A DNA stretch of 49,432 bases, taken from positions 1-49,432 of the forward strand of contig JADKKV010000001.1 of the NCBI GenBank assembly GCA_016720345.1, read 5' to 3'. Below, in pieces: positions 1 through 49,432 of the stretch. The translations under genes were made by a program, and so were the position numbers. The notes beneath the pieces were generated by a model. The model was not told the DNA's origin. It did not search any database and saw only the letters and a program-made list of their open reading frames with translations. The stretch's first letter is position 1. Each line of letters begins with the position of its first letter. Source of the DNA: Thermomonas sp. Lineage in GTDB: Bacteria; Pseudomonadota; Gammaproteobacteria; Xanthomonadales; Xanthomonadaceae.

Positions 1-2213
1 GGTGGCGACCTTCGTCCAGCACGGCTTGTGCCTGGGGTGACAATGTCAGCCCTTCGATGTACTGCGCCATGAATTCGGACTCGAAGCGGCCCGAGGCCCC
101 GACGTCCTGCTCGGTGAAGGGAATGAAGTGGTTTACCAGCGACCAGGTCCTGCCGTTCCATTCCAGGCCGTCAGCACCGGCGGTGAGATTGGAGCCGTTG
201 AACAGCATCCAGATCAGGCAGTCGGACTTGAAATCGTCCGTCAATGCGCCGGTGGGCTGGAGGAACTGGTCGCGGTCGTTGAGCCAGGTGGGTTTGATCA
301 GGCGACGGACGGTGAATACGACGGCGGCCTGCCAGAGATTCTGTCCGGTCACGAAGAACGCCCCGGCGTTACCGTATCCAGAGGACAAGAGCGCCGTCCC
401 TTTCGATGCATGCTGCAAATCATTTCCAAAAACCATCATGCTGCCGATGGCGTCGTCCGCCCATTTGTCTCCACGCACATCTTTTGAGCTGGTTGTTGGC
501 GTGATTGCGTTTTTAAGCGGCAAAGCTGGCTGCTTGTTCGAACGGGGACGAACGATCCACTCGGACAGGCGCGCCTGCTCTTCGGTGCGAGAGAACGCCT
601 TCTCTCCAAGCGCAAGGCCATCCTTGTCCAAGACCTTTGTCAGGACGATCTCAGCAGGATCATTCTTGCTGGTATCCCAAACCAAGAAGCCGATCGGAAA
701 ATCTCCTTTCAACCCGTCAAATGCCTTGCTGTGAACGACGAACCCGTTCAAGTACCTTGCCGTCCATCCACTCCTGAATTCGGTGAAATTCGGCGCGTTG
801 ACGTACTTGAGAGTGCTGAACATCGCAATCGTCGCATCCGGTAATTCGCGGCGGATACGAACAAGGAACTGCACAAACAACTCCCGCGCGGCATACCCCA
901 AACCGCCCATACTTTCTGCAATGCGTGTTTGCGCAACGCCTTGCTTGGCTTCCGCATTCTTGCCATTGGCCGCCGTGGTGTTGTCCACGCTCATGGCCTC
1001 TGCGTACGGCGGATTCATCAGCACCAGAATTTTCTTCGCCCCCGCCTTGCCGGCCTTCGCATCCGCAATCGCCTGCCGCAGTTCCGCGGGCACCTTGTTC
1101 GTCAATGCATAGTCGATCTGCCCTTCGGGCGTGACATCGTCATTGAGATAGTCGTACTGGAACTTGTGCGCGGCCACGCAGGTGCGACTGGCCTTCATCA
1201 CGTCGACATCCGCCTGGTCCAGCGTGCTCATGAAGACGTTGCGATGGTTGGAATGCTTCACTTCCAGATTGCCCACGCCGCAGCACATGTCCCACACGAT
1301 GTAGTCTTTTTGCCAGTTCTTGCCCAGCGTCTCGGCCAGTAGGTCGTAGGCCTTGTCCACGATGTGCAGCGGGGTATAGAACGCCCTTGAAGCTGCGCTC
1401 GTCCAGCGGCAGCAGGCTGTCGCGCCGCTCCAGCAGGTAGGCGCGGTGCTCCTCCTCCGGCGGGCGGTGATAGATCGCCCAGAAGTTGCGGTAGCCCTTG
1501 TCGCTGGACAGCTCGTAGGTCTTGCCGTTGAGCAGGAAGAGCGGCTGATCGCCCTCATGCAGCAGGCGCGCCGGCAGGTTGGCCATGGCCGCCTTGCTGC
1601 CGTCGTGCATGATGTCGGCGAAGAACAGCAGCGCGTAGTCGACCTCGTCCACGCCCTCCAGCTCGCGCCCGATCATGTCCACCCACTTGTCGAACACCTG
1701 CCGCAGGTTGTCCGGGGTGATCGGCGTACGCACCAACTTGCCCGCCTTGATGGCGTGCTTGACCGCATCGATGAATTCCCGTTCGTGGCTGTCAAGCTTG
1801 TAAACGACGAAATGGGTTTCGATGTACGGCGCCATTTGCGCGGCAAAGGATCTCTGCAGCGCGACGCGCTCGATTTCCTTCACCTTCGACCCGGACTTCG
1901 GCCATTTGATCGCTGTGTCGGCCAACAGGGGAAACGCCTTGGCCGTTTCCATCAACGCGGCCTTCTCGCGATCGATCACCGCGAGGAACGGGGGAATGGT
2001 TTCGCCCTTCTTGCGCGCGTCCTGCACGTAGCACAGGAGCTGCGCGAACATCACCACCGGAGGCGTCGGGGCCTCCTTTGCTTCGAACCAGATTTCCTCG
2101 GTGCGGATATCGACCAGGCCCTTGTTGTATTTCTGCAGGCCGAGCGCCTTGATGTAGGCGTCCTTGACGTCCTCTTCGGTCCGGGCAAGACCGAGTGCTT
2201 TTGTCAGGCTCAT
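1..2213 (-). pseudogene. N6-adenine DNA methylase (type IIG-like restriction-modification), frameshifted and cut by the window edge
   Basis: Seen: from ATG 2213 (AAGGA five bases upstream) a frame runs for about 277 residues to SFKG near 1383. It then continues only after a one-base register change at about 1382, in a second frame open without a stop to position 2. After the shift the protein reads FYTP, then DMCCGVGNLE (1262-1291, SAM-binding motif I) and NPPY (1004-1015, motif IV of N6-adenine methylases). The N-terminal part has VDIRTEEIWFEAK, which could be a PD-(D/E)XK nuclease core; that is inference. Known: methylase plus an N-terminal nuclease in one chain is the type IIG plan. The gene would exceed 735 residues. 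The unshifted frame ends at 1140. The right part (1-1000) looks less GC-rich than its neighbours, which suggests transfer. It follows icmF by 18 bases. A sequencing error at 1382 is possible, in which case the gene is intact. Confidence 0.75.
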
Positions 2214-2231
2214 TTGATCCTTGGCTTCAAG

Positions 2232-5200
2232 TTACATATTCCGCCGATACTCCCCACCCACATCGTACAACGCATGCGAGATCTGCCCGAGGCTATGCGT
2301 CTTAACCGCCTCCATCAACGCCGCAAACACATTCCTGCGATCCCGCGCCGTCTGCTGCAGATACCCGAGCCCGTGACCATCATGGGCCTCGACCTCGACC
2401 ACCTCGTCCGCATCCGCCATATGCGAATGCGAGGTCTCGCCTGACGGCGCCAGCGCGTTGCGCGCCCGCTGCCAGTTGGCCACGTTGGCGATCTGCTGGC
2501 CCTTCTCTTCGGAGGTCGAGCGGATCAGCTCGATCTCGGTGGCGATCTCGCCGGCGTGTTCCTTCGGCAGGAAGGTGTTGACGCCCACCAGCGGCAGGCT
2601 GCCGTCGTGCTTCTTGTGCTCGTAGTACAGCGACTCTTCCTGGATCTTGCCGCGCTGGTACATGGTGTCCATCGCGCCCAGCACGCCGCCGCGCTCGCTG
2701 ATGGCCTCGAACTCCCTGTAGACCGCTTCCTCCACCAGGTCGGTGAGGTAGTCCACGGCGAAGCTGCCCTGCCAGGGGTTCTCGATGAAGTTGAGCCCCA
2801 GTTCCTTGTTGATGATCATCTGGATGGCCACCGCGCGGCGCACGCTTTCCTCGGTGGGCGTGGTGATGGCTTCGTCGTAGGCGTTGGTGTGCAGGCTGTT
2901 GCAGTTGTCGAACAGCGCGTACAGCGCCTGCAGCGTGGTGCGGATGTCGTTGAACTGGATCTCCTGCGCGTGCAGGGAGCGGCCGCTGGTCTGGATGTGG
3001 TACTTCATCATCTGGCTGCGGCTGGACGCGCCGTAGCGCTCGCGCATGGCGCGCGCCCAGATGCGGCGGGCCACGCGGCCGATCACGGTGTACTCCGGGT
3101 CCATGCCGTTGCTGAAGAAGAACGACAGGTTGGGCGCGAAGTCGTCGATCTTCATGCCGCGCGCCAGGTAGTACTCCACGATGGTGAAGCCGTTGCTCAG
3201 GGTGAAGGCGAGCTGGCTGATCGGGTTCGCCCCGGCCTCGGCGATGTGGTAGCCGGAGATGCTCACCGAATAGAAATTGCGGACGGCGTTGTCCACGAAG
3301 TACTGCTGGATGTCGCCCATCATCCGCAGCGCGAACTCGGTGCTGAAGATGCAGGTGTTCTGCGCCTGGTCTTCCTTGAGGATGTCCGCCTGCACGGTGC
3401 CGCGCACGGTGCTGAGCGTCTGCGCCTTGATGCGGGCGTAGGTCTCGGCATCGACCAGCTGGTCGCCGGACACGCCGAGCAGGCCGAGGCCCAGGCCGTC
3501 GTTGGTCGGCGGCAGCTCGCCCGAGTACTGCGGGCGCACGTGGCCCTTGAACAATTCGTCCAGCTTGGCTTGCGCGGCGGCCCAGCGGGCGTCGTCGGCC
3601 TTCAGGTATTTCTCCACCTGCTGGTCGATGGCGCAGTTCATGAACATCGCCAGGATCATCGGCGCCGGGCCGTTGATGGTCATCGACACGCTGGTGCTGG
3701 GTGCGCACAGGTCGAAGCCGGAGTACAGCTTCTTCATGTCGTCCAGGGTGGGGATGTTGACCCCGGAGTTGCCGATCTTGCCGTAGATGTCCGGGCGCTT
3801 TGCTGGGTCTTCGCCGTACAGGGTCACGCTGTCGAAGGCGGTGGACAGGCGCGCGGCGGGCTGGCCGACGCTGAGGTAATGGAAGCGGCGGTTGGTGCGC
3901 TCCGGCGTGCCCTCGCCCGCGAACATGCGGATCGGGTCTTCGCCGGTGCGGCGGTACGGATACACGCCGCCGGTGTACGGGTAGCTGCCCGGCAGGTTTT
4001 CCTTGCCAAGGAAGGTCAACAGCTCGCCCCAGCTGCGGTAGGTGGGCGCGGCGATCTTCGGGATCGGCTGGTGGCTGAGCGAGGTGCGGTAGTTGTCGAC
4101 GCGGATGGTCTTGTCGCGGACCTGGTATTCGGTGACTTCGTCGGTGATCGACTTCAGGCGTGCGGGCCATTCGCGCAGCAGCTTGAGGGAGTCGTTGCCG
4201 AGGGACTGGACGGCGTCGTTGTAGCGCTGGCGCAGGGTGAGGAGGGTCTTGTCGGTGCAGGAGCCGGCCATGCCCGCGATCTCGGGGGCCGCGGAATCGC
4301 GCCCATGGGGCGCTCCTACGAGATCATCGGCGGCGTAGAGGTCAAGCTGCTTCGGCAGCGCCGCATCGCCGATGTCCTGCAACGCCTGCCACAGCGATTG
4401 CGCGCGGTCGGCGATCTCGGCCTGGGTCTCGATGCGGCGGTTGATCGCGCGGCCCTGCTCGGCGATCTCGGCCAGGTAGCGCACGCGTGCGCCGGGGATC
4501 AGCACGGTGGCGCGCGGTTCCCTGAGGCTGGTGTCGATGTTCGGGACCAGCGAAAAGGGGCCAGAGTCATGTTTCCGGTCGGCGATGCCAGCAGGGTCAT
4601 TTTCCTCGGCCGAAAAATGACTCTGGCCCCTTTTCACCAGCTTCTCGCGCAGCAGGCGGCACAGGTTGGCGAACATCCAGCTGATGCCGGGGTCGTTGAA
4701 CTGGCTGGCGATGGTGGGATACACCGGCACGTCTTCGTCGGCGGTCTGGAAGGCGACGCGGTTGCGCTTCCACTGCTTGCGGATGTCGCGCAGCGCGTCT
4801 TCGGCGCCGCGCTTGTCGTACTTGTTGAGCACGATCAGTTCGGCGAAGTCGATCATGTCGATCTTCTCCAGCTGGCTGGCCGCGCCGTAGTCGCTGGTCA
4901 TCACGTACATCGGGAAATCGACCAGGTCCACGATCTCCGAATCGCTCTGGCCGATGCCGGCGGTTTCCACGATCACCAGGTCATAGCCCAGCGACTTGAG
5001 GAAGCCGATGCAGTCCTTGAGCACCGCGTTGGTCGCCACGTTCTGCCGGCGGGTGGCCATCGAGCGCATGTACACGCGATGGCTGCGCAGCGAGTTCATG
5101 CGGATGCGGTCGCCCAGCAGCGCGCCACCGGTGCGGCGGCGGGTGGGATCCACGCTGATCACCGCGATGTGCATCTTCGGGAAGCTGGCGAGGAAGCGGT

Positions 5201-5936
5201 TGAGCAGTTCGTCGGTCACCGACGACTTGCCGGCGCCGCCGGTGCCGGTGATGCCGATCACCGGGGTCTTGCCGCCGGCCAGCTGCCACTGCTTGCGCAG
5301 GCGCGCGAGTTCGGCGTCGGCGTAGTCGCCGTCCTCGATGGCGGACAGCACGCGGCCGATGGCGATTTCGTCGGCCATGCCGGGGGAAAAGGGGTCAGAG
5401 TCATGTTTTCGGTCGTGACTCGTCGACTGGTCGTTGCCTGCGACCGAAAAATGACTCTGACCCCTTTTCCCTCTTCCCTCGCCGGCACGCGTCACCACGT
5501 CCTCGATCATCTCCACCAGCCCCATCTTCATGCCGTCGTTGGGGTGGTAGATGCGCTCGACGCCGTAGGCTTCGAGCTCGCGGATTTCCTCGGGAGTAAT
5601 CGTGCCGCCGCCGCCGGCGAACACCCGGATGTGGCCGGCGTCGTGCTCGCGCAACATGTCGACCATGTACTTCAGGTACTCGACGTGGCCGCCCTGGTAG
5701 CTGGACAGCGCGATGCCGTCGGCGTCTTCCTGCAACGCGGCGCGGACCACGTCCTCGACCGAGCGGTTGTGGCCCAGGTGCACCACTTCCGCGCCCTGCG
5801 CCTGGATCAGCCGGCGCATGATGTTGATCGCGGCGTCGTGGCCGTCGAACAGGCTGGCGGCGGTGACGAAGCGCAGCGGGGTCGCTTCGGCGTTCTGCTG
5901 CGGGAGATTCGCGGCGGGGGTGCTCATGGGGCGCAT
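2232..5936 (-). CDS. icmF: Fused isobutyryl-CoA mutase (IcmF) with three in-frame repeat insertions
   Basis: Adenosylcobalamin enzyme interconverting isobutyryl-CoA and n-butyryl-CoA, with its own GTPase chaperone. Domains in order: B12-binding domain with SLFDGHD (His33 would be the lower cobalt ligand); MeaB-like P-loop GTPase with GTGGAGKSS (Lys237) and NKYD; then the mutase TIM barrel with [12 protein letters not shown] and TNRRFHYLS. The order B12-GTPase-mutase separates IcmF from methylmalonyl-CoA mutase. At about 1234 residues it is longer than usual for the family (about 1060-1120). Most of the excess is three repeat-derived peptides at residues about 156-184, 434-462 and 540-560, all in interdomain linkers. 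The start could be ATG 5936 or ATG 5927; neither has a strong Shine-Dalgarno. The only close downstream gene is the broken methylase. A role in branched acyl-CoA metabolism fits the leucine genes further right. Confidence 0.92.
4257..4319 (-). repeat. 63-nt REPIN-like element C inside icmF
   Basis: Two inverted 24-nt REP-like units: GCAGGAGCCGGCCATGCC with tail CGCGAT (4257-4280) facing ATCGCGCCCATGGGGCGC with tail TCCTAC (4296-4319), 15 nt apart. The 63 nt add 21 codons in frame ([20 protein letters not shown]) to the linker before the mutase barrel. One arm is identical over 24 nt to the intergenic copy at 13452-13475, and the other differs by one base. Confidence 0.8.
4552..4635 (-). repeat. 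84-nt palindromic element B inside icmF
   Basis: Second copy of element A, the same 84 nt and the same phase, encoding KRGQSHFS, a different middle and RKHDSGPFS. It lies between the GTPase and mutase domains. Base 10 is C here and T in element A, and the paired base in the other arm changes with it (G for A), so the stem is kept. The central 25-30 bases differ between copies. Confidence 0.85.
5386..5469 (-). repeat. 84-nt palindromic element A inside icmF
   Basis: Both ends match as an inverted repeat: GAAAAGGGGTCAGAGTCAT opens and ATGACTCTGACCCCTTTTC closes the unit, with the arms reaching CGGTCG/CGACCG apart from one bulged base. The length is 84 nt, so it adds 28 codons without shifting the frame. 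It encodes KRGQSHFS, a variable middle, then RKHDSDPFS, between the B12-binding and GTPase domains. It matches element B in length, ends and reading phase. Confidence 0.85.
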
Positions 5937-6001
5937 CCACAATGTTTCAGGTGATGCGCGATTGTAACGCGGGGGTCCGGTGGCCCTCCGTCCCCGGCCG
6001 T

Positions 6002-6028
6002 ATGGCGCCGGCCCGATGCCGGCGCCAT
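6002..6028 (-). terminator. GC-rich perfect hairpin after the serine hydrolase gene
   Basis: ATGGCGCCGGC and GCCGGCGCCAT form an 11-bp perfect stem with a 5-nt loop, 8 nt past the stop of the hydrolase gene on the minus strand. No T-tract follows, so it is a weak candidate for an intrinsic terminator and may instead only protect the 3' end. It separates the hydrolase gene from icmF. Confidence 0.35.
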
Positions 6029-6035
6029 CGGGGGC

Positions 6036-8036
6036 TTACTTCACTTCGTCGAACACGTACTCGTGCTGGCCGTCGCGCACCACCAGCCTGCGCGCGCCGT
6101 CGCTGTCGGCGCGCACGAACAGGAAGCCGATCGCCACCGGATCGATGGTCATGAAGGCCAGGCTGCCATCGGGCTGCGGCATGGTCGCCACTTCGGAGCT
6201 GAAGGCGCCGACATCGAACCAGGCCCTGCCGTCCTTGCGGGTCACCGCCAGCTCGCCCAGCGCGGCGTTGCGGTAGCGCGGTGCCAGCGCGTCCAGCGCC
6301 GTGGCGTCCGCCGGCCACTGGAGCAGCTTGACGAAGGCATCGAAGCCCTCGCGGTTGGCCTTGACCGTGGCGGCGGCGGCGGCCTGGGCCTGCGGGTTGC
6401 CATCGAACATCAGCTCCATCAGCCGGCGCTTGAACGGGCCGCGCATGTACACGCCTTCGTCTGCATTGGTCAGGATCACCGCGCCGACCTTCTGCGCCGG
6501 CCACCACATCATGTTGGAGTGGAAGCCGCCCATGTCGCCGCCGTGGTCGATCACGGTGACGCCGTCGCTGTTGTCCACCCCCAGCGCCATCGCGTAATGG
6601 CGGTCCACGCCGGTCGCGATCTGCGGCTCGCGGCGCTGCAGCAGCGCGGCTTCGCCGATGTAGCGCTGGCCGCCGGGCAACACCCCGTGGTCGATCTCCA
6701 TCTGCACGTACCTGAGCAGGTCGTTGACCGTGCTCCACGCGGCGCCCGCCGGGCGCGAGGCCTTGATGGTGTCGTTCAGGCCCATGTCCATGACCTGGAC
6801 CTTGTGCGCGATGTCGTAGCCGTGCGGCGCGGCGTAATTGCCGGTCTGCGCCCGGTCGTAGTCGAAGGTGGTATTTCGCATGCCCAGCGGATCGAATACC
6901 AGCGACTGCATCGCCTTGTCGTAACCGGCACCCAGCTCCATGCCCGGATGCGCGACCTGGCCGCCGATGAAACCGGCCGCCGCCGCCATCGGGTTCGAAT
7001 ACTGGAACAGTTCCCCGAAGCCGCTGGTCGGCTGCATGGTGCCCAGCGTGGCCATCACGCTCTGCGGGGTCTGCTTTTCGCCCTCGAACAGCCATTCGTA
7101 GTCCTGGCGCGGCACGCCGGTGCAGGCGCAGATCAGGTGCTTCACCAGCACCTGGTCACTGGTGGCGGTGTCGCCCAGCTTGAAGGCCGGATACACGTCC
7201 CGGGCGCGCGCGTTCCAGTCCAGCTTGCCGGCATCGACCAGCTTGGCCAGCATCAGGGTGGTCAGCGCCTTGGTGTTGGAAGCGATCATGAAACGGGTGT
7301 CGCCATCCACCGGGTCCGGCTTGCCGAGATCGCGCATGCCGTAGCCGCGCGACAGCACCACCTTGCCGTCCTGCACGATGCCGATGGCCACGCCCGGCAC
7401 TTCGAAGTCCTTGCGCATCTGCTCGATGAACTCGCTGACCTGCTGCAGGCGCGCGGCATCCAGCTTGTGCGCGGTGCGCCCGGCGAAGGTCTCGCGGGTG
7501 TAGCCGGCCGGCTGGAAGCGCTGGTTGATCTTGGCGAACTGCGAGCCGCGCTTCTCGGCAATGGCCTGGTCCACGTCCATCGCGATCACCGTCCAGTGCT
7601 TGTCCTTGCGATAGGCCGCAGAGTTGACCACCCGCTTGGCGTTCGCCGGGATGTCGTAATCGTAGAAGCGGCGCTGCTCCCAGCCGTCGCGCGGCGCGGC
7701 ATCGGTGGCGACCAGCAGTTTCGGCGTGAGCCCGAGCACCTTCCACGCTTCGGCGACCGCCTCGTCCGCGGTCGCGGCGGGGGTATCGACGATCGCGGTG
7801 CGCGAGCCGTCCGCTTCGGGCGGCATGATGATCACCGCGTTGCCTTGCACCCTGGTGGTCCATCCCGCCGGCAGCAGGAAGGTCGCCCTGCCGCCTGGCG
7901 TGGTCACCGACTGCTCCGCGCCGGCCGCGGTCGCCTGCGGCTCGGCGGCGTTTGCGGTCAGCGGCAGCAACGAGGGAACCGCCAGCGAAAGCGATATCGC
8001 GAGGGCCAGGACGGCCTTGTCGAACGAAGGGTGCAT
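6036..8036 (-). CDS. Secreted beta-lactamase-fold serine hydrolase (class C/DD-peptidase-like)
   Basis: Exported hydrolase of the serine beta-lactamase-like family, 666 residues. It starts at ATG 8036, with GGAGAG eight bases upstream and a signal peptide ending near ANA (about residue 34). Residues 40-190 form an extra N-terminal domain of unknown role. The catalytic domain runs from about 210 to 560: Ser253-x-x-Lys256 in SNTK, Tyr346-Ser-Asn348 (YxN box), and HGG at about 498 in place of the KTG box. About 100 C-terminal residues follow, as in other esterase/peptidase members. These motifs support an active serine enzyme, but the substrate cannot be read from sequence; peptidase, esterase or D-aminopeptidase are all possible. 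It is divergent from the ChaN-like gene, with 118 bases between them. Confidence 0.85.
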   Translation of the reverse strand: MHPSFDKAVLALAISLSLAVPSLLPLTANAAEPQATAAGAEQSVTTPGGRATFLLPAGWTTRVQGNAVIIMPPEADGSRTAIVDTPAATADEAVAEAWKVLGLTPKLLVATDAAPRDGWEQRRFYDYDIPANAKRVVNSAAYRKDKHWTVIAMDVDQAIAEKRGSQFAKINQRFQPAGYTRETFAGRTAHKLDAARLQQVSEFIEQMRKDFEVPGVAIGIVQDGKVVLSRGYGMRDLGKPDPVDGDTRFMIASNTKALTTLMLAKLVDAGKLDWNARARDVYPAFKLGDTATSDQVLVKHLICACTGVPRQDYEWLFEGEKQTPQSVMATLGTMQPTSGFGELFQYSNPMAAAAGFIGGQVAHPGMELGAGYDKAMQSLVFDPLGMRNTTFDYDRAQTGNYAAPHGYDIAHKVQVMDMGLNDTIKASRPAGAAWSTVNDLLRYVQMEIDHGVLPGGQRYIGEAALLQRREPQIATGVDRHYAMALGVDNSDGVTVIDHGGDMGGFHSNMMWWPAQKVGAVILTNADEGVYMRGPFKRRLMELMFDGNPQAQAAAAATVKANREGFDAFVKLLQWPADATALDALAPRYRNAALGELAVTRKDGRAWFDVGAFSSEVATMPQPDGSLAFMTIDPVAIGFLFVRADSDGARRLVVRDGQHEYVFDEVK

Positions 8037-8154
8037 GGTGCTCTCCAGAAGGCGGATGCGCGGGCGCGGAACGTACGGGGGTGATAACGGGATGCCGTCC
8101 CCACTTCGGTCATGCCGACCCGTGGCAAGCTGGGCGACGTTTCCCGATCCGGTC

Positions 8155-8961
8155 ATGCCCATGCTGCGTCCCGTCCCCGCCATTGCCCTGCTTGTCGCCC
8201 TGGCCGCGTGCCGGCACGCGCCGGAGCCCGCGCCGCAGGTGCTGTTGCTGGGCGAGGTGCACGACAACGCCGCCGGCCACGCTGCCCGCGCGGACCTGCT
8301 GCGCGAACGGATCGAAGCCGGCTGGCGGCCGGCGATCGCGATGGAGCAGTTCGACACCGCCCAGCAGGCCGCGCTGGACGCGGCGATGGCGAGCTGTGCG
8401 GATGCCGAGTGCGTGGTCGCGAAGGTGGCGCCGGCGAAGTCCAGTTGGACCTGGGCCCACTACACGCCGGTCATCGCGCTGGCCCTGCAGTACAAGTTGC
8501 CGCTGCGCGCGGCCAACCTGTCGCGTGCGGATGCTTCAAAGATCGTCAAGGGCGGTTTCGCCGATGGCTTGCCTGCGGACGTCATCGCGCGCTACCAGTT
8601 GGACGCCCTGCCCGGCCCGCTGCTGGCCGCGCAGGAAACCGAAGTGCGCGACAGCCATTGCGGGGCGCTTCCGGAACCGCTGGTGTCGCCGATGGCGAAG
8701 GCGCAGATCGCGCGCGACGTGGTGATGGCGGAGACGCTGCGCGCGCATGCCGCCAATGGCGTGGTCCTGATCGCCGGCAACGGCCACGTGCGCACCGATA
8801 TCGGGGTGCCGTTCTGGCTGCGCCGCGACGCGCTGGCGTCGCACGCGACCGGTTTCCTCGAACCCGGCTCTGACGCCACCGGATTCGACGCGGTGCGTCG
8901 CATCCCGGTGCAGGCGCGTCCGGATCCGTGCGCCGGGTTCAGGCCGCCCACGCCCGGTTGA
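8155..8961 (+). CDS. ChaN-like haem-binding lipoprotein
   Basis: Predicted outer- or periplasm-facing lipoprotein of 268 residues in the ChaN/Tiki superfamily (haem-binding uptake lipoprotein in Campylobacter; erythromycin-esterase-like fold). A short signal sequence ends in lipobox LAAC near residue 19. Family signatures are LLGEVHDN early, the AIAMEQFD segment, and NGHVRTDIGVP near the C terminus. ATG 8155 and ATG 8161 are both possible starts; no strong ribosome-binding site separates them. It stands alone between the divergent hydrolase and the diguanylate cyclase. Haem binding is known for only some family members, so the function here is inference; an iron/haem theme is also seen at the TonB receptor near 37-39 kb. 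Confidence 0.8.
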   Translation: MPMLRPVPAIALLVALAACRHAPEPAPQVLLLGEVHDNAAGHAARADLLRERIEAGWRPAIAMEQFDTAQQAALDAAMASCADAECVVAKVAPAKSSWTWAHYTPVIALALQYKLPLRAANLSRADASKIVKGGFADGLPADVIARYQLDALPGPLLAAQETEVRDSHCGALPEPLVSPMAKAQIARDVVMAETLRAHAANGVVLIAGNGHVRTDIGVPFWLRRDALASHATGFLEPGSDATGFDAVRRIPVQARPDPCAGFRPPTPG

Positions 8962-9103
8962 GCGCTGCCCGCCGCTGCCCGCGCCGGCCGGGGGACGCCC
9001 CGACCGGTGGATGTCGATTGCGGCACGCGGCCTCTGTGACGACGTTCGCATTACGGTGGCACGGAGATTGCTAGCTTCCATCGGGAGAAGCCCGGCCCGA
9101 GCC

Positions 9104-12100
9104 ATGCCCGCCAAGCACATCGCCCTTGCTGCACTGCTATGCGCGTCCGCCCTGCCCTGCACGGCGGCGGCGGGCGCGGCCGTGCCGAAGGACCTCGACC
9201 TGCAGCGCATGGGCTGGCTGCCCTCCGAGGTCTACGACGTCGGCGAGGGCCTGCCCGACCCCACCGTCAACGCGATCGCCACCCTGCCGAACGGGCAGAT
9301 GTGGTTCGGCACCATGCGCGGGCTGGCGCGCCAGAGCGGTGCGCGCATGCAGGCCGAGCCGGGGCCGGACGGCATACTGTCCGGCGCGATCCTCGACCTG
9401 GCCGCAACCGACAGTGGCGACCTGCTGGCCGCGACCGACGCCCGTGGCATCTGGCGCCTGCGCGATGGCACCTGGTCCGCGCTGGGTGTGCCGTTCGGCA
9501 AGCTCCGCGTGCAGCGCCTGCGGCTGTTCGGGAAGGGCAAGCTGCAGCGGGTGTTCGCGATCGGCGGCGGGGTGGCCGAGCTGGTCGACGGCCGCTGGCG
9601 CGCGCTCGCCCTGCCACCCGCGGTGCGCGCGGGCGAGCAGTTCGACATCGCGCTCGAAGCCGCCCGCGACGGGCAGCCGGAGACGCTGTGGGTCGCAAGC
9701 TACGGTCCCGGCCTGTATCGCTGCGCGGGACCCCGGGACTGCAGCGCGGTCACGATCCCCGGACCCGGGCCGCGCACCGACGAGATCCGCAGCCTGCAGT
9801 TGCAACCGATGGCCGCGGGCCGGGCCAGCCTGTGGGTGGGCATGCAGGGGGGCGGGGTGGCGCGGCTGCAGGATGGCGCGTGGACCCGCTGGCATATCGG
9901 CAACAGCACCCTGCCCAGCGACTTCGTCGCCGACCTGGAGGTGGTACCAACCCCCGGCGGCGACACCGAGGTCTGGGCAGGCACCCGCAGCGGGCTGGCG
10001 ATCCTGCGCGGCGACGGCAGCTGGAGCGGGGCCGATCCGCGGGTTTCGCTCCTGCGCGAACGCGTACGCACGCTGGCCAGCACCCGCAACAGCCAGGGCG
10101 TGCCGGTGCTGTGGGTGGGGACGGATGGCGGCGCGGTGCGTTCGCCACTGCAGGGTCCGTGGCATCTGGTCAGTACCCTCGGCAAGCACGGCAACGGGAT
10201 CTGGAGCCTGCGCGTCGAACGCGCCGCCGACGGCGGCAAGCGCCTGTGGCTGGGTAGCGACGGCGATGGGCTGGCGCGCTACGAACAGGGGCGCTGGCGC
10301 ATCCACCGCACCGCTGATGGCCTGCCCAATGACACCGTCCGCAGCCTGCTGCGGGTTCCCGATGGCAGCGCAGAGGGCGCGCTGTGGGTCGGCACCTGGG
10401 GTGGGCACGTGGCCCGCCTGCAGGGCGAACGCTTCGTCGAAATGCCGACGCCCTGGCCCAAGCAGGACTCCGAGGCGCTGAGCCTGCTGCTGGCCGACGG
10501 CGACCATGTCTGGGGCAGCACCCGCCAGCAGGGCATCGTCCACTGGGACGGACGCCAATGGCATTTGCTGCCGCCCGGACCGGCTGCGCCGGCCCGCGCA
10601 TACGCCGCGTTGCGGCATGGCGACGATGTCTGGTTCAGCACCTCCGACAAGGGCCTTGCGCGCTACCGCAACGGCCAGTGGCGGCTGTTCCGGGCCGACA
10701 TCGGGCTGCCGGAGGATGCCCTGTACGACATGCGCCTGATCGCGGATGGAACCGGCGCACCGCTGCTGTGGATCGGCAGCAAGCAGCATGGACTGCTGCG
10801 GATCGACATCCGCGATCCGGACCGGCCGCGGCTGGTCACCCGCCCTGCGCTGCCGGTGCTGCCGGTGTCGTACGTCTACGGCGTGGTCCGCGACGGCCGC
10901 GGCGACCTGATGGTCTGCACCGACTACGGCGTCTTCAGCTGGCGCCGCAGCGGCGACGGATACCTGTCCACCGCCTACCACCGCGAGGACGGCCTGCCGC
11001 ACGACGAATGCAACGCCAATGCGATGCAGGTGGACGAGCACGGCAGGGTGTGGATCGGTACCGTCGGCGGGGCCGCGGTTTACACGCCGCCGGAGGCACG
11101 TCCGCGCCAGCCCTCGCCGCTCCTGCTCACCCGCCTGCTGGTCGATGGCAAGCCGCTCGCGCCACCTGACGGCGTGCTGCGCCTGCCGCGTCCGGACAGC
11201 GCGCTGGAGCTGGAGTACGACCTGCTCAGCGGCGACAAGGAAGACCACAGCCGCTATCGCGTCACCCTGGTCAACGGCGGGATCGAGGCCGGCGACTGGC
11301 AGGCCGCCAACAGCCATCACTTCGCGCGGTTGCCCTCCGGCAGCCGCGTGGTCCGGATCGAGGCCCGCGATGCCAGCGGCATCGCCGCAACGCCGATCGA
11401 GCTGCGGATCGAGGTGCCCCAGGTGTGGTGGCGCACGCCCGGCGCGCGCGCCCTGCAGGTGCTGGCCGCACTGCTGCTGGTATGGGGCCTGCTGAAGTTG
11501 CGCGAACGCCAGCTCCGGCATCGCGAGGAACAACTGCTCGGGATGGTCAAGGAACGCACCGCGCAGTTGCAGAAGCGCGAGTCCGAACTGCGCGGCGCCA
11601 ACGACGAACTGCGGCGGCTGTCCTACACCGACCCGCTGACCGGGCTCGGCAACCGCCGCCGCCTGTTCGAGACGCTCGACCTGCACTGGCGCGATGCCGC
11701 GCGCAAGCGCAGTTCGCTGGCCCTGCTGCTGATCGACCTCGACCATTTCAAGCGCTTCAACGACGCCCACGGCCACCTTGCCGGGGACGCCCGCCTGCAG
11801 CAGGTCGCGCGGATCGTGCAGTCGATGCTGCCGATCGGGGCCAGCGCCGCGCGCTACGGTGGCGAGGAACTGTGCGTGCTGCTGCCCGGCCACGACAACG
11901 CGGCCGCCATGCGGGTCGCCGAGCGCATGCGCAACGCAATCGCGGTGCTGCCCGCGGATGCCGCCCTGCCCGAGATCGAGGGCATCACGGTCACCGCCAG
12001 CATCGGCGTGGCGGCATGCATCCCCGGCCTGGAACAGCGCCCCGACGTGCTGATCGCACGCGCGGACCGTGCCCTTTACGCAGCCAAGGCAGCAGGCCGC

Positions 12101-12127
12101 AACCGGGTGGAGCTGGCGCTGTCGTGA
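9104..12127 (+). CDS. Beta-propeller sensor diguanylate cyclase (Reg_prop, Y_Y_Y, GGDEF)
   Basis: Membrane-bound sensor that makes c-di-GMP from two GTP, 1007 residues. Signal peptide to about residue 24 (CTAAAGA). Residues about 40-660 hold repeated two-component-regulator propeller blades (recurring GLPD/GLPN and W-x-G-T motifs). A Y_Y_Y domain lies at about 690-785, and one transmembrane helix near 790-805 (ALQVLAALLLVWGLL) is followed by a short coiled coil. The GGDEF domain carries DPLTGLGNRR and the active-site sequence GGEEL at 919-923. No RxxD inhibitory site is seen ahead of it, so product feedback is probably absent. The start at ATG 9104 is chosen for its signal peptide. The ligand is unknown; this architecture often reads periplasmic sugars in other bacteria, which is only a guess here. 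Confidence 0.92.
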   Translation: MPAKHIALAALLCASALPCTAAAGAAVPKDLDLQRMGWLPSEVYDVGEGLPDPTVNAIATLPNGQMWFGTMRGLARQSGARMQAEPGPDGILSGAILDLAATDSGDLLAATDARGIWRLRDGTWSALGVPFGKLRVQRLRLFGKGKLQRVFAIGGGVAELVDGRWRALALPPAVRAGEQFDIALEAARDGQPETLWVASYGPGLYRCAGPRDCSAVTIPGPGPRTDEIRSLQLQPMAAGRASLWVGMQGGGVARLQDGAWTRWHIGNSTLPSDFVADLEVVPTPGGDTEVWAGTRSGLAILRGDGSWSGADPRVSLLRERVRTLASTRNSQGVPVLWVGTDGGAVRSPLQGPWHLVSTLGKHGNGIWSLRVERAADGGKRLWLGSDGDGLARYEQGRWRIHRTADGLPNDTVRSLLRVPDGSAEGALWVGTWGGHVARLQGERFVEMPTPWPKQDSEALSLLLADGDHVWGSTRQQGIVHWDGRQWHLLPPGPAAPARAYAALRHGDDVWFSTSDKGLARYRNGQWRLFRADIGLPEDALYDMRLIADGTGAPLLWIGSKQHGLLRIDIRDPDRPRLVTRPALPVLPVSYVYGVVRDGRGDLMVCTDYGVFSWRRSGDGYLSTAYHREDGLPHDECNANAMQVDEHGRVWIGTVGGAAVYTPPEARPRQPSPLLLTRLLVDGKPLAPPDGVLRLPRPDSALELEYDLLSGDKEDHSRYRVTLVNGGIEAGDWQAANSHHFARLPSGSRVVRIEARDASGIAATPIELRIEVPQVWWRTPGARALQVLAALLLVWGLLKLRERQLRHREEQLLGMVKERTAQLQKRESELRGANDELRRLSYTDPLTGLGNRRRLFETLDLHWRDAARKRSSLALLLIDLDHFKRFNDAHGHLAGDARLQQVARIVQSMLPIGASAARYGGEELCVLLPGHDNAAAMRVAERMRNAIAVLPADAALPEIEGITVTASIGVAACIPGLEQRPDVLIARADRALYAAKAAGRNRVELALS

Positions 12128-12183
12128 CCCGCCGGCACGGCGCCATACCCCGGCGTATTCAAGCCCGGCCGCGGTCGATGGCT

Positions 12184-12189
12184 TAGAAT
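12184..12189 (+). promoter_or_regulatory. Possible -10 box (TAGAAT) for the leucine dehydrogenase gene
   Basis: TAGAAT followed by GCGCGCC, 115 bases before the start codon. The same hexamer occurs before the diguanylate cyclase at 45592 and, on the minus strand, before feoA. No convincing -35 was found at standard spacing, so this is weak. Confidence 0.3.
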
Positions 12190-12303
12190 GCGCGCCCTGC
12201 ATCGCGGCCTGTGCCGGTGCCGATGCGGGCCACGACGCTTCCATTCCCCACTTTGCCGTCGGCACCCACCCACCCGCGGGCGGTCCCGACCGGAGTTCCC
12301 GCA

Positions 12304-13404
12304 ATGATTTTCGAGACCCTTGACACCTTCGGCCACGAACAGGTGGTGTTCTGCCATAACAAGGACGCCGGCCTGAAGGCGATCATCGCCATCCACAACA
12401 CCACCCTCGGCCCGGCCCTGGGCGGCACCCGCATGTGGCCGTACAAGAGCGAGGCGGAAGCCCTCAACGACGTGCTGCGCCTGAGCCGTGGCATGACCTA
12501 CAAGAACGCGGTCGCCGGCCTCGACATCGGCGGCGGCAAGGCGGTGATCATCGGCAACCCGGCCACCGACAAGTCCGAGGCGCTGTTCCGTGCGTTCGGC
12601 CAGTTCGTGGAATCGCTCGGCGGCCGCTACATCACCGCCGAGGACGTCGGCATCGACGTCAACGACATGGAATACGTGTACCGCGAAACCGAATACGTGA
12701 CCGGCGTGCACCAGGTGCATGGCGGCTCCGGCGATCCCTCCCCGTTCACCGCGTACGGCACCCTGCAGGGCCTGATGGCCACCCTCAACCAGAAGTATGG
12801 CGACGAGGAAGTGGGCAAGTATTCCTACGCCGTGCAGGGCCTGGGCCACGTCGGCATGGAATTCGTGAAGCTGCTGAAGGAACGCGGCGCCAAGATCTTC
12901 GTCACCGACATCAACCAGGGCCTGGTCGACAAGGCGGTGTCCGAGTACGGTGCCGAAGCGGTGGGCCTGGACGAGATCTACGACGTGGCGGCGGACGTGT
13001 ACTCGCCGTGCGCGCTGGGCGGCACCATCAACGAGCAGACCCTGCCGCGGCTGAAGGCCAAGGTGATCTGCGGCGCGGCCAACAACCAGCTGGCCAACAA
13101 CGCGATCGGCGACGAAGTCACCAAGCGCGGCATCCTGTACGCGCCGGACTACGCGGTGAACGCGGGCGGGGTGATGAACGTGGCGCTGGAACTGGACGGC
13201 TACAACCGCGAGCGCGCGATGCGGATGATGCGCACGATCTACCACAACCTGCACCGCATCTACGAAATCTCCAGCCGCGACGGCATCCCGACCTACATGG
13301 CAGCGGACCGCCTGGCCGAGGAGCGCATCAGCTCGATCGGCAAGCTCAAGCTGCCGCTGGGCCGCGGTGCGCCGCGCTTCCAGGGCCGCATCCGGGGCCA
13401 CTGA
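12304..13404 (+). CDS. Leucine (branched-chain amino acid) dehydrogenase
   Basis: NAD-dependent oxidative deamination of leucine, valine and isoleucine to 2-oxo acids; cytosolic, 366 residues, the usual length. The N-terminal Glu/Leu/Phe/Val dehydrogenase domain has GGTRMWPY and MTYKNAVAGLDIGGGK, containing Lys67 and Lys79 (counterparts of the substrate-binding and catalytic lysines). The Rossmann domain has VQGLGHVGMEF (GxGxxG) and GGTINEQT. The short form, with AGLDIGGGK rather than the glutamate-enzyme signature, favours leucine dehydrogenase over glutamate dehydrogenase. It precedes isovaleryl-CoA dehydrogenase, the third step of the same route, with a REPIN between them. In iso-branched fatty acid producers the enzyme can also supply primers; that is inference. 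Confidence 0.92.
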   Translation: MIFETLDTFGHEQVVFCHNKDAGLKAIIAIHNTTLGPALGGTRMWPYKSEAEALNDVLRLSRGMTYKNAVAGLDIGGGKAVIIGNPATDKSEALFRAFGQFVESLGGRYITAEDVGIDVNDMEYVYRETEYVTGVHQVHGGSGDPSPFTAYGTLQGLMATLNQKYGDEEVGKYSYAVQGLGHVGMEFVKLLKERGAKIFVTDINQGLVDKAVSEYGAEAVGLDEIYDVAADVYSPCALGGTINEQTLPRLKAKVICGAANNQLANNAIGDEVTKRGILYAPDYAVNAGGVMNVALELDGYNRERAMRMMRTIYHNLHRIYEISSRDGIPTYMAADRLAEERISSIGKLKLPLGRGAPRFQGRIRGH

Positions 13405-13451
13405 CGGGTCGATAAGCGATAATGGACGGGGCCTGCGGGCCCCGTTTCCGT

Positions 13452-13518
13452 GTAGGAGCGCCCCATGGGCGCGATCCGAGGCGTCATCGGATCAATCGCG
13501 GGCATGGCCCGCTCCTGC
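13452..13518 (+). repeat. 67-nt intergenic REPIN (element D)
   Basis: GTAGGAGCGCCCCATGGGC with tail GCGAT (13452-13475) faces ATCGCGGGCATGGCCCGC with tail TCCTGC (13495-13518). They form an inverted pair of 24-nt REP-like units. It fills most of the gap between leucine dehydrogenase and isovaleryl-CoA dehydrogenase. It is the same family as element C inside icmF, with arms 24/24 and 23/24 identical. Confidence 0.85.
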
Positions 13519-13551
13519 GGACTTCAACCAACCAGCTGCGAGAACCATCCC

Positions 13552-14709
13552 ATGCGTCCATTCCCCCTCGGCGAAGACATCGATGCCCTGCGCGACGCGG
13601 TCCGCCGCTTCGCCGAAGCGGAGATCGCCCCGCGCGCGGCCCAGGTAGACGAAGACAACTGGTTCCCGCAGGACCTGTGGCCGAAGCTCGGCGAGATGGG
13701 CCTGCTCGGCATGACCGTGCCCGCCGAGCATGGCGGCAGCGGGATGGGCTACCTCGCGCACCTGGTGGCGATGGAGGAGATCTCGCGCGCGTCAGGTTCG
13801 ATTGGCCTCAGCTACGGCGCACATTCGAACCTGTGCGTGAACAACCTGTACGCCAATGGCAACGAGGCGCAGCGCGCGAAGTACCTGCCCCGGCTGTGCA
13901 GCGGCGAGTGGAAGGGCGCGCTGGCGATGAGCGAACCGGGCGCGGGTTCCGACGTGGTCGGCTCGATGGCCTGCCGCGCCGAACTGCGCGGCGGCATGTG
14001 GATCGCCAACGGCAACAAGATGTGGATCACCAACGGTCCGGAAGCCGACGTGCTGGTCGTCTACATGCGCACCGCCGGCAAGGAGGCGGGCAGCAAGTGC
14101 ATGACCGCCTTCATCGTCGAGAAGGGCATGCCGGGCTTCTCCACCGCGCAGAAGCTGGACAAGCTCGGCATGCGCGGCTCCAACACCTGCGAACTGGTGT
14201 TCGAGGACTGCGCGATCCCGCCGGAGAACGTCCTCGGCGAGGTCAACCAGGGCGTCAAGGTGCTGATGTCCGGCCTCAACACCGAGCGCCTGGTGCTGAC
14301 CGGCGGCCCGCTGGGCCTGATGCAGGCCGCGCTCGACATCACCCTGCCGTACGTGCGCGACCGCCGGCAGTTCGACGCCGCGATCGGCACCTTCGGGATC
14401 ATGCAGGCGAAGGTCGCCGACATGTACACCGCGCTGCAGTCGGCGCGCGCGTTCGGCTACCAGGTCGCGCGCGACTACGACAGCGGCTACAAGAGCCGGG
14501 TCGACGCCGCATCGTGCCTGCTGCATGCCAGCGACGCCGCGGTGCAGGTCGCGCTGGAAGCGATCCAGTCGCTTGGCGGCAACGGCTACATCAACGAATA
14601 CCCGACCGGCCGAATCCTGCGCGATGCCAAGCTGTACGCGATCGGCGCCGGTACCAACGAGATCCGGCGCATGCTGATCGGGCGCGAGCTGTTCGCCGGC
14701 AACAGCTGA
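13552..14709 (+). CDS. liuA: Isovaleryl-CoA dehydrogenase
   Basis: FAD-dependent oxidation of isovaleryl-CoA to 3-methylcrotonyl-CoA, 385 residues, matching the family. Acyl-CoA dehydrogenase domains in order: N-terminal helices; middle beta domain with [14 protein letters not shown] and WITNG; C-terminal helical domain. The catalytic Glu245 sits in [18 protein letters not shown], the position specific to isovaleryl- and long-chain enzymes rather than the C-terminal Glu of short-chain ones. The C-terminal [14 protein letters not shown] and [16 protein letters not shown] are typical. The start is ATG 13552; an upstream in-frame ATG at 13465 would translate the REPIN and is rejected. The next leucine-pathway gene on this strand is 3.2 kb away, beyond a terminator and an opposite-strand autotransporter gene. 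Confidence 0.93.
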
Positions 14710-14734
14710 CCTTCGGTTGCACCCGTGCAACGAA

Positions 14735-14758
14735 AAACGCCGCATCGCTGCGGCGTTT
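14735..14758. terminator. Bidirectional terminator between liuA and the autotransporter gene
   Basis: AAACGCCGCA, loop TCGC, TGCGGCGTTT: a perfect 10-bp stem with A and T runs on both sides. It lies between two converging genes and can serve both. Confidence 0.8.
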
Positions 14759-14779
14759 CCCGTTTGCACGGCCATCGCT

Positions 14780-17722
14780 TCAGAAGCGGTACATCGCCTG
14801 CAGCGAGGCCAGGTTGCCGCCACCGACGTCGCTGGCACGCCGCCCCAGGTCGAAGCGGAACATCGCCTTGCCGGCGAACATCGCCGACAGGCCAACCCCG
14901 AACAGCTGGCTGCGCCGCGCCATCCCGATACCCTGCAACGGCGCCCATTGCTCCAGTCCGGTGAAGCTGGCATCGAACAGCTCGCCCCGCGACGCCAGCG
15001 TGTGCTGCCATTCGGCGCGCGCATCCGCGAGCAGGTCGACCTCGCCGATGCGCCAGCCGCGCGCGGCACGCAGGCCGGCGAAGCCCTGCAGGCGCCCGCT
15101 GTCCCACGCATCGGCACGCAGGCCGAAGCCGCTCGCGCCGCCTTCGCTGAAGCCATCGTTGGCGACCTGCACGTACTGCGCGCCCAGGTAAGGGGTCAGC
15201 GCGACCCCGCCCGCCCGGAAGCGCTGGCCGATCTCGCCCGATGCACCGAGGTAATCGCCGGACAGTTGCGTCGCCACCGCGTCCTGCAGGGAGCCCAGCA
15301 GCAGGTTGCGCTGCATCTGCCGCTGGAAGCTGCCGGACGCGAACTGCGCCTGCGCATACGAATCACCGCGCCATGACGACGCGTAGAGCTGCAGCTCGCG
15401 CTGGCGGCCACGGCTGCGGTCGCCGAATTCGCCCAGCCAGCTGGATTGCTCGAGCCGGTTCATCGCGATGCCGACGACTGCATCGCTGCCGATCCGCCAG
15501 TCGTTGCCGATCATTTCGCCGGCGCTGTCGATGCCGACGCCGTCGAACCCGGCCTGCGCCAGGGTGCCGCCGCTGGCGAGGTTGCGATACCAGCCGCCAA
15601 CGGCCTGCGGCGCATGCGAGAGGGTGTCGAGCCGGCCCGCCAGCGCACGCCGGCCGACGTCGATGGCATCGAAGGTCATCGCCGTCGATGCCGCGTGCAA
15701 TTCGCCCGACAGGCTACGCAGCGACAGGTCGGCATTGGCGATGCTGGTCGACTGTTGCAACGCCCCGGCGGCATCGATGAAGGCACTGCCGATGCCCACC
15801 GGAAGGCTGCCGGCCAGTTGCCCGTCGATCGCCTGCATCGCCGCTTCCACGCGCTGGGCGGAGACGCTGGTGATGGTGGACAGGCCCATGCCGGCGACCG
15901 CATTGGCAACGTTGATGCGGTTGATGTTGAGGAAGACGTTGTTCGGGTCATACGCCAGGTTGGCATCGAGGAACACGTTCGGCGCGGCCTTCAGCGTCGT
16001 GAACGTGCCGCTGACTCCGGCGCTGGCGTTGAGCAGGGTTTCCTTGGCCGTGGTGGTGTAGCCACTGCGGACGCCGAGGATCGACATCTGCCCGTTCAAC
16101 GTCGCGCTGCCGGTCACCCGCAAGGTGCTGCCCAGCCAGATGCCAAGGTTGCCGGTCGACGACTGGATGAAATTGCCGGCGATGGTGGCCGGCACGCTGG
16201 CGCCGTTGAAGAAGCGCCCGTCATTGTTCACGTTGCCGCCGAAGGCGCCGCTGGCCCAGACCGTCGCGCCGTTGGCGATGCCCAGGTTCGAGCGCAGGCC
16301 CTTGCGGACATCCAGGCCGCCGGCATCGACGCGGGTGGCACCGGTGAAGTTGCCGGCTTCCGCCAGGGTCAGGGTGCCGCTGCCGCCCTTGACCAGGCCA
16401 CCGCTGCCGATGATCGGATTGCGCCAGACCGAGTGGCCGCTGAACGAAACGCTGAAGTCGCCCCAGGCGAAATTGCTGGGACCGTTGGCCGCCTTGGTCA
16501 CGTCCAGCAGGCCCCAACCGAACACCGGATCGACGCCGGCGGCACCGAGATCCCTGGCTCCAGCGAGGATCGCCTGCCGCACCTGGTCGTTGCTGAAGTA
16601 CGGGAACGCCGACCACACCACCGCGGCAGCGCCAGAGACGAGCGGCGCCGCGTATGAGGTGCCGCCGCCCTGGTAGAGCTTGCTGGTAGCGGCAGAAGTC
16701 GCGTCCGCATCGATGAACACCACGTTGCCAGGCGCCACCAGGCAATAGTTCATCGCGATGCCGCACTGTTGCGAATAGCTGGTCAGCTGGGTCGGGTTGG
16801 CCGGGTCCAGCGCACCCACGGTGAGCCAGCCCCGCTCGAGCACCGGGTCGTTGGCAATACTGGGCAGCGCGGCATTGTCCGAGGGATTGCCCACGAAGCG
16901 CGGATCTTCCCCGCTGTTGCCATTGGCGAACACGACGATGCCGCCGCGTCCCACCACGAAGTCCTTCCAGGCATTGGCGAGCTCGATGCTCAGCGCGGGA
17001 TCGTTCCAGTACAGGCCGCCCCACGAATTGTTGATGACCTTCGCGCCGGCGTTGGCCAGTTCGGCATTGATGGCCTGGAAGAATTCGCCGTAGCCCTGGC
17101 CCGCACCGATTTCGTTACCTTCCCCCGACCCATCATCATCGGGTCGCGCATCGCCGATGATGCGCGACGACACCACGCTTGCGCTCTGCGCGATCCCGCC
17201 GCCCCAGTTGCCGGTCTCGCCACCACTGTAGAGCCCGGGTGCGGGCCGCCCCGCAGCCAGCGAGGCCACCACGGTGCCGTGCCCGACCTTGTCGTCCACC
17301 GACAGGTCGTTCGGCGGCGAGGACACATGGATGAAGCTCTGGGTGACCCGGCCGGTCAGCGTCGGGTGGCTGCGGTTCACGCCGGAATCCACGAATCCGA
17401 TGGTGACGCCCTGTCCCTTCAGGCCGGCACCCAGCGCCCCCAGCGCATTGGTCAGGCTGAGGTGGCGGTTGATGCTGGCGTCGGTCAGCGATACCGGAAC
17501 GCCCTGGGCCGGGATCGCCGGTGGATTCAGCGTGGTCAGCGAGCTGTCGTTGTCAACCGTCGGCGTGAACCCGGGGCCGGTCGGCGTGGTCGGTGGCGGC
17601 GGGGTCGGACGCACGTTGCCGCCGCCTCCACCGCATGCCGCCAGGGCCAGCGCGATCGAAAGCGGCAACAGGGCGGACGCCAGCCGGCGCCCGGGTCGAA
17701 TCTGCATGGATGCAATCGTCAT
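14780..17722 (-). CDS. S8 (subtilisin) autotransporter protease with lipobox
   Basis: Type Va secreted serine protease, 980 residues. The N-terminal signal ends in lipobox LAAC followed by poly-Gly, then a Pro/Thr linker, so the passenger may be lipid-anchored, as in Neisseria NalP. The peptidase S8 domain (about 95-430) has Asp112 in VDSGVN, His148 in GHGTVVAS and Ser356 in GTSYAAP. A passenger-associated repeat follows (GGSGTLTLAEAGNFTGATRV). The C-terminal autotransporter beta-barrel (about 710-980) ends in the outer-membrane signature MYRF. All three catalytic residues are present, so it is probably active. ATG 17722 is chosen from the signal peptide; ATG 17707 is an alternative. It is divergent from the thiolase gene and faces liuA across a shared terminator. 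Substrates are unknown; self-release or processing of other surface proteins is possible. Confidence 0.93.
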   Translation of the reverse strand: MTIASMQIRPGRRLASALLPLSIALALAACGGGGGNVRPTPPPPTTPTGPGFTPTVDNDSSLTTLNPPAIPAQGVPVSLTDASINRHLSLTNALGALGAGLKGQGVTIGFVDSGVNRSHPTLTGRVTQSFIHVSSPPNDLSVDDKVGHGTVVASLAAGRPAPGLYSGGETGNWGGGIAQSASVVSSRIIGDARPDDDGSGEGNEIGAGQGYGEFFQAINAELANAGAKVINNSWGGLYWNDPALSIELANAWKDFVVGRGGIVVFANGNSGEDPRFVGNPSDNAALPSIANDPVLERGWLTVGALDPANPTQLTSYSQQCGIAMNYCLVAPGNVVFIDADATSAATSKLYQGGGTSYAAPLVSGAAAVVWSAFPYFSNDQVRQAILAGARDLGAAGVDPVFGWGLLDVTKAANGPSNFAWGDFSVSFSGHSVWRNPIIGSGGLVKGGSGTLTLAEAGNFTGATRVDAGGLDVRKGLRSNLGIANGATVWASGAFGGNVNNDGRFFNGASVPATIAGNFIQSSTGNLGIWLGSTLRVTGSATLNGQMSILGVRSGYTTTAKETLLNASAGVSGTFTTLKAAPNVFLDANLAYDPNNVFLNINRINVANAVAGMGLSTITSVSAQRVEAAMQAIDGQLAGSLPVGIGSAFIDAAGALQQSTSIANADLSLRSLSGELHAASTAMTFDAIDVGRRALAGRLDTLSHAPQAVGGWYRNLASGGTLAQAGFDGVGIDSAGEMIGNDWRIGSDAVVGIAMNRLEQSSWLGEFGDRSRGRQRELQLYASSWRGDSYAQAQFASGSFQRQMQRNLLLGSLQDAVATQLSGDYLGASGEIGQRFRAGGVALTPYLGAQYVQVANDGFSEGGASGFGLRADAWDSGRLQGFAGLRAARGWRIGEVDLLADARAEWQHTLASRGELFDASFTGLEQWAPLQGIGMARRSQLFGVGLSAMFAGKAMFRFDLGRRASDVGGGNLASLQAMYRF

Positions 17723-17933
17723 GATGGTCTCGTTGGCTTCGTGCCGGCGGCCCACGGCTGCCTCGTGCGCGAATGTGCATGTTGTATGACAGGAACGGCC
17801 GCGCCACAACGGTTTCATCCTGAACGCGACAGGTCCATGCCGCAGCGCAACAACACCCGGCATTTCGCGCCATAATCCGGCTAACGAGTCCGCCCCCGGG
17901 CGACGCGTCCCAATCCCACTCCCGGAGCCCCCA

Positions 17934-19109
17934 ATGAGCGATATCGTCATCGTCGGTGCCAAGCGCACCGCCATCGGTTCCTTCCTCGGCCAGTTCACCG
18001 GTACGCCCACCACGGCCCTCGGTACCGCTGCGATTTCCGCGGCGCTCGCCCACTCCGGCCTCGCCGCCGACCAGGTCGACGAAGTGATCATGGGCTGCGT
18101 GCTGCCGGCCGGCCTCGGCCAGGCGCCGGCGCGGCAGGCAGCGCGCGGCGCCGGTATCCCGGACGCCGCCGGCTGCACCACCATCAACAAGGTCTGCGGC
18201 TCCGGCATGAAGGCGGTGATGCTGGCGCACGACATCATCAAGGCCGGTTCCGCAAGGGCGGTGGTGGCCGGCGGCATGGAATCGATGACCAACGCCCCGC
18301 ACCTGTTGAACGGTTCGCGCACCGGCATTCGCTATGGATCCGCGGAGATGCTGGACCACATGGCGTGGGACGGCCTCACCAATCCCTACGACGGCAAGGC
18401 GATGGGCGTGTTCGGCGATGCCGCCTGCGCCAAATACGGCTACGACCGCGCCACGGTGGACGCGTTTTCCGCCGAGAGCGCCAGGCGCGCGCAGGCCGCG
18501 CAGGCCAACGGTGCGTTCGCCGGCGAGATCGCCCCGGTGACGGTCAAGACCCGCAAGGGCGAAGTCGTGGTCGACCGGGATGAAGAGCCGGGCAAGATCG
18601 ACCTCGGCAAGATCCCGGAATTGCGCGCCGCCTTCGGCAAGGACGGGGTGCTGACCGCGGCCTCCTCGTCCAAGATTTCCGATGGCGCCGCCGCGCTGGT
18701 GGTGATGTCGGCCGAGGCCGCCGCAGCCGCCGGATTGCAGCCGTTGGCGCGGATCGTGGCCCACGCCACCCACGCGCAGGCGCCGGAATGGTTCACCACC
18801 GCACCGGTCGCCGCCATTTCCAACGTGCTGGCCAAGGCCGGCTGGACGGTGGCGGACGTGGACCTGTTCGAGGTCAACGAAGCGTTCGCCTGCGTGGCAA
18901 TGGCGCCGATGACCGACCTCGGCATCCCGCACGACAGGCTGAACGTGAACGGCGGCGCCCTCGCCCTGGGCCACCCGATCGGTGCGTCCGGGGCGCGCCT
19001 GGTCGTCACCCTGCTGAACGCCCTGGAGGCCCGCGGAGGCAAGCGCGGGGTGGCGTCCCTGTGCATTGGCGGCGGCGAAGCGACCGCGCTGGCAGTCGAA
19101 CTTCCGTGA
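17934..19109 (+). CDS. Acetyl-CoA C-acetyltransferase (thiolase)
   Basis: Condenses or cleaves acetoacetyl-CoA and acetyl-CoA; cytosolic homotetramer, 391 residues. The N-terminal half carries the acyl-accepting Cys88 in NKVCGSGMKA. The C-terminal half carries NEAFA, His347 in GHPIGASGAR and Cys377 in CIGGGEATA. All four thiolase active-site elements are present. The size and motifs fit biosynthetic-type acetoacetyl-CoA thiolase rather than the longer FadA-type. In this neighbourhood it would take acetoacetyl-CoA, after activation of the acetoacetate released by HMG-CoA lyase, to acetyl-CoA. No CoA-transferase gene is in the window. CGGAG lies about eight bases before the ATG; CATAAT at 17871 is a possible -10. 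Confidence 0.93.
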   Translation: MSDIVIVGAKRTAIGSFLGQFTGTPTTALGTAAISAALAHSGLAADQVDEVIMGCVLPAGLGQAPARQAARGAGIPDAAGCTTINKVCGSGMKAVMLAHDIIKAGSARAVVAGGMESMTNAPHLLNGSRTGIRYGSAEMLDHMAWDGLTNPYDGKAMGVFGDAACAKYGYDRATVDAFSAESARRAQAAQANGAFAGEIAPVTVKTRKGEVVVDRDEEPGKIDLGKIPELRAAFGKDGVLTAASSSKISDGAAALVVMSAEAAAAAGLQPLARIVAHATHAQAPEWFTTAPVAAISNVLAKAGWTVADVDLFEVNEAFACVAMAPMTDLGIPHDRLNVNGGALALGHPIGASGARLVVTLLNALEARGGKRGVASLCIGGGEATALAVELP

Positions 19110-19149
19110 GATGCTTAAACGGTTACATGAAAAAAAGTCGGCCAACCGC

Positions 19150-19177
19150 TTGACACGCGACAATGGCTTGTCATCAT
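19150..19177 (+). promoter_or_regulatory. Sigma70-type promoter for the first Ala-rich lipoprotein
   Basis: TTGACA (19150-19155, full match) and CATCAT (19172-19177, four of six) with a 16-base spacer. An A-rich stretch (AAAAAAA near 19130) lies just upstream and could act as an UP element. The start codon is about 60 bases further on. Confidence 0.5.
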
Positions 19178-19239
19178 GTTACCGGCGCGCAGTATGCGCG
19201 TTCCGCCAATACCCTATTCATAGACGAGGAATACGCATC

Positions 19240-19566
19240 ATGTCGATCAACAAGATCCTGCTGGCGATGGCGCTGGGCCTGGCCCTGACCGCGTGCAGCA
19301 ACCAGGAACCGGCCGCCGACGCCGCTGCCCCGGCCGCTGACGCCGCCGCTGCCGACGCCGCCGCTGCTCCGGCCGACGCCGCCGCCACCGACGCGCAGGC
19401 TGCCGCCGACGCCGCCGCCGCCGCCGCCGACGCCGCCGCTCCGGCCGCCGACGCCGCCGCTGCCCCGGCCGACGCCGCCGCCCCGGCCGACGCCGCCGCC
19501 CCGGCCGACGCCGCCGCTGCCCCGGCCGACGCCGCCGCTGCTCCGGCTGCCGAAGAGGCGAAGTAA
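19240..19566 (+). CDS. Alanine-rich repeat lipoprotein 1
   Basis: Small envelope protein of 108 residues. The signal sequence ends in lipobox LTAC (Cys19), followed by SNQEP. Everything after is Ala, Asp and Pro: near-tandem copies of PADAAA/APAADAAA up to a short EEAK tail. It has its own promoter, a good ribosome-binding site (GAGGA, ten bases upstream) and its own terminator, which suggests strong independent expression. No enzyme or binding motif can be seen. Pro every few residues argues against a long coiled coil; an extended, flexible surface spacer is more likely (inference). The next gene is a Pro-free relative. The DNA is a chain of GCC/GAC/GCT triplets, open to copy-number change by slippage. 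Confidence 0.8.
   Translation: MSINKILLAMALGLALTACSNQEPAADAAAPAADAAAADAAAAPADAAATDAQAAADAAAAAADAAAPAADAAAAPADAAAPADAAAPADAAAAPADAAAAPAAEEAK
19331..19557 (+). repeat. Low-complexity tandem repeat in the Ala-rich lipoprotein gene
   Basis: Imperfect tandem units built on CCGGCCGACGCCGCC, including two adjacent near-identical 15-base copies at about 19481-19510, encode the PADAA repeats. Unit lengths are multiples of three, so gain or loss of units would keep the frame. Confidence 0.7.
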
Positions 19567-19612
19567 TCCGACAGGCGGTCAAACGCCTATTCAGATTGCT
19601 GTAGAATCGAGG

Positions 19613-19639
19613 AAGCCGTCGGTACGCCGACGGCTTTTT
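19613..19639 (+). terminator. Rho-independent terminator after Ala-rich lipoprotein 1
   Basis: AAGCCGTCGG, loop TACG, CCGACGGCTT followed by TTT: a perfect 10-bp stem with a T run, 47 bases past the stop. Confidence 0.9.
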
Positions 19640-19769
19640 CGTAATCCGGGCAACCGGAAGTGTCGTAAGTCAGTGAACGAACCGCCGGCCAAGGGCCGGA
19701 TCGCTAAGCGCACTGGCGTTGCCTGATCCGCAAACCGATCCATTTCAGACAACTCCTCAGGAGAGACCA

Positions 19770-20129
19770 ATGAACACCAAGCTCTACGTGCTCCTCGCCG
19801 CTGGCGTCCTCGCTCTGTCGGCCTGCAAGAACGAAACCGCCACCGCTGAAGCCGCTGCCGCCGACGCCGCAGCCGCCACCGAGCAGGCCGCCGACGCCGC
19901 CGGCGACGCCGCTGCTGCCGCTGGCGACGCTGCCACCGCCACCGTCGATGCCGCTGCCGCCGCCACCGGCGAAGCCGTGGGCGAGACCGCCGCTGCCGTC
20001 GAAGGTGCTGCCGACGCCGCCACCGCCGCTGCCGCCGACGCGACCGCCGACGCTGCCAACGCCACTGCCGCCGCTGCTGGCGAAGTCGCGGACAAGGCCG
20101 AAGCCGCCGCCGAAGAAGCCAAGAAGTAA
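19770..20129 (+). CDS. Alanine-rich repeat lipoprotein 2 (helical)
   Basis: 119-residue lipoprotein with lipobox LSAC (Cys19), then [11 protein letters not shown] and a long Ala-rich stretch with Asp, Glu, Thr and Gly spaced every three to four residues, ending in EEAKK. It lacks proline, so unlike its upstream neighbour it should form long amphipathic helix or coiled coil; Lpp-like or LEA-like behaviour is possible but unproven. AGGAGAG sits five bases before the ATG. It is flanked by terminators at 19613 and 20154, so it is a single-gene unit. Similar size, lipobox and C-terminal EEAK suggest it is a diverged duplicate of lipoprotein 1. Confidence 0.8.
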
Positions 20130-20153
20130 TCTTCTTCGCCTCGTGCAATACCC

Positions 20154-20179
20154 GAAGGGCCCGCGCAAGCGGGCCCTTC
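20154..20179 (+). terminator. Terminator after Ala-rich lipoprotein 2
   Basis: GAAGGGCCCGC, loop GCAA, GCGGGCCCTTC: a perfect 11-bp stem, 24 bases after the stop, followed by a short pyrimidine run (CCTTT). Confidence 0.8.
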
Positions 20180-20295
20180 CCTTTGCCGCCGGGGCGGCCG
20201 CAGGCACCCGCCAGCCTGCGTCCACGGCCACGGCGGCGCGAGCGGATCCGCGCCAGCGGTTATCCTTGTGCATTGACCGCATCGATGCCAACCGC

Positions 20296-21921
20296 ATGCC
20301 CGCGCTGACCTCGCAGATCGACACCCGCTCCCAGGACTTCGTCGACAACACCGCCTTCCATCGCGCACTGGTCGCCGAACTGGACCGCCGGCTGGCGCGC
20401 GCGGCCGACGGCGGCGGCGAAAAGGCCCGCGCCAAGCACGTCGAGCGCGGCAAGCTGTTGCCGCGCGAGCGCATCGACGCCCTGCTCGATCCCGGTTCGC
20501 CGTTCCTGGAAATCGCCCCGTTGGCGGCCGAGGGCATGTACGACGATGCCGCGCCCGCCGCCGGCATGGTCTGCGGAATCGGCAAGGTGTGTGGCCAGGA
20601 AGTGGTGATCGTGGCCAACGACGCCACCGTCAAGGGCGGCACCTACCTGCCGATGACGGTGAAGAAGCACCTGCGCGCGCAGGAAGTGGCGCGCGAGAAC
20701 CGCCTGCCCTGCGTCTACCTGGTCGACTCCGGCGGCGCGTTCCTGCCGCTGCAGGACGAGGTGTTCCCGGACCGCGAGCATTTCGGCCGGATCTTCTTCA
20801 ACCAGGCCCGCCTGAGCGCGGAGAACATCCCGCAGGTCGCCGTCGTCATGGGTTCCTGCACCGCCGGCGGCGCCTATGTGCCGGCGATGTGCGACGAAAG
20901 CATCATCGTCAAGGAACAGGGCACGATCTTCCTGGGCGGCCCGCCGCTGGTGAAGGCCGCCACCGGCGAAGTGGTGGATGCCGAGACGCTGGGCGGTGCC
21001 GACGTGCACACCAGCATCTCCGGGGTGGCCGATCATTTCGCCGAGGACGACCGCCACGCGCTGGAGATCGCGCGCGGGATCGTCGGTACCTTCAACCGCC
21101 GGAAAGTGCTGCCGGTGGCAACCCGGCCGGCACGCGAGCCGCTGTATCCGGCGGAGGAGCTGTACGGCATCGTGCCGAAGGACGCGCGCCGGCCGTTCGA
21201 CATCCGCGAGGTCATCGCGCGCATCACCGACGGCAGCGAGTTGCAGGAATTCAAGGCGCGCTACGGCAAGACGCTGGTGACGGGTTTCGCCCACCTGCAC
21301 GGCTATCCGGTGGGTATCGTCGCCAACAACGGCATCCTGTTCGCCGAAAGCGCGCTCAAGGGCGCGCACTTCATCGAACTGTGCAACCAGCGCGGCATCC
21401 CGCTGGTGTTCCTGCAGAACATCACCGGCTTCATGGTCGGCAAGAAATACGAGCAGGCCGGCATCGCCAAGGACGGGGCGAAGATGGTGACCGCGGTGGC
21501 GTGCAGCCATGTGCCCAAGTTCACCGTGGTGATCGGCGGCAGCTTCGGTGCCGGCAACTACGCGATGTGCGGCCGCGCCTACGGCGCGCGCTTCCTGTGG
21601 ATGTGGCCGAACGCGCGCATTTCGGTGATGGGCGGCGAGCAGGCGGCCAGCGTGCTGGCCACGGTGAAGCGGGACGGCATCGAGGCCCGCGGCGGGGTGT
21701 GGACGCCGGACGAGGAAGACGCCTTCAAGGCACCGATCCGCCAGCAGTACGAGGACCAGGGCAACCCCTACTACGCCACCGCGCGGCTGTGGGACGACGG
21801 CATCATCGATCCCGCCGACACCCGCCGGGTGCTGGGGCTGGGACTGTCGGCCAGCCTCAACGCGCCGATCGAAAGCGGGCCCGGTCGCGACGGCACCCGC
21901 TTCGGCGTGTTCCGGATGTGA
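20296..21921 (+). CDS. liuB: Methylcrotonyl-CoA carboxylase, carboxyltransferase (beta) subunit
   Basis: Transfers carboxyl from biotin to 3-methylcrotonyl-CoA, forming 3-methylglutaconyl-CoA, 541 residues. It has tandem crotonase-like carboxyltransferase halves. The N half has [14 protein letters not shown] and [14 protein letters not shown]; the C half has [27 protein letters not shown] and [15 protein letters not shown]. The conserved FNRR and [15 protein letters not shown] segments favour the methylcrotonyl- over the propionyl-specific enzyme. The start ATG 20296 was chosen by alignment of the N terminus to the family; longer in-frame starts would read through the terminator. Its biotin-carrying partner is encoded at 26104, separated by the bactofilin and feo genes, which is unlike the usual contiguous liuABCDE operon. 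Confidence 0.95.
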
Positions 21922-22027
21922 TCCGGCCCACGATCAGCCACTTGCAGCACCTACCTGCCGCATTCATGCAGGAAATCGTCGCAAAGTAGTGCTAGCCTCG
22001 GCGGTCCGCCCCCGAGGACCTGCTGCC

Positions 22028-22519
22028 ATGGCCATCTGGAAAGACCCGACGCCGGCCGTCAAGCCCGAACCCACGCGCTTCGATGCACCCTCGCCCGTGC
22101 ACGATGCGGCCCATGCATCGCCTGTGCCGACCCCGATCCGCGCGGTGGACAGCCCGGCACGCGAATCGGTGATCGCCGCCGACCTCGCCATCGAGGGCAA
22201 GATCGAAGGCGCCGGCCATGTCCGCATCGCCGGCCGGTTCAAGGGCGACGTCAAGGTGCAGGGCAACCTGACCATCGAACAGGGCGCCAAGGTCGCCGGC
22301 GGCGTGGCCGCGAGCAAGGTGACCCTGGCCGGCGAGCTGGACGGCAACATCGAATCGGCGCAGCAGGTCGAACTGCTGCAGGGCGGCGTGATCAACGGCG
22401 ATGTCAAGGCCGGTTCGCTGACCGTAGCCGCCGGCTCGCGCATCCGCGGCCACATCGAATGCGGCTGGGACAAGGACGGCAAGTCGACGCCGAAGACGGA
22501 GCCCGGCAGCGCCGCATGA
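22028..22519 (+). CDS. Bactofilin (polymer-forming cytoskeletal protein)
   Basis: Cytoskeletal protein of 163 residues that self-assembles without nucleotide. A disordered, Pro-rich N-terminal tail (1-45) precedes the right-handed beta-helix core (about 47-140) with regularly spaced Gly and hydrophobic positions (IEGKIEGAGHVRIAGRFKG, then LTIEQGAKVAGG and VTLAGELDGNI). A short charged tail follows. In other bacteria bactofilins place cell-wall or polarity factors; the partner here is unknown. It overlaps the next gene by four bases (ATGA), so the two are probably translated together. No M23 peptidase gene, a frequent bactofilin neighbour, is adjacent. Confidence 0.9.
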   Translation: MAIWKDPTPAVKPEPTRFDAPSPVHDAAHASPVPTPIRAVDSPARESVIAADLAIEGKIEGAGHVRIAGRFKGDVKVQGNLTIEQGAKVAGGVAASKVTLAGELDGNIESAQQVELLQGGVINGDVKAGSLTVAAGSRIRGHIECGWDKDGKSTPKTEPGSAA

Positions 22520-22872
22520 GCGCGGTGCGCCCGGGCGCGACGGGTGCCACCCGCACCTGCCCGCATTGCAAGGCCACGATCCTGGAAAGCGCGGCGGTCT
22601 GCCCGGCCTGCCGCGGGCACCTGAAGTTCGAGGCCGCGGCGCTGGACGCGGCGCAACGCTTCGTGCCGCTGAAGGTGGAAGGCACGATCAACGCCGCCGA
22701 CGACGGCGCGTTCGAGTACACCATGGTGGTGGTGATCCGCGACCAGCGCGGCAAGGAGATCGGCCGCCACGTGGCTGGCGTCGGTGCGGTGTTCCCCGGC
22801 GAATCGCGCAGCTTCGAGGTCAGCGTGGAAGCGGTGGCGGCCGCGCCGGGCAAGCGCCGGCTGAAGCACTGA
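22516..22872 (+). CDS. Zinc-ribbon protein of unknown function, coupled to bactofilin
   Basis: 118 residues. The N terminus has two CxxC pairs, CPHC (15-18) and CPAC (30-33), forming a zinc ribbon. After residue 40 comes a compact beta-rich domain (FVPLKVEGTINAADDG, YTMVVVIRDQRGKEIGRH, FPGESRSFEVSVEAV) with the look of an immunoglobulin-like sandwich. No family name is recognised. The ATGA overlap with bactofilin suggests joint function, perhaps as an adaptor. It converges on the feo operon with only three bases between the two stop codons. Confidence 0.75.
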   Translation: MSAVRPGATGATRTCPHCKATILESAAVCPACRGHLKFEAAALDAAQRFVPLKVEGTINAADDGAFEYTMVVVIRDQRGKEIGRHVAGVGAVFPGESRSFEVSVEAVAAAPGKRRLKH

Positions 22873-22875
22873 ACC

Positions 22876-23109
22876 TCAGTCGCAGCCGTCGCAACCGCCG
22901 CAATCCTTGCCGCCGGTGCGTGCCGCCGGCGCGATGACCCGCCCCAGCGCTTTCGCCCAACGCGGCGACCCCTCGCGCAGCAACGGCAGCGCGGTCGCGA
23001 TCCGCAGCCTGCGGGTGGCGTTCGGGAACTGCTTGTGCATCACCACGCCGGCACTGGCGAGTACCGCCAGCGCGACCGCGAGGTACTGCACCAGCAGTCC
23101 CGCCTGCAT
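22876..23109 (-). CDS. FeoB-associated Cys-rich membrane protein
   Basis: 77 residues, last gene of the feo operon. One N-terminal transmembrane helix (VQYLAVALAVLASAGVVM) is followed by a basic region, and the C terminus ends in a cysteine cluster (DCGGCDGCD). Known: small Cys-rich membrane proteins of this kind follow feoB in many bacteria and are thought to assist ferrous iron transport, often in place of FeoC. ATG 23109 lies two bases after the feoB stop, so translation is likely coupled. Confidence 0.85.
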   Translation of the reverse strand: MQAGLLVQYLAVALAVLASAGVVMHKQFPNATRRLRIATALPLLREGSPRWAKALGRVIAPAARTGGKDCGGCDGCD

Positions 23110-23111
23110 GC

Positions 23112-24980
23112 TCAGCCCGCCCCGAACGCGAGCGCGACCTGGTAGGTGAGCAGCGACGCCAGGTAGGCCAGCGCGAACAGGTAACCGGCGGCGAACGCGG
23201 TCTGCTTCCACGAATGGGTTTCGCGGCGGATCGTGGCCAGGGTGGAGATGCACTGCGGCGCATAGATGAACCAGACAAGCAGCGACAGGCCGGTGGCCAG
23301 CGACCACTGCTGCGCGATAAGCGGTTCCAGCGCGAGGCTGGCGGCCTCCTCGCTGGATGCCGCCACCGCGTACACCGTGGCCAGCGACGACACCATCACC
23401 TCGCGCGCGGCCATGGTCGGGATCAGCGCGATGCTGATCCGCCAGTCGAAGCCCAGCGGCTCGAACACCAGCGCCAGCGCGCGCCCGATGCGGCCGGCCA
23501 GGCTGTCCTCGATGCCGACGCCGGCCGGGATGTTGAGCAGGAACCACAGCAGGATGGTCAGCGCCAGGATGATCCCGCCGACCCGCTTGAGGAAGATCAG
23601 CGCGCGCTCCCACAGCCCGATCGCGAGGTCGCGCAGGTGCGGCACCCGGTACGAGGGCAACTCCAGCAACAGCGGGTGCTCGGTCTTGTCGCGCCGCCAA
23701 AGCTTCATCATCCACGCCACCGCCAGCGCGCTGAGGATGCCCGCCGCGTACAACCCGAACAGCACCAGTCCCTGCAGGTTGAACCAGCCGACCGCCTGGC
23801 GGGGAATGAACGCGCCGATCAGCAGCGCATACACCGGCAACCGCGCCGAGCAGGTCATCAGCGGGGCGACCAGGATGGTGGCGATGCGGTCGCGCGGGTC
23901 CTGGATCGAACGGGTGGACATGATTCCGGGGACCGCACAGGCGAAGCTGGACAGCAACGGGATGAAGCTGCGCCCGGACAGGCCGGCGGACGCCATCATG
24001 CGGTCGAGCAGGAACGCCGCGCGCGGCAGGTAGCCGCTTTCCTCCAGCGCCAGGATGAAGGCGAACAGGACCAGGATCTGCGGCAGGAACACCACCACCC
24101 CGCCAAGGCCGGCGATCACCCCGTCGACCAGCAGGCTGTTGAGCGGCCCCGCGGGCAATGCCGCGCCCGCCGCGGCGCCGACCCACGTAGTGGCCGCTTC
24201 GATGGCATCCATCAACGGCGTGGCCCAGGCGTACACCGCCTGGAAGATCAGGAACATCACCACCGCCAGCGCAAGCAGCCCGAACACGGGATGCAGCAGC
24301 CAGCGGTCCAGGGCATCGTCGACCGCCGCCGTGCGCCGCGGCATGCGCACCGTCAGCGCCAGCAGCCGGCGCGTTTCCGCATGCAGGTCGGCGGGCATGT
24401 CGCCCGTGGGTTCCGGCATGTGCGCGCGCGGTTCGTGCGGCGCGGCGTGGGTCGCATCCAGCTGTTCGACCAGCGCGCGCGCACCGTCGTGGCGGATCGC
24501 CACGGTTTCCACCACCGGCACGCCCAGTTCGCGTTGCAGCGCATCCACGTCGATGCCGATGCCGCGGCGCTTCGCCGCATCGACCATGTTCAGCGCCACC
24601 ACCATCGGCCGGCCGAGTTCGCGCAGTTCCAGCACGAAGCGCAGGTGCAGGCGCAGGTTGGTGGCATCGACCACGCACACCAGCACGTCCGGGGCGGGTT
24701 CGCCGGGATAGAAGCCGCGGATCAGGTCGCGGGTGACCGCCTCGTCCAGGCTCGCGGCGTTGAGGCTGTAGGCACCCGGCAGGTCGAGCACCGCGTACTG
24801 GCGTCCGGACGGCGCATGCAGGCGGCCTTCCTTGCGCTCGACGGTGACGCCAGCGTAGTTCGCAACCTTCTGCCGGCTGCCGGTCAACAGGTTGAACAAC
24901 GCGGTCTTGCCGCAGTTCGGGTTGCCGACCAGCGCGATTCGCGGATATCGGGCCTGGAGGTTGGCGACCTGCGGATTCAT
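23112..24980 (-). CDS. feoB: Ferrous iron transporter B
   Basis: Inner-membrane Fe(II) transporter, 622 residues. The N-terminal G domain has G1 GNPNCGKT, G2 Thr in AGVTVERK, G3 DLPG and G4 NMVD, followed by the helical spacer domain. The membrane part holds two inverted Gate repeats, with SFACAVPGIMSTR and MTCSARLPVYALLIGAF, the conserved Cys-containing gate motifs. It is shorter than E. coli FeoB (773) but has all core elements. It overlaps feoA by four bases (ATGA) and is followed by the Cys-rich partner. Uptake of ferrous iron under low oxygen matches the presence of nirS, which needs four haems per monomer. Confidence 0.96.
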   Translation of the reverse strand: MNPQVANLQARYPRIALVGNPNCGKTALFNLLTGSRQKVANYAGVTVERKEGRLHAPSGRQYAVLDLPGAYSLNAASLDEAVTRDLIRGFYPGEPAPDVLVCVVDATNLRLHLRFVLELRELGRPMVVALNMVDAAKRRGIGIDVDALQRELGVPVVETVAIRHDGARALVEQLDATHAAPHEPRAHMPEPTGDMPADLHAETRRLLALTVRMPRRTAAVDDALDRWLLHPVFGLLALAVVMFLIFQAVYAWATPLMDAIEAATTWVGAAAGAALPAGPLNSLLVDGVIAGLGGVVVFLPQILVLFAFILALEESGYLPRAAFLLDRMMASAGLSGRSFIPLLSSFACAVPGIMSTRSIQDPRDRIATILVAPLMTCSARLPVYALLIGAFIPRQAVGWFNLQGLVLFGLYAAGILSALAVAWMMKLWRRDKTEHPLLLELPSYRVPHLRDLAIGLWERALIFLKRVGGIILALTILLWFLLNIPAGVGIEDSLAGRIGRALALVFEPLGFDWRISIALIPTMAAREVMVSSLATVYAVAASSEEAASLALEPLIAQQWSLATGLSLLVWFIYAPQCISTLATIRRETHSWKQTAFAAGYLFALAYLASLLTYQVALAFGAG

Positions 24981-25225
24981 GCGCCCGCCCCGCCCGCCCT
25001 GAGGCGCACCCGCGCCGCTTCGACCTGGCGCAGGGCGAAACGGGTGAAACCGACCTGGACCAGCAACGGTTCCGCCCCGAACGGGCCGGCGGCGACCACC
25101 TCCACCTGCTCGCCGGCAACGAAGCCGAGTTCGCGCAGGCGGCGGGCGATGGCATCGTTCGGTGCCAGGTCCTCGACGGCTTCGACAATGGCCGGCGTGC
25201 GGCGGGCGAGTTGGTTCAGCTTCAC
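24977..25225 (-). CDS. feoA: Ferrous iron transport protein A
   Basis: 82-residue cytosolic SH3-like protein that supports FeoB. The core has LNQLARRTPAIVEAV, RRLRELGFVAGEQVEVV and a basic C-terminal strand, typical of FeoA. No ATG is available in frame. GTG 25225 gives the usual N terminus (xKLNQL), while TTG 25237 would add four residues and start inside the Fur-like box. I prefer GTG 25225. First gene of feoA-feoB-Cys-rich protein, with a four-base overlap into feoB. A -10-like TAGAAT (25259-25254, minus strand) is overlapped by the box at 25236-25256. Confidence 0.9.
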   Translation of the reverse strand: MKLNQLARRTPAIVEAVEDLAPNDAIARRLRELGFVAGEQVEVVAAGPFGAEPLLVQVGFTRFALRQVEAARVRLRAGGAGA

Positions 25226-25235
25226 GATGAAAGCC

Positions 25236-25256
25236 AAATGGGAATTGTTCGCAATT
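25236..25256. promoter_or_regulatory. Fur-like box at the feoA promoter
   Basis: AAATGGGAATTGTTCGCAAT plus T matches the Gram-negative Fur consensus (AAATGAGAATGATTCTCATT plus T) at 16 of 21 positions and contains the perfect inverted repeat GAATTG/CAATTC. It overlaps the candidate -10 of feoA, where bound Fur-Fe would block transcription. The divergent liuC start is 63 bases away. Confidence 0.55.
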
Positions 25257-25318
25257 CTAGCACCGCAGCGGCCATGCGGGTGCGACCGCTATCATGTGTG
25301 GTCTTGCACGGAGGTCCG

Positions 25319-26103
25319 ATGAGCGAACGCCTGCACCTGCACCGCGACGGCCCCGTCGCCCGCCTGCGCATGACCCGCGCGCAGGTGCACAACGCCTTCG
25401 ACGCGGGGCTGATCGCCGGCATGACCGCCGCGCTCGAGGACGTGGCGGGCGACGCCGGCATCCGCGTGCTGGTGCTGGAAGCCGAGGGCGCCTCGTTCTC
25501 CGCCGGCGCCGACCTCAACTGGATGCGCGGCATGGCCGCCGCCAGCGAAGCCGACAACCGCGAGGACTCGCTCGCCCTCGCCCGCCTGATGCGCACGCTG
25601 GACGAACTGCCGAAGCCGACCATCGCCCGCGTGCAGGGTGCGGCGTTCGGCGGCGGGGTGGGCCTGGTGGCCTGCTGCGACATCGCGATCGGCGTGCCGG
25701 AGGCGAAGTTCGGCCTGACCGAAAGCAGGCTGGGCCTGCTGCCGGCGGTGATCTCGCCGTACGTGATCAACGCGATCGGGCCGCGCCACGCACGCCGGTA
25801 TTTCGCCAGCGCGGAGATCTTCGATGCCGCCGAAGCGCTGCGCATCGGCCTGCTGCACCAGGTGGTGCCGGCGGACGAACTGGATGCCGCCGTTCGCCAG
25901 CAGCTTGCGCTGTTGCTGAAGGCCGGGCCGATCGCCAGCGCCAGCGCCAAGTCGCTGGTGCGCGCCGCCTGCGCGCATGCCGACGGCGCCCGCCACGACG
26001 CCGACAACGCCGCCCTGATCGCGCGCCTGCGCGTGTCCCCGGAAGGCCAGGAAGGCCTGTCCGCCTTCCTCGACAAGCGCAAGCCGCACTGGATCGACGC
26101 CTG

Positions 26104-26104
<1 letters not shown>
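25319..26104 (+). CDS. liuC: Methylglutaconyl-CoA hydratase (enoyl-CoA hydratase family)
   Basis: Hydrates 3-methylglutaconyl-CoA to HMG-CoA, 261 residues, crotonase fold. Oxyanion-hole segments are FSAGADLNWM and GAAFGGGVGLVACCDIAIG; TESRLGLLPAVISPYVI carries the catalytic Glu region. The DLNWM motif and the position before the methylcrotonyl-CoA carboxylase alpha gene point to LiuC rather than a general crotonase. GGAGGT precedes the ATG by four bases. Its stop overlaps the next start by one base (TGATG). It begins a tight plus-strand run reaching at least the GNAT gene at 32680. Confidence 0.92.
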
Positions 26105-28092
<1,988 letters not shown>

Positions 28093-28094
28093 CG

Positions 28095-28730
28095 ATGGCG
28101 CGCCTGCCCCTGCTGGCGATGCTCGCCCTGCTGCTGGGCGTGGCCGGCTGCTCGACCACCGTGTTCGAATCCCTGCCCGCCGGCACCGCCACCGACTGCG
28201 ATCCGGCCTGGCCGGGACGCTGGCAACCGGAAGGTGCGATCGGCGAGGCACTGCCGGCACGCGAAGCGGTGGAGATCGCCGCCGACTGCCGCAGCGCCAC
28301 CAGCAAGGGTGAACGCAAGCCGTTGCACCTGACCCTGGTCGCCACCCGCGACGGCCAGTACCTGCAGCTGCACGACGATTCCGGCAAGCCGGACTGCATC
28401 GGCAAGGACAAGGCCCATTGCGGCCACGTGCTGTTCCGCTACGAGCGCAGCGGCGACACCATCCGCCTGTACGACGTCGACCACGCCCGGGTCGCCGCCG
28501 AGATCGGCAGCAAGAAGATCCGCGGCTACAGCGAGCGCCAGGACGGCGGCGAGGTCAAGACCGACAAGCCGGTCCACCACAATTTCATCGCCGGCGACGG
28601 CGAGCACATCACCCGCCTGCTGCACCGCCGCCCGCAGGTGTTCGCCAGCGAACCCCTGCTGGTACTGCAGCGCGTGCCCGCAGCGCCCGCAGCCGGCGAG
28701 GCCCCCGCGCCGCCGCCGGGAGGCCAGTGA
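28095..28730 (+). CDS. Uncharacterised lipoprotein inside the liu gene run
   Basis: 211 residues. A signal sequence with lipobox VAGC at about residue 19 is followed by a Cys-containing domain: DCDPAWPGRWQPEG, then CRSA, and DCIGKDKAHCGHVLF. The C terminus is Pro/Ala-rich. The repeated Cys suggests disulfides in the periplasm. No family is recognised. It sits two bases after liuD and one base before the HMG-CoA lyase gene, so it is cotranscribed with cytosolic leucine enzymes, which is unexpected for an envelope protein. The link could be regulatory or simply positional. Confidence 0.8.
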   Translation: MARLPLLAMLALLLGVAGCSTTVFESLPAGTATDCDPAWPGRWQPEGAIGEALPAREAVEIAADCRSATSKGERKPLHLTLVATRDGQYLQLHDDSGKPDCIGKDKAHCGHVLFRYERSGDTIRLYDVDHARVAAEIGSKKIRGYSERQDGGEVKTDKPVHHNFIAGDGEHITRLLHRRPQVFASEPLLVLQRVPAAPAAGEAPAPPPGGQ

Positions 28731-28731
28731 G

Positions 28732-29628
28732 ATGGGCCTGCCCACGGAGGTCCGGATCGTCGAGGTCGGCGCGCGCGACGGCCTGCAGAACGAGAAGGTC
28801 GAGATCGGCACCGCCGACAAGATCGCGCTGATCGACCGGCTGTCGGCGACCGGCCTGCGCAGCATCGAAGCCACCGCCTTCGTCAGCCCGAAATGGGTGC
28901 CGCAAATGGCGGATGCGGCCGAGGTGCTGGCCGGCATCACCCGCAAGCCGGGGGTCGCCTACCCGGTGCTGGTCCCGAACCTGCAGGGCTACGAACGCGC
29001 GCGTGCCGCCGGCGCGACCGAAGTGGCGGTATTCACCGCAGCCTCCGAAGCGTTCAACCTGAAGAACACCAACGCCACCGTGGAGCAGTCCCTGGAACGC
29101 TTCCGGCCAGTGCTGGAGCGCGCCCACGAGGACGGTGTTCGGGTGCGCGGCTACGTCTCCACCGTGCTCGGCTGCCCGTACCAGGGCGTGGTGGCGCTGG
29201 CCGACGTGGTGCGGGTCTCGCGTACGCTGCACGCGATGGGCTGCTACGAAATCTCGCTCGGCGACACCATCGGCGTCGGCACGCCGGCAAAGGCGCGCGC
29301 GATGCTGGCGGCGGTGGCCACCGAAGTCCCGATGCCGGCGCTGGCGGTCCATTTCCACGACACCTACGGACAGGCGCTGGCGAACGTGCTGGCCTGCCTG
29401 GAGGAAGGCGTGGCGGTGGTGGATGCGGCGGTGTCCGGCGCCGGCGGCTGCCCGTATGCGAAGGGTGCCAGCGGCAACGTGGCCAGCGAGGACGTGGTCT
29501 ACATGCTGCATGGCCTGGGCATCCGCACCGGCATCGACCTCGACGCGCTGGCCGCGACCGGCCGCTGGCTGGCCGCCCTGCTGGGCCGCGAGACCGGCAG
29601 CAAGGCCGGCAAGGCGCTCGCCGCGTGA
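28732..29628 (+). CDS. liuE: Hydroxymethylglutaryl-CoA lyase
   Basis: Cleaves HMG-CoA to acetoacetate and acetyl-CoA, the last step of the leucine route; 298 residues, cytosolic TIM barrel needing a divalent metal. Motifs: EVGARDGLQNEK at the N terminus, metal-binding HFHDTYGQA, and the family signature AAVSGAGGCPYAKGASGN with the active-site Cys. Start ATG 28732 follows the lipoprotein stop by one base. Its stop overlaps the GTG start of the next gene (GTGA). Confidence 0.95.
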   Translation: MGLPTEVRIVEVGARDGLQNEKVEIGTADKIALIDRLSATGLRSIEATAFVSPKWVPQMADAAEVLAGITRKPGVAYPVLVPNLQGYERARAAGATEVAVFTAASEAFNLKNTNATVEQSLERFRPVLERAHEDGVRVRGYVSTVLGCPYQGVVALADVVRVSRTLHAMGCYEISLGDTIGVGTPAKARAMLAAVATEVPMPALAVHFHDTYGQALANVLACLEEGVAVVDAAVSGAGGCPYAKGASGNVASEDVVYMLHGLGIRTGIDLDALAATGRWLAALLGRETGSKAGKALAA

Positions 29629-32189
29629 AGCCCGCATCCGGCGTGCGCTCCACCATGCAGCTCGACGCGGCGCTGGTCGACCTGCTGGCGCAGCTGGTCG
29701 AGGTCGGCGGCAAGGGCGGGCTGTCCGGCGAATGCACGCAGCTGATGAAGGACGTCGCGACCATGCTGGTCGAGACCCGCGCCGCCCTGAAGCTCGAATA
29801 CAGCCGCTACCGCGCCCTGTTCGACGCCGTGCCGGACCCGGTCAGCATCATCGCCTACGACGGCACCGTGCTCGACCTCAACAAGGCCGGCATCGATGCC
29901 TACGAGCGCCCGCGCGAGGACATCATCGGCAAGCCGATCGAAGTGCTCAACCCCGACCTGCCGCGCAACCACCTGGCGCCGGTGCTGGAGGCGTTGCGCC
30001 GCGGCGAGACCCACGTCATCGAAGTCACCAACATGCGCGCCGATGGCACCCGCTTCCCGGTGGAGGTGCATTCGGCCGCGCTGGAATACGACGGGCGCCA
30101 GGCCATGGTCGCGGTGGCGCGCGACCTCAGCGCCCGCTACGAGGCGGAAGCGCGCTACCACAGCCTGGTGGAAGGCATCGACAAGGCGATCACCCTGCAG
30201 GACCGCAACGGCAGGCTGCACTACATCAACGCCGCCGGCATGCGCATGTTCGGCCTGCGCGACGACGAAAACCTGCAACGCGAGCCGGACTGGGATGACT
30301 GGCTGGTGGTCGACGAAAACGGGCGCCCGTTGCCGCGCGAGCAGCATCCCTCGGCGCGGGCGATCAGGCTCGGCACCGCGGTCAGCAGCCAGGTGATCGG
30401 GCTGTACCGGCGCAGCACCCAGCGCCTGGCCTGGCTGTCGGTGACTTCGGTGCCGCAGTTCGCGCCCGGCGCGAAGCGCCCGCACATGGTGCTGAGCCTG
30501 AGCAGCGACATCACCGAGCTCAAGCGCGACAACGCGCTGTTCGAACGCGTGCAGGAGCTCGCGCGGATCGGCGGCTGGCAATGGGACCGCAGCCGCGACG
30601 CCCTGTACCTGACCGCGGAGGCGCGACGCATCCTTGGCACCCTGCGCGCATCGTGCACGCTCGAGGATGTGCTGGGCGGCCTGCATCCGCCGGATCGCGA
30701 ACAGTTGGCGCGGACGATTGCCGGCGTCACCGAGGGCACCGGCTTCGAACTGGAGCTGCATGGCCAGCATGCCGACGGCGCCCCGTTCTGGGTGCGCATG
30801 ATCGGCGAATCGGAATCCGGCGGCCCCGGCGCCGACCTGCTGACCGGCACCTTGCAGGACATCACCGAGCGCAAGCAGGCGGAGGAGTCGCTGCGCCAGC
30901 AGGCGCAGACCGACGCCCTGACCGGCCTGATGAACCGCGACGCGATCCTGCGCCAGCTGGACCTTCGCCTCGCGCATCCGGCCAGCAACGGCGTCGGGCT
31001 GCTGTACGTGGACCTCGACCGCTTCAAGATCGTCAACGACGTGCTTGGCCACAGTGCAGGCGATACCTTGCTGATCGCCGCCGCGCGGCGCATGCGCGAC
31101 GCAGTCGCCAGCGAAGGCCTGATCTCGCGCTTCGGCGGCGACGAATTCGTGGTGGTCTGCGCCACCGGCGATGACCCCGGCCGCCCGGAACGGCTGGCGC
31201 GCCGGGTGCAGCACGCATTCACCGAGGCGTTCCGGCTCGATCGCGACGAGTTCAGCGTCACCACCAGCATCGGCATCGCGCGCGCGCCGGCCGATGGCGA
31301 GACCGCGCAGCAGTTGATCCAGAGCGCGGACGTGGCGATGTACGACAGCAAGCGGCGGCGGCGCAACGGCTGGCAGTCGTTCTCGCCGGAACTCGCCTCG
31401 CGCCAGCAGGAAAAGCTGCAGGCGGAGACCCAACTGCGGCGTGCGCTCGACAACCGCGAGTTCCACCTGGTCTACCAGCCGCAGGTGGACCTGCGCACGG
31501 GCCGCATCCTGTATGCCGAGGCGCTGGTGCGCTGGCGCAACCCGCAACTGGGCGAGATGCGGCCGGACCGCTTCATCGACCTGGCGGAGACCACCGGCGA
31601 CATCATCCGCATCGGCAACTGGGTGCTGCACGAAGCCTGCGCGCAGATGCGCCGCTGGCGCGAGCAGGACCTGCCGATCCAGCGGGTCGCGGTCAACGTC
31701 TCCTATCGCCAGTTCACCGGCGACAACCTGGGCGAGAGCGTGGGCAAGGCACTGGCCGATGCCGGCCTGCCCGGCCATGCGCTCGAGCTCGAGCTCACCG
31801 AGCGGGTGCTGGTCGACGACACCCCGGACACCCTGCTGGTGTTCGACCAGTTGCGGGCGCTGGGCGTGCAATTGTCGATCGACGATTTCGGCGAGGGCTA
31901 CAGCGCGCTCAATTACCTGCGCAGGCTCCCGATCCATGCGCTGAAGCTGAGCCAGTCGTTCCTGAAGGGCGTGCCGGGCAAGCCCTCCGACGTGGCGATC
32001 TGCCAGGCCGTCGCCGGCATCGCCCAGAGCCTGGGCCTGGGCATCGTCGCCGAGGGCGTGGAAAGCGAAGCCCAGCGCGATTTCCTGCTGCGGCTCGGGG
32101 TCAACGTGGGCCAGGGCTACCTGTTCGCGCCGGGGCTGCTGCCGGGCGAGTTCGCCAAGCGCGTGACCGCGCAGCAGGACACCGCATGA
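29625..32189 (+). CDS. PAS-PAS-PAS-GGDEF-EAL c-di-GMP protein
   Basis: Cytosolic c-di-GMP enzyme of 854 residues. Three PAS-type sensor domains occupy roughly 60-420. The GGDEF domain has DALTGLMNRD and GGDEF at about 504-508; the EAL domain has EALVRW at about 632, VAVNVS, ELELTERVL, SIDDFGEGYSALNYL and VAEGVES. Both catalytic signatures are intact, so it may make or degrade c-di-GMP, with PAS input deciding. No transmembrane segment is seen. GTG 29625 overlaps the liuE stop (GTGA) and is preferred; ATG 29655 is the alternative, ten codons later. The four-base overlaps on both sides tie it to leucine genes and to the GNAT gene. Confidence 0.93.
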   Translation: MKPASGVRSTMQLDAALVDLLAQLVEVGGKGGLSGECTQLMKDVATMLVETRAALKLEYSRYRALFDAVPDPVSIIAYDGTVLDLNKAGIDAYERPREDIIGKPIEVLNPDLPRNHLAPVLEALRRGETHVIEVTNMRADGTRFPVEVHSAALEYDGRQAMVAVARDLSARYEAEARYHSLVEGIDKAITLQDRNGRLHYINAAGMRMFGLRDDENLQREPDWDDWLVVDENGRPLPREQHPSARAIRLGTAVSSQVIGLYRRSTQRLAWLSVTSVPQFAPGAKRPHMVLSLSSDITELKRDNALFERVQELARIGGWQWDRSRDALYLTAEARRILGTLRASCTLEDVLGGLHPPDREQLARTIAGVTEGTGFELELHGQHADGAPFWVRMIGESESGGPGADLLTGTLQDITERKQAEESLRQQAQTDALTGLMNRDAILRQLDLRLAHPASNGVGLLYVDLDRFKIVNDVLGHSAGDTLLIAAARRMRDAVASEGLISRFGGDEFVVVCATGDDPGRPERLARRVQHAFTEAFRLDRDEFSVTTSIGIARAPADGETAQQLIQSADVAMYDSKRRRRNGWQSFSPELASRQQEKLQAETQLRRALDNREFHLVYQPQVDLRTGRILYAEALVRWRNPQLGEMRPDRFIDLAETTGDIIRIGNWVLHEACAQMRRWREQDLPIQRVAVNVSYRQFTGDNLGESVGKALADAGLPGHALELELTERVLVDDTPDTLLVFDQLRALGVQLSIDDFGEGYSALNYLRRLPIHALKLSQSFLKGVPGKPSDVAICQAVAGIAQSLGLGIVAEGVESEAQRDFLLRLGVNVGQGYLFAPGLLPGEFAKRVTAQQDTA

Positions 32190-32680
32190 GCGCACGCGGC
32201 GAAATCACGATCCGACCGATCCAGCCCGCGGACGACGCCGCGATCGCCGCGATCATCCGCGCGGTGATGCCCGAGTTCGGCGCGGTCGGCAGCGGATTCG
32301 CGATCAGCGACCCGGAAGTGGACTGGATGTCGCGCGCCTATGCCGCGCCGCGGCATGCGTATTTCGTGGTCGAACGCGACGGCGTGGTGCGCGGTGGCGG
32401 CGGCATCGCGCCGCTGATCGGCGGCGATGCCGGCACCTGCGAGCTGCGCAAGATGTATTTCATGCCGGACGTGCGCGGGATCGGTGCCGGTGCCTTGCTG
32501 ATGTCGCGTTGCCTTGACGCCGCCCGCGACGCGGGCTTCGCCCAGTGCTACCTGGAAACCCTGACCGGCATGGATGCGGCGCAACGCCTGTACGAACGCA
32601 GCGGGTTCCGGCGCATCGGCGGACCGATGGGCGCCACCGGGCATGGGGGCTGCAATACGTTCTACCTGCTGGAGCTCTAG
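32186..32680 (+). CDS. GNAT-family N-acetyltransferase
   Basis: 164 residues, cytosolic. The GNAT fold is shown by TIRPIQPADDAAIAAIIR at the start, the acetyl-CoA-binding segment MYFMPDVRGIGAGALLM (the R-G-x-G-x-G/A loop) and the closing YERSGFRRIGGPMG. The substrate is unknown. ATGA overlap with the preceding c-di-GMP gene suggests translational coupling. A gap of 92 bases then separates it from the SDR gene, where TAAAAT (32740-32745) could be a new -10. Confidence 0.88.
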   Translation: MSARGEITIRPIQPADDAAIAAIIRAVMPEFGAVGSGFAISDPEVDWMSRAYAAPRHAYFVVERDGVVRGGGGIAPLIGGDAGTCELRKMYFMPDVRGIGAGALLMSRCLDAARDAGFAQCYLETLTGMDAAQRLYERSGFRRIGGPMGATGHGGCNTFYLLEL

Positions 32681-32772
32681 CGGACTTCTCGCGGAACCGC
32701 ACCGGCGGCCGACGTGCCCGGCATGCCATCACCATCCGGTAAAATCGCGGTTTTCCGCCCGCAGGAATCCCC

Positions 32773-33543
32773 ATGCAACTCGCATCTGTCCGCGCCGTGG
32801 TCACCGGCGGCGTCTCCGGCCTTGGCCTGGCCGTGGGCCGGCACCTGGTCGCCAATGGCGGCAAGGTCGCCCTGTTCGACGTCAACGACGACAAGGGCGC
32901 GGCCGCCATCGCCGAACTCGGCGACGGCAACGCCCGCTACTTCCGCACCGACGTCACCGACGAAGCAGGAGTGGCGGCCAATGTCGCCGCCGCCAGGGAC
33001 TTCCTCGGCGGCCTCAACGTGGCGGTCAATTGCGCCGGCATCCTTGGCTCCGGCCGGATGATCGGGCGCGACGGGGCGATGAAGCTTTCCCAGTTCCAGT
33101 CCACGGTGATGGTCAACCTGGTCGGCAGCTTCAACGTCGCCAAGGCCTGCGCCGAGCAGATGCAGCGCAACGAGGCCGGCACCGACGGCGAGCGCGGGGT
33201 GATCGTCAACACCGCCTCGGTGGCGGCGTACGAGGGCCAGATCGGCCAGGCCGCGTATTCGGCGTCGAAGGCCGGCGTGGTCGGCATGACCCTGCCGATG
33301 GCGCGCGAGCTGGCCCGCTTCGGCATCCGGGTGATGACGGTGGCGCCTGGCGCGTTCTGGACGCCGATGGTGGATGGCATGCCGGACGAGGTGCAGCAGT
33401 CGCTGGCGGCGTCGATCCCGTTCCCGTCGCGGCTGGGCCAGGCGCCGGAGTTCGCCGACCTGGTGGCCTACATCCTCACCAACACCTACCTCAACGGCGA
33501 GACCATCCGCCTCGATGGCGCCACCCGCCTGGCGCCGAAGTGA
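32773..33543 (+). CDS. Short-chain dehydrogenase, 2-methyl-3-hydroxybutyryl-CoA dehydrogenase type
   Basis: NAD-dependent oxidation of a 3-hydroxyacyl-CoA, 256 residues. TGGVSGLG is the nucleotide loop and NCAGI the NAG motif. The catalytic Ser is in NTASVAAYEGQ, with YSASK providing Tyr and Lys. GQIGQAAYSASKAGVVGMTL is the signature of human HSD17B10-like enzymes, which act on isoleucine-derived 2-methyl-3-hydroxybutyryl-CoA. This extends the branched-chain amino acid theme to isoleucine. The exact substrate is inferred from family resemblance. It overlaps the next small gene by four bases. Confidence 0.9.
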   Translation: MQLASVRAVVTGGVSGLGLAVGRHLVANGGKVALFDVNDDKGAAAIAELGDGNARYFRTDVTDEAGVAANVAAARDFLGGLNVAVNCAGILGSGRMIGRDGAMKLSQFQSTVMVNLVGSFNVAKACAEQMQRNEAGTDGERGVIVNTASVAAYEGQIGQAAYSASKAGVVGMTLPMARELARFGIRVMTVAPGAFWTPMVDGMPDEVQQSLAASIPFPSRLGQAPEFADLVAYILTNTYLNGETIRLDGATRLAPK

Positions 33544-33833
33544 CCGATTACGGCTCGCCCGCCGAGCGCTGGGTCGCCACCCGCTGGCCGGCGATCCGCG
33601 CACGCGGGATGTGGCGCTTCCTGCTGGTGAAGGGCGTGGCCCTGTGGGGCGGACTGATGTTCGTGTTCATGGCAGTGGTGATGGCGCTGCAACTCGGCGC
33701 CGCCCACCCGCGGCTGCCGCTGGTGCTGGCGGTCGCGCTGCCGCTGTGCGCGATCGGCGGCCTCGCCTGGGGCGTGCTCACCTGGATTTTCAACGAGCGC
33801 ATTTTCCGCGCGCTCCCGACCATGAAGAGATGA
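33540..33833 (+). CDS. Small two-helix membrane protein
   Basis: 97 residues from GTG 33540, overlapping the SDR stop (GTGA). Two hydrophobic helices at about 27-50 ([21 protein letters not shown]) and 57-83 are followed by a short basic tail (ALPTMKR). No family is recognised. It ends one base before the EfpL start, so the three genes form a unit. Confidence 0.75.
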
Positions 33834-33834
33834 G

Positions 33835-34401
33835 ATGAAGGCTTACGAGATCAAGAAGGGCAACGTGGTCGAACACAACGGCAGCGTGTACCAGGTCCGC
33901 GACATCGAACGCAGTTCACCGCAGGGCCGCGGCGGCAACGTCAAGTTCCGCTTCACCATGTACAGCGTGCCCGGCGGCACCAAGTTCGACCTCAGCCTCG
34001 GCGGCGACGACGAGCTGAAGGAAGTCGAGCTCTCGCGCCGGCAGGTCACCTACTCCTACCGCGACGGCGATGCCTTCGTGTTCCTCGACGACGAGGACTA
34101 CACGCCGTACACGCTGGACGCGGACGTGGTCGGGGATGCCGCCGGTTACATCGTCGACGACCTCACCGGCTGCCATGTCCAGATCATCGACGACCTGCCG
34201 GTGGCGGTGCAGTTGCCCGCGAGCGTGGCGATCGAAGTCATCGAAACCCCGCCGGAGCTCAAGGGCGGGACCGCCACCAAGCGCCCGAAGCCGGCCAGGC
34301 TCAGCACCGGCATCGAGATCATGGTGCCGGAGTACATCGGCAACGGCGAGAAGGTGTGGGTCAACACCGCAACCGGCGAATTCGCGGGGCGCGCGGACTG
34401 A
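33835..34401 (+). CDS. efpL: Elongation factor P-like protein EfpL (YeiP)
   Basis: Ribosome-binding factor that relieves stalling at proline-rich and some other motifs, 188 residues in three beta-barrel domains (KOW-like N terminus, two OB folds). The tip loop reads SPQGRGGN with Arg32, where true EF-P carries a modified Lys or Arg in a different context; this loop identifies the EfpL/YeiP subfamily. The C-terminal [20 protein letters not shown] is characteristic. It is the last gene of the plus-strand run and converges on the Nudix gene across a 135-base gap that shows no terminator I can support. Confidence 0.94.
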
Positions 34402-34536
34402 TCGAACCCGACGCTGGCGTGGTGGTCACGCTGGACGGTTGCACGGCGAAGCCGGGATTGGCGGGTGTTCGCGCAGCGGGATTTCGAGCCGCGCAGCGAA
34501 TTCCCGCCGGTCCTTGCTTCGCCGCGCGTCGCTGCG

Positions 34537-35100
34537 TCACCCCTGTCCGGCACCCCGCGCCAGCCACTTGCCGGCCATCCGCCGCACCGAGTCGTCGGCG
34601 CCCGCATCAATCGCCAGGTCGGCGATCGCGCGCCACGCCAGGTCGTGCGATTCGTCGCTGACCACGTAGGCCTCGTCCGTGCCCGCGCGCACCACGTAGC
34701 GCACGTCGTAATGCCAATGCGCCGGCACGCCCTTGTGTTCCGGGATCCAGTGGCGGTCGAGGTCGAAGATGCCGTCCTCCATGCGCAGGCCGGCCAGGCC
34801 CGACTCTTCGCGTGCTTCCTTCAATGCGGCGACGCGCAGGTCGCGCTCGCCGTCGGCGTGCCCACCCGGCTGCAGCCACAGCCCGAGTTTGCGGTGGTGG
34901 GTCAGCAAGGCGCGGGTGCCGCCGGCATCCACCAGCCAGCACGAAGCAGTGAAGTGCCCGGCCAGGCGTTCGCGCCGGAACGGGTCCCCGGGCTGCGCCA
35001 GCAATTCACCGAACAGCGCGGCGGTCGCCGCCTCCGCAGGCCAGCGCCGGGCGTATGCGTCGAAGGCGTCGGCGAGGTCGTCGGAACCGGATCGATCCAT
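34537..35100 (-). CDS. Nudix hydrolase
   Basis: Pyrophosphohydrolase of 187 residues. The Nudix box reads GGHADGERDLRVAALKEA followed by REESGL: the GGHADG-type variant, with Lys where many have Arg and the metal-binding REE present. An N-terminal region of about 45 residues precedes the fold. ATG 35100 is chosen; ATG 35115 and 35112 are in frame and give five or four more residues. The substrate is unknown. Divergent from the permease gene. Confidence 0.88.
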   Translation of the reverse strand: MDRSGSDDLADAFDAYARRWPAEAATAALFGELLAQPGDPFRRERLAGHFTASCWLVDAGGTRALLTHHRKLGLWLQPGGHADGERDLRVAALKEAREESGLAGLRMEDGIFDLDRHWIPEHKGVPAHWHYDVRYVVRAGTDEAYVVSDESHDLAWRAIADLAIDAGADDSVRRMAGKWLARGAGQG

Positions 35101-35225
35101 GTTGCGATGCATCATCGAATTGGGACGCGGATTATCGCCGTTTGGCGTGCATGGCAGCTTGTGCGATGCGGCGACGGCAGTTAAGGTCGCGTGATTCCAA
35201 TGCCGCATGGCCCGAGGGGATATTG

Positions 35226-36749
35226 ATGTTGTTCGAACGCAGGAAACCGCTTGACCTGATCCTTGAGACGGCGAGCAAGCGCTCGCTGACCCGCCAGCTT
35301 GGCGCCTTCGACCTGACCATGCTCGGGATCGGCGCCGTGATCGGCACCGGCATTTTCGTCCTGACCGCGGTGGCGGCCAACAAGGCCGGGCCCGGGATGA
35401 TGTACTCGTTCGTCATCGCCGGCATCGTCTGCGCGCTGACGGCGCTGATCTATTCCGAAATCGCGGCGATGGTGCCGGTGTCGGGTTCCGCCTACACCTA
35501 CTCCTACGCCGTGCTCGGCGAAATCATCGCGTGGCTGGTGGGCTGGGCCCTGATCCTGGAATATGCCGTCGCGGCAGGCGCGGTGGCGGTGGGATGGTCC
35601 GGCTACGCCAACGGATTCCTGCGGGAAATCGGCGCGGGATTGCCGATCGCCCTCACTGCAGGGCCGGGCGACACCATCACCCTGCCCGACGGCACCACCG
35701 CCGCCGGCAGCTTCAACCTGATCGCGTTCCTGCTGTCGCTGCTGATCACCTGGTTGCTCTACCTCGGCACCTCCAAGTCGGCGAAGTTCACCGCGATGCT
35801 GGTGCTGGTGAAGATCATCGCCCTTGCGGTCTTCATCTTCCTCGCGTTCCCTGCGGTGAATTCGGCCAACTTCGAGCCGATGCTGCCGAACGGCTGGGGC
35901 ACGCCGCTGTCGGGCGTGGGCGTGCTGGGTGCGGCGGCCTCGATCTTCTTCGCCTACGTCGGCTTCGATGCGGTCTCCACCGCCGCCGAGGAAACCAAGA
36001 ACCCGAACCGCAACATCCCGATCGGCCTGATCGGTTCGCTGGCGGTGTGCACGATCTTCTACCTGCTGGTCGCCTATGCCGCGGTCGGCGCGGTGGGCGC
36101 GCAGCCGGGCGGCGCACTGTCGCAGTCGAAGGAGCCGCTGGCGTTCGTGCTGCGCGAGATCGGCTGGCCGAAGGTCGGCAGCGCGGTGGCGATCGCCGCC
36201 ATCGTCGCCCTGCCCTCGGTGGTGCTGATGATGATCTTCGGCCAGACCCGCATCCTGTTCACGATGGCCCGCGACGGCCTGCTGCCTGACGTGCTGGCCA
36301 AGGTCCACCCGAAATACCACACCCCGCACGTGGTGACCTGGGTGACCGGCATCGCGGTCTCGCTGTTCGCGGCGATGTTCCCGGTGGGCATGCTGGCCGA
36401 CATCTCCAACTCCGGCACCCTGTTCGCGTTCTTCATGGTCGCGGCCGGCGTGATGGTGCTGCGGGTGACCGACCCGAAGCGGATCCGTCCGTTCCGCGCG
36501 CCGCTGATCTGGATCGTCGGCCCGCTGGCGATGGCCGGTTGCGTGCTGCTGTTCTTCAGCCTCGGCTGGAACCCGACCATCAAGTACTTCTGCATCTGGG
36601 CGGTGATCGGGCTGGTGCTGTACTTCCTGTACGCACGTCGCCGCAGCCACCTGGCGCCGGGCAACGAGTACCTGCTGCACGGCTACGCCAAGGACGGGAA
36701 GCTGGAACCGGACCCGCTGGTCCAGGAAGGCCCGAACGCCGGCCCGTAA
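35226..36749 (+). CDS. APC-superfamily amino acid permease
   Basis: Inner-membrane transporter of 507 residues with about 12 or more helices. The N terminus KPLDLILETASKRSLTRQLG and GIGAVIGTGIFVLT form the unwound TM1 substrate site. SYAVLGEIIAWLVGWALILEY and YVGFDAVSTAAEETKNPNRN are typical of the cationic/broad amino acid transporter subfamily. The C terminus is short and cytosolic. GAGGGG is about five bases before the ATG. The amino acid transported cannot be told from sequence. Confidence 0.92.
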   Translation: MLFERRKPLDLILETASKRSLTRQLGAFDLTMLGIGAVIGTGIFVLTAVAANKAGPGMMYSFVIAGIVCALTALIYSEIAAMVPVSGSAYTYSYAVLGEIIAWLVGWALILEYAVAAGAVAVGWSGYANGFLREIGAGLPIALTAGPGDTITLPDGTTAAGSFNLIAFLLSLLITWLLYLGTSKSAKFTAMLVLVKIIALAVFIFLAFPAVNSANFEPMLPNGWGTPLSGVGVLGAAASIFFAYVGFDAVSTAAEETKNPNRNIPIGLIGSLAVCTIFYLLVAYAAVGAVGAQPGGALSQSKEPLAFVLREIGWPKVGSAVAIAAIVALPSVVLMMIFGQTRILFTMARDGLLPDVLAKVHPKYHTPHVVTWVTGIAVSLFAAMFPVGMLADISNSGTLFAFFMVAAGVMVLRVTDPKRIRPFRAPLIWIVGPLAMAGCVLLFFSLGWNPTIKYFCIWAVIGLVLYFLYARRRSHLAPGNEYLLHGYAKDGKLEPDPLVQEGPNAGP

Positions 36750-36767
36750 GCGCCAGCCGCTTCGACG

Positions 36768-36793
36768 AAAAACCCGGCTTCGGCCGGGTTTTT
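36768..36793. terminator. Bidirectional terminator between permease and TonB receptor genes
   Basis: AAAAACCCGGC, loop TTCG, GCCGGGTTTTT: a perfect 11-bp stem (13 with the flanking CG pairs) with A and T runs at the two sides. It lies between the converging permease and receptor genes. Confidence 0.92.
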
Positions 36794-36810
36794 CGTTGTG
36801 CGAGGCCCGC

Positions 36811-39039
36811 CTACCAGTCGACGTCGAGACCCAGCGAAATGCTGCGGCCGGGGCGCGTGTGGAAATCCAGCGGCGGGCTGGCCTGCGCCAGGTTGATGCC
36901 GCGCGTGCTGCTCCAGTTCCAGTAGGTGCGGTCGCCCAGGTTTTCCACGGAAAACCGCAGGCGCACGCCGGTCGTGATCCGCAACCATGCGTGCAGGTCC
37001 AGCAGCGCATATCCCGGTGCGCGGAACAGCGGTCCGGCTGATGTATCGAGTTCGCCCTGGCGCGCCACCGCAGTGGCCACCAGTTCCGCGCCGAAGCGAT
37101 CCGAAACCGGCTCCCAGGCCGCGCCCAGCACCAGCCTGGCCGGGGCGACGCTGTTGAGCGGACGGTCGCGCGCGGTGTCGCGGCCGCGCGCCCACGCCGC
37201 CGATCCGCTCAAGCGCCAGTCGCCGGCGGCATCCGGCACCCACTGCATGCTGGCTTCGACGCCGTGGATGTCGGCGCGGGCGCGGTTGACCGACTGGAAC
37301 ACCAGTGCGCCGGTATCCGGGTCGATGCCGAGGTTCGCGCGCGACTCGATCAGGTCGCGATATTGGTTGCGGTAGACCGACACGCTGGCCTGCAGGCGCT
37401 CGTCCTGCCAGCGCCAACCGGCCTCGAGCCCGGCACTGGTTTCCGGCTGCAGTTCGGGATTCGGCCGCACTTCGTAATTGAGCAGGGCCAGCGACAGGCC
37501 GATGTTGACGTCGCCGAACGGTGGTGCGCGGAAGCCACGGGCGTACTGCGCGAACCAGGTCGAGCGATCGCTGGCGTGCCAGCGCGCGCCCAGTTTCGGC
37601 GTCCATGCCGAATGCGCGACGTCCACCACCTCCTGCAGCGGATAGTCCTCGCGGAACATCGCGTCCGCCTCCGCCTGCAACTGGTAACGCTCCCAGCGCA
37701 GGCCGGGGATCAGCGCGAACGCCTCGCCGAAGCCGATCTCGTCCTGCCAGAAAAGGCCCAGCTCGCGGCTGCGGCTGGGCGGGAAATCGCGCACCGGGAA
37801 GCGCTCGCCAAGGATCACGTTGCTGCTGGTGCCGGTGTCGAGGTTGGTCTCGCGCCCATCGCGCTGGCCAAGGTAACGGTGGCCCGCCATTTCGAACCCG
37901 AACACGTGCCAGTGCCGCACGCGTTCGCCCTGCTGGTGGGCCTGGCCGAGGAACTCCAGGCCGACATCGTCCTGGCGCAACTCGAAGCGGCGCTCGCGCA
38001 GCGAGCGGAAGCGGGTCGTGCGATCTGCCAGCCGCTCCTGCGCGGAGTCCTGGCGGGTGCGGTTGCGCTGCGCGTAGAGCAGCAGTTCGGCCTGCTCCAG
38101 CCAGGCCTGGCCGGGCTCCCATTCGTACTGCACGCTGGCGCGGTCGCGCTGGTAGGAATCGTCGCCCAGCAGCGAGGTGGTGGTGGCGAAGCGGCCCGGC
38201 CCGAAACGCAGGGACTTGACGTCGGTGTTCACCTCGCCACTGCCATGGTCGAGGGTGGCGGTCCAGCGGTCGGCGCCCGGTCCCTCGAAGACCAGCTTGG
38301 CCAGCAGCGAGGTCCGCGCCAGTTCCGCGGGGTTCGCCGGCAGCGTGGACGAGGCGTTTTCGGTTTCGTGGGCCTCGCGGCGGGTCGCCTGCAACAGGCC
38401 CTGCAGCGGGCCGGACGCGGCGGCGAATGCGGCCGACAGCAGGCGGCCGTGATCGCGCCCGGACCAGCCGATGCGACCGCCGGCATAGCGATCGGCGCCG
38501 ACCCTGCCGAGCAGGTCCTGCGGGTCGCGGGTGCGCATCGCAACGATGCCTGCCAGGGCATCGCTGCCGTACAGGGTGGAGGCCGGGCCACGCAGGATCT
38601 CGACCCGCTGCACCGCGTCGAGGTCGAGCAGGTCGCGCCCGGCGGCGGCGAACTCGCCCACGCTGAACGCGTCAGCGACCGGCACCCCATCGATTTCCAT
38701 GCCAACCCGGTTGCCGTCCAGCCCGCGGATCGCGAAGCCCTGCCAGCCGAAGCGGTGGCCATCGCCAATCGCATCCACGCCGGGTTCGTAGCGCACCAGG
38801 TCGGCGATCGTCTGCACCTGGCGGCGCTCCATGGTCGCGCGGTCGATCTCGCTGACCGTCCCCACCAGCTGGCGGACCGGCTCGGCGACCTTGCTGGCCA
38901 CCACCACCACCCGGTCCAGGGTGCGCCGCGCCTGCTCCGGGTCGGCCTCCCCCGCCTGCGCTGCCGCCGGCATCCACAGCAGGCAGGCCAGGATGCGCGG
39001 AAGCGGTCGCTTGCGGGGCAAAGGGCAGGATCCGGGCAT
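36811..39039 (-). CDS. TonB-dependent outer-membrane receptor, haem/haemoglobin type
   Basis: 742-residue outer-membrane receptor. Signal peptide to about residue 29 (AAAQA). The plug domain (about 40-165) has VVVVASKVAEP near the TonB box and VQRVEILRGPASTLYGSDALAG. The 22-strand barrel includes FRAPPFGDVN and NPELQPETSAGLEAG, the FRAP/NPEL pair shared by haem and haemoglobin receptors, and ends in an aromatic residue (VDW). Haem as ligand is inferred from these motifs; siderophore or cobalamin cannot be excluded. It is divergent from nirS, so both share the 216-base region with the FNR-type boxes. No Fur-like box was found in front of it. Confidence 0.88.
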   Translation of the reverse strand: MPGSCPLPRKRPLPRILACLLWMPAAAQAGEADPEQARRTLDRVVVVASKVAEPVRQLVGTVSEIDRATMERRQVQTIADLVRYEPGVDAIGDGHRFGWQGFAIRGLDGNRVGMEIDGVPVADAFSVGEFAAAGRDLLDLDAVQRVEILRGPASTLYGSDALAGIVAMRTRDPQDLLGRVGADRYAGGRIGWSGRDHGRLLSAAFAAASGPLQGLLQATRREAHETENASSTLPANPAELARTSLLAKLVFEGPGADRWTATLDHGSGEVNTDVKSLRFGPGRFATTTSLLGDDSYQRDRASVQYEWEPGQAWLEQAELLLYAQRNRTRQDSAQERLADRTTRFRSLRERRFELRQDDVGLEFLGQAHQQGERVRHWHVFGFEMAGHRYLGQRDGRETNLDTGTSSNVILGERFPVRDFPPSRSRELGLFWQDEIGFGEAFALIPGLRWERYQLQAEADAMFREDYPLQEVVDVAHSAWTPKLGARWHASDRSTWFAQYARGFRAPPFGDVNIGLSLALLNYEVRPNPELQPETSAGLEAGWRWQDERLQASVSVYRNQYRDLIESRANLGIDPDTGALVFQSVNRARADIHGVEASMQWVPDAAGDWRLSGSAAWARGRDTARDRPLNSVAPARLVLGAAWEPVSDRFGAELVATAVARQGELDTSAGPLFRAPGYALLDLHAWLRITTGVRLRFSVENLGDRTYWNWSSTRGINLAQASPPLDFHTRPGRSISLGLDVDW

Positions 39040-39129
39040 CGGCGGTGGCCGCGGGTCGTGGGGACGGTTCGCAAGTGTAGGCGTTCACCCGCCGCGATCC
39101 GGGCCGCCGCGTGCGCAAACCCGCCCGGC

Positions 39130-39143
39130 TTGAGCTGGGTCAA
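39130..39143. promoter_or_regulatory. Upstream FNR/DNR-type box before nirS
   Basis: TTGAG-CTGG-GTCAA, one mismatch from a perfect inverted repeat of the TTGAC half-site. Its centre is 33 bases (about three helical turns) upstream of the second box. Confidence 0.45.
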
Positions 39144-39162
39144 CTGGCCGCCACGTCGGCAC

Positions 39163-39204
39163 TTGACCCATGTCAACCATTCGCCCGGAAGCTGGCCGGA
39201 CAAT
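39163..39204 (+). promoter_or_regulatory. FNR/DNR-dependent nirS promoter
   Basis: TTGAC-CCAT-GTCAA (39163-39176) is a perfect inverted repeat matching the FNR/DNR pattern TTGAT-N4-ATCAA with one symmetric change. GACAAT (39199-39204) is a fair -10, which puts the start site near 39211 and the box centre at -41.5, the standard class II activator position. The ribosome-binding site GGGGAG (39244-39249) and ATG 39256 follow. Low-oxygen and NO-responsive control is therefore likely. Confidence 0.65.
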
Positions 39205-39219
39205 GCCGGCAAGGCCTGA

Positions 39220-41334
<2,115 letters not shown>

Positions 41335-41357
41335 CGCGCCCCATCGGTGCCCCACGA

Positions 41358-41386
41358 CCCCGCCAGCGCATGCTGGCGGGGTTTTT
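41358..41386 (+). terminator. Rho-independent terminator after nirS
   Basis: CCCCGCCAGC, loop GCAT, GCTGGCGGGG followed by TTTTT: a perfect 10-bp stem, 23 bases past the nirS stop. nirS is thus a single-gene unit. Confidence 0.93.
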
Positions 41387-41412
41387 CATGGCAGCCACCC
41401 CGGAATCCCCGC

Positions 41413-42072
41413 ATGCATGACCTCGAACGCGCCGCGCGCCAGTCCCTGATCGACACCTGCATCGCGATGAATGCCAGCGGCCTGTCGCTCGGCAAGTCGG
41501 GCAACGCCAGCCTGCGCTGGGGCGATGGCCTGCTGATCTCGCCCACCGGCACCGCATACGCGCAGTTGCGGCCGGAGCACATCGTCTACCTGGATGCCGA
41601 CGGCAACTGCCCGGCCGGGCAATTGCTGCCGTCCAGCGAGTGGCGGATCCACTGCGACATCCTGCGTGCATTCCCGGCCTGCGAGGCGGTGGTCCACGTG
41701 CACTCGACCCACGCCACCGCGCTGGCCTGTCTGGGCCAGGAGATCCCGCCGTTCCACTACATGGTGGCGATGGCCGGTGGTGCCCGCATCCCCTGCGCCG
41801 ACTACGCGACCTTCGGCACCCCCGAGCTGTCCGCCAACGTCCTGCGCGCATTGGATGGCGGGCTCCGCGCCTGCCTGATGGCGAACCACGGCCAGGTGGC
41901 GGCCGGCAAGTCGCTGGCCGACGCGCTGGCGCTGGCGGAGGAAGTGGAGAACCTGGCCCGCCAGTACATCCTCGCGCGCAGCCTGGGACCCACCCGCGAC
42001 CTGCCGGCGGAGGAAATGGACGAAGTCCTGCGCCGCTTCCGCCACTACGGGCAACAGCGCCGCACCGAATGA
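41413..42072 (+). CDS. Class II aldolase/adducin-family protein
   Basis: 219 residues, zinc-dependent aldolase or epimerase fold. GLSLGKSGNASLRWGDGLLI is the phosphate-binding region; VVHVHSTHATALA has the HxH metal ligands and MANHGQVAAGKS the third His. It resembles L-fuculose-phosphate aldolase more than MtnB. Its substrate is not known. It stands just before the methionine-salvage genes. A dihydroxyacetone- or methylthiopentose-handling role next to mtn genes would make sense, since such aldolases act in 5'-deoxyadenosine or methylthioadenosine salvage shunts in some bacteria; this is inference. Confidence 0.85.
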   Translation: MHDLERAARQSLIDTCIAMNASGLSLGKSGNASLRWGDGLLISPTGTAYAQLRPEHIVYLDADGNCPAGQLLPSSEWRIHCDILRAFPACEAVVHVHSTHATALACLGQEIPPFHYMVAMAGGARIPCADYATFGTPELSANVLRALDGGLRACLMANHGQVAAGKSLADALALAEEVENLARQYILARSLGPTRDLPAEEMDEVLRRFRHYGQQRRTE

Positions 42073-42147
42073 TCCGGCTGCAACCGGGCATGAACCCGGG
42101 CGCGATCGTCATGTAGGCGGGCACATGCAGCCGCTACACTTCGCCGA

Positions 42148-42783
42148 ATGGACACCCCCGCCTTCGACCACAACCTGTTTGCCGGCTGCGCCGCCCGGAT
42201 CGTCTCGCATACCCGCGAGCTGGCGGCGAAGGGCTGGACCCCGGCCACCGCCGGCAATTTCTCGATCCGGATGGGGCCCGGCCACGCCGCGATCACCATT
42301 TCCGGCAAGGACAAGGGCCGCCTGACCGAAGCCGACATCATGGTGGTGGACATGGCGAACCAGCCGGTCGCGACCCACCACCGTCCCTCCGCGGAAACCG
42401 CCCTGCACACCCACCTCTACCGGCGCTTCCCGGACGTCGGCTCGGTGCTGCACACGCATTCGAGCAACCAGACCGTCGCCGGGCTGCTGCACGCCGACGC
42501 CGGCCGGGTCCGCCTGCGCGGCTACGAGCTGTTCAAGGCGCTGCGCGGGCATGACACCCACGAGGCCGAGCTGGACCTTGCGGTGGTGCCGAATTCGCAG
42601 GACATGGACGCCCTCATCGCCAGCGTCGACGCGCTGCTGGACACCCCCAACACCTGGGGTTACCTGATCGCGGGCCACGGCCTGTATGCGTGGGGCCACG
42701 ACATCGCCGAAGCCCGCCGCCACCTCGACGCGTTCGAGTTCATGCTCGGCTGCGAGCTCGACCTGCGACGCCTGCGCGCCTGA
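42148..42783 (+). CDS. mtnB: Methylthioribulose-1-phosphate dehydratase
   Basis: Methionine salvage: dehydrates 5-methylthioribulose-1-phosphate to the diketo compound. 211 residues, class II aldolase fold with zinc. [18 protein letters not shown] and [14 protein letters not shown] (HxH) with the later GHGLYAWG His are the MtnB set. First of mtnB-mtnD-mtnC, with gaps of 25 and 8 bases. The upstream kinase and isomerase (mtnK, mtnA) are not in the window. Confidence 0.93.
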
Positions 42784-42808
42784 CCCCTCCCCTGCACGGA
42801 CCACCGCC

Positions 42809-43369
42809 TTGAGCCGCCTGCGCATCTTCGACGAGCACGACCCCGCCACGCCGCTGCTGGAAACCCGCGACCATGCCGCGATCGCGGCGGAACTGGCCAG
42901 GATCGGGGTCGAGTTCCGGCAATGGCAGGCCGTGCATCCGGTGCAGCCGGGGGATCCGGCGGAGGCGATCATCGCCGCCTACCAGGCCGACATCGACCGC
43001 CTGGTGCAGGAACGCGGCTTCCGCAGCGTGGACGTGGTGAGCATCGCGCCGGACCACCCGCAGCGCGAAGCATTGCGCGCCAAGTTCCTGGACGAGCACT
43101 TCCACAAGGAAGACGAAGTGCGCTTCTTCGTGGCCGGCAACGGCCTGTTCTCGCTGCATGTGGGCCAGCAGGTGCATGAAGTGCTGTGCGAGGCCGGCGA
43201 CCTGATCTCGGTGCCCGATGCCGCCACCCACTGGTTCGACATGGGCCCGGAGCCTAGCTTCGTCGCGATCCGCTTCTTCACCGAGCCGGACGGCTGGGTC
43301 GGCCATTTCACCGGTACCGACATCGCCCGCCGGTTCCCGCGCCATGAGGCGGGCCAGGCCAACGCCTGA
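42809..43369 (+). CDS. mtnD: Acireductone dioxygenase
   Basis: Cupin dioxygenase converting acireductone to the 2-oxo acid precursor of methionine and formate (Fe form). 186 residues. [12 protein letters not shown] supplies His, His and Glu, and [10 protein letters not shown] the fourth ligand His. No ATG fits the family N terminus ([11 protein letters not shown]); TTG 42809 does, which gives weak initiation and perhaps lower yield than its neighbours. Confidence 0.94.
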
Positions 43370-43377
43370 GCGATCCG

Positions 43378-44106
43378 ATGCAGACCACGATCCTCACCGA
43401 CATCGAAGGCACCACCTCCAGCATCTCGTTCGTCAAGGACGTGCTGTTCCCGTACGCGCGCCGCGAACTGCCGCGCTTCGTGCGCGAGCGCGGTGACGAG
43501 CCCGAGGTCCGCCGCTGGCTGGACATGGTGGCCGCCGAGCATGGCGGCATCTGCCAGGACGCGGTCATCGTCGAGACCCTGCAGGGCATGATCGACCAGG
43601 ACCGCAAGCACACCGCGCTGAAGGCGCTGCAGGGCATGATCTGGCTGGAGGGCTATCGCAGCCGCGATTTCAGCGCGCACGTGTATCCGGACGTCGCCCC
43701 GCGGCTGCGCGCATGGCGCGACGCCGGCCACCAGCTCGCGGTGTACTCGTCCGGGTCGGTGGCGGCGCAGAAGCTGCTGTTCGGCAATTCGGATGCCGGC
43801 GACCTGCTGCCGCTGTTCGATGCCTTCTTCGATACCGAAGCCGGCCACAAGCGCGATGCGGACAGCTACCGGCTGATCGCGGACCGGCTGCACCGTGCGG
43901 TCGGCGATGTCCTGTTCCTGTCCGACGTGGTCGCCGAACTCGATGCCGCGCGCGAGGCCGGCATGCGCACCGTGCTGCTGGATCGCCGCGAGGACTATCC
44001 GCAGCCGCGCATCGGCGAAGACGCCACCCATGGCCACCTGCGGGTGGAATCGTTCGACGGGATCCAGCCTCAGGCTGCGTCGATCGCGTCGCTGTGGCGG
44101 GGGTAG
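43378..44106 (+). CDS. mtnC: Enolase-phosphatase E1
   Basis: HAD-family bifunctional enolase and phosphatase making acireductone, 242 residues. DIEGTTSS holds the nucleophile Asp; [11 protein letters not shown] has motif II Ser; [14 protein letters not shown] carries the motif IV Asp. Last of the mtn run in spite of acting before MtnD. Its final codons (SLWRG and stop) lie in the left arm of a 23-bp inverted repeat, so the extreme C terminus may be repeat-derived. Confidence 0.94.
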
Positions 44107-44192
44107 GGTTCGCCGCTTAGGCTCCGCATCCGGCTCCGATGCGCGGCCGCGCGCCATCCATGGCGCGCTCGAACCCTATCCCCGCCACAGCG
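44090..44192. repeat. 103-nt nested inverted repeat between mtnC and the phosphoesterase gene
   Basis: Outer arms CGCTGTGGCGGGGGTAGGGT plus TCG (44090-44112) and the complementary 44170-44192 pair over 23 positions with one G/T mismatch. Inside are CGCATC/GATGCG (44125-44143) and GCGCGCCA, loop TCCA, TGGCGCGC (44149-44168). The whole can fold as a long stem topped by two hairpins. The left arm overlaps the end of mtnC. It lies between convergent genes and may act as terminator, RNA element or mobile repeat. Confidence 0.7.
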
Positions 44193-44207
44193 CCGCACCC
44201 CGACCGA

Positions 44208-45461
44208 CTATGGCTTTCGGTCTTGCAGGCGATAGCGGGTCCCGGCCCGCACTTCACCGCGCCAGCGGTCGAACGCGCGCACTTCGATGCGGTGTTCGCC
44301 GGCATCAAGCGTGGTCGGCAGGGCGCCGCGCCACAGGTGCTGCGAAACTTCCGCTTCAGGGGAACGGTCGAAACCGCGCAACGCCTCCGCCGCATCGTCG
44401 CGCATGTTTTCCGCCAGCAGCGCGGGATCGGGCTGCAGGACCTTCTGCATCGGCAGCCACCCGCCGTCGTCGATGCGGTATTCGACGCGGGTGTCGTCCA
44501 TGCCCATGTAGACGTTGGCGAACACGCCCCACCCCGGGTAGGCGCCGCGCCGCAGGACCCTGGGCGCATGCAGGCCGATGCTGGTGTCGGCGGCGTCGCG
44601 CGCGTTGTGCCAGGCCAGCGCATAGGTGCCGCCCGCCATCACGTCGAGCACCGCGTAGCCATTCGGGGTGCCGTCGGCCATGGTCGCGTCCGGGATGCCA
44701 GCGGCATCCTTCACGCCCGACCAGTACGCGCCGCTGGCGGTGCCGACGTTGTATTCGTGCAGTGGCGCCGGGCCCTGCCAACCGCTCGCGGCGCCGTGGA
44801 AGACGTGGCGCTGGGCGTGGCTGTGCGCGCTCACCACCAGCACGTGCGGGAAATCGCGCAACAGCGCGAACAGGCGCTCGCGATCGCCGTCGCGGAAGCT
44901 GTCCTTGCCCGGCTCCTCGAACAGCGGGATGTGCAGCGCGACCACCAGCAGGCGGTCCTTGCGCAGCGCCGGTAGCCGCGCCTCAAGCTGTGCGAACTGG
45001 TCGTCGCGGAAGCCGCCGATGTAGGCCGGCTTGCGGCCGGGCAGCGCGATCACGTCGTCCAGCACCACGACGTTCGCCAGCGCGGTTTCGCGGACCATGG
45101 TGTCGGGGCCGATCCCGCGCCGGAAGCTGCGCAGGGAACCGGCATCATCCTGCGCATCCGGATCGACGTCGTGGTTGCCGGGCACGTGCAGCCAGGGAAC
45201 CCCGAGCCGCTCGGTCTCGCGCCTGACCGCCGGCAACAGCGCCGGCACGTCGTCGACGATGTCGCCGAGGCTGATCCCCAGCTGCGCGCGATGGCGGCCG
45301 CGCAGCGGCTCGACGATGTCGCGGCGGAAATAGTCGAGGTCCTGCTCCGACTTCACCTGCGGGTCGCCGAACAGCAGGATCCGCATCCCGGGCGCGGCCG
45401 CGGGCGCCGGCCCGCACCAGCCCCAAAGGCCCAGCAGCAACAACGCGATGATCCTGCGCAT
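44208..45461 (-). CDS. Secreted calcineurin-like metallophosphoesterase
   Basis: 417 residues from ATG 45461 (GGAGGGG four bases upstream), with a signal peptide to about residue 22 (PAPAAA). Metallophosphoesterase core: FGDPQ (the DxH motif with Gln for His, as in several secreted members), GDIVDD, GNHD, HIPLFEE and SAHSHAQRH. The C-terminal domain (about 260-417) is beta-rich, of the type that follows this core in exported calcineurin-like proteins. Two-metal hydrolysis of a phosphoester is likely; the substrate is unknown. Convergent with mtnC and divergent from the diguanylate cyclase at 45592. Confidence 0.88.
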   Translation of the reverse strand: MRRIIALLLLGLWGWCGPAPAAAPGMRILLFGDPQVKSEQDLDYFRRDIVEPLRGRHRAQLGISLGDIVDDVPALLPAVRRETERLGVPWLHVPGNHDVDPDAQDDAGSLRSFRRGIGPDTMVRETALANVVVLDDVIALPGRKPAYIGGFRDDQFAQLEARLPALRKDRLLVVALHIPLFEEPGKDSFRDGDRERLFALLRDFPHVLVVSAHSHAQRHVFHGAASGWQGPAPLHEYNVGTASGAYWSGVKDAAGIPDATMADGTPNGYAVLDVMAGGTYALAWHNARDAADTSIGLHAPRVLRRGAYPGWGVFANVYMGMDDTRVEYRIDDGGWLPMQKVLQPDPALLAENMRDDAAEALRGFDRSPEAEVSQHLWRGALPTTLDAGEHRIEVRAFDRWRGEVRAGTRYRLQDRKP

Positions 45462-45513
45462 GTCCCCTCCTTGCCGGGGATTATGCCGCTGCCGTTGCGA
45501 CACCTGTTTGCAC

Positions 45514-45519
45514 TAGAAT
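45514..45519 (+). promoter_or_regulatory. Possible -10 box for the 7TM diguanylate cyclase gene
   Basis: TAGAAT, 72 bases before ATG 45592, the same hexamer as before the leucine dehydrogenase and feoA genes. No good -35 is seen. Confidence 0.3.
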
Positions 45520-45591
45520 CCGGGAATCGTCGGCGGGGGTGCCGGAAGGCAGGCGGGACAGTTGCTCGGGATCGGGATTGGCTTGCGGTCG

Positions 45592-47391
45592 ATGCTGTTC
45601 GGACTTGCCCTGCTTCTGGCGGGGCTTGGAAGCGCGCGCGCGATGGATCCGTACCCGCTTGCCCCGGGCCAATCCGCGATCCCGCTCGGCGCCCACCTCC
45701 AGTTCCGCGCGGACGCACAGGCGGCGGATGGCGCCACCGAGGCCTTTGCGCGGGCGCGGGCCGGCGAGTTCGCGCCGGTGCCGGATGGCAACCCGACTTT
45801 CGGTTTCCAGGACGGTGCCTACTGGTTCTACCTGCCGGTGCTGAACCAGCACCCCGACGAACTGCACTGGCTGCTGGTGCAGGAGTACGCGCTCAGCGAC
45901 CAGGTCGACCTCTATGTCCGCTACCCGGACGGCAGGGTCGAGCACCAGGCCAGCGGCGACCACCAGCCGTTCACCAACCGCTTCATCCGCTACCGGCACC
46001 CCAACTTCCGGATCGACCTGCCGCTGGGGCAGACGGTGGAGGTGCTGGTGCGGGTGCAGAGCGAAAGCTCGATGCAGGTGCCACTGGTGCTGTACACGCC
46101 GCGCGCGCTGACCGAGATCATGCGCGACACCCAGTTCTCCACCGGCCTGTACTACGGGATCGTGCTGGCGCTGCTGTTCTACAACCTGGTGCTGTGGATC
46201 ATGCTGCGCGACCCCGGCTACGGCTGGTACCTGCTGCATACCGGGGCGTTCGGGCTGGTGCTGTTCACCCTCAACGGATACGGCTTCGAATATTTCTGGC
46301 CGAACTGGCCATGGCTGGCGGACGCCGCGGTGCCGCTGTCGATCTGCCTGGCGCTGATCGGCATGCAGCAGTTCTCGCGCAGCTTCCTGGAACTGAGGGA
46401 TCGCTGGCCGGCCGGCAACCTGGCCAGCCTGGCCCTGATCGGCCTCTTCGCGCTGCTCGGCATCGCCTCGACCTGGCTGCCCTACAGCACCGCGACGCCG
46501 CTGGCGTCGCGGATGGTGCTGCTGGGCGTCATCTGGATCATCATCGCGGCGGTGGTGATGCTGCGCCGCGGGTACAAGCCCGCCCGGCTGTTCCTGCTGG
46601 CGTGGTCGTTCTTCCTGTTGGGCACCGCGGCGTTCACCCTGCTGGCCTTCGGCATGTTGCCCAGCAATTTCTGGACCCAGAACGGCGTGCAGATCGGCTC
46701 CGCGCTGGAGATGCTGCTGCTGTCGCTGGCGCTGGGCTCGCGCTACGCCGGCCTGCGCAACGAGAACATCCGCATCGTCCAGCAGACCAACGAGCAGCTT
46801 GAACGCAGCGTGATCGACCGGACCAAGCAATTGCGCACGGCGATGGCGCAGCTGGGCGAAGCCAACGTGCAGCTGCGTGAATTCAGCCGGCGCGACCCGC
46901 TGACCGGCGTCTACAACCGCCGCCATTTCCGCGAGACCCTCGAGCAGGCACTGGATGCACGCAGCGGCGATGGCAGGCCACTGGCACTGCTGCTGCTGGA
47001 CCTCGACCATTTCAAGCGGATCAACGACCGCTATGGCCACCTTGCGGGCGACGACTGCCTGAATTTCGCCGCCCACGGGATGGAGGAAGTGGTCGTGCCG
47101 CGTGGGGGCATGGTCGCGCGCTTCGGCGGCGAGGAATTCGTCGCGGTGCTGCCTGGCGCGGATGCACAGGAGGCCTTGCGGATCGCCGAGGCGGTGCGCG
47201 CGCGCATCGAACAGTCGCCGGTCGCCAGCTGCGGACATAGCATCCGCCTGAGTGCGAGCATCGGCGTGCACAGCGTTGCCGGCGGCCAGCAGGCGACCCC
47301 GGAAGACGTGATCCGGATCGCCGACGAGGCCCTGTACCGGGCCAAGGACGACGGCCGCAACTGCGTGCGGCACTCGGTCAGCGTGGCCTGA
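45592..47391 (+). CDS. 7TM-DISM sensor diguanylate cyclase
   Basis: Membrane receptor making c-di-GMP, 599 residues. Signal peptide to about residue 18 (GSARA). A periplasmic 7TMR-DISM extracellular domain (about 30-175) has FQDGAYWFYLPV and WLLVQEYALSDQVDLYV. Seven transmembrane helices span about 185-390, from STGLYYGIVLALLFYNLVLW to the last before the coiled coil (NEQLERSVIDRT). The C-terminal GGDEF domain has DPLTGVYNRRHF and GGEEF at 512-516. At the inhibitory-site position Arg504 is followed by Met507 instead of Asp, so the I-site is lost. TTG 45562 with a GGCGGG-like site is an alternative start giving 609 residues. The signal sensed is unknown. Confidence 0.93.
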   Translation: MLFGLALLLAGLGSARAMDPYPLAPGQSAIPLGAHLQFRADAQAADGATEAFARARAGEFAPVPDGNPTFGFQDGAYWFYLPVLNQHPDELHWLLVQEYALSDQVDLYVRYPDGRVEHQASGDHQPFTNRFIRYRHPNFRIDLPLGQTVEVLVRVQSESSMQVPLVLYTPRALTEIMRDTQFSTGLYYGIVLALLFYNLVLWIMLRDPGYGWYLLHTGAFGLVLFTLNGYGFEYFWPNWPWLADAAVPLSICLALIGMQQFSRSFLELRDRWPAGNLASLALIGLFALLGIASTWLPYSTATPLASRMVLLGVIWIIIAAVVMLRRGYKPARLFLLAWSFFLLGTAAFTLLAFGMLPSNFWTQNGVQIGSALEMLLLSLALGSRYAGLRNENIRIVQQTNEQLERSVIDRTKQLRTAMAQLGEANVQLREFSRRDPLTGVYNRRHFRETLEQALDARSGDGRPLALLLLDLDHFKRINDRYGHLAGDDCLNFAAHGMEEVVVPRGGMVARFGGEEFVAVLPGADAQEALRIAEAVRARIEQSPVASCGHSIRLSASIGVHSVAGGQQATPEDVIRIADEALYRAKDDGRNCVRHSVSVA

Positions 47392-47439
47392 GCCCGATCC
47401 TCGCCGGGGCCGCGCCACCGCCCCGGGATGCTGCCGTTG

Positions 47440-49338
47440 CTACCTGATCGCAGCCCGCGCCGCGGCCAGTACGCTGCCATCCGCGACCATCCGCACCGCC
47501 GCCGCCACTTCCCCATCCATCGCGCGGTCGCGGTCGAGGAACGCGATGCGTTCGCGGATCGCGGCATGCGCCGCCGCCACTGCATGCCCGGGGCGGAACG
47601 CATCGGCCGCGGCCAGTTCCGCACGCAGGCCATCCACTTCGGCGACGAAGCCGGTGCGATCGTCGGTATCCGCCAGCGGACCGCCCTGCACCTTCGACGC
47701 GAACGCTTCCGCATCGCTGCGGTCCGCGAGGTCACGCGCGGCATTGATCATGTCGCGGCGCAGGTCCAGCGCCTGCGCGGCGGTGTACAGCTCCAGGCCC
47801 AGCACCTTGCCCAGGTCGTCCGCCATCGCCAGCACGTGGCGCGCCTCGTTGGCGCCCATCGACACATGGTCCTCGGCGTTGGCGCTGGTCGGGACCGAAT
47901 ACACCGAGGCCGGCATCGCCCGGCTGGCAAGGTCGTTGACGATCGCCGCGGCGGTGTACTGCACGATCATGTGCCCGCTCTCGGTGCCGTCCTCGTTGCC
48001 GATCAGGAACGCCGGCAGGCCATCGTTGGTGGCCGGGTCGACCAGCTTGTTTATCCGGCGCTCGCTGATCGAGGCCAGCACCGGGATCGCCGCCTTCACG
48101 TAGCTCATCGCCAATGCCAGCGGCATGCCGTGGAAGTGGCCGGCGGAGATCACCTGTTCCTCGACGAATTCCGCCTGCTTGTCCGGGAACACCAGCGGGT
48201 TGTCGGTGACCGCGTTGAGCTCGACATCGAACACGCGCTTGGCCTGCTCCAGCGCATCGCGCACCGCCCCATGCACCTGCGGGATGCAGCGCAGCGAGTA
48301 GCTGTCCTGTGGCTGGTGCTTCTTGCCGCCACGGAACGGCCGGAAGCGCGCGTAGAACTTCTCGCGGCCGTGGCGCTGGCCGAACGGCACCCAGTCCCAG
48401 CCGATGTCGAAGCCCAGCGCCTGCGATTCCGGCGTCTCCCAACTCGCGGGCAACCACTGGCGGAACCGCGGCACCAGGTGGTACGGGATGTCGGCCAGGG
48501 TGGAACCCGCCAGCAGCGCGCGCAGGTTGGCGGCGGTGCGGACCTGCCCCGGATGCGGGCGCAGCGCGTGCACGTCCGGCGCGAACGCGCCGAGGCGGCC
48601 GGCGAACGCGTCGATGGTCATCGCCGCGGCGAGGTCGGCGGTGTCCAGCAGGCCGTCAAGCCTGTGCAGCGCCAGCACGCCGGTGGCCAGCATCTGCGCG
48701 GTGCCGTTGTTGAGCGCCAGCCCTTCCTTGTACGACAGCGAGACCGGCTGCAGCCGCTTGCGCCGGAGCGCTTCGGCGCCCGGCATGCGCTCGCCGTCGA
48801 CGAAGGCTTCGCCGCCGCCCAGCAACACGATGGCCAGGTGCGACAGCGGCGCAAGATCGCCGGACGCCCCCACCGATCCCAGCTGCGGCACTACCGGCAC
48901 GATGCCGGCATTGAGCATCGCCGCCAGCGCTTGGAGCGTCTGCACGCGGATCCCGGAATGCCCGCGCAGCAGGGTGTTGATGCGGATGCACAGCATCGCC
49001 CGCACCACCTCCGCCGCGAACGGCTCGCCCACGCAGACCGCGTGGGTCACGATCAGGTTGCCCTGCAGCTCGACGTGCAGCGAGCGCCCGGAGCGCACCG
49101 CGCCCGGCAATTCGTCGCGCAGCGGATGCGCGCCCAGCAGCTTGTCTGCGTTGCTGCCGAAGCCGGTGGAGACGCCGTAGATGGGTTCTTCGCGCGCGAC
49201 CTGCGCGGCCAGGAACTGCGCGGCGCGCTCGACCTTGCGCAACGCGGCGGGATCGAGGTCGACGGCGGCACCGTTCGCGACCTCGACCAGTTGCGCCCGG
49301 GTCAGCGAATTGCCGTCCAGGGTGATCATCGTGCTCAT
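47440..49338 (-). CDS. HAL/PAL-family aromatic amino acid ammonia-lyase with a large insertion
   Basis: 632 residues. GSVGASGDLAPLSH contains Ala158-Ser159-Gly160, which cyclise to the MIO electrophile; TGFGSNAD and KEGLALNNGTAQM are conserved pocket segments, and SYSLRCIPQVHGA is the family core. It therefore removes ammonia from an aromatic or histidine side-chain amino acid. It differs from ordinary HutH (about 510 residues): about 65 extra residues rich in Trp, Phe and Arg lie at about 278-342, and the HutH ASENK segment after TAAA is VNDLA. Histidine as substrate is therefore doubtful; phenylalanine or tyrosine, perhaps for an aryl-polyene pigment, is a guess. No other hut gene is visible. 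ATG overlaps the stop of the upstream gene (ATGA). Confidence 0.85.
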   Translation of the reverse strand: MSTMITLDGNSLTRAQLVEVANGAAVDLDPAALRKVERAAQFLAAQVAREEPIYGVSTGFGSNADKLLGAHPLRDELPGAVRSGRSLHVELQGNLIVTHAVCVGEPFAAEVVRAMLCIRINTLLRGHSGIRVQTLQALAAMLNAGIVPVVPQLGSVGASGDLAPLSHLAIVLLGGGEAFVDGERMPGAEALRRKRLQPVSLSYKEGLALNNGTAQMLATGVLALHRLDGLLDTADLAAAMTIDAFAGRLGAFAPDVHALRPHPGQVRTAANLRALLAGSTLADIPYHLVPRFRQWLPASWETPESQALGFDIGWDWVPFGQRHGREKFYARFRPFRGGKKHQPQDSYSLRCIPQVHGAVRDALEQAKRVFDVELNAVTDNPLVFPDKQAEFVEEQVISAGHFHGMPLALAMSYVKAAIPVLASISERRINKLVDPATNDGLPAFLIGNEDGTESGHMIVQYTAAAIVNDLASRAMPASVYSVPTSANAEDHVSMGANEARHVLAMADDLGKVLGLELYTAAQALDLRRDMINAARDLADRSDAEAFASKVQGGPLADTDDRTGFVAEVDGLRAELAAADAFRPGHAVAAAHAAIRERIAFLDRDRAMDGEVAAAVRMVADGSVLAAARAAIR

Positions 49339-49432
49339 GCCAGTGCTCCCTCGCGCAGTTCGCGCGCCTGCAGCAGCGCGGCCGCCAGTTCGTGCCCCGC
49401 GACCTCGAACTGCTGGCCTCGGCGCAGGTCCT
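49335..49432 (-). CDS. 3' end of an unidentified gene upstream of the ammonia-lyase gene
   Basis: The last 31 codons or so of a frame entering from the right edge, reading FEVAGHELAAALLQARELRE and ending GALA before a TGA that overlaps the lyase ATG by four bases. The two are probably one operon. Too little is visible to name it. Confidence 0.6.
   Translation of the reverse strand, partial: DLRRGQQFEVAGHELAAALLQARELREGALA

Follow-up and report, generated by a model that had tools for sequence, protein, structure and literature searches.

Repeats of the REP type are extragenic by definition of their name, and in REPINs and RAYT-associated REP elements paired REPs serve as short mobile hairpins. 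The terminal inverted repeats (TIRs) of TIRYT genes form self-complementary dimers with GGGGWSAS at their ends; similar ends surround Y1 transposase genes, TIRs are placed around these genes and elsewhere in the genome, and S. maltophilia is among the hosts (Di Nocera, De Gregorio and Rocco 2013, PMC3733652). As for translated in-gene copies, the portions of that report considered here describe GTAG and CGTC REPs but no TIRs. Such intragenic REPs lie in frame, often as dimers of 20–30 residues, with recB of X. campestris and X. oryzae included; DNA-repair genes are among the hosts, and about the same site is occupied in two species in one instance (PMC3733652). Rickettsia palindromic elements (RPEs), also treated there, occur within unrelated genes and are translated there, in a frame compatible with that of the host gene (PMC3733652). 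In-frame REPs and Rickettsia palindromes are already known; recurrence at fixed sites, a frame rule and the neighbourhood of icmF and transposase genes, as described below, appear new.

We analyzed a window of 49,432 nt, the whole stretch examined of a contig from Thermomonas sp. (JADKKV010000001.1), with the following features.

2232..5942, minus strand: icmF, the host gene, encoding a fused isobutyryl-CoA mutase/G-protein chaperone (open frame of 1236 aa; NF045497; Pfam; closest solved chain 4xc6_A)
5386..5469, minus strand: element 1, an 84-nt palindrome of the GGGGTCAG type, translated in linker 1 (motif, fold, other palindrome families here in sister genomes, low pLDDT)
4552..4635, minus strand: element 2, an 84-nt palindrome of the GGGGCCAG type, translated in linker 2 (motif, fold, empty site in sister genomes, low pLDDT)
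4257..4319, minus strand: third translated element, a GTAG-type REP pair in linker 3 of icmF (23-nt exact repeat with 13452–13474; both arms align)
13452..13518, plus strand: intergenic counterpart of the GTAG-type REP pair (exact repeat and two-arm alignment with 4257–4319)

A first-pass annotation had reported the two 84-nt palindromes, in the same frame and orientation within icmF, and the open frame, folds and motif counts bear this out. Both elements share one open frame that leaves the reading of icmF uninterrupted, each translating into 28 residues. The end motif has four matches in the window (up to 3 mismatches) versus 0.01 expected, and the RNA folds of elements 1 and 2 (−50.9 and −48.4 kcal/mol; z = −9.1 and −8.2) were equalled by none of 200 shuffled controls. 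The same annotation held that the ends are alike and the centres very different. The centres do differ, but they share a loose peptide pattern, ..ND....DRKHDS.. (recognized by eye), with copies of the subfamily in the genus.

Judged from its sequence, the host protein is a B12-dependent fused isobutyryl-CoA mutase: it scores 1604.8 bits against NF045497 (isobutyryl-CoA mutase fused; cut-off 1500) and is not the secretion protein of the same name. Pfam delimits a B12-binding domain (24–127), MeaB (213–395) and then the mutase (MM_CoA_mutase); the element peptides, at residues 158–186 and 435–463, fall between them, which confirms their earlier placement in the linkers on either side of the GTPase domain. 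These two linkers are also the longest low-confidence stretches of the AlphaFold model (pLDDT < 50 at model residues 138–159 in linker 1 and 418–439 in linker 2) and are predicted to be disordered. With structures of a homologue already solved, IcmF is a handy test protein.

Set against the described systems, the 84-nt elements come closest to the TIR dimers of TIRYT genes, whose head-to-head palindromic arrangement they share. GGGGWSAS fits element 1 and element 2 deviates at W, and the elements are translated within genes, which the parts of the TIRYT report considered here do not describe for TIRs. The intragenic GTAG and CGTC REPs belong to a different repeat family; icmF, ispA and yoaA are not named among their hosts, nor is a frame rule given, in those same parts. 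The GTAG tag of REPINs and RAYT REPs is missing from the ends of both 84-nt elements and is borne by the third element. With RPEs, which belong to the Alphaproteobacteria and for which we know of no linked transposase, the elements share open, in-frame translation in protein genes, here read from the genes alone; the likeness already proposed holds as regards position and frame, and the first-pass annotation took the sequence to be a different one. Among the matches listed, a literature search with the exact sequence GGGGTCAGAGT gave nothing on bacterial repeats, and one on in-frame repeats and Xanthomonadaceae, with subscription journals mostly outside its range, listed no title dealing with the translation of TIR dimers in either gene, icmF or ispA.

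We consider it quite likely that the 84-nt palindromes are non-autonomous TIR dimers of a Y1 transposase, mobile and surviving in genes as hydrophilic, disordered linker. The palindromes would be head-to-head dimers of the TIRs of a REP/IS200-like Y1 tyrosine transposase, which probably mobilizes them as single-stranded hairpins, and they would insert at many places, preferentially near Y1 genes. Copies within genes would persist only with an open frame and hydrophilic translated arms, in flexible linkers and loops, where an element may stand in for the native linker as a disordered spacer some 28 residues long; in different lineages, the same positions would gain an element, swap it or lose it again and again. 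The supporting observations are the dispersed family, variation among sister species, the open frame, the disorder prediction, the frame rule and clustering with Y1 genes.

The family to which both elements belong consists of dispersed GGGGYCAG palindromes. A search for further copies, as the first-pass annotation had advised, found them within and between genes: the 2.66-Mb genome holds 13 strict paired copies, two in icmF, one in ispA and ten in sequence not called coding, and 34 end matches (up to 3 mismatches), compared with none for the reversed pattern. These data favour a dispersed repeat over ordinary protein sequence as the nature of elements 1 and 2, which are probably mobile DNA. 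An ordinary fast-evolving linker, palindromic by chance, is scarcely credible: the orthologues compared do differ in how long their icmF linkers are and in the sequence of these linkers, but the same ends recur between genes and in unrelated genes, the copies outside icmF refute this explanation, fold z-scores range from −8 to −10, and element 2 is missing from sister genes. At stem position 10, one 84-nt copy does carry T-A and the other C-G, as had been pointed out. This double change is no evidence of selection for the hairpin in place, since the C-G form is found in 12 of the 13 strict copies, while strict copies in relatives carry T-A except in G008, G012 and G023. The pair found at position 10 thus goes with the repeat type of the genome as a whole, and the two icmF copies seem to represent successive generations of a single repeat.

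Arm-only scans for two subfamilies in 395 sampled genomes of the family (two elements were not fetched) yielded 35 elements (18 + 17), of which 24 lie in frame within genes, 15 of them in icmF linkers. In the CATTTTTC subfamily, 14 of 18 elements are in genes. The proposal of a mobile repeat tuned for genes is upheld as regards the dispersed repeat, not the tuning, because random insertions sifted by length, by stops and for a hydrophilic frame would account for this proportion. A large share of two subfamilies is found within conserved genes, where different genera have the same linkers occupied, and disordered protein linkers seem to be recurrent homes for transposase-type palindromes. For other elements, a codon-usage classifier requiring > 0.2 on both sides called at least 11 of 90 non-icmF elements in genes (93 census rows less three overlapping or mis-paired), a lower bound because the classifier misses true cases (L255, the ispA copy of G024). 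A complete exclusion of GTGAA-type elements from genes was considered and discarded: 0 of 41 were called in-gene in the strict census, yet one lies in frame in ispA of G023.

Linkers 1 and 2 of icmF host at least seven palindrome families, occupying 30 of 95 sampled icmF genes (35 of 100 rows of the icmF tree before removal of five rows found via their elements). The suggested comparison of orthologues showed linker 2 of G004 and G010 to be without an element, and linker 1 of the sister species G000, G004 and G010 to carry three different families. Recurrence at the same site extends to ispA, yoaA and hrpA. Nature thus provides a series in which sites are filled, have changed their occupant, hold a decayed one or are empty, and this series offers a measure of how mobile DNA becomes protein and of linker tolerance, and a test of whether Y1 transposases favour local or already occupied targets.

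It is very improbable that icmF retains the hairpin because its RNA has a function of its own, for instance in pausing translation from one domain to the next. The elements do lie between domains, and 18–19 of 19 outer pairs are formed in 17 icmF copies, but this count depends on a search that itself requires the ends. No recognized element is present in 65 of the 95 sampled icmF genes, and in the ispA copy of G002 the long hairpin is gone while the frame is still open. In addition, no Rfam match reached the gathering score in window positions 4000–6000, where the sub-threshold matches, mostly miRNA-like, are of the kind a strong hairpin yields, and the paired change at position 10 tracks the genome-wide repeat form.

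The recurrence could also reflect replacement in place, a kind of 'homing' in which later elements replace a resident palindrome via shared ends, so that sites are inherited and occupants turn over. We regard this as possible but tentative. In its favour are the three families at one site in three sister species, the nested or tandem copies in G023, and the ispA loop, which holds differing or decayed elements in G000, G004, G009, G010 and G023, genomes of one supported icmF clade that includes Lysobacter sp. A03 (its ispA lay outside the comparison). Occupancy is also clustered on the icmF tree (L1, 11 changes versus 13.3 shuffled; L2, 19 versus 23.1). Independent insertion and loss, however, yield much of the same picture; at occupied L2 sites the families, too, are clustered (10 versus 15.5, with 4 of 26 rows entered via their elements), and no junction was caught mid-exchange. 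The broader notion that the icmF linkers, the ispA loop, yoaA and hrpA are inherited landing pads, where one transposase-borne palindrome takes over from another in place and in frame, is rather doubtful; if true, mobile DNA would last as an ever-renewed disordered peptide, a REP-like 'homing' without a homing enzyme.

Returning to Y1 TIR dimers, where an intact element is read through within a gene, a single frame of the 3' arm is used in 41 of 41 cases (not all independent), although a second open frame is available in 39 of them. Two copies at gene ends, L317 and L319 (a single element), count against this reading: translation runs into them in the GVRV frame and stops within the element. 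From the frame rule we infer selection on the translated peptide.

A check for REP-associated Y1 transposases, proposed at the outset, uncovered a linked Y1 REP-like family. The genome carries REP/IS200-like Y1 transposases, one of which, the C7 Y1 gene, has similar terminal repeats on both sides: AAAAGGGGCCAGAGTCAATTACC-type inverted repeats that have 17 nt (AAAAGGGGCCAGAGTCA) in common with element 2. Leaving aside the IS200-type L156, all eight Y1 proteins tested had REP_Tyr_transpos as their best model, at 57–75 bits and so below its cut-off of 80. Exact CATTTTTC ends flanked 0 of 24 Y1 genes in each of two sets of loci (48 in total), and among 13 genomes with this subfamily two (G008, G055) had no Y1 match. 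Fifteen of 82 elements lie within 10 kb of a Y1 gene, compared with 0.84 expected, and in this genus Y1 genes are often found 2–5.5 kb downstream of icmF. Proximity alone cannot explain the recurrence, because comparable copies in ispA (G000, G010, G336), hrpA (G018, G263) and yoaA (G055) are not beside a Y1 match.

Y1 enzymes are not expected to duplicate their target. MITEs of a DDE-type insertion sequence, for which a target-site duplication would be typical, are very improbable: the elements are short and palindromic with no gene of their own, and element 2 has a 6-nt edge repeat, but repeats of ≥ 6 nt at the palindrome edge occur in 0 of 93 other pairs and are lacking in 27 of 28 in-gene copies, and Y1 genes with like ends exist in the genus. 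The exception is GCTGGT, exactly at both edges of element 2; it could have been left by a duplicating transposase and counts against the Y1 reading.

Both 84-nt palindromes that the first-pass annotation had described in icmF were confirmed, and they share frame and orientation. They occupy the linkers around the GTPase domain, as had been claimed, lying between the B12-binding, MeaB and mutase domains. The gene product is a fused isobutyryl-CoA mutase (NF045497 match, 1604.8 bits; cut-off 1500), with 4xc6_A as its best solved relative. The relevant features of the window are:

2232-5942, minus strand: icmF, open frame of 1236 residues
5386-5469, minus strand: element 1, in linker 1
4552-4635, minus strand: element 2, in linker 2
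4257-4319, minus strand: GTAG-type REP pair, translated, in linker 3
13452-13518, plus strand: intergenic counterpart of the linker-3 REP pair

Both elements start with GAAAAGGGGYCAG and end with CTGRCCCCTTTTC. Across 186 arms from 93 genus element hits, AAA at -4 to -2 before GGGG is largely conserved and positions from -6 outward are not, a pattern that agrees with the 84-nt element boundary. In an AlphaFold model of moderate overall confidence (514 shared residues, 32-row alignment, mean pLDDT 66), the two longest stretches with pLDDT <50 are model residues 138-159 and 418-439; the elements correspond to model residues 135-163 and 412-440 (offset from the window protein, 23). GCTGGT stands directly on either side of element 2 (window 4546-4551 and 4636-4641), the one edge repeat of at least 6 nt among 28 in-gene copies; the 93 genus hits yielded none of that length.

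The family is dispersed. Our search of the window's own genome (G000) and its relatives, which the earlier annotation had proposed, returned more copies, both within genes and in DNA not called coding. At ≤3 mismatches the own genome holds 34 element ends (reversed control, 0), and a strict pair pattern found 14 pairs (reversed control, 1), from which one at C3:166597 was dropped as a mis-pairing of different ends. The remaining 13 comprise two in icmF, one (C1:354293) in a gene that we take to be ispA, given a Pfam polyprenyl_synt match, and ten not called coding; an extra degenerate copy (C1:373067) lies just upstream of an apparent minus-strand start codon. At least one end-like match occurs in 22 of 25 genus genomes, in some just one (reversed control, 6 over all 25). 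GGGGCCAG is present in 12 of the 13 own-genome copies, and GGGGTCAG is the rule in the other genomes compared (exceptions G008, G012 and G023). Of the window's pair, element 1 matches the common form and element 2 that of its own genome. The paired substitution at stem position 10, previously taken as retention of the hairpin, is accounted for by these genome-specific and common forms, and no hairpin selection is needed.

Orthologue alignment across both linkers showed that close relatives carry other palindromes or none at these sites. When window icmF was aligned as DNA with G004 and G010 (92-96% identity in matched protein stretches), linker 1 held CATTTTTC in the window, CGACTTTC in G004 and GGTGTCAGGGACA in G010, and only the window had an element in linker 2; in G009 both linkers are native. 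Because filled linkers lack the native peptide (e.g. LPVDKPHKVEF), the element stands in for it. Genus icmF genes and 80 public loci together show at least seven families in linkers 1 and 2, namely five GGGGTCAG subfamilies (CATTTTTC, CACTTT, CGACTTT, GTTCAYTTT and GAACA), the GGTGTCAGGGACA family and GTAG REPs, with one row (L051) counted on motif alone and absent from the palindrome list. On an icmF tree of 100 rows, built with the linkers excluded, 35 rows carry an element (30/95 once five rows recruited through their elements are removed). The clustering tests include those five rows, four of them at linker 2. Occupancy was clustered at linker 1 (11 changes vs 13.3 shuffled; 13/500 shuffles as low) and at linker 2 (19 vs 23.1; 10/500). 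Family identity was unclustered at linker 1 (10 changes vs 10.3; 14 rows) and clustered at linker 2 (10 vs 15.5, 0/500 as low; 26 rows). In G023 (L297, G023:C15), tandem or nested GGGGTCAG elements fill both linkers (7804-7952 and 8716-8822), all in frame.

Arm-only patterns, blind to genes, were then scanned over 395 genomes sampled from the family, with icmF identity assigned by flanking sequence. The CATTTTTC pattern gave 18 elements in 13 genomes (icmF linkers 9, ispA 3, hrpA 1, yoaA 1, gene ends 2, not called coding 1, unfetched 1), and CACTTT gave 17 in 12 genomes (icmF 6, hrpA 2, yoaA 1, dsbD 1, not read through in a gene 6, unfetched 1). Pooled, 15/35 lie in icmF and 24/35 are in frame within genes. 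The names hrpA, yoaA, scpB and dsbD come from NCBIfam (L190, L200, L205, L253, L264, L268, L314, L315) or, for L220 and L222, from likeness to loci so named. In G000, in G010 and in G336, which belongs to another genus (there CGGQARDLAATG), the ispA loop after CGGQALDIDATG (26 loci surveyed, 6 outside the loop pattern) contains a CATTTTTC element. G023 has a GTGAAGTTTC type there, G024 a CACTTTTC type and G004 a short palindrome, and the loops of G002 and G009 seem to contain decayed remnants. The loop is short and native in 11 genus genomes, and longer in G013, without recognisable ends. By eye, one yoaA site is filled in three genera (L205/L222, L268, L314) and one hrpA site in two (L200/L220, L264).

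Translation of the elements follows a frame rule. The in-gene set comprises 41 distinct elements whose GGGGYCAG...CTGRCCCC ends are intact (composite L199 counted twice). In every one a codon ends at the last C of CTGRCCCC, which puts the 3' arm in the DSDP frame without exception; the 5' arm is read as RGQS in 27, GSES in 14 and GVRV in none. As these elements are not all independent, we give no probability. Avoidance of stops is insufficient as an explanation: 39/41 offer another stop-free reading on the coding strand, and among 162 strand readings from 81 elements not called in-gene, GVRV and RGQS are uninterrupted equally often, in 72 and 73 cases (GSES, 36). In element 1, hydrophilicity is higher in the frames that are used (Kyte-Doolittle means: 5' arm, -1.12 and -0.86 vs +0.18; 3' arm, -2.41 vs -0.24). 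We read the rule as reflecting selection on the translated peptide, although L317 and L319, gene-end copies of one element, are entered in GVRV, with the stop inside the element.

Genes for Y1 (REP/IS200-like tyrosine) transposases occur in 18/25 genus genomes, that of G007 being of IS200 type. REP_Tyr_transpos was the best model for 8/9 Y1 proteins tested, all under its cut-off. The own genome has three Y1 genes; one, on C7, is flanked by AAAAGGGGCCAGAGTCAATTACC-type inverted ends, and none of 48 Y1 loci has CATTTTTC ends. In 11/11 genus genomes with both genes on one contig, a Y1 gene follows icmF at a distance of 2.0-5.5 kb on its downstream side. A separation of 3.2-7.3 kb was measured in G088, G140, G161, G220 and G277 (three other genera), which were picked as element carriers and include weak Y1 matches (G140, 24.8 bits; G220, 24.7 bits); in the remaining carriers the genes are on different contigs or the gap is not measurable. 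Own contig C4 (L293) bears two Y1 genes near its end, plus Y1 remnants, and probably adjoins window position 1, because in G010 the DNA that it matches is located downstream of icmF. Over genomes with a Y1 match other than the own genome, 15/82 strict elements lie ≤10 kb from a Y1 gene (0.84 expected), 7 of them icmF copies; in the own genome 0/13 do so on one contig. Just downstream of icmF, a 357-aa coding frame (1140-2213, minus strand) without a Pfam match is perhaps an island gene.

Rickettsia palindromic elements are a known case of translated palindromes. Di Nocera et al. 2013 (PMC3733652) describe GGGGWSAS-bearing TIRs (terminal inverted repeats) next to tyrosine transposases, TIR dimers, the presence of two TIR families in S. 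maltophilia, GTAG/CGTC REPs in frame inside genes and REPs at roughly matching sites of two recB genes in Xanthomonas, and they suggest that flexible linkers tolerate insertion. As far as literature searches reach, the following are new: translated TIR dimers, different families recurring in the same linkers of icmF, ispA, yoaA and hrpA, the rule on reading frame, and the location of transposase genes near icmF.

Linker 3 of icmF in Lysobacterales loci (e.g. L055, L064, L123, L125) holds many further repeat-like peptides in frame, of types LPLSPTPLPQGERG, HPHPNPLPQAGEG and IPAKAGIQ..DSGFRRNDG; it most often measures 15 residues, and the longest match reaches 82.
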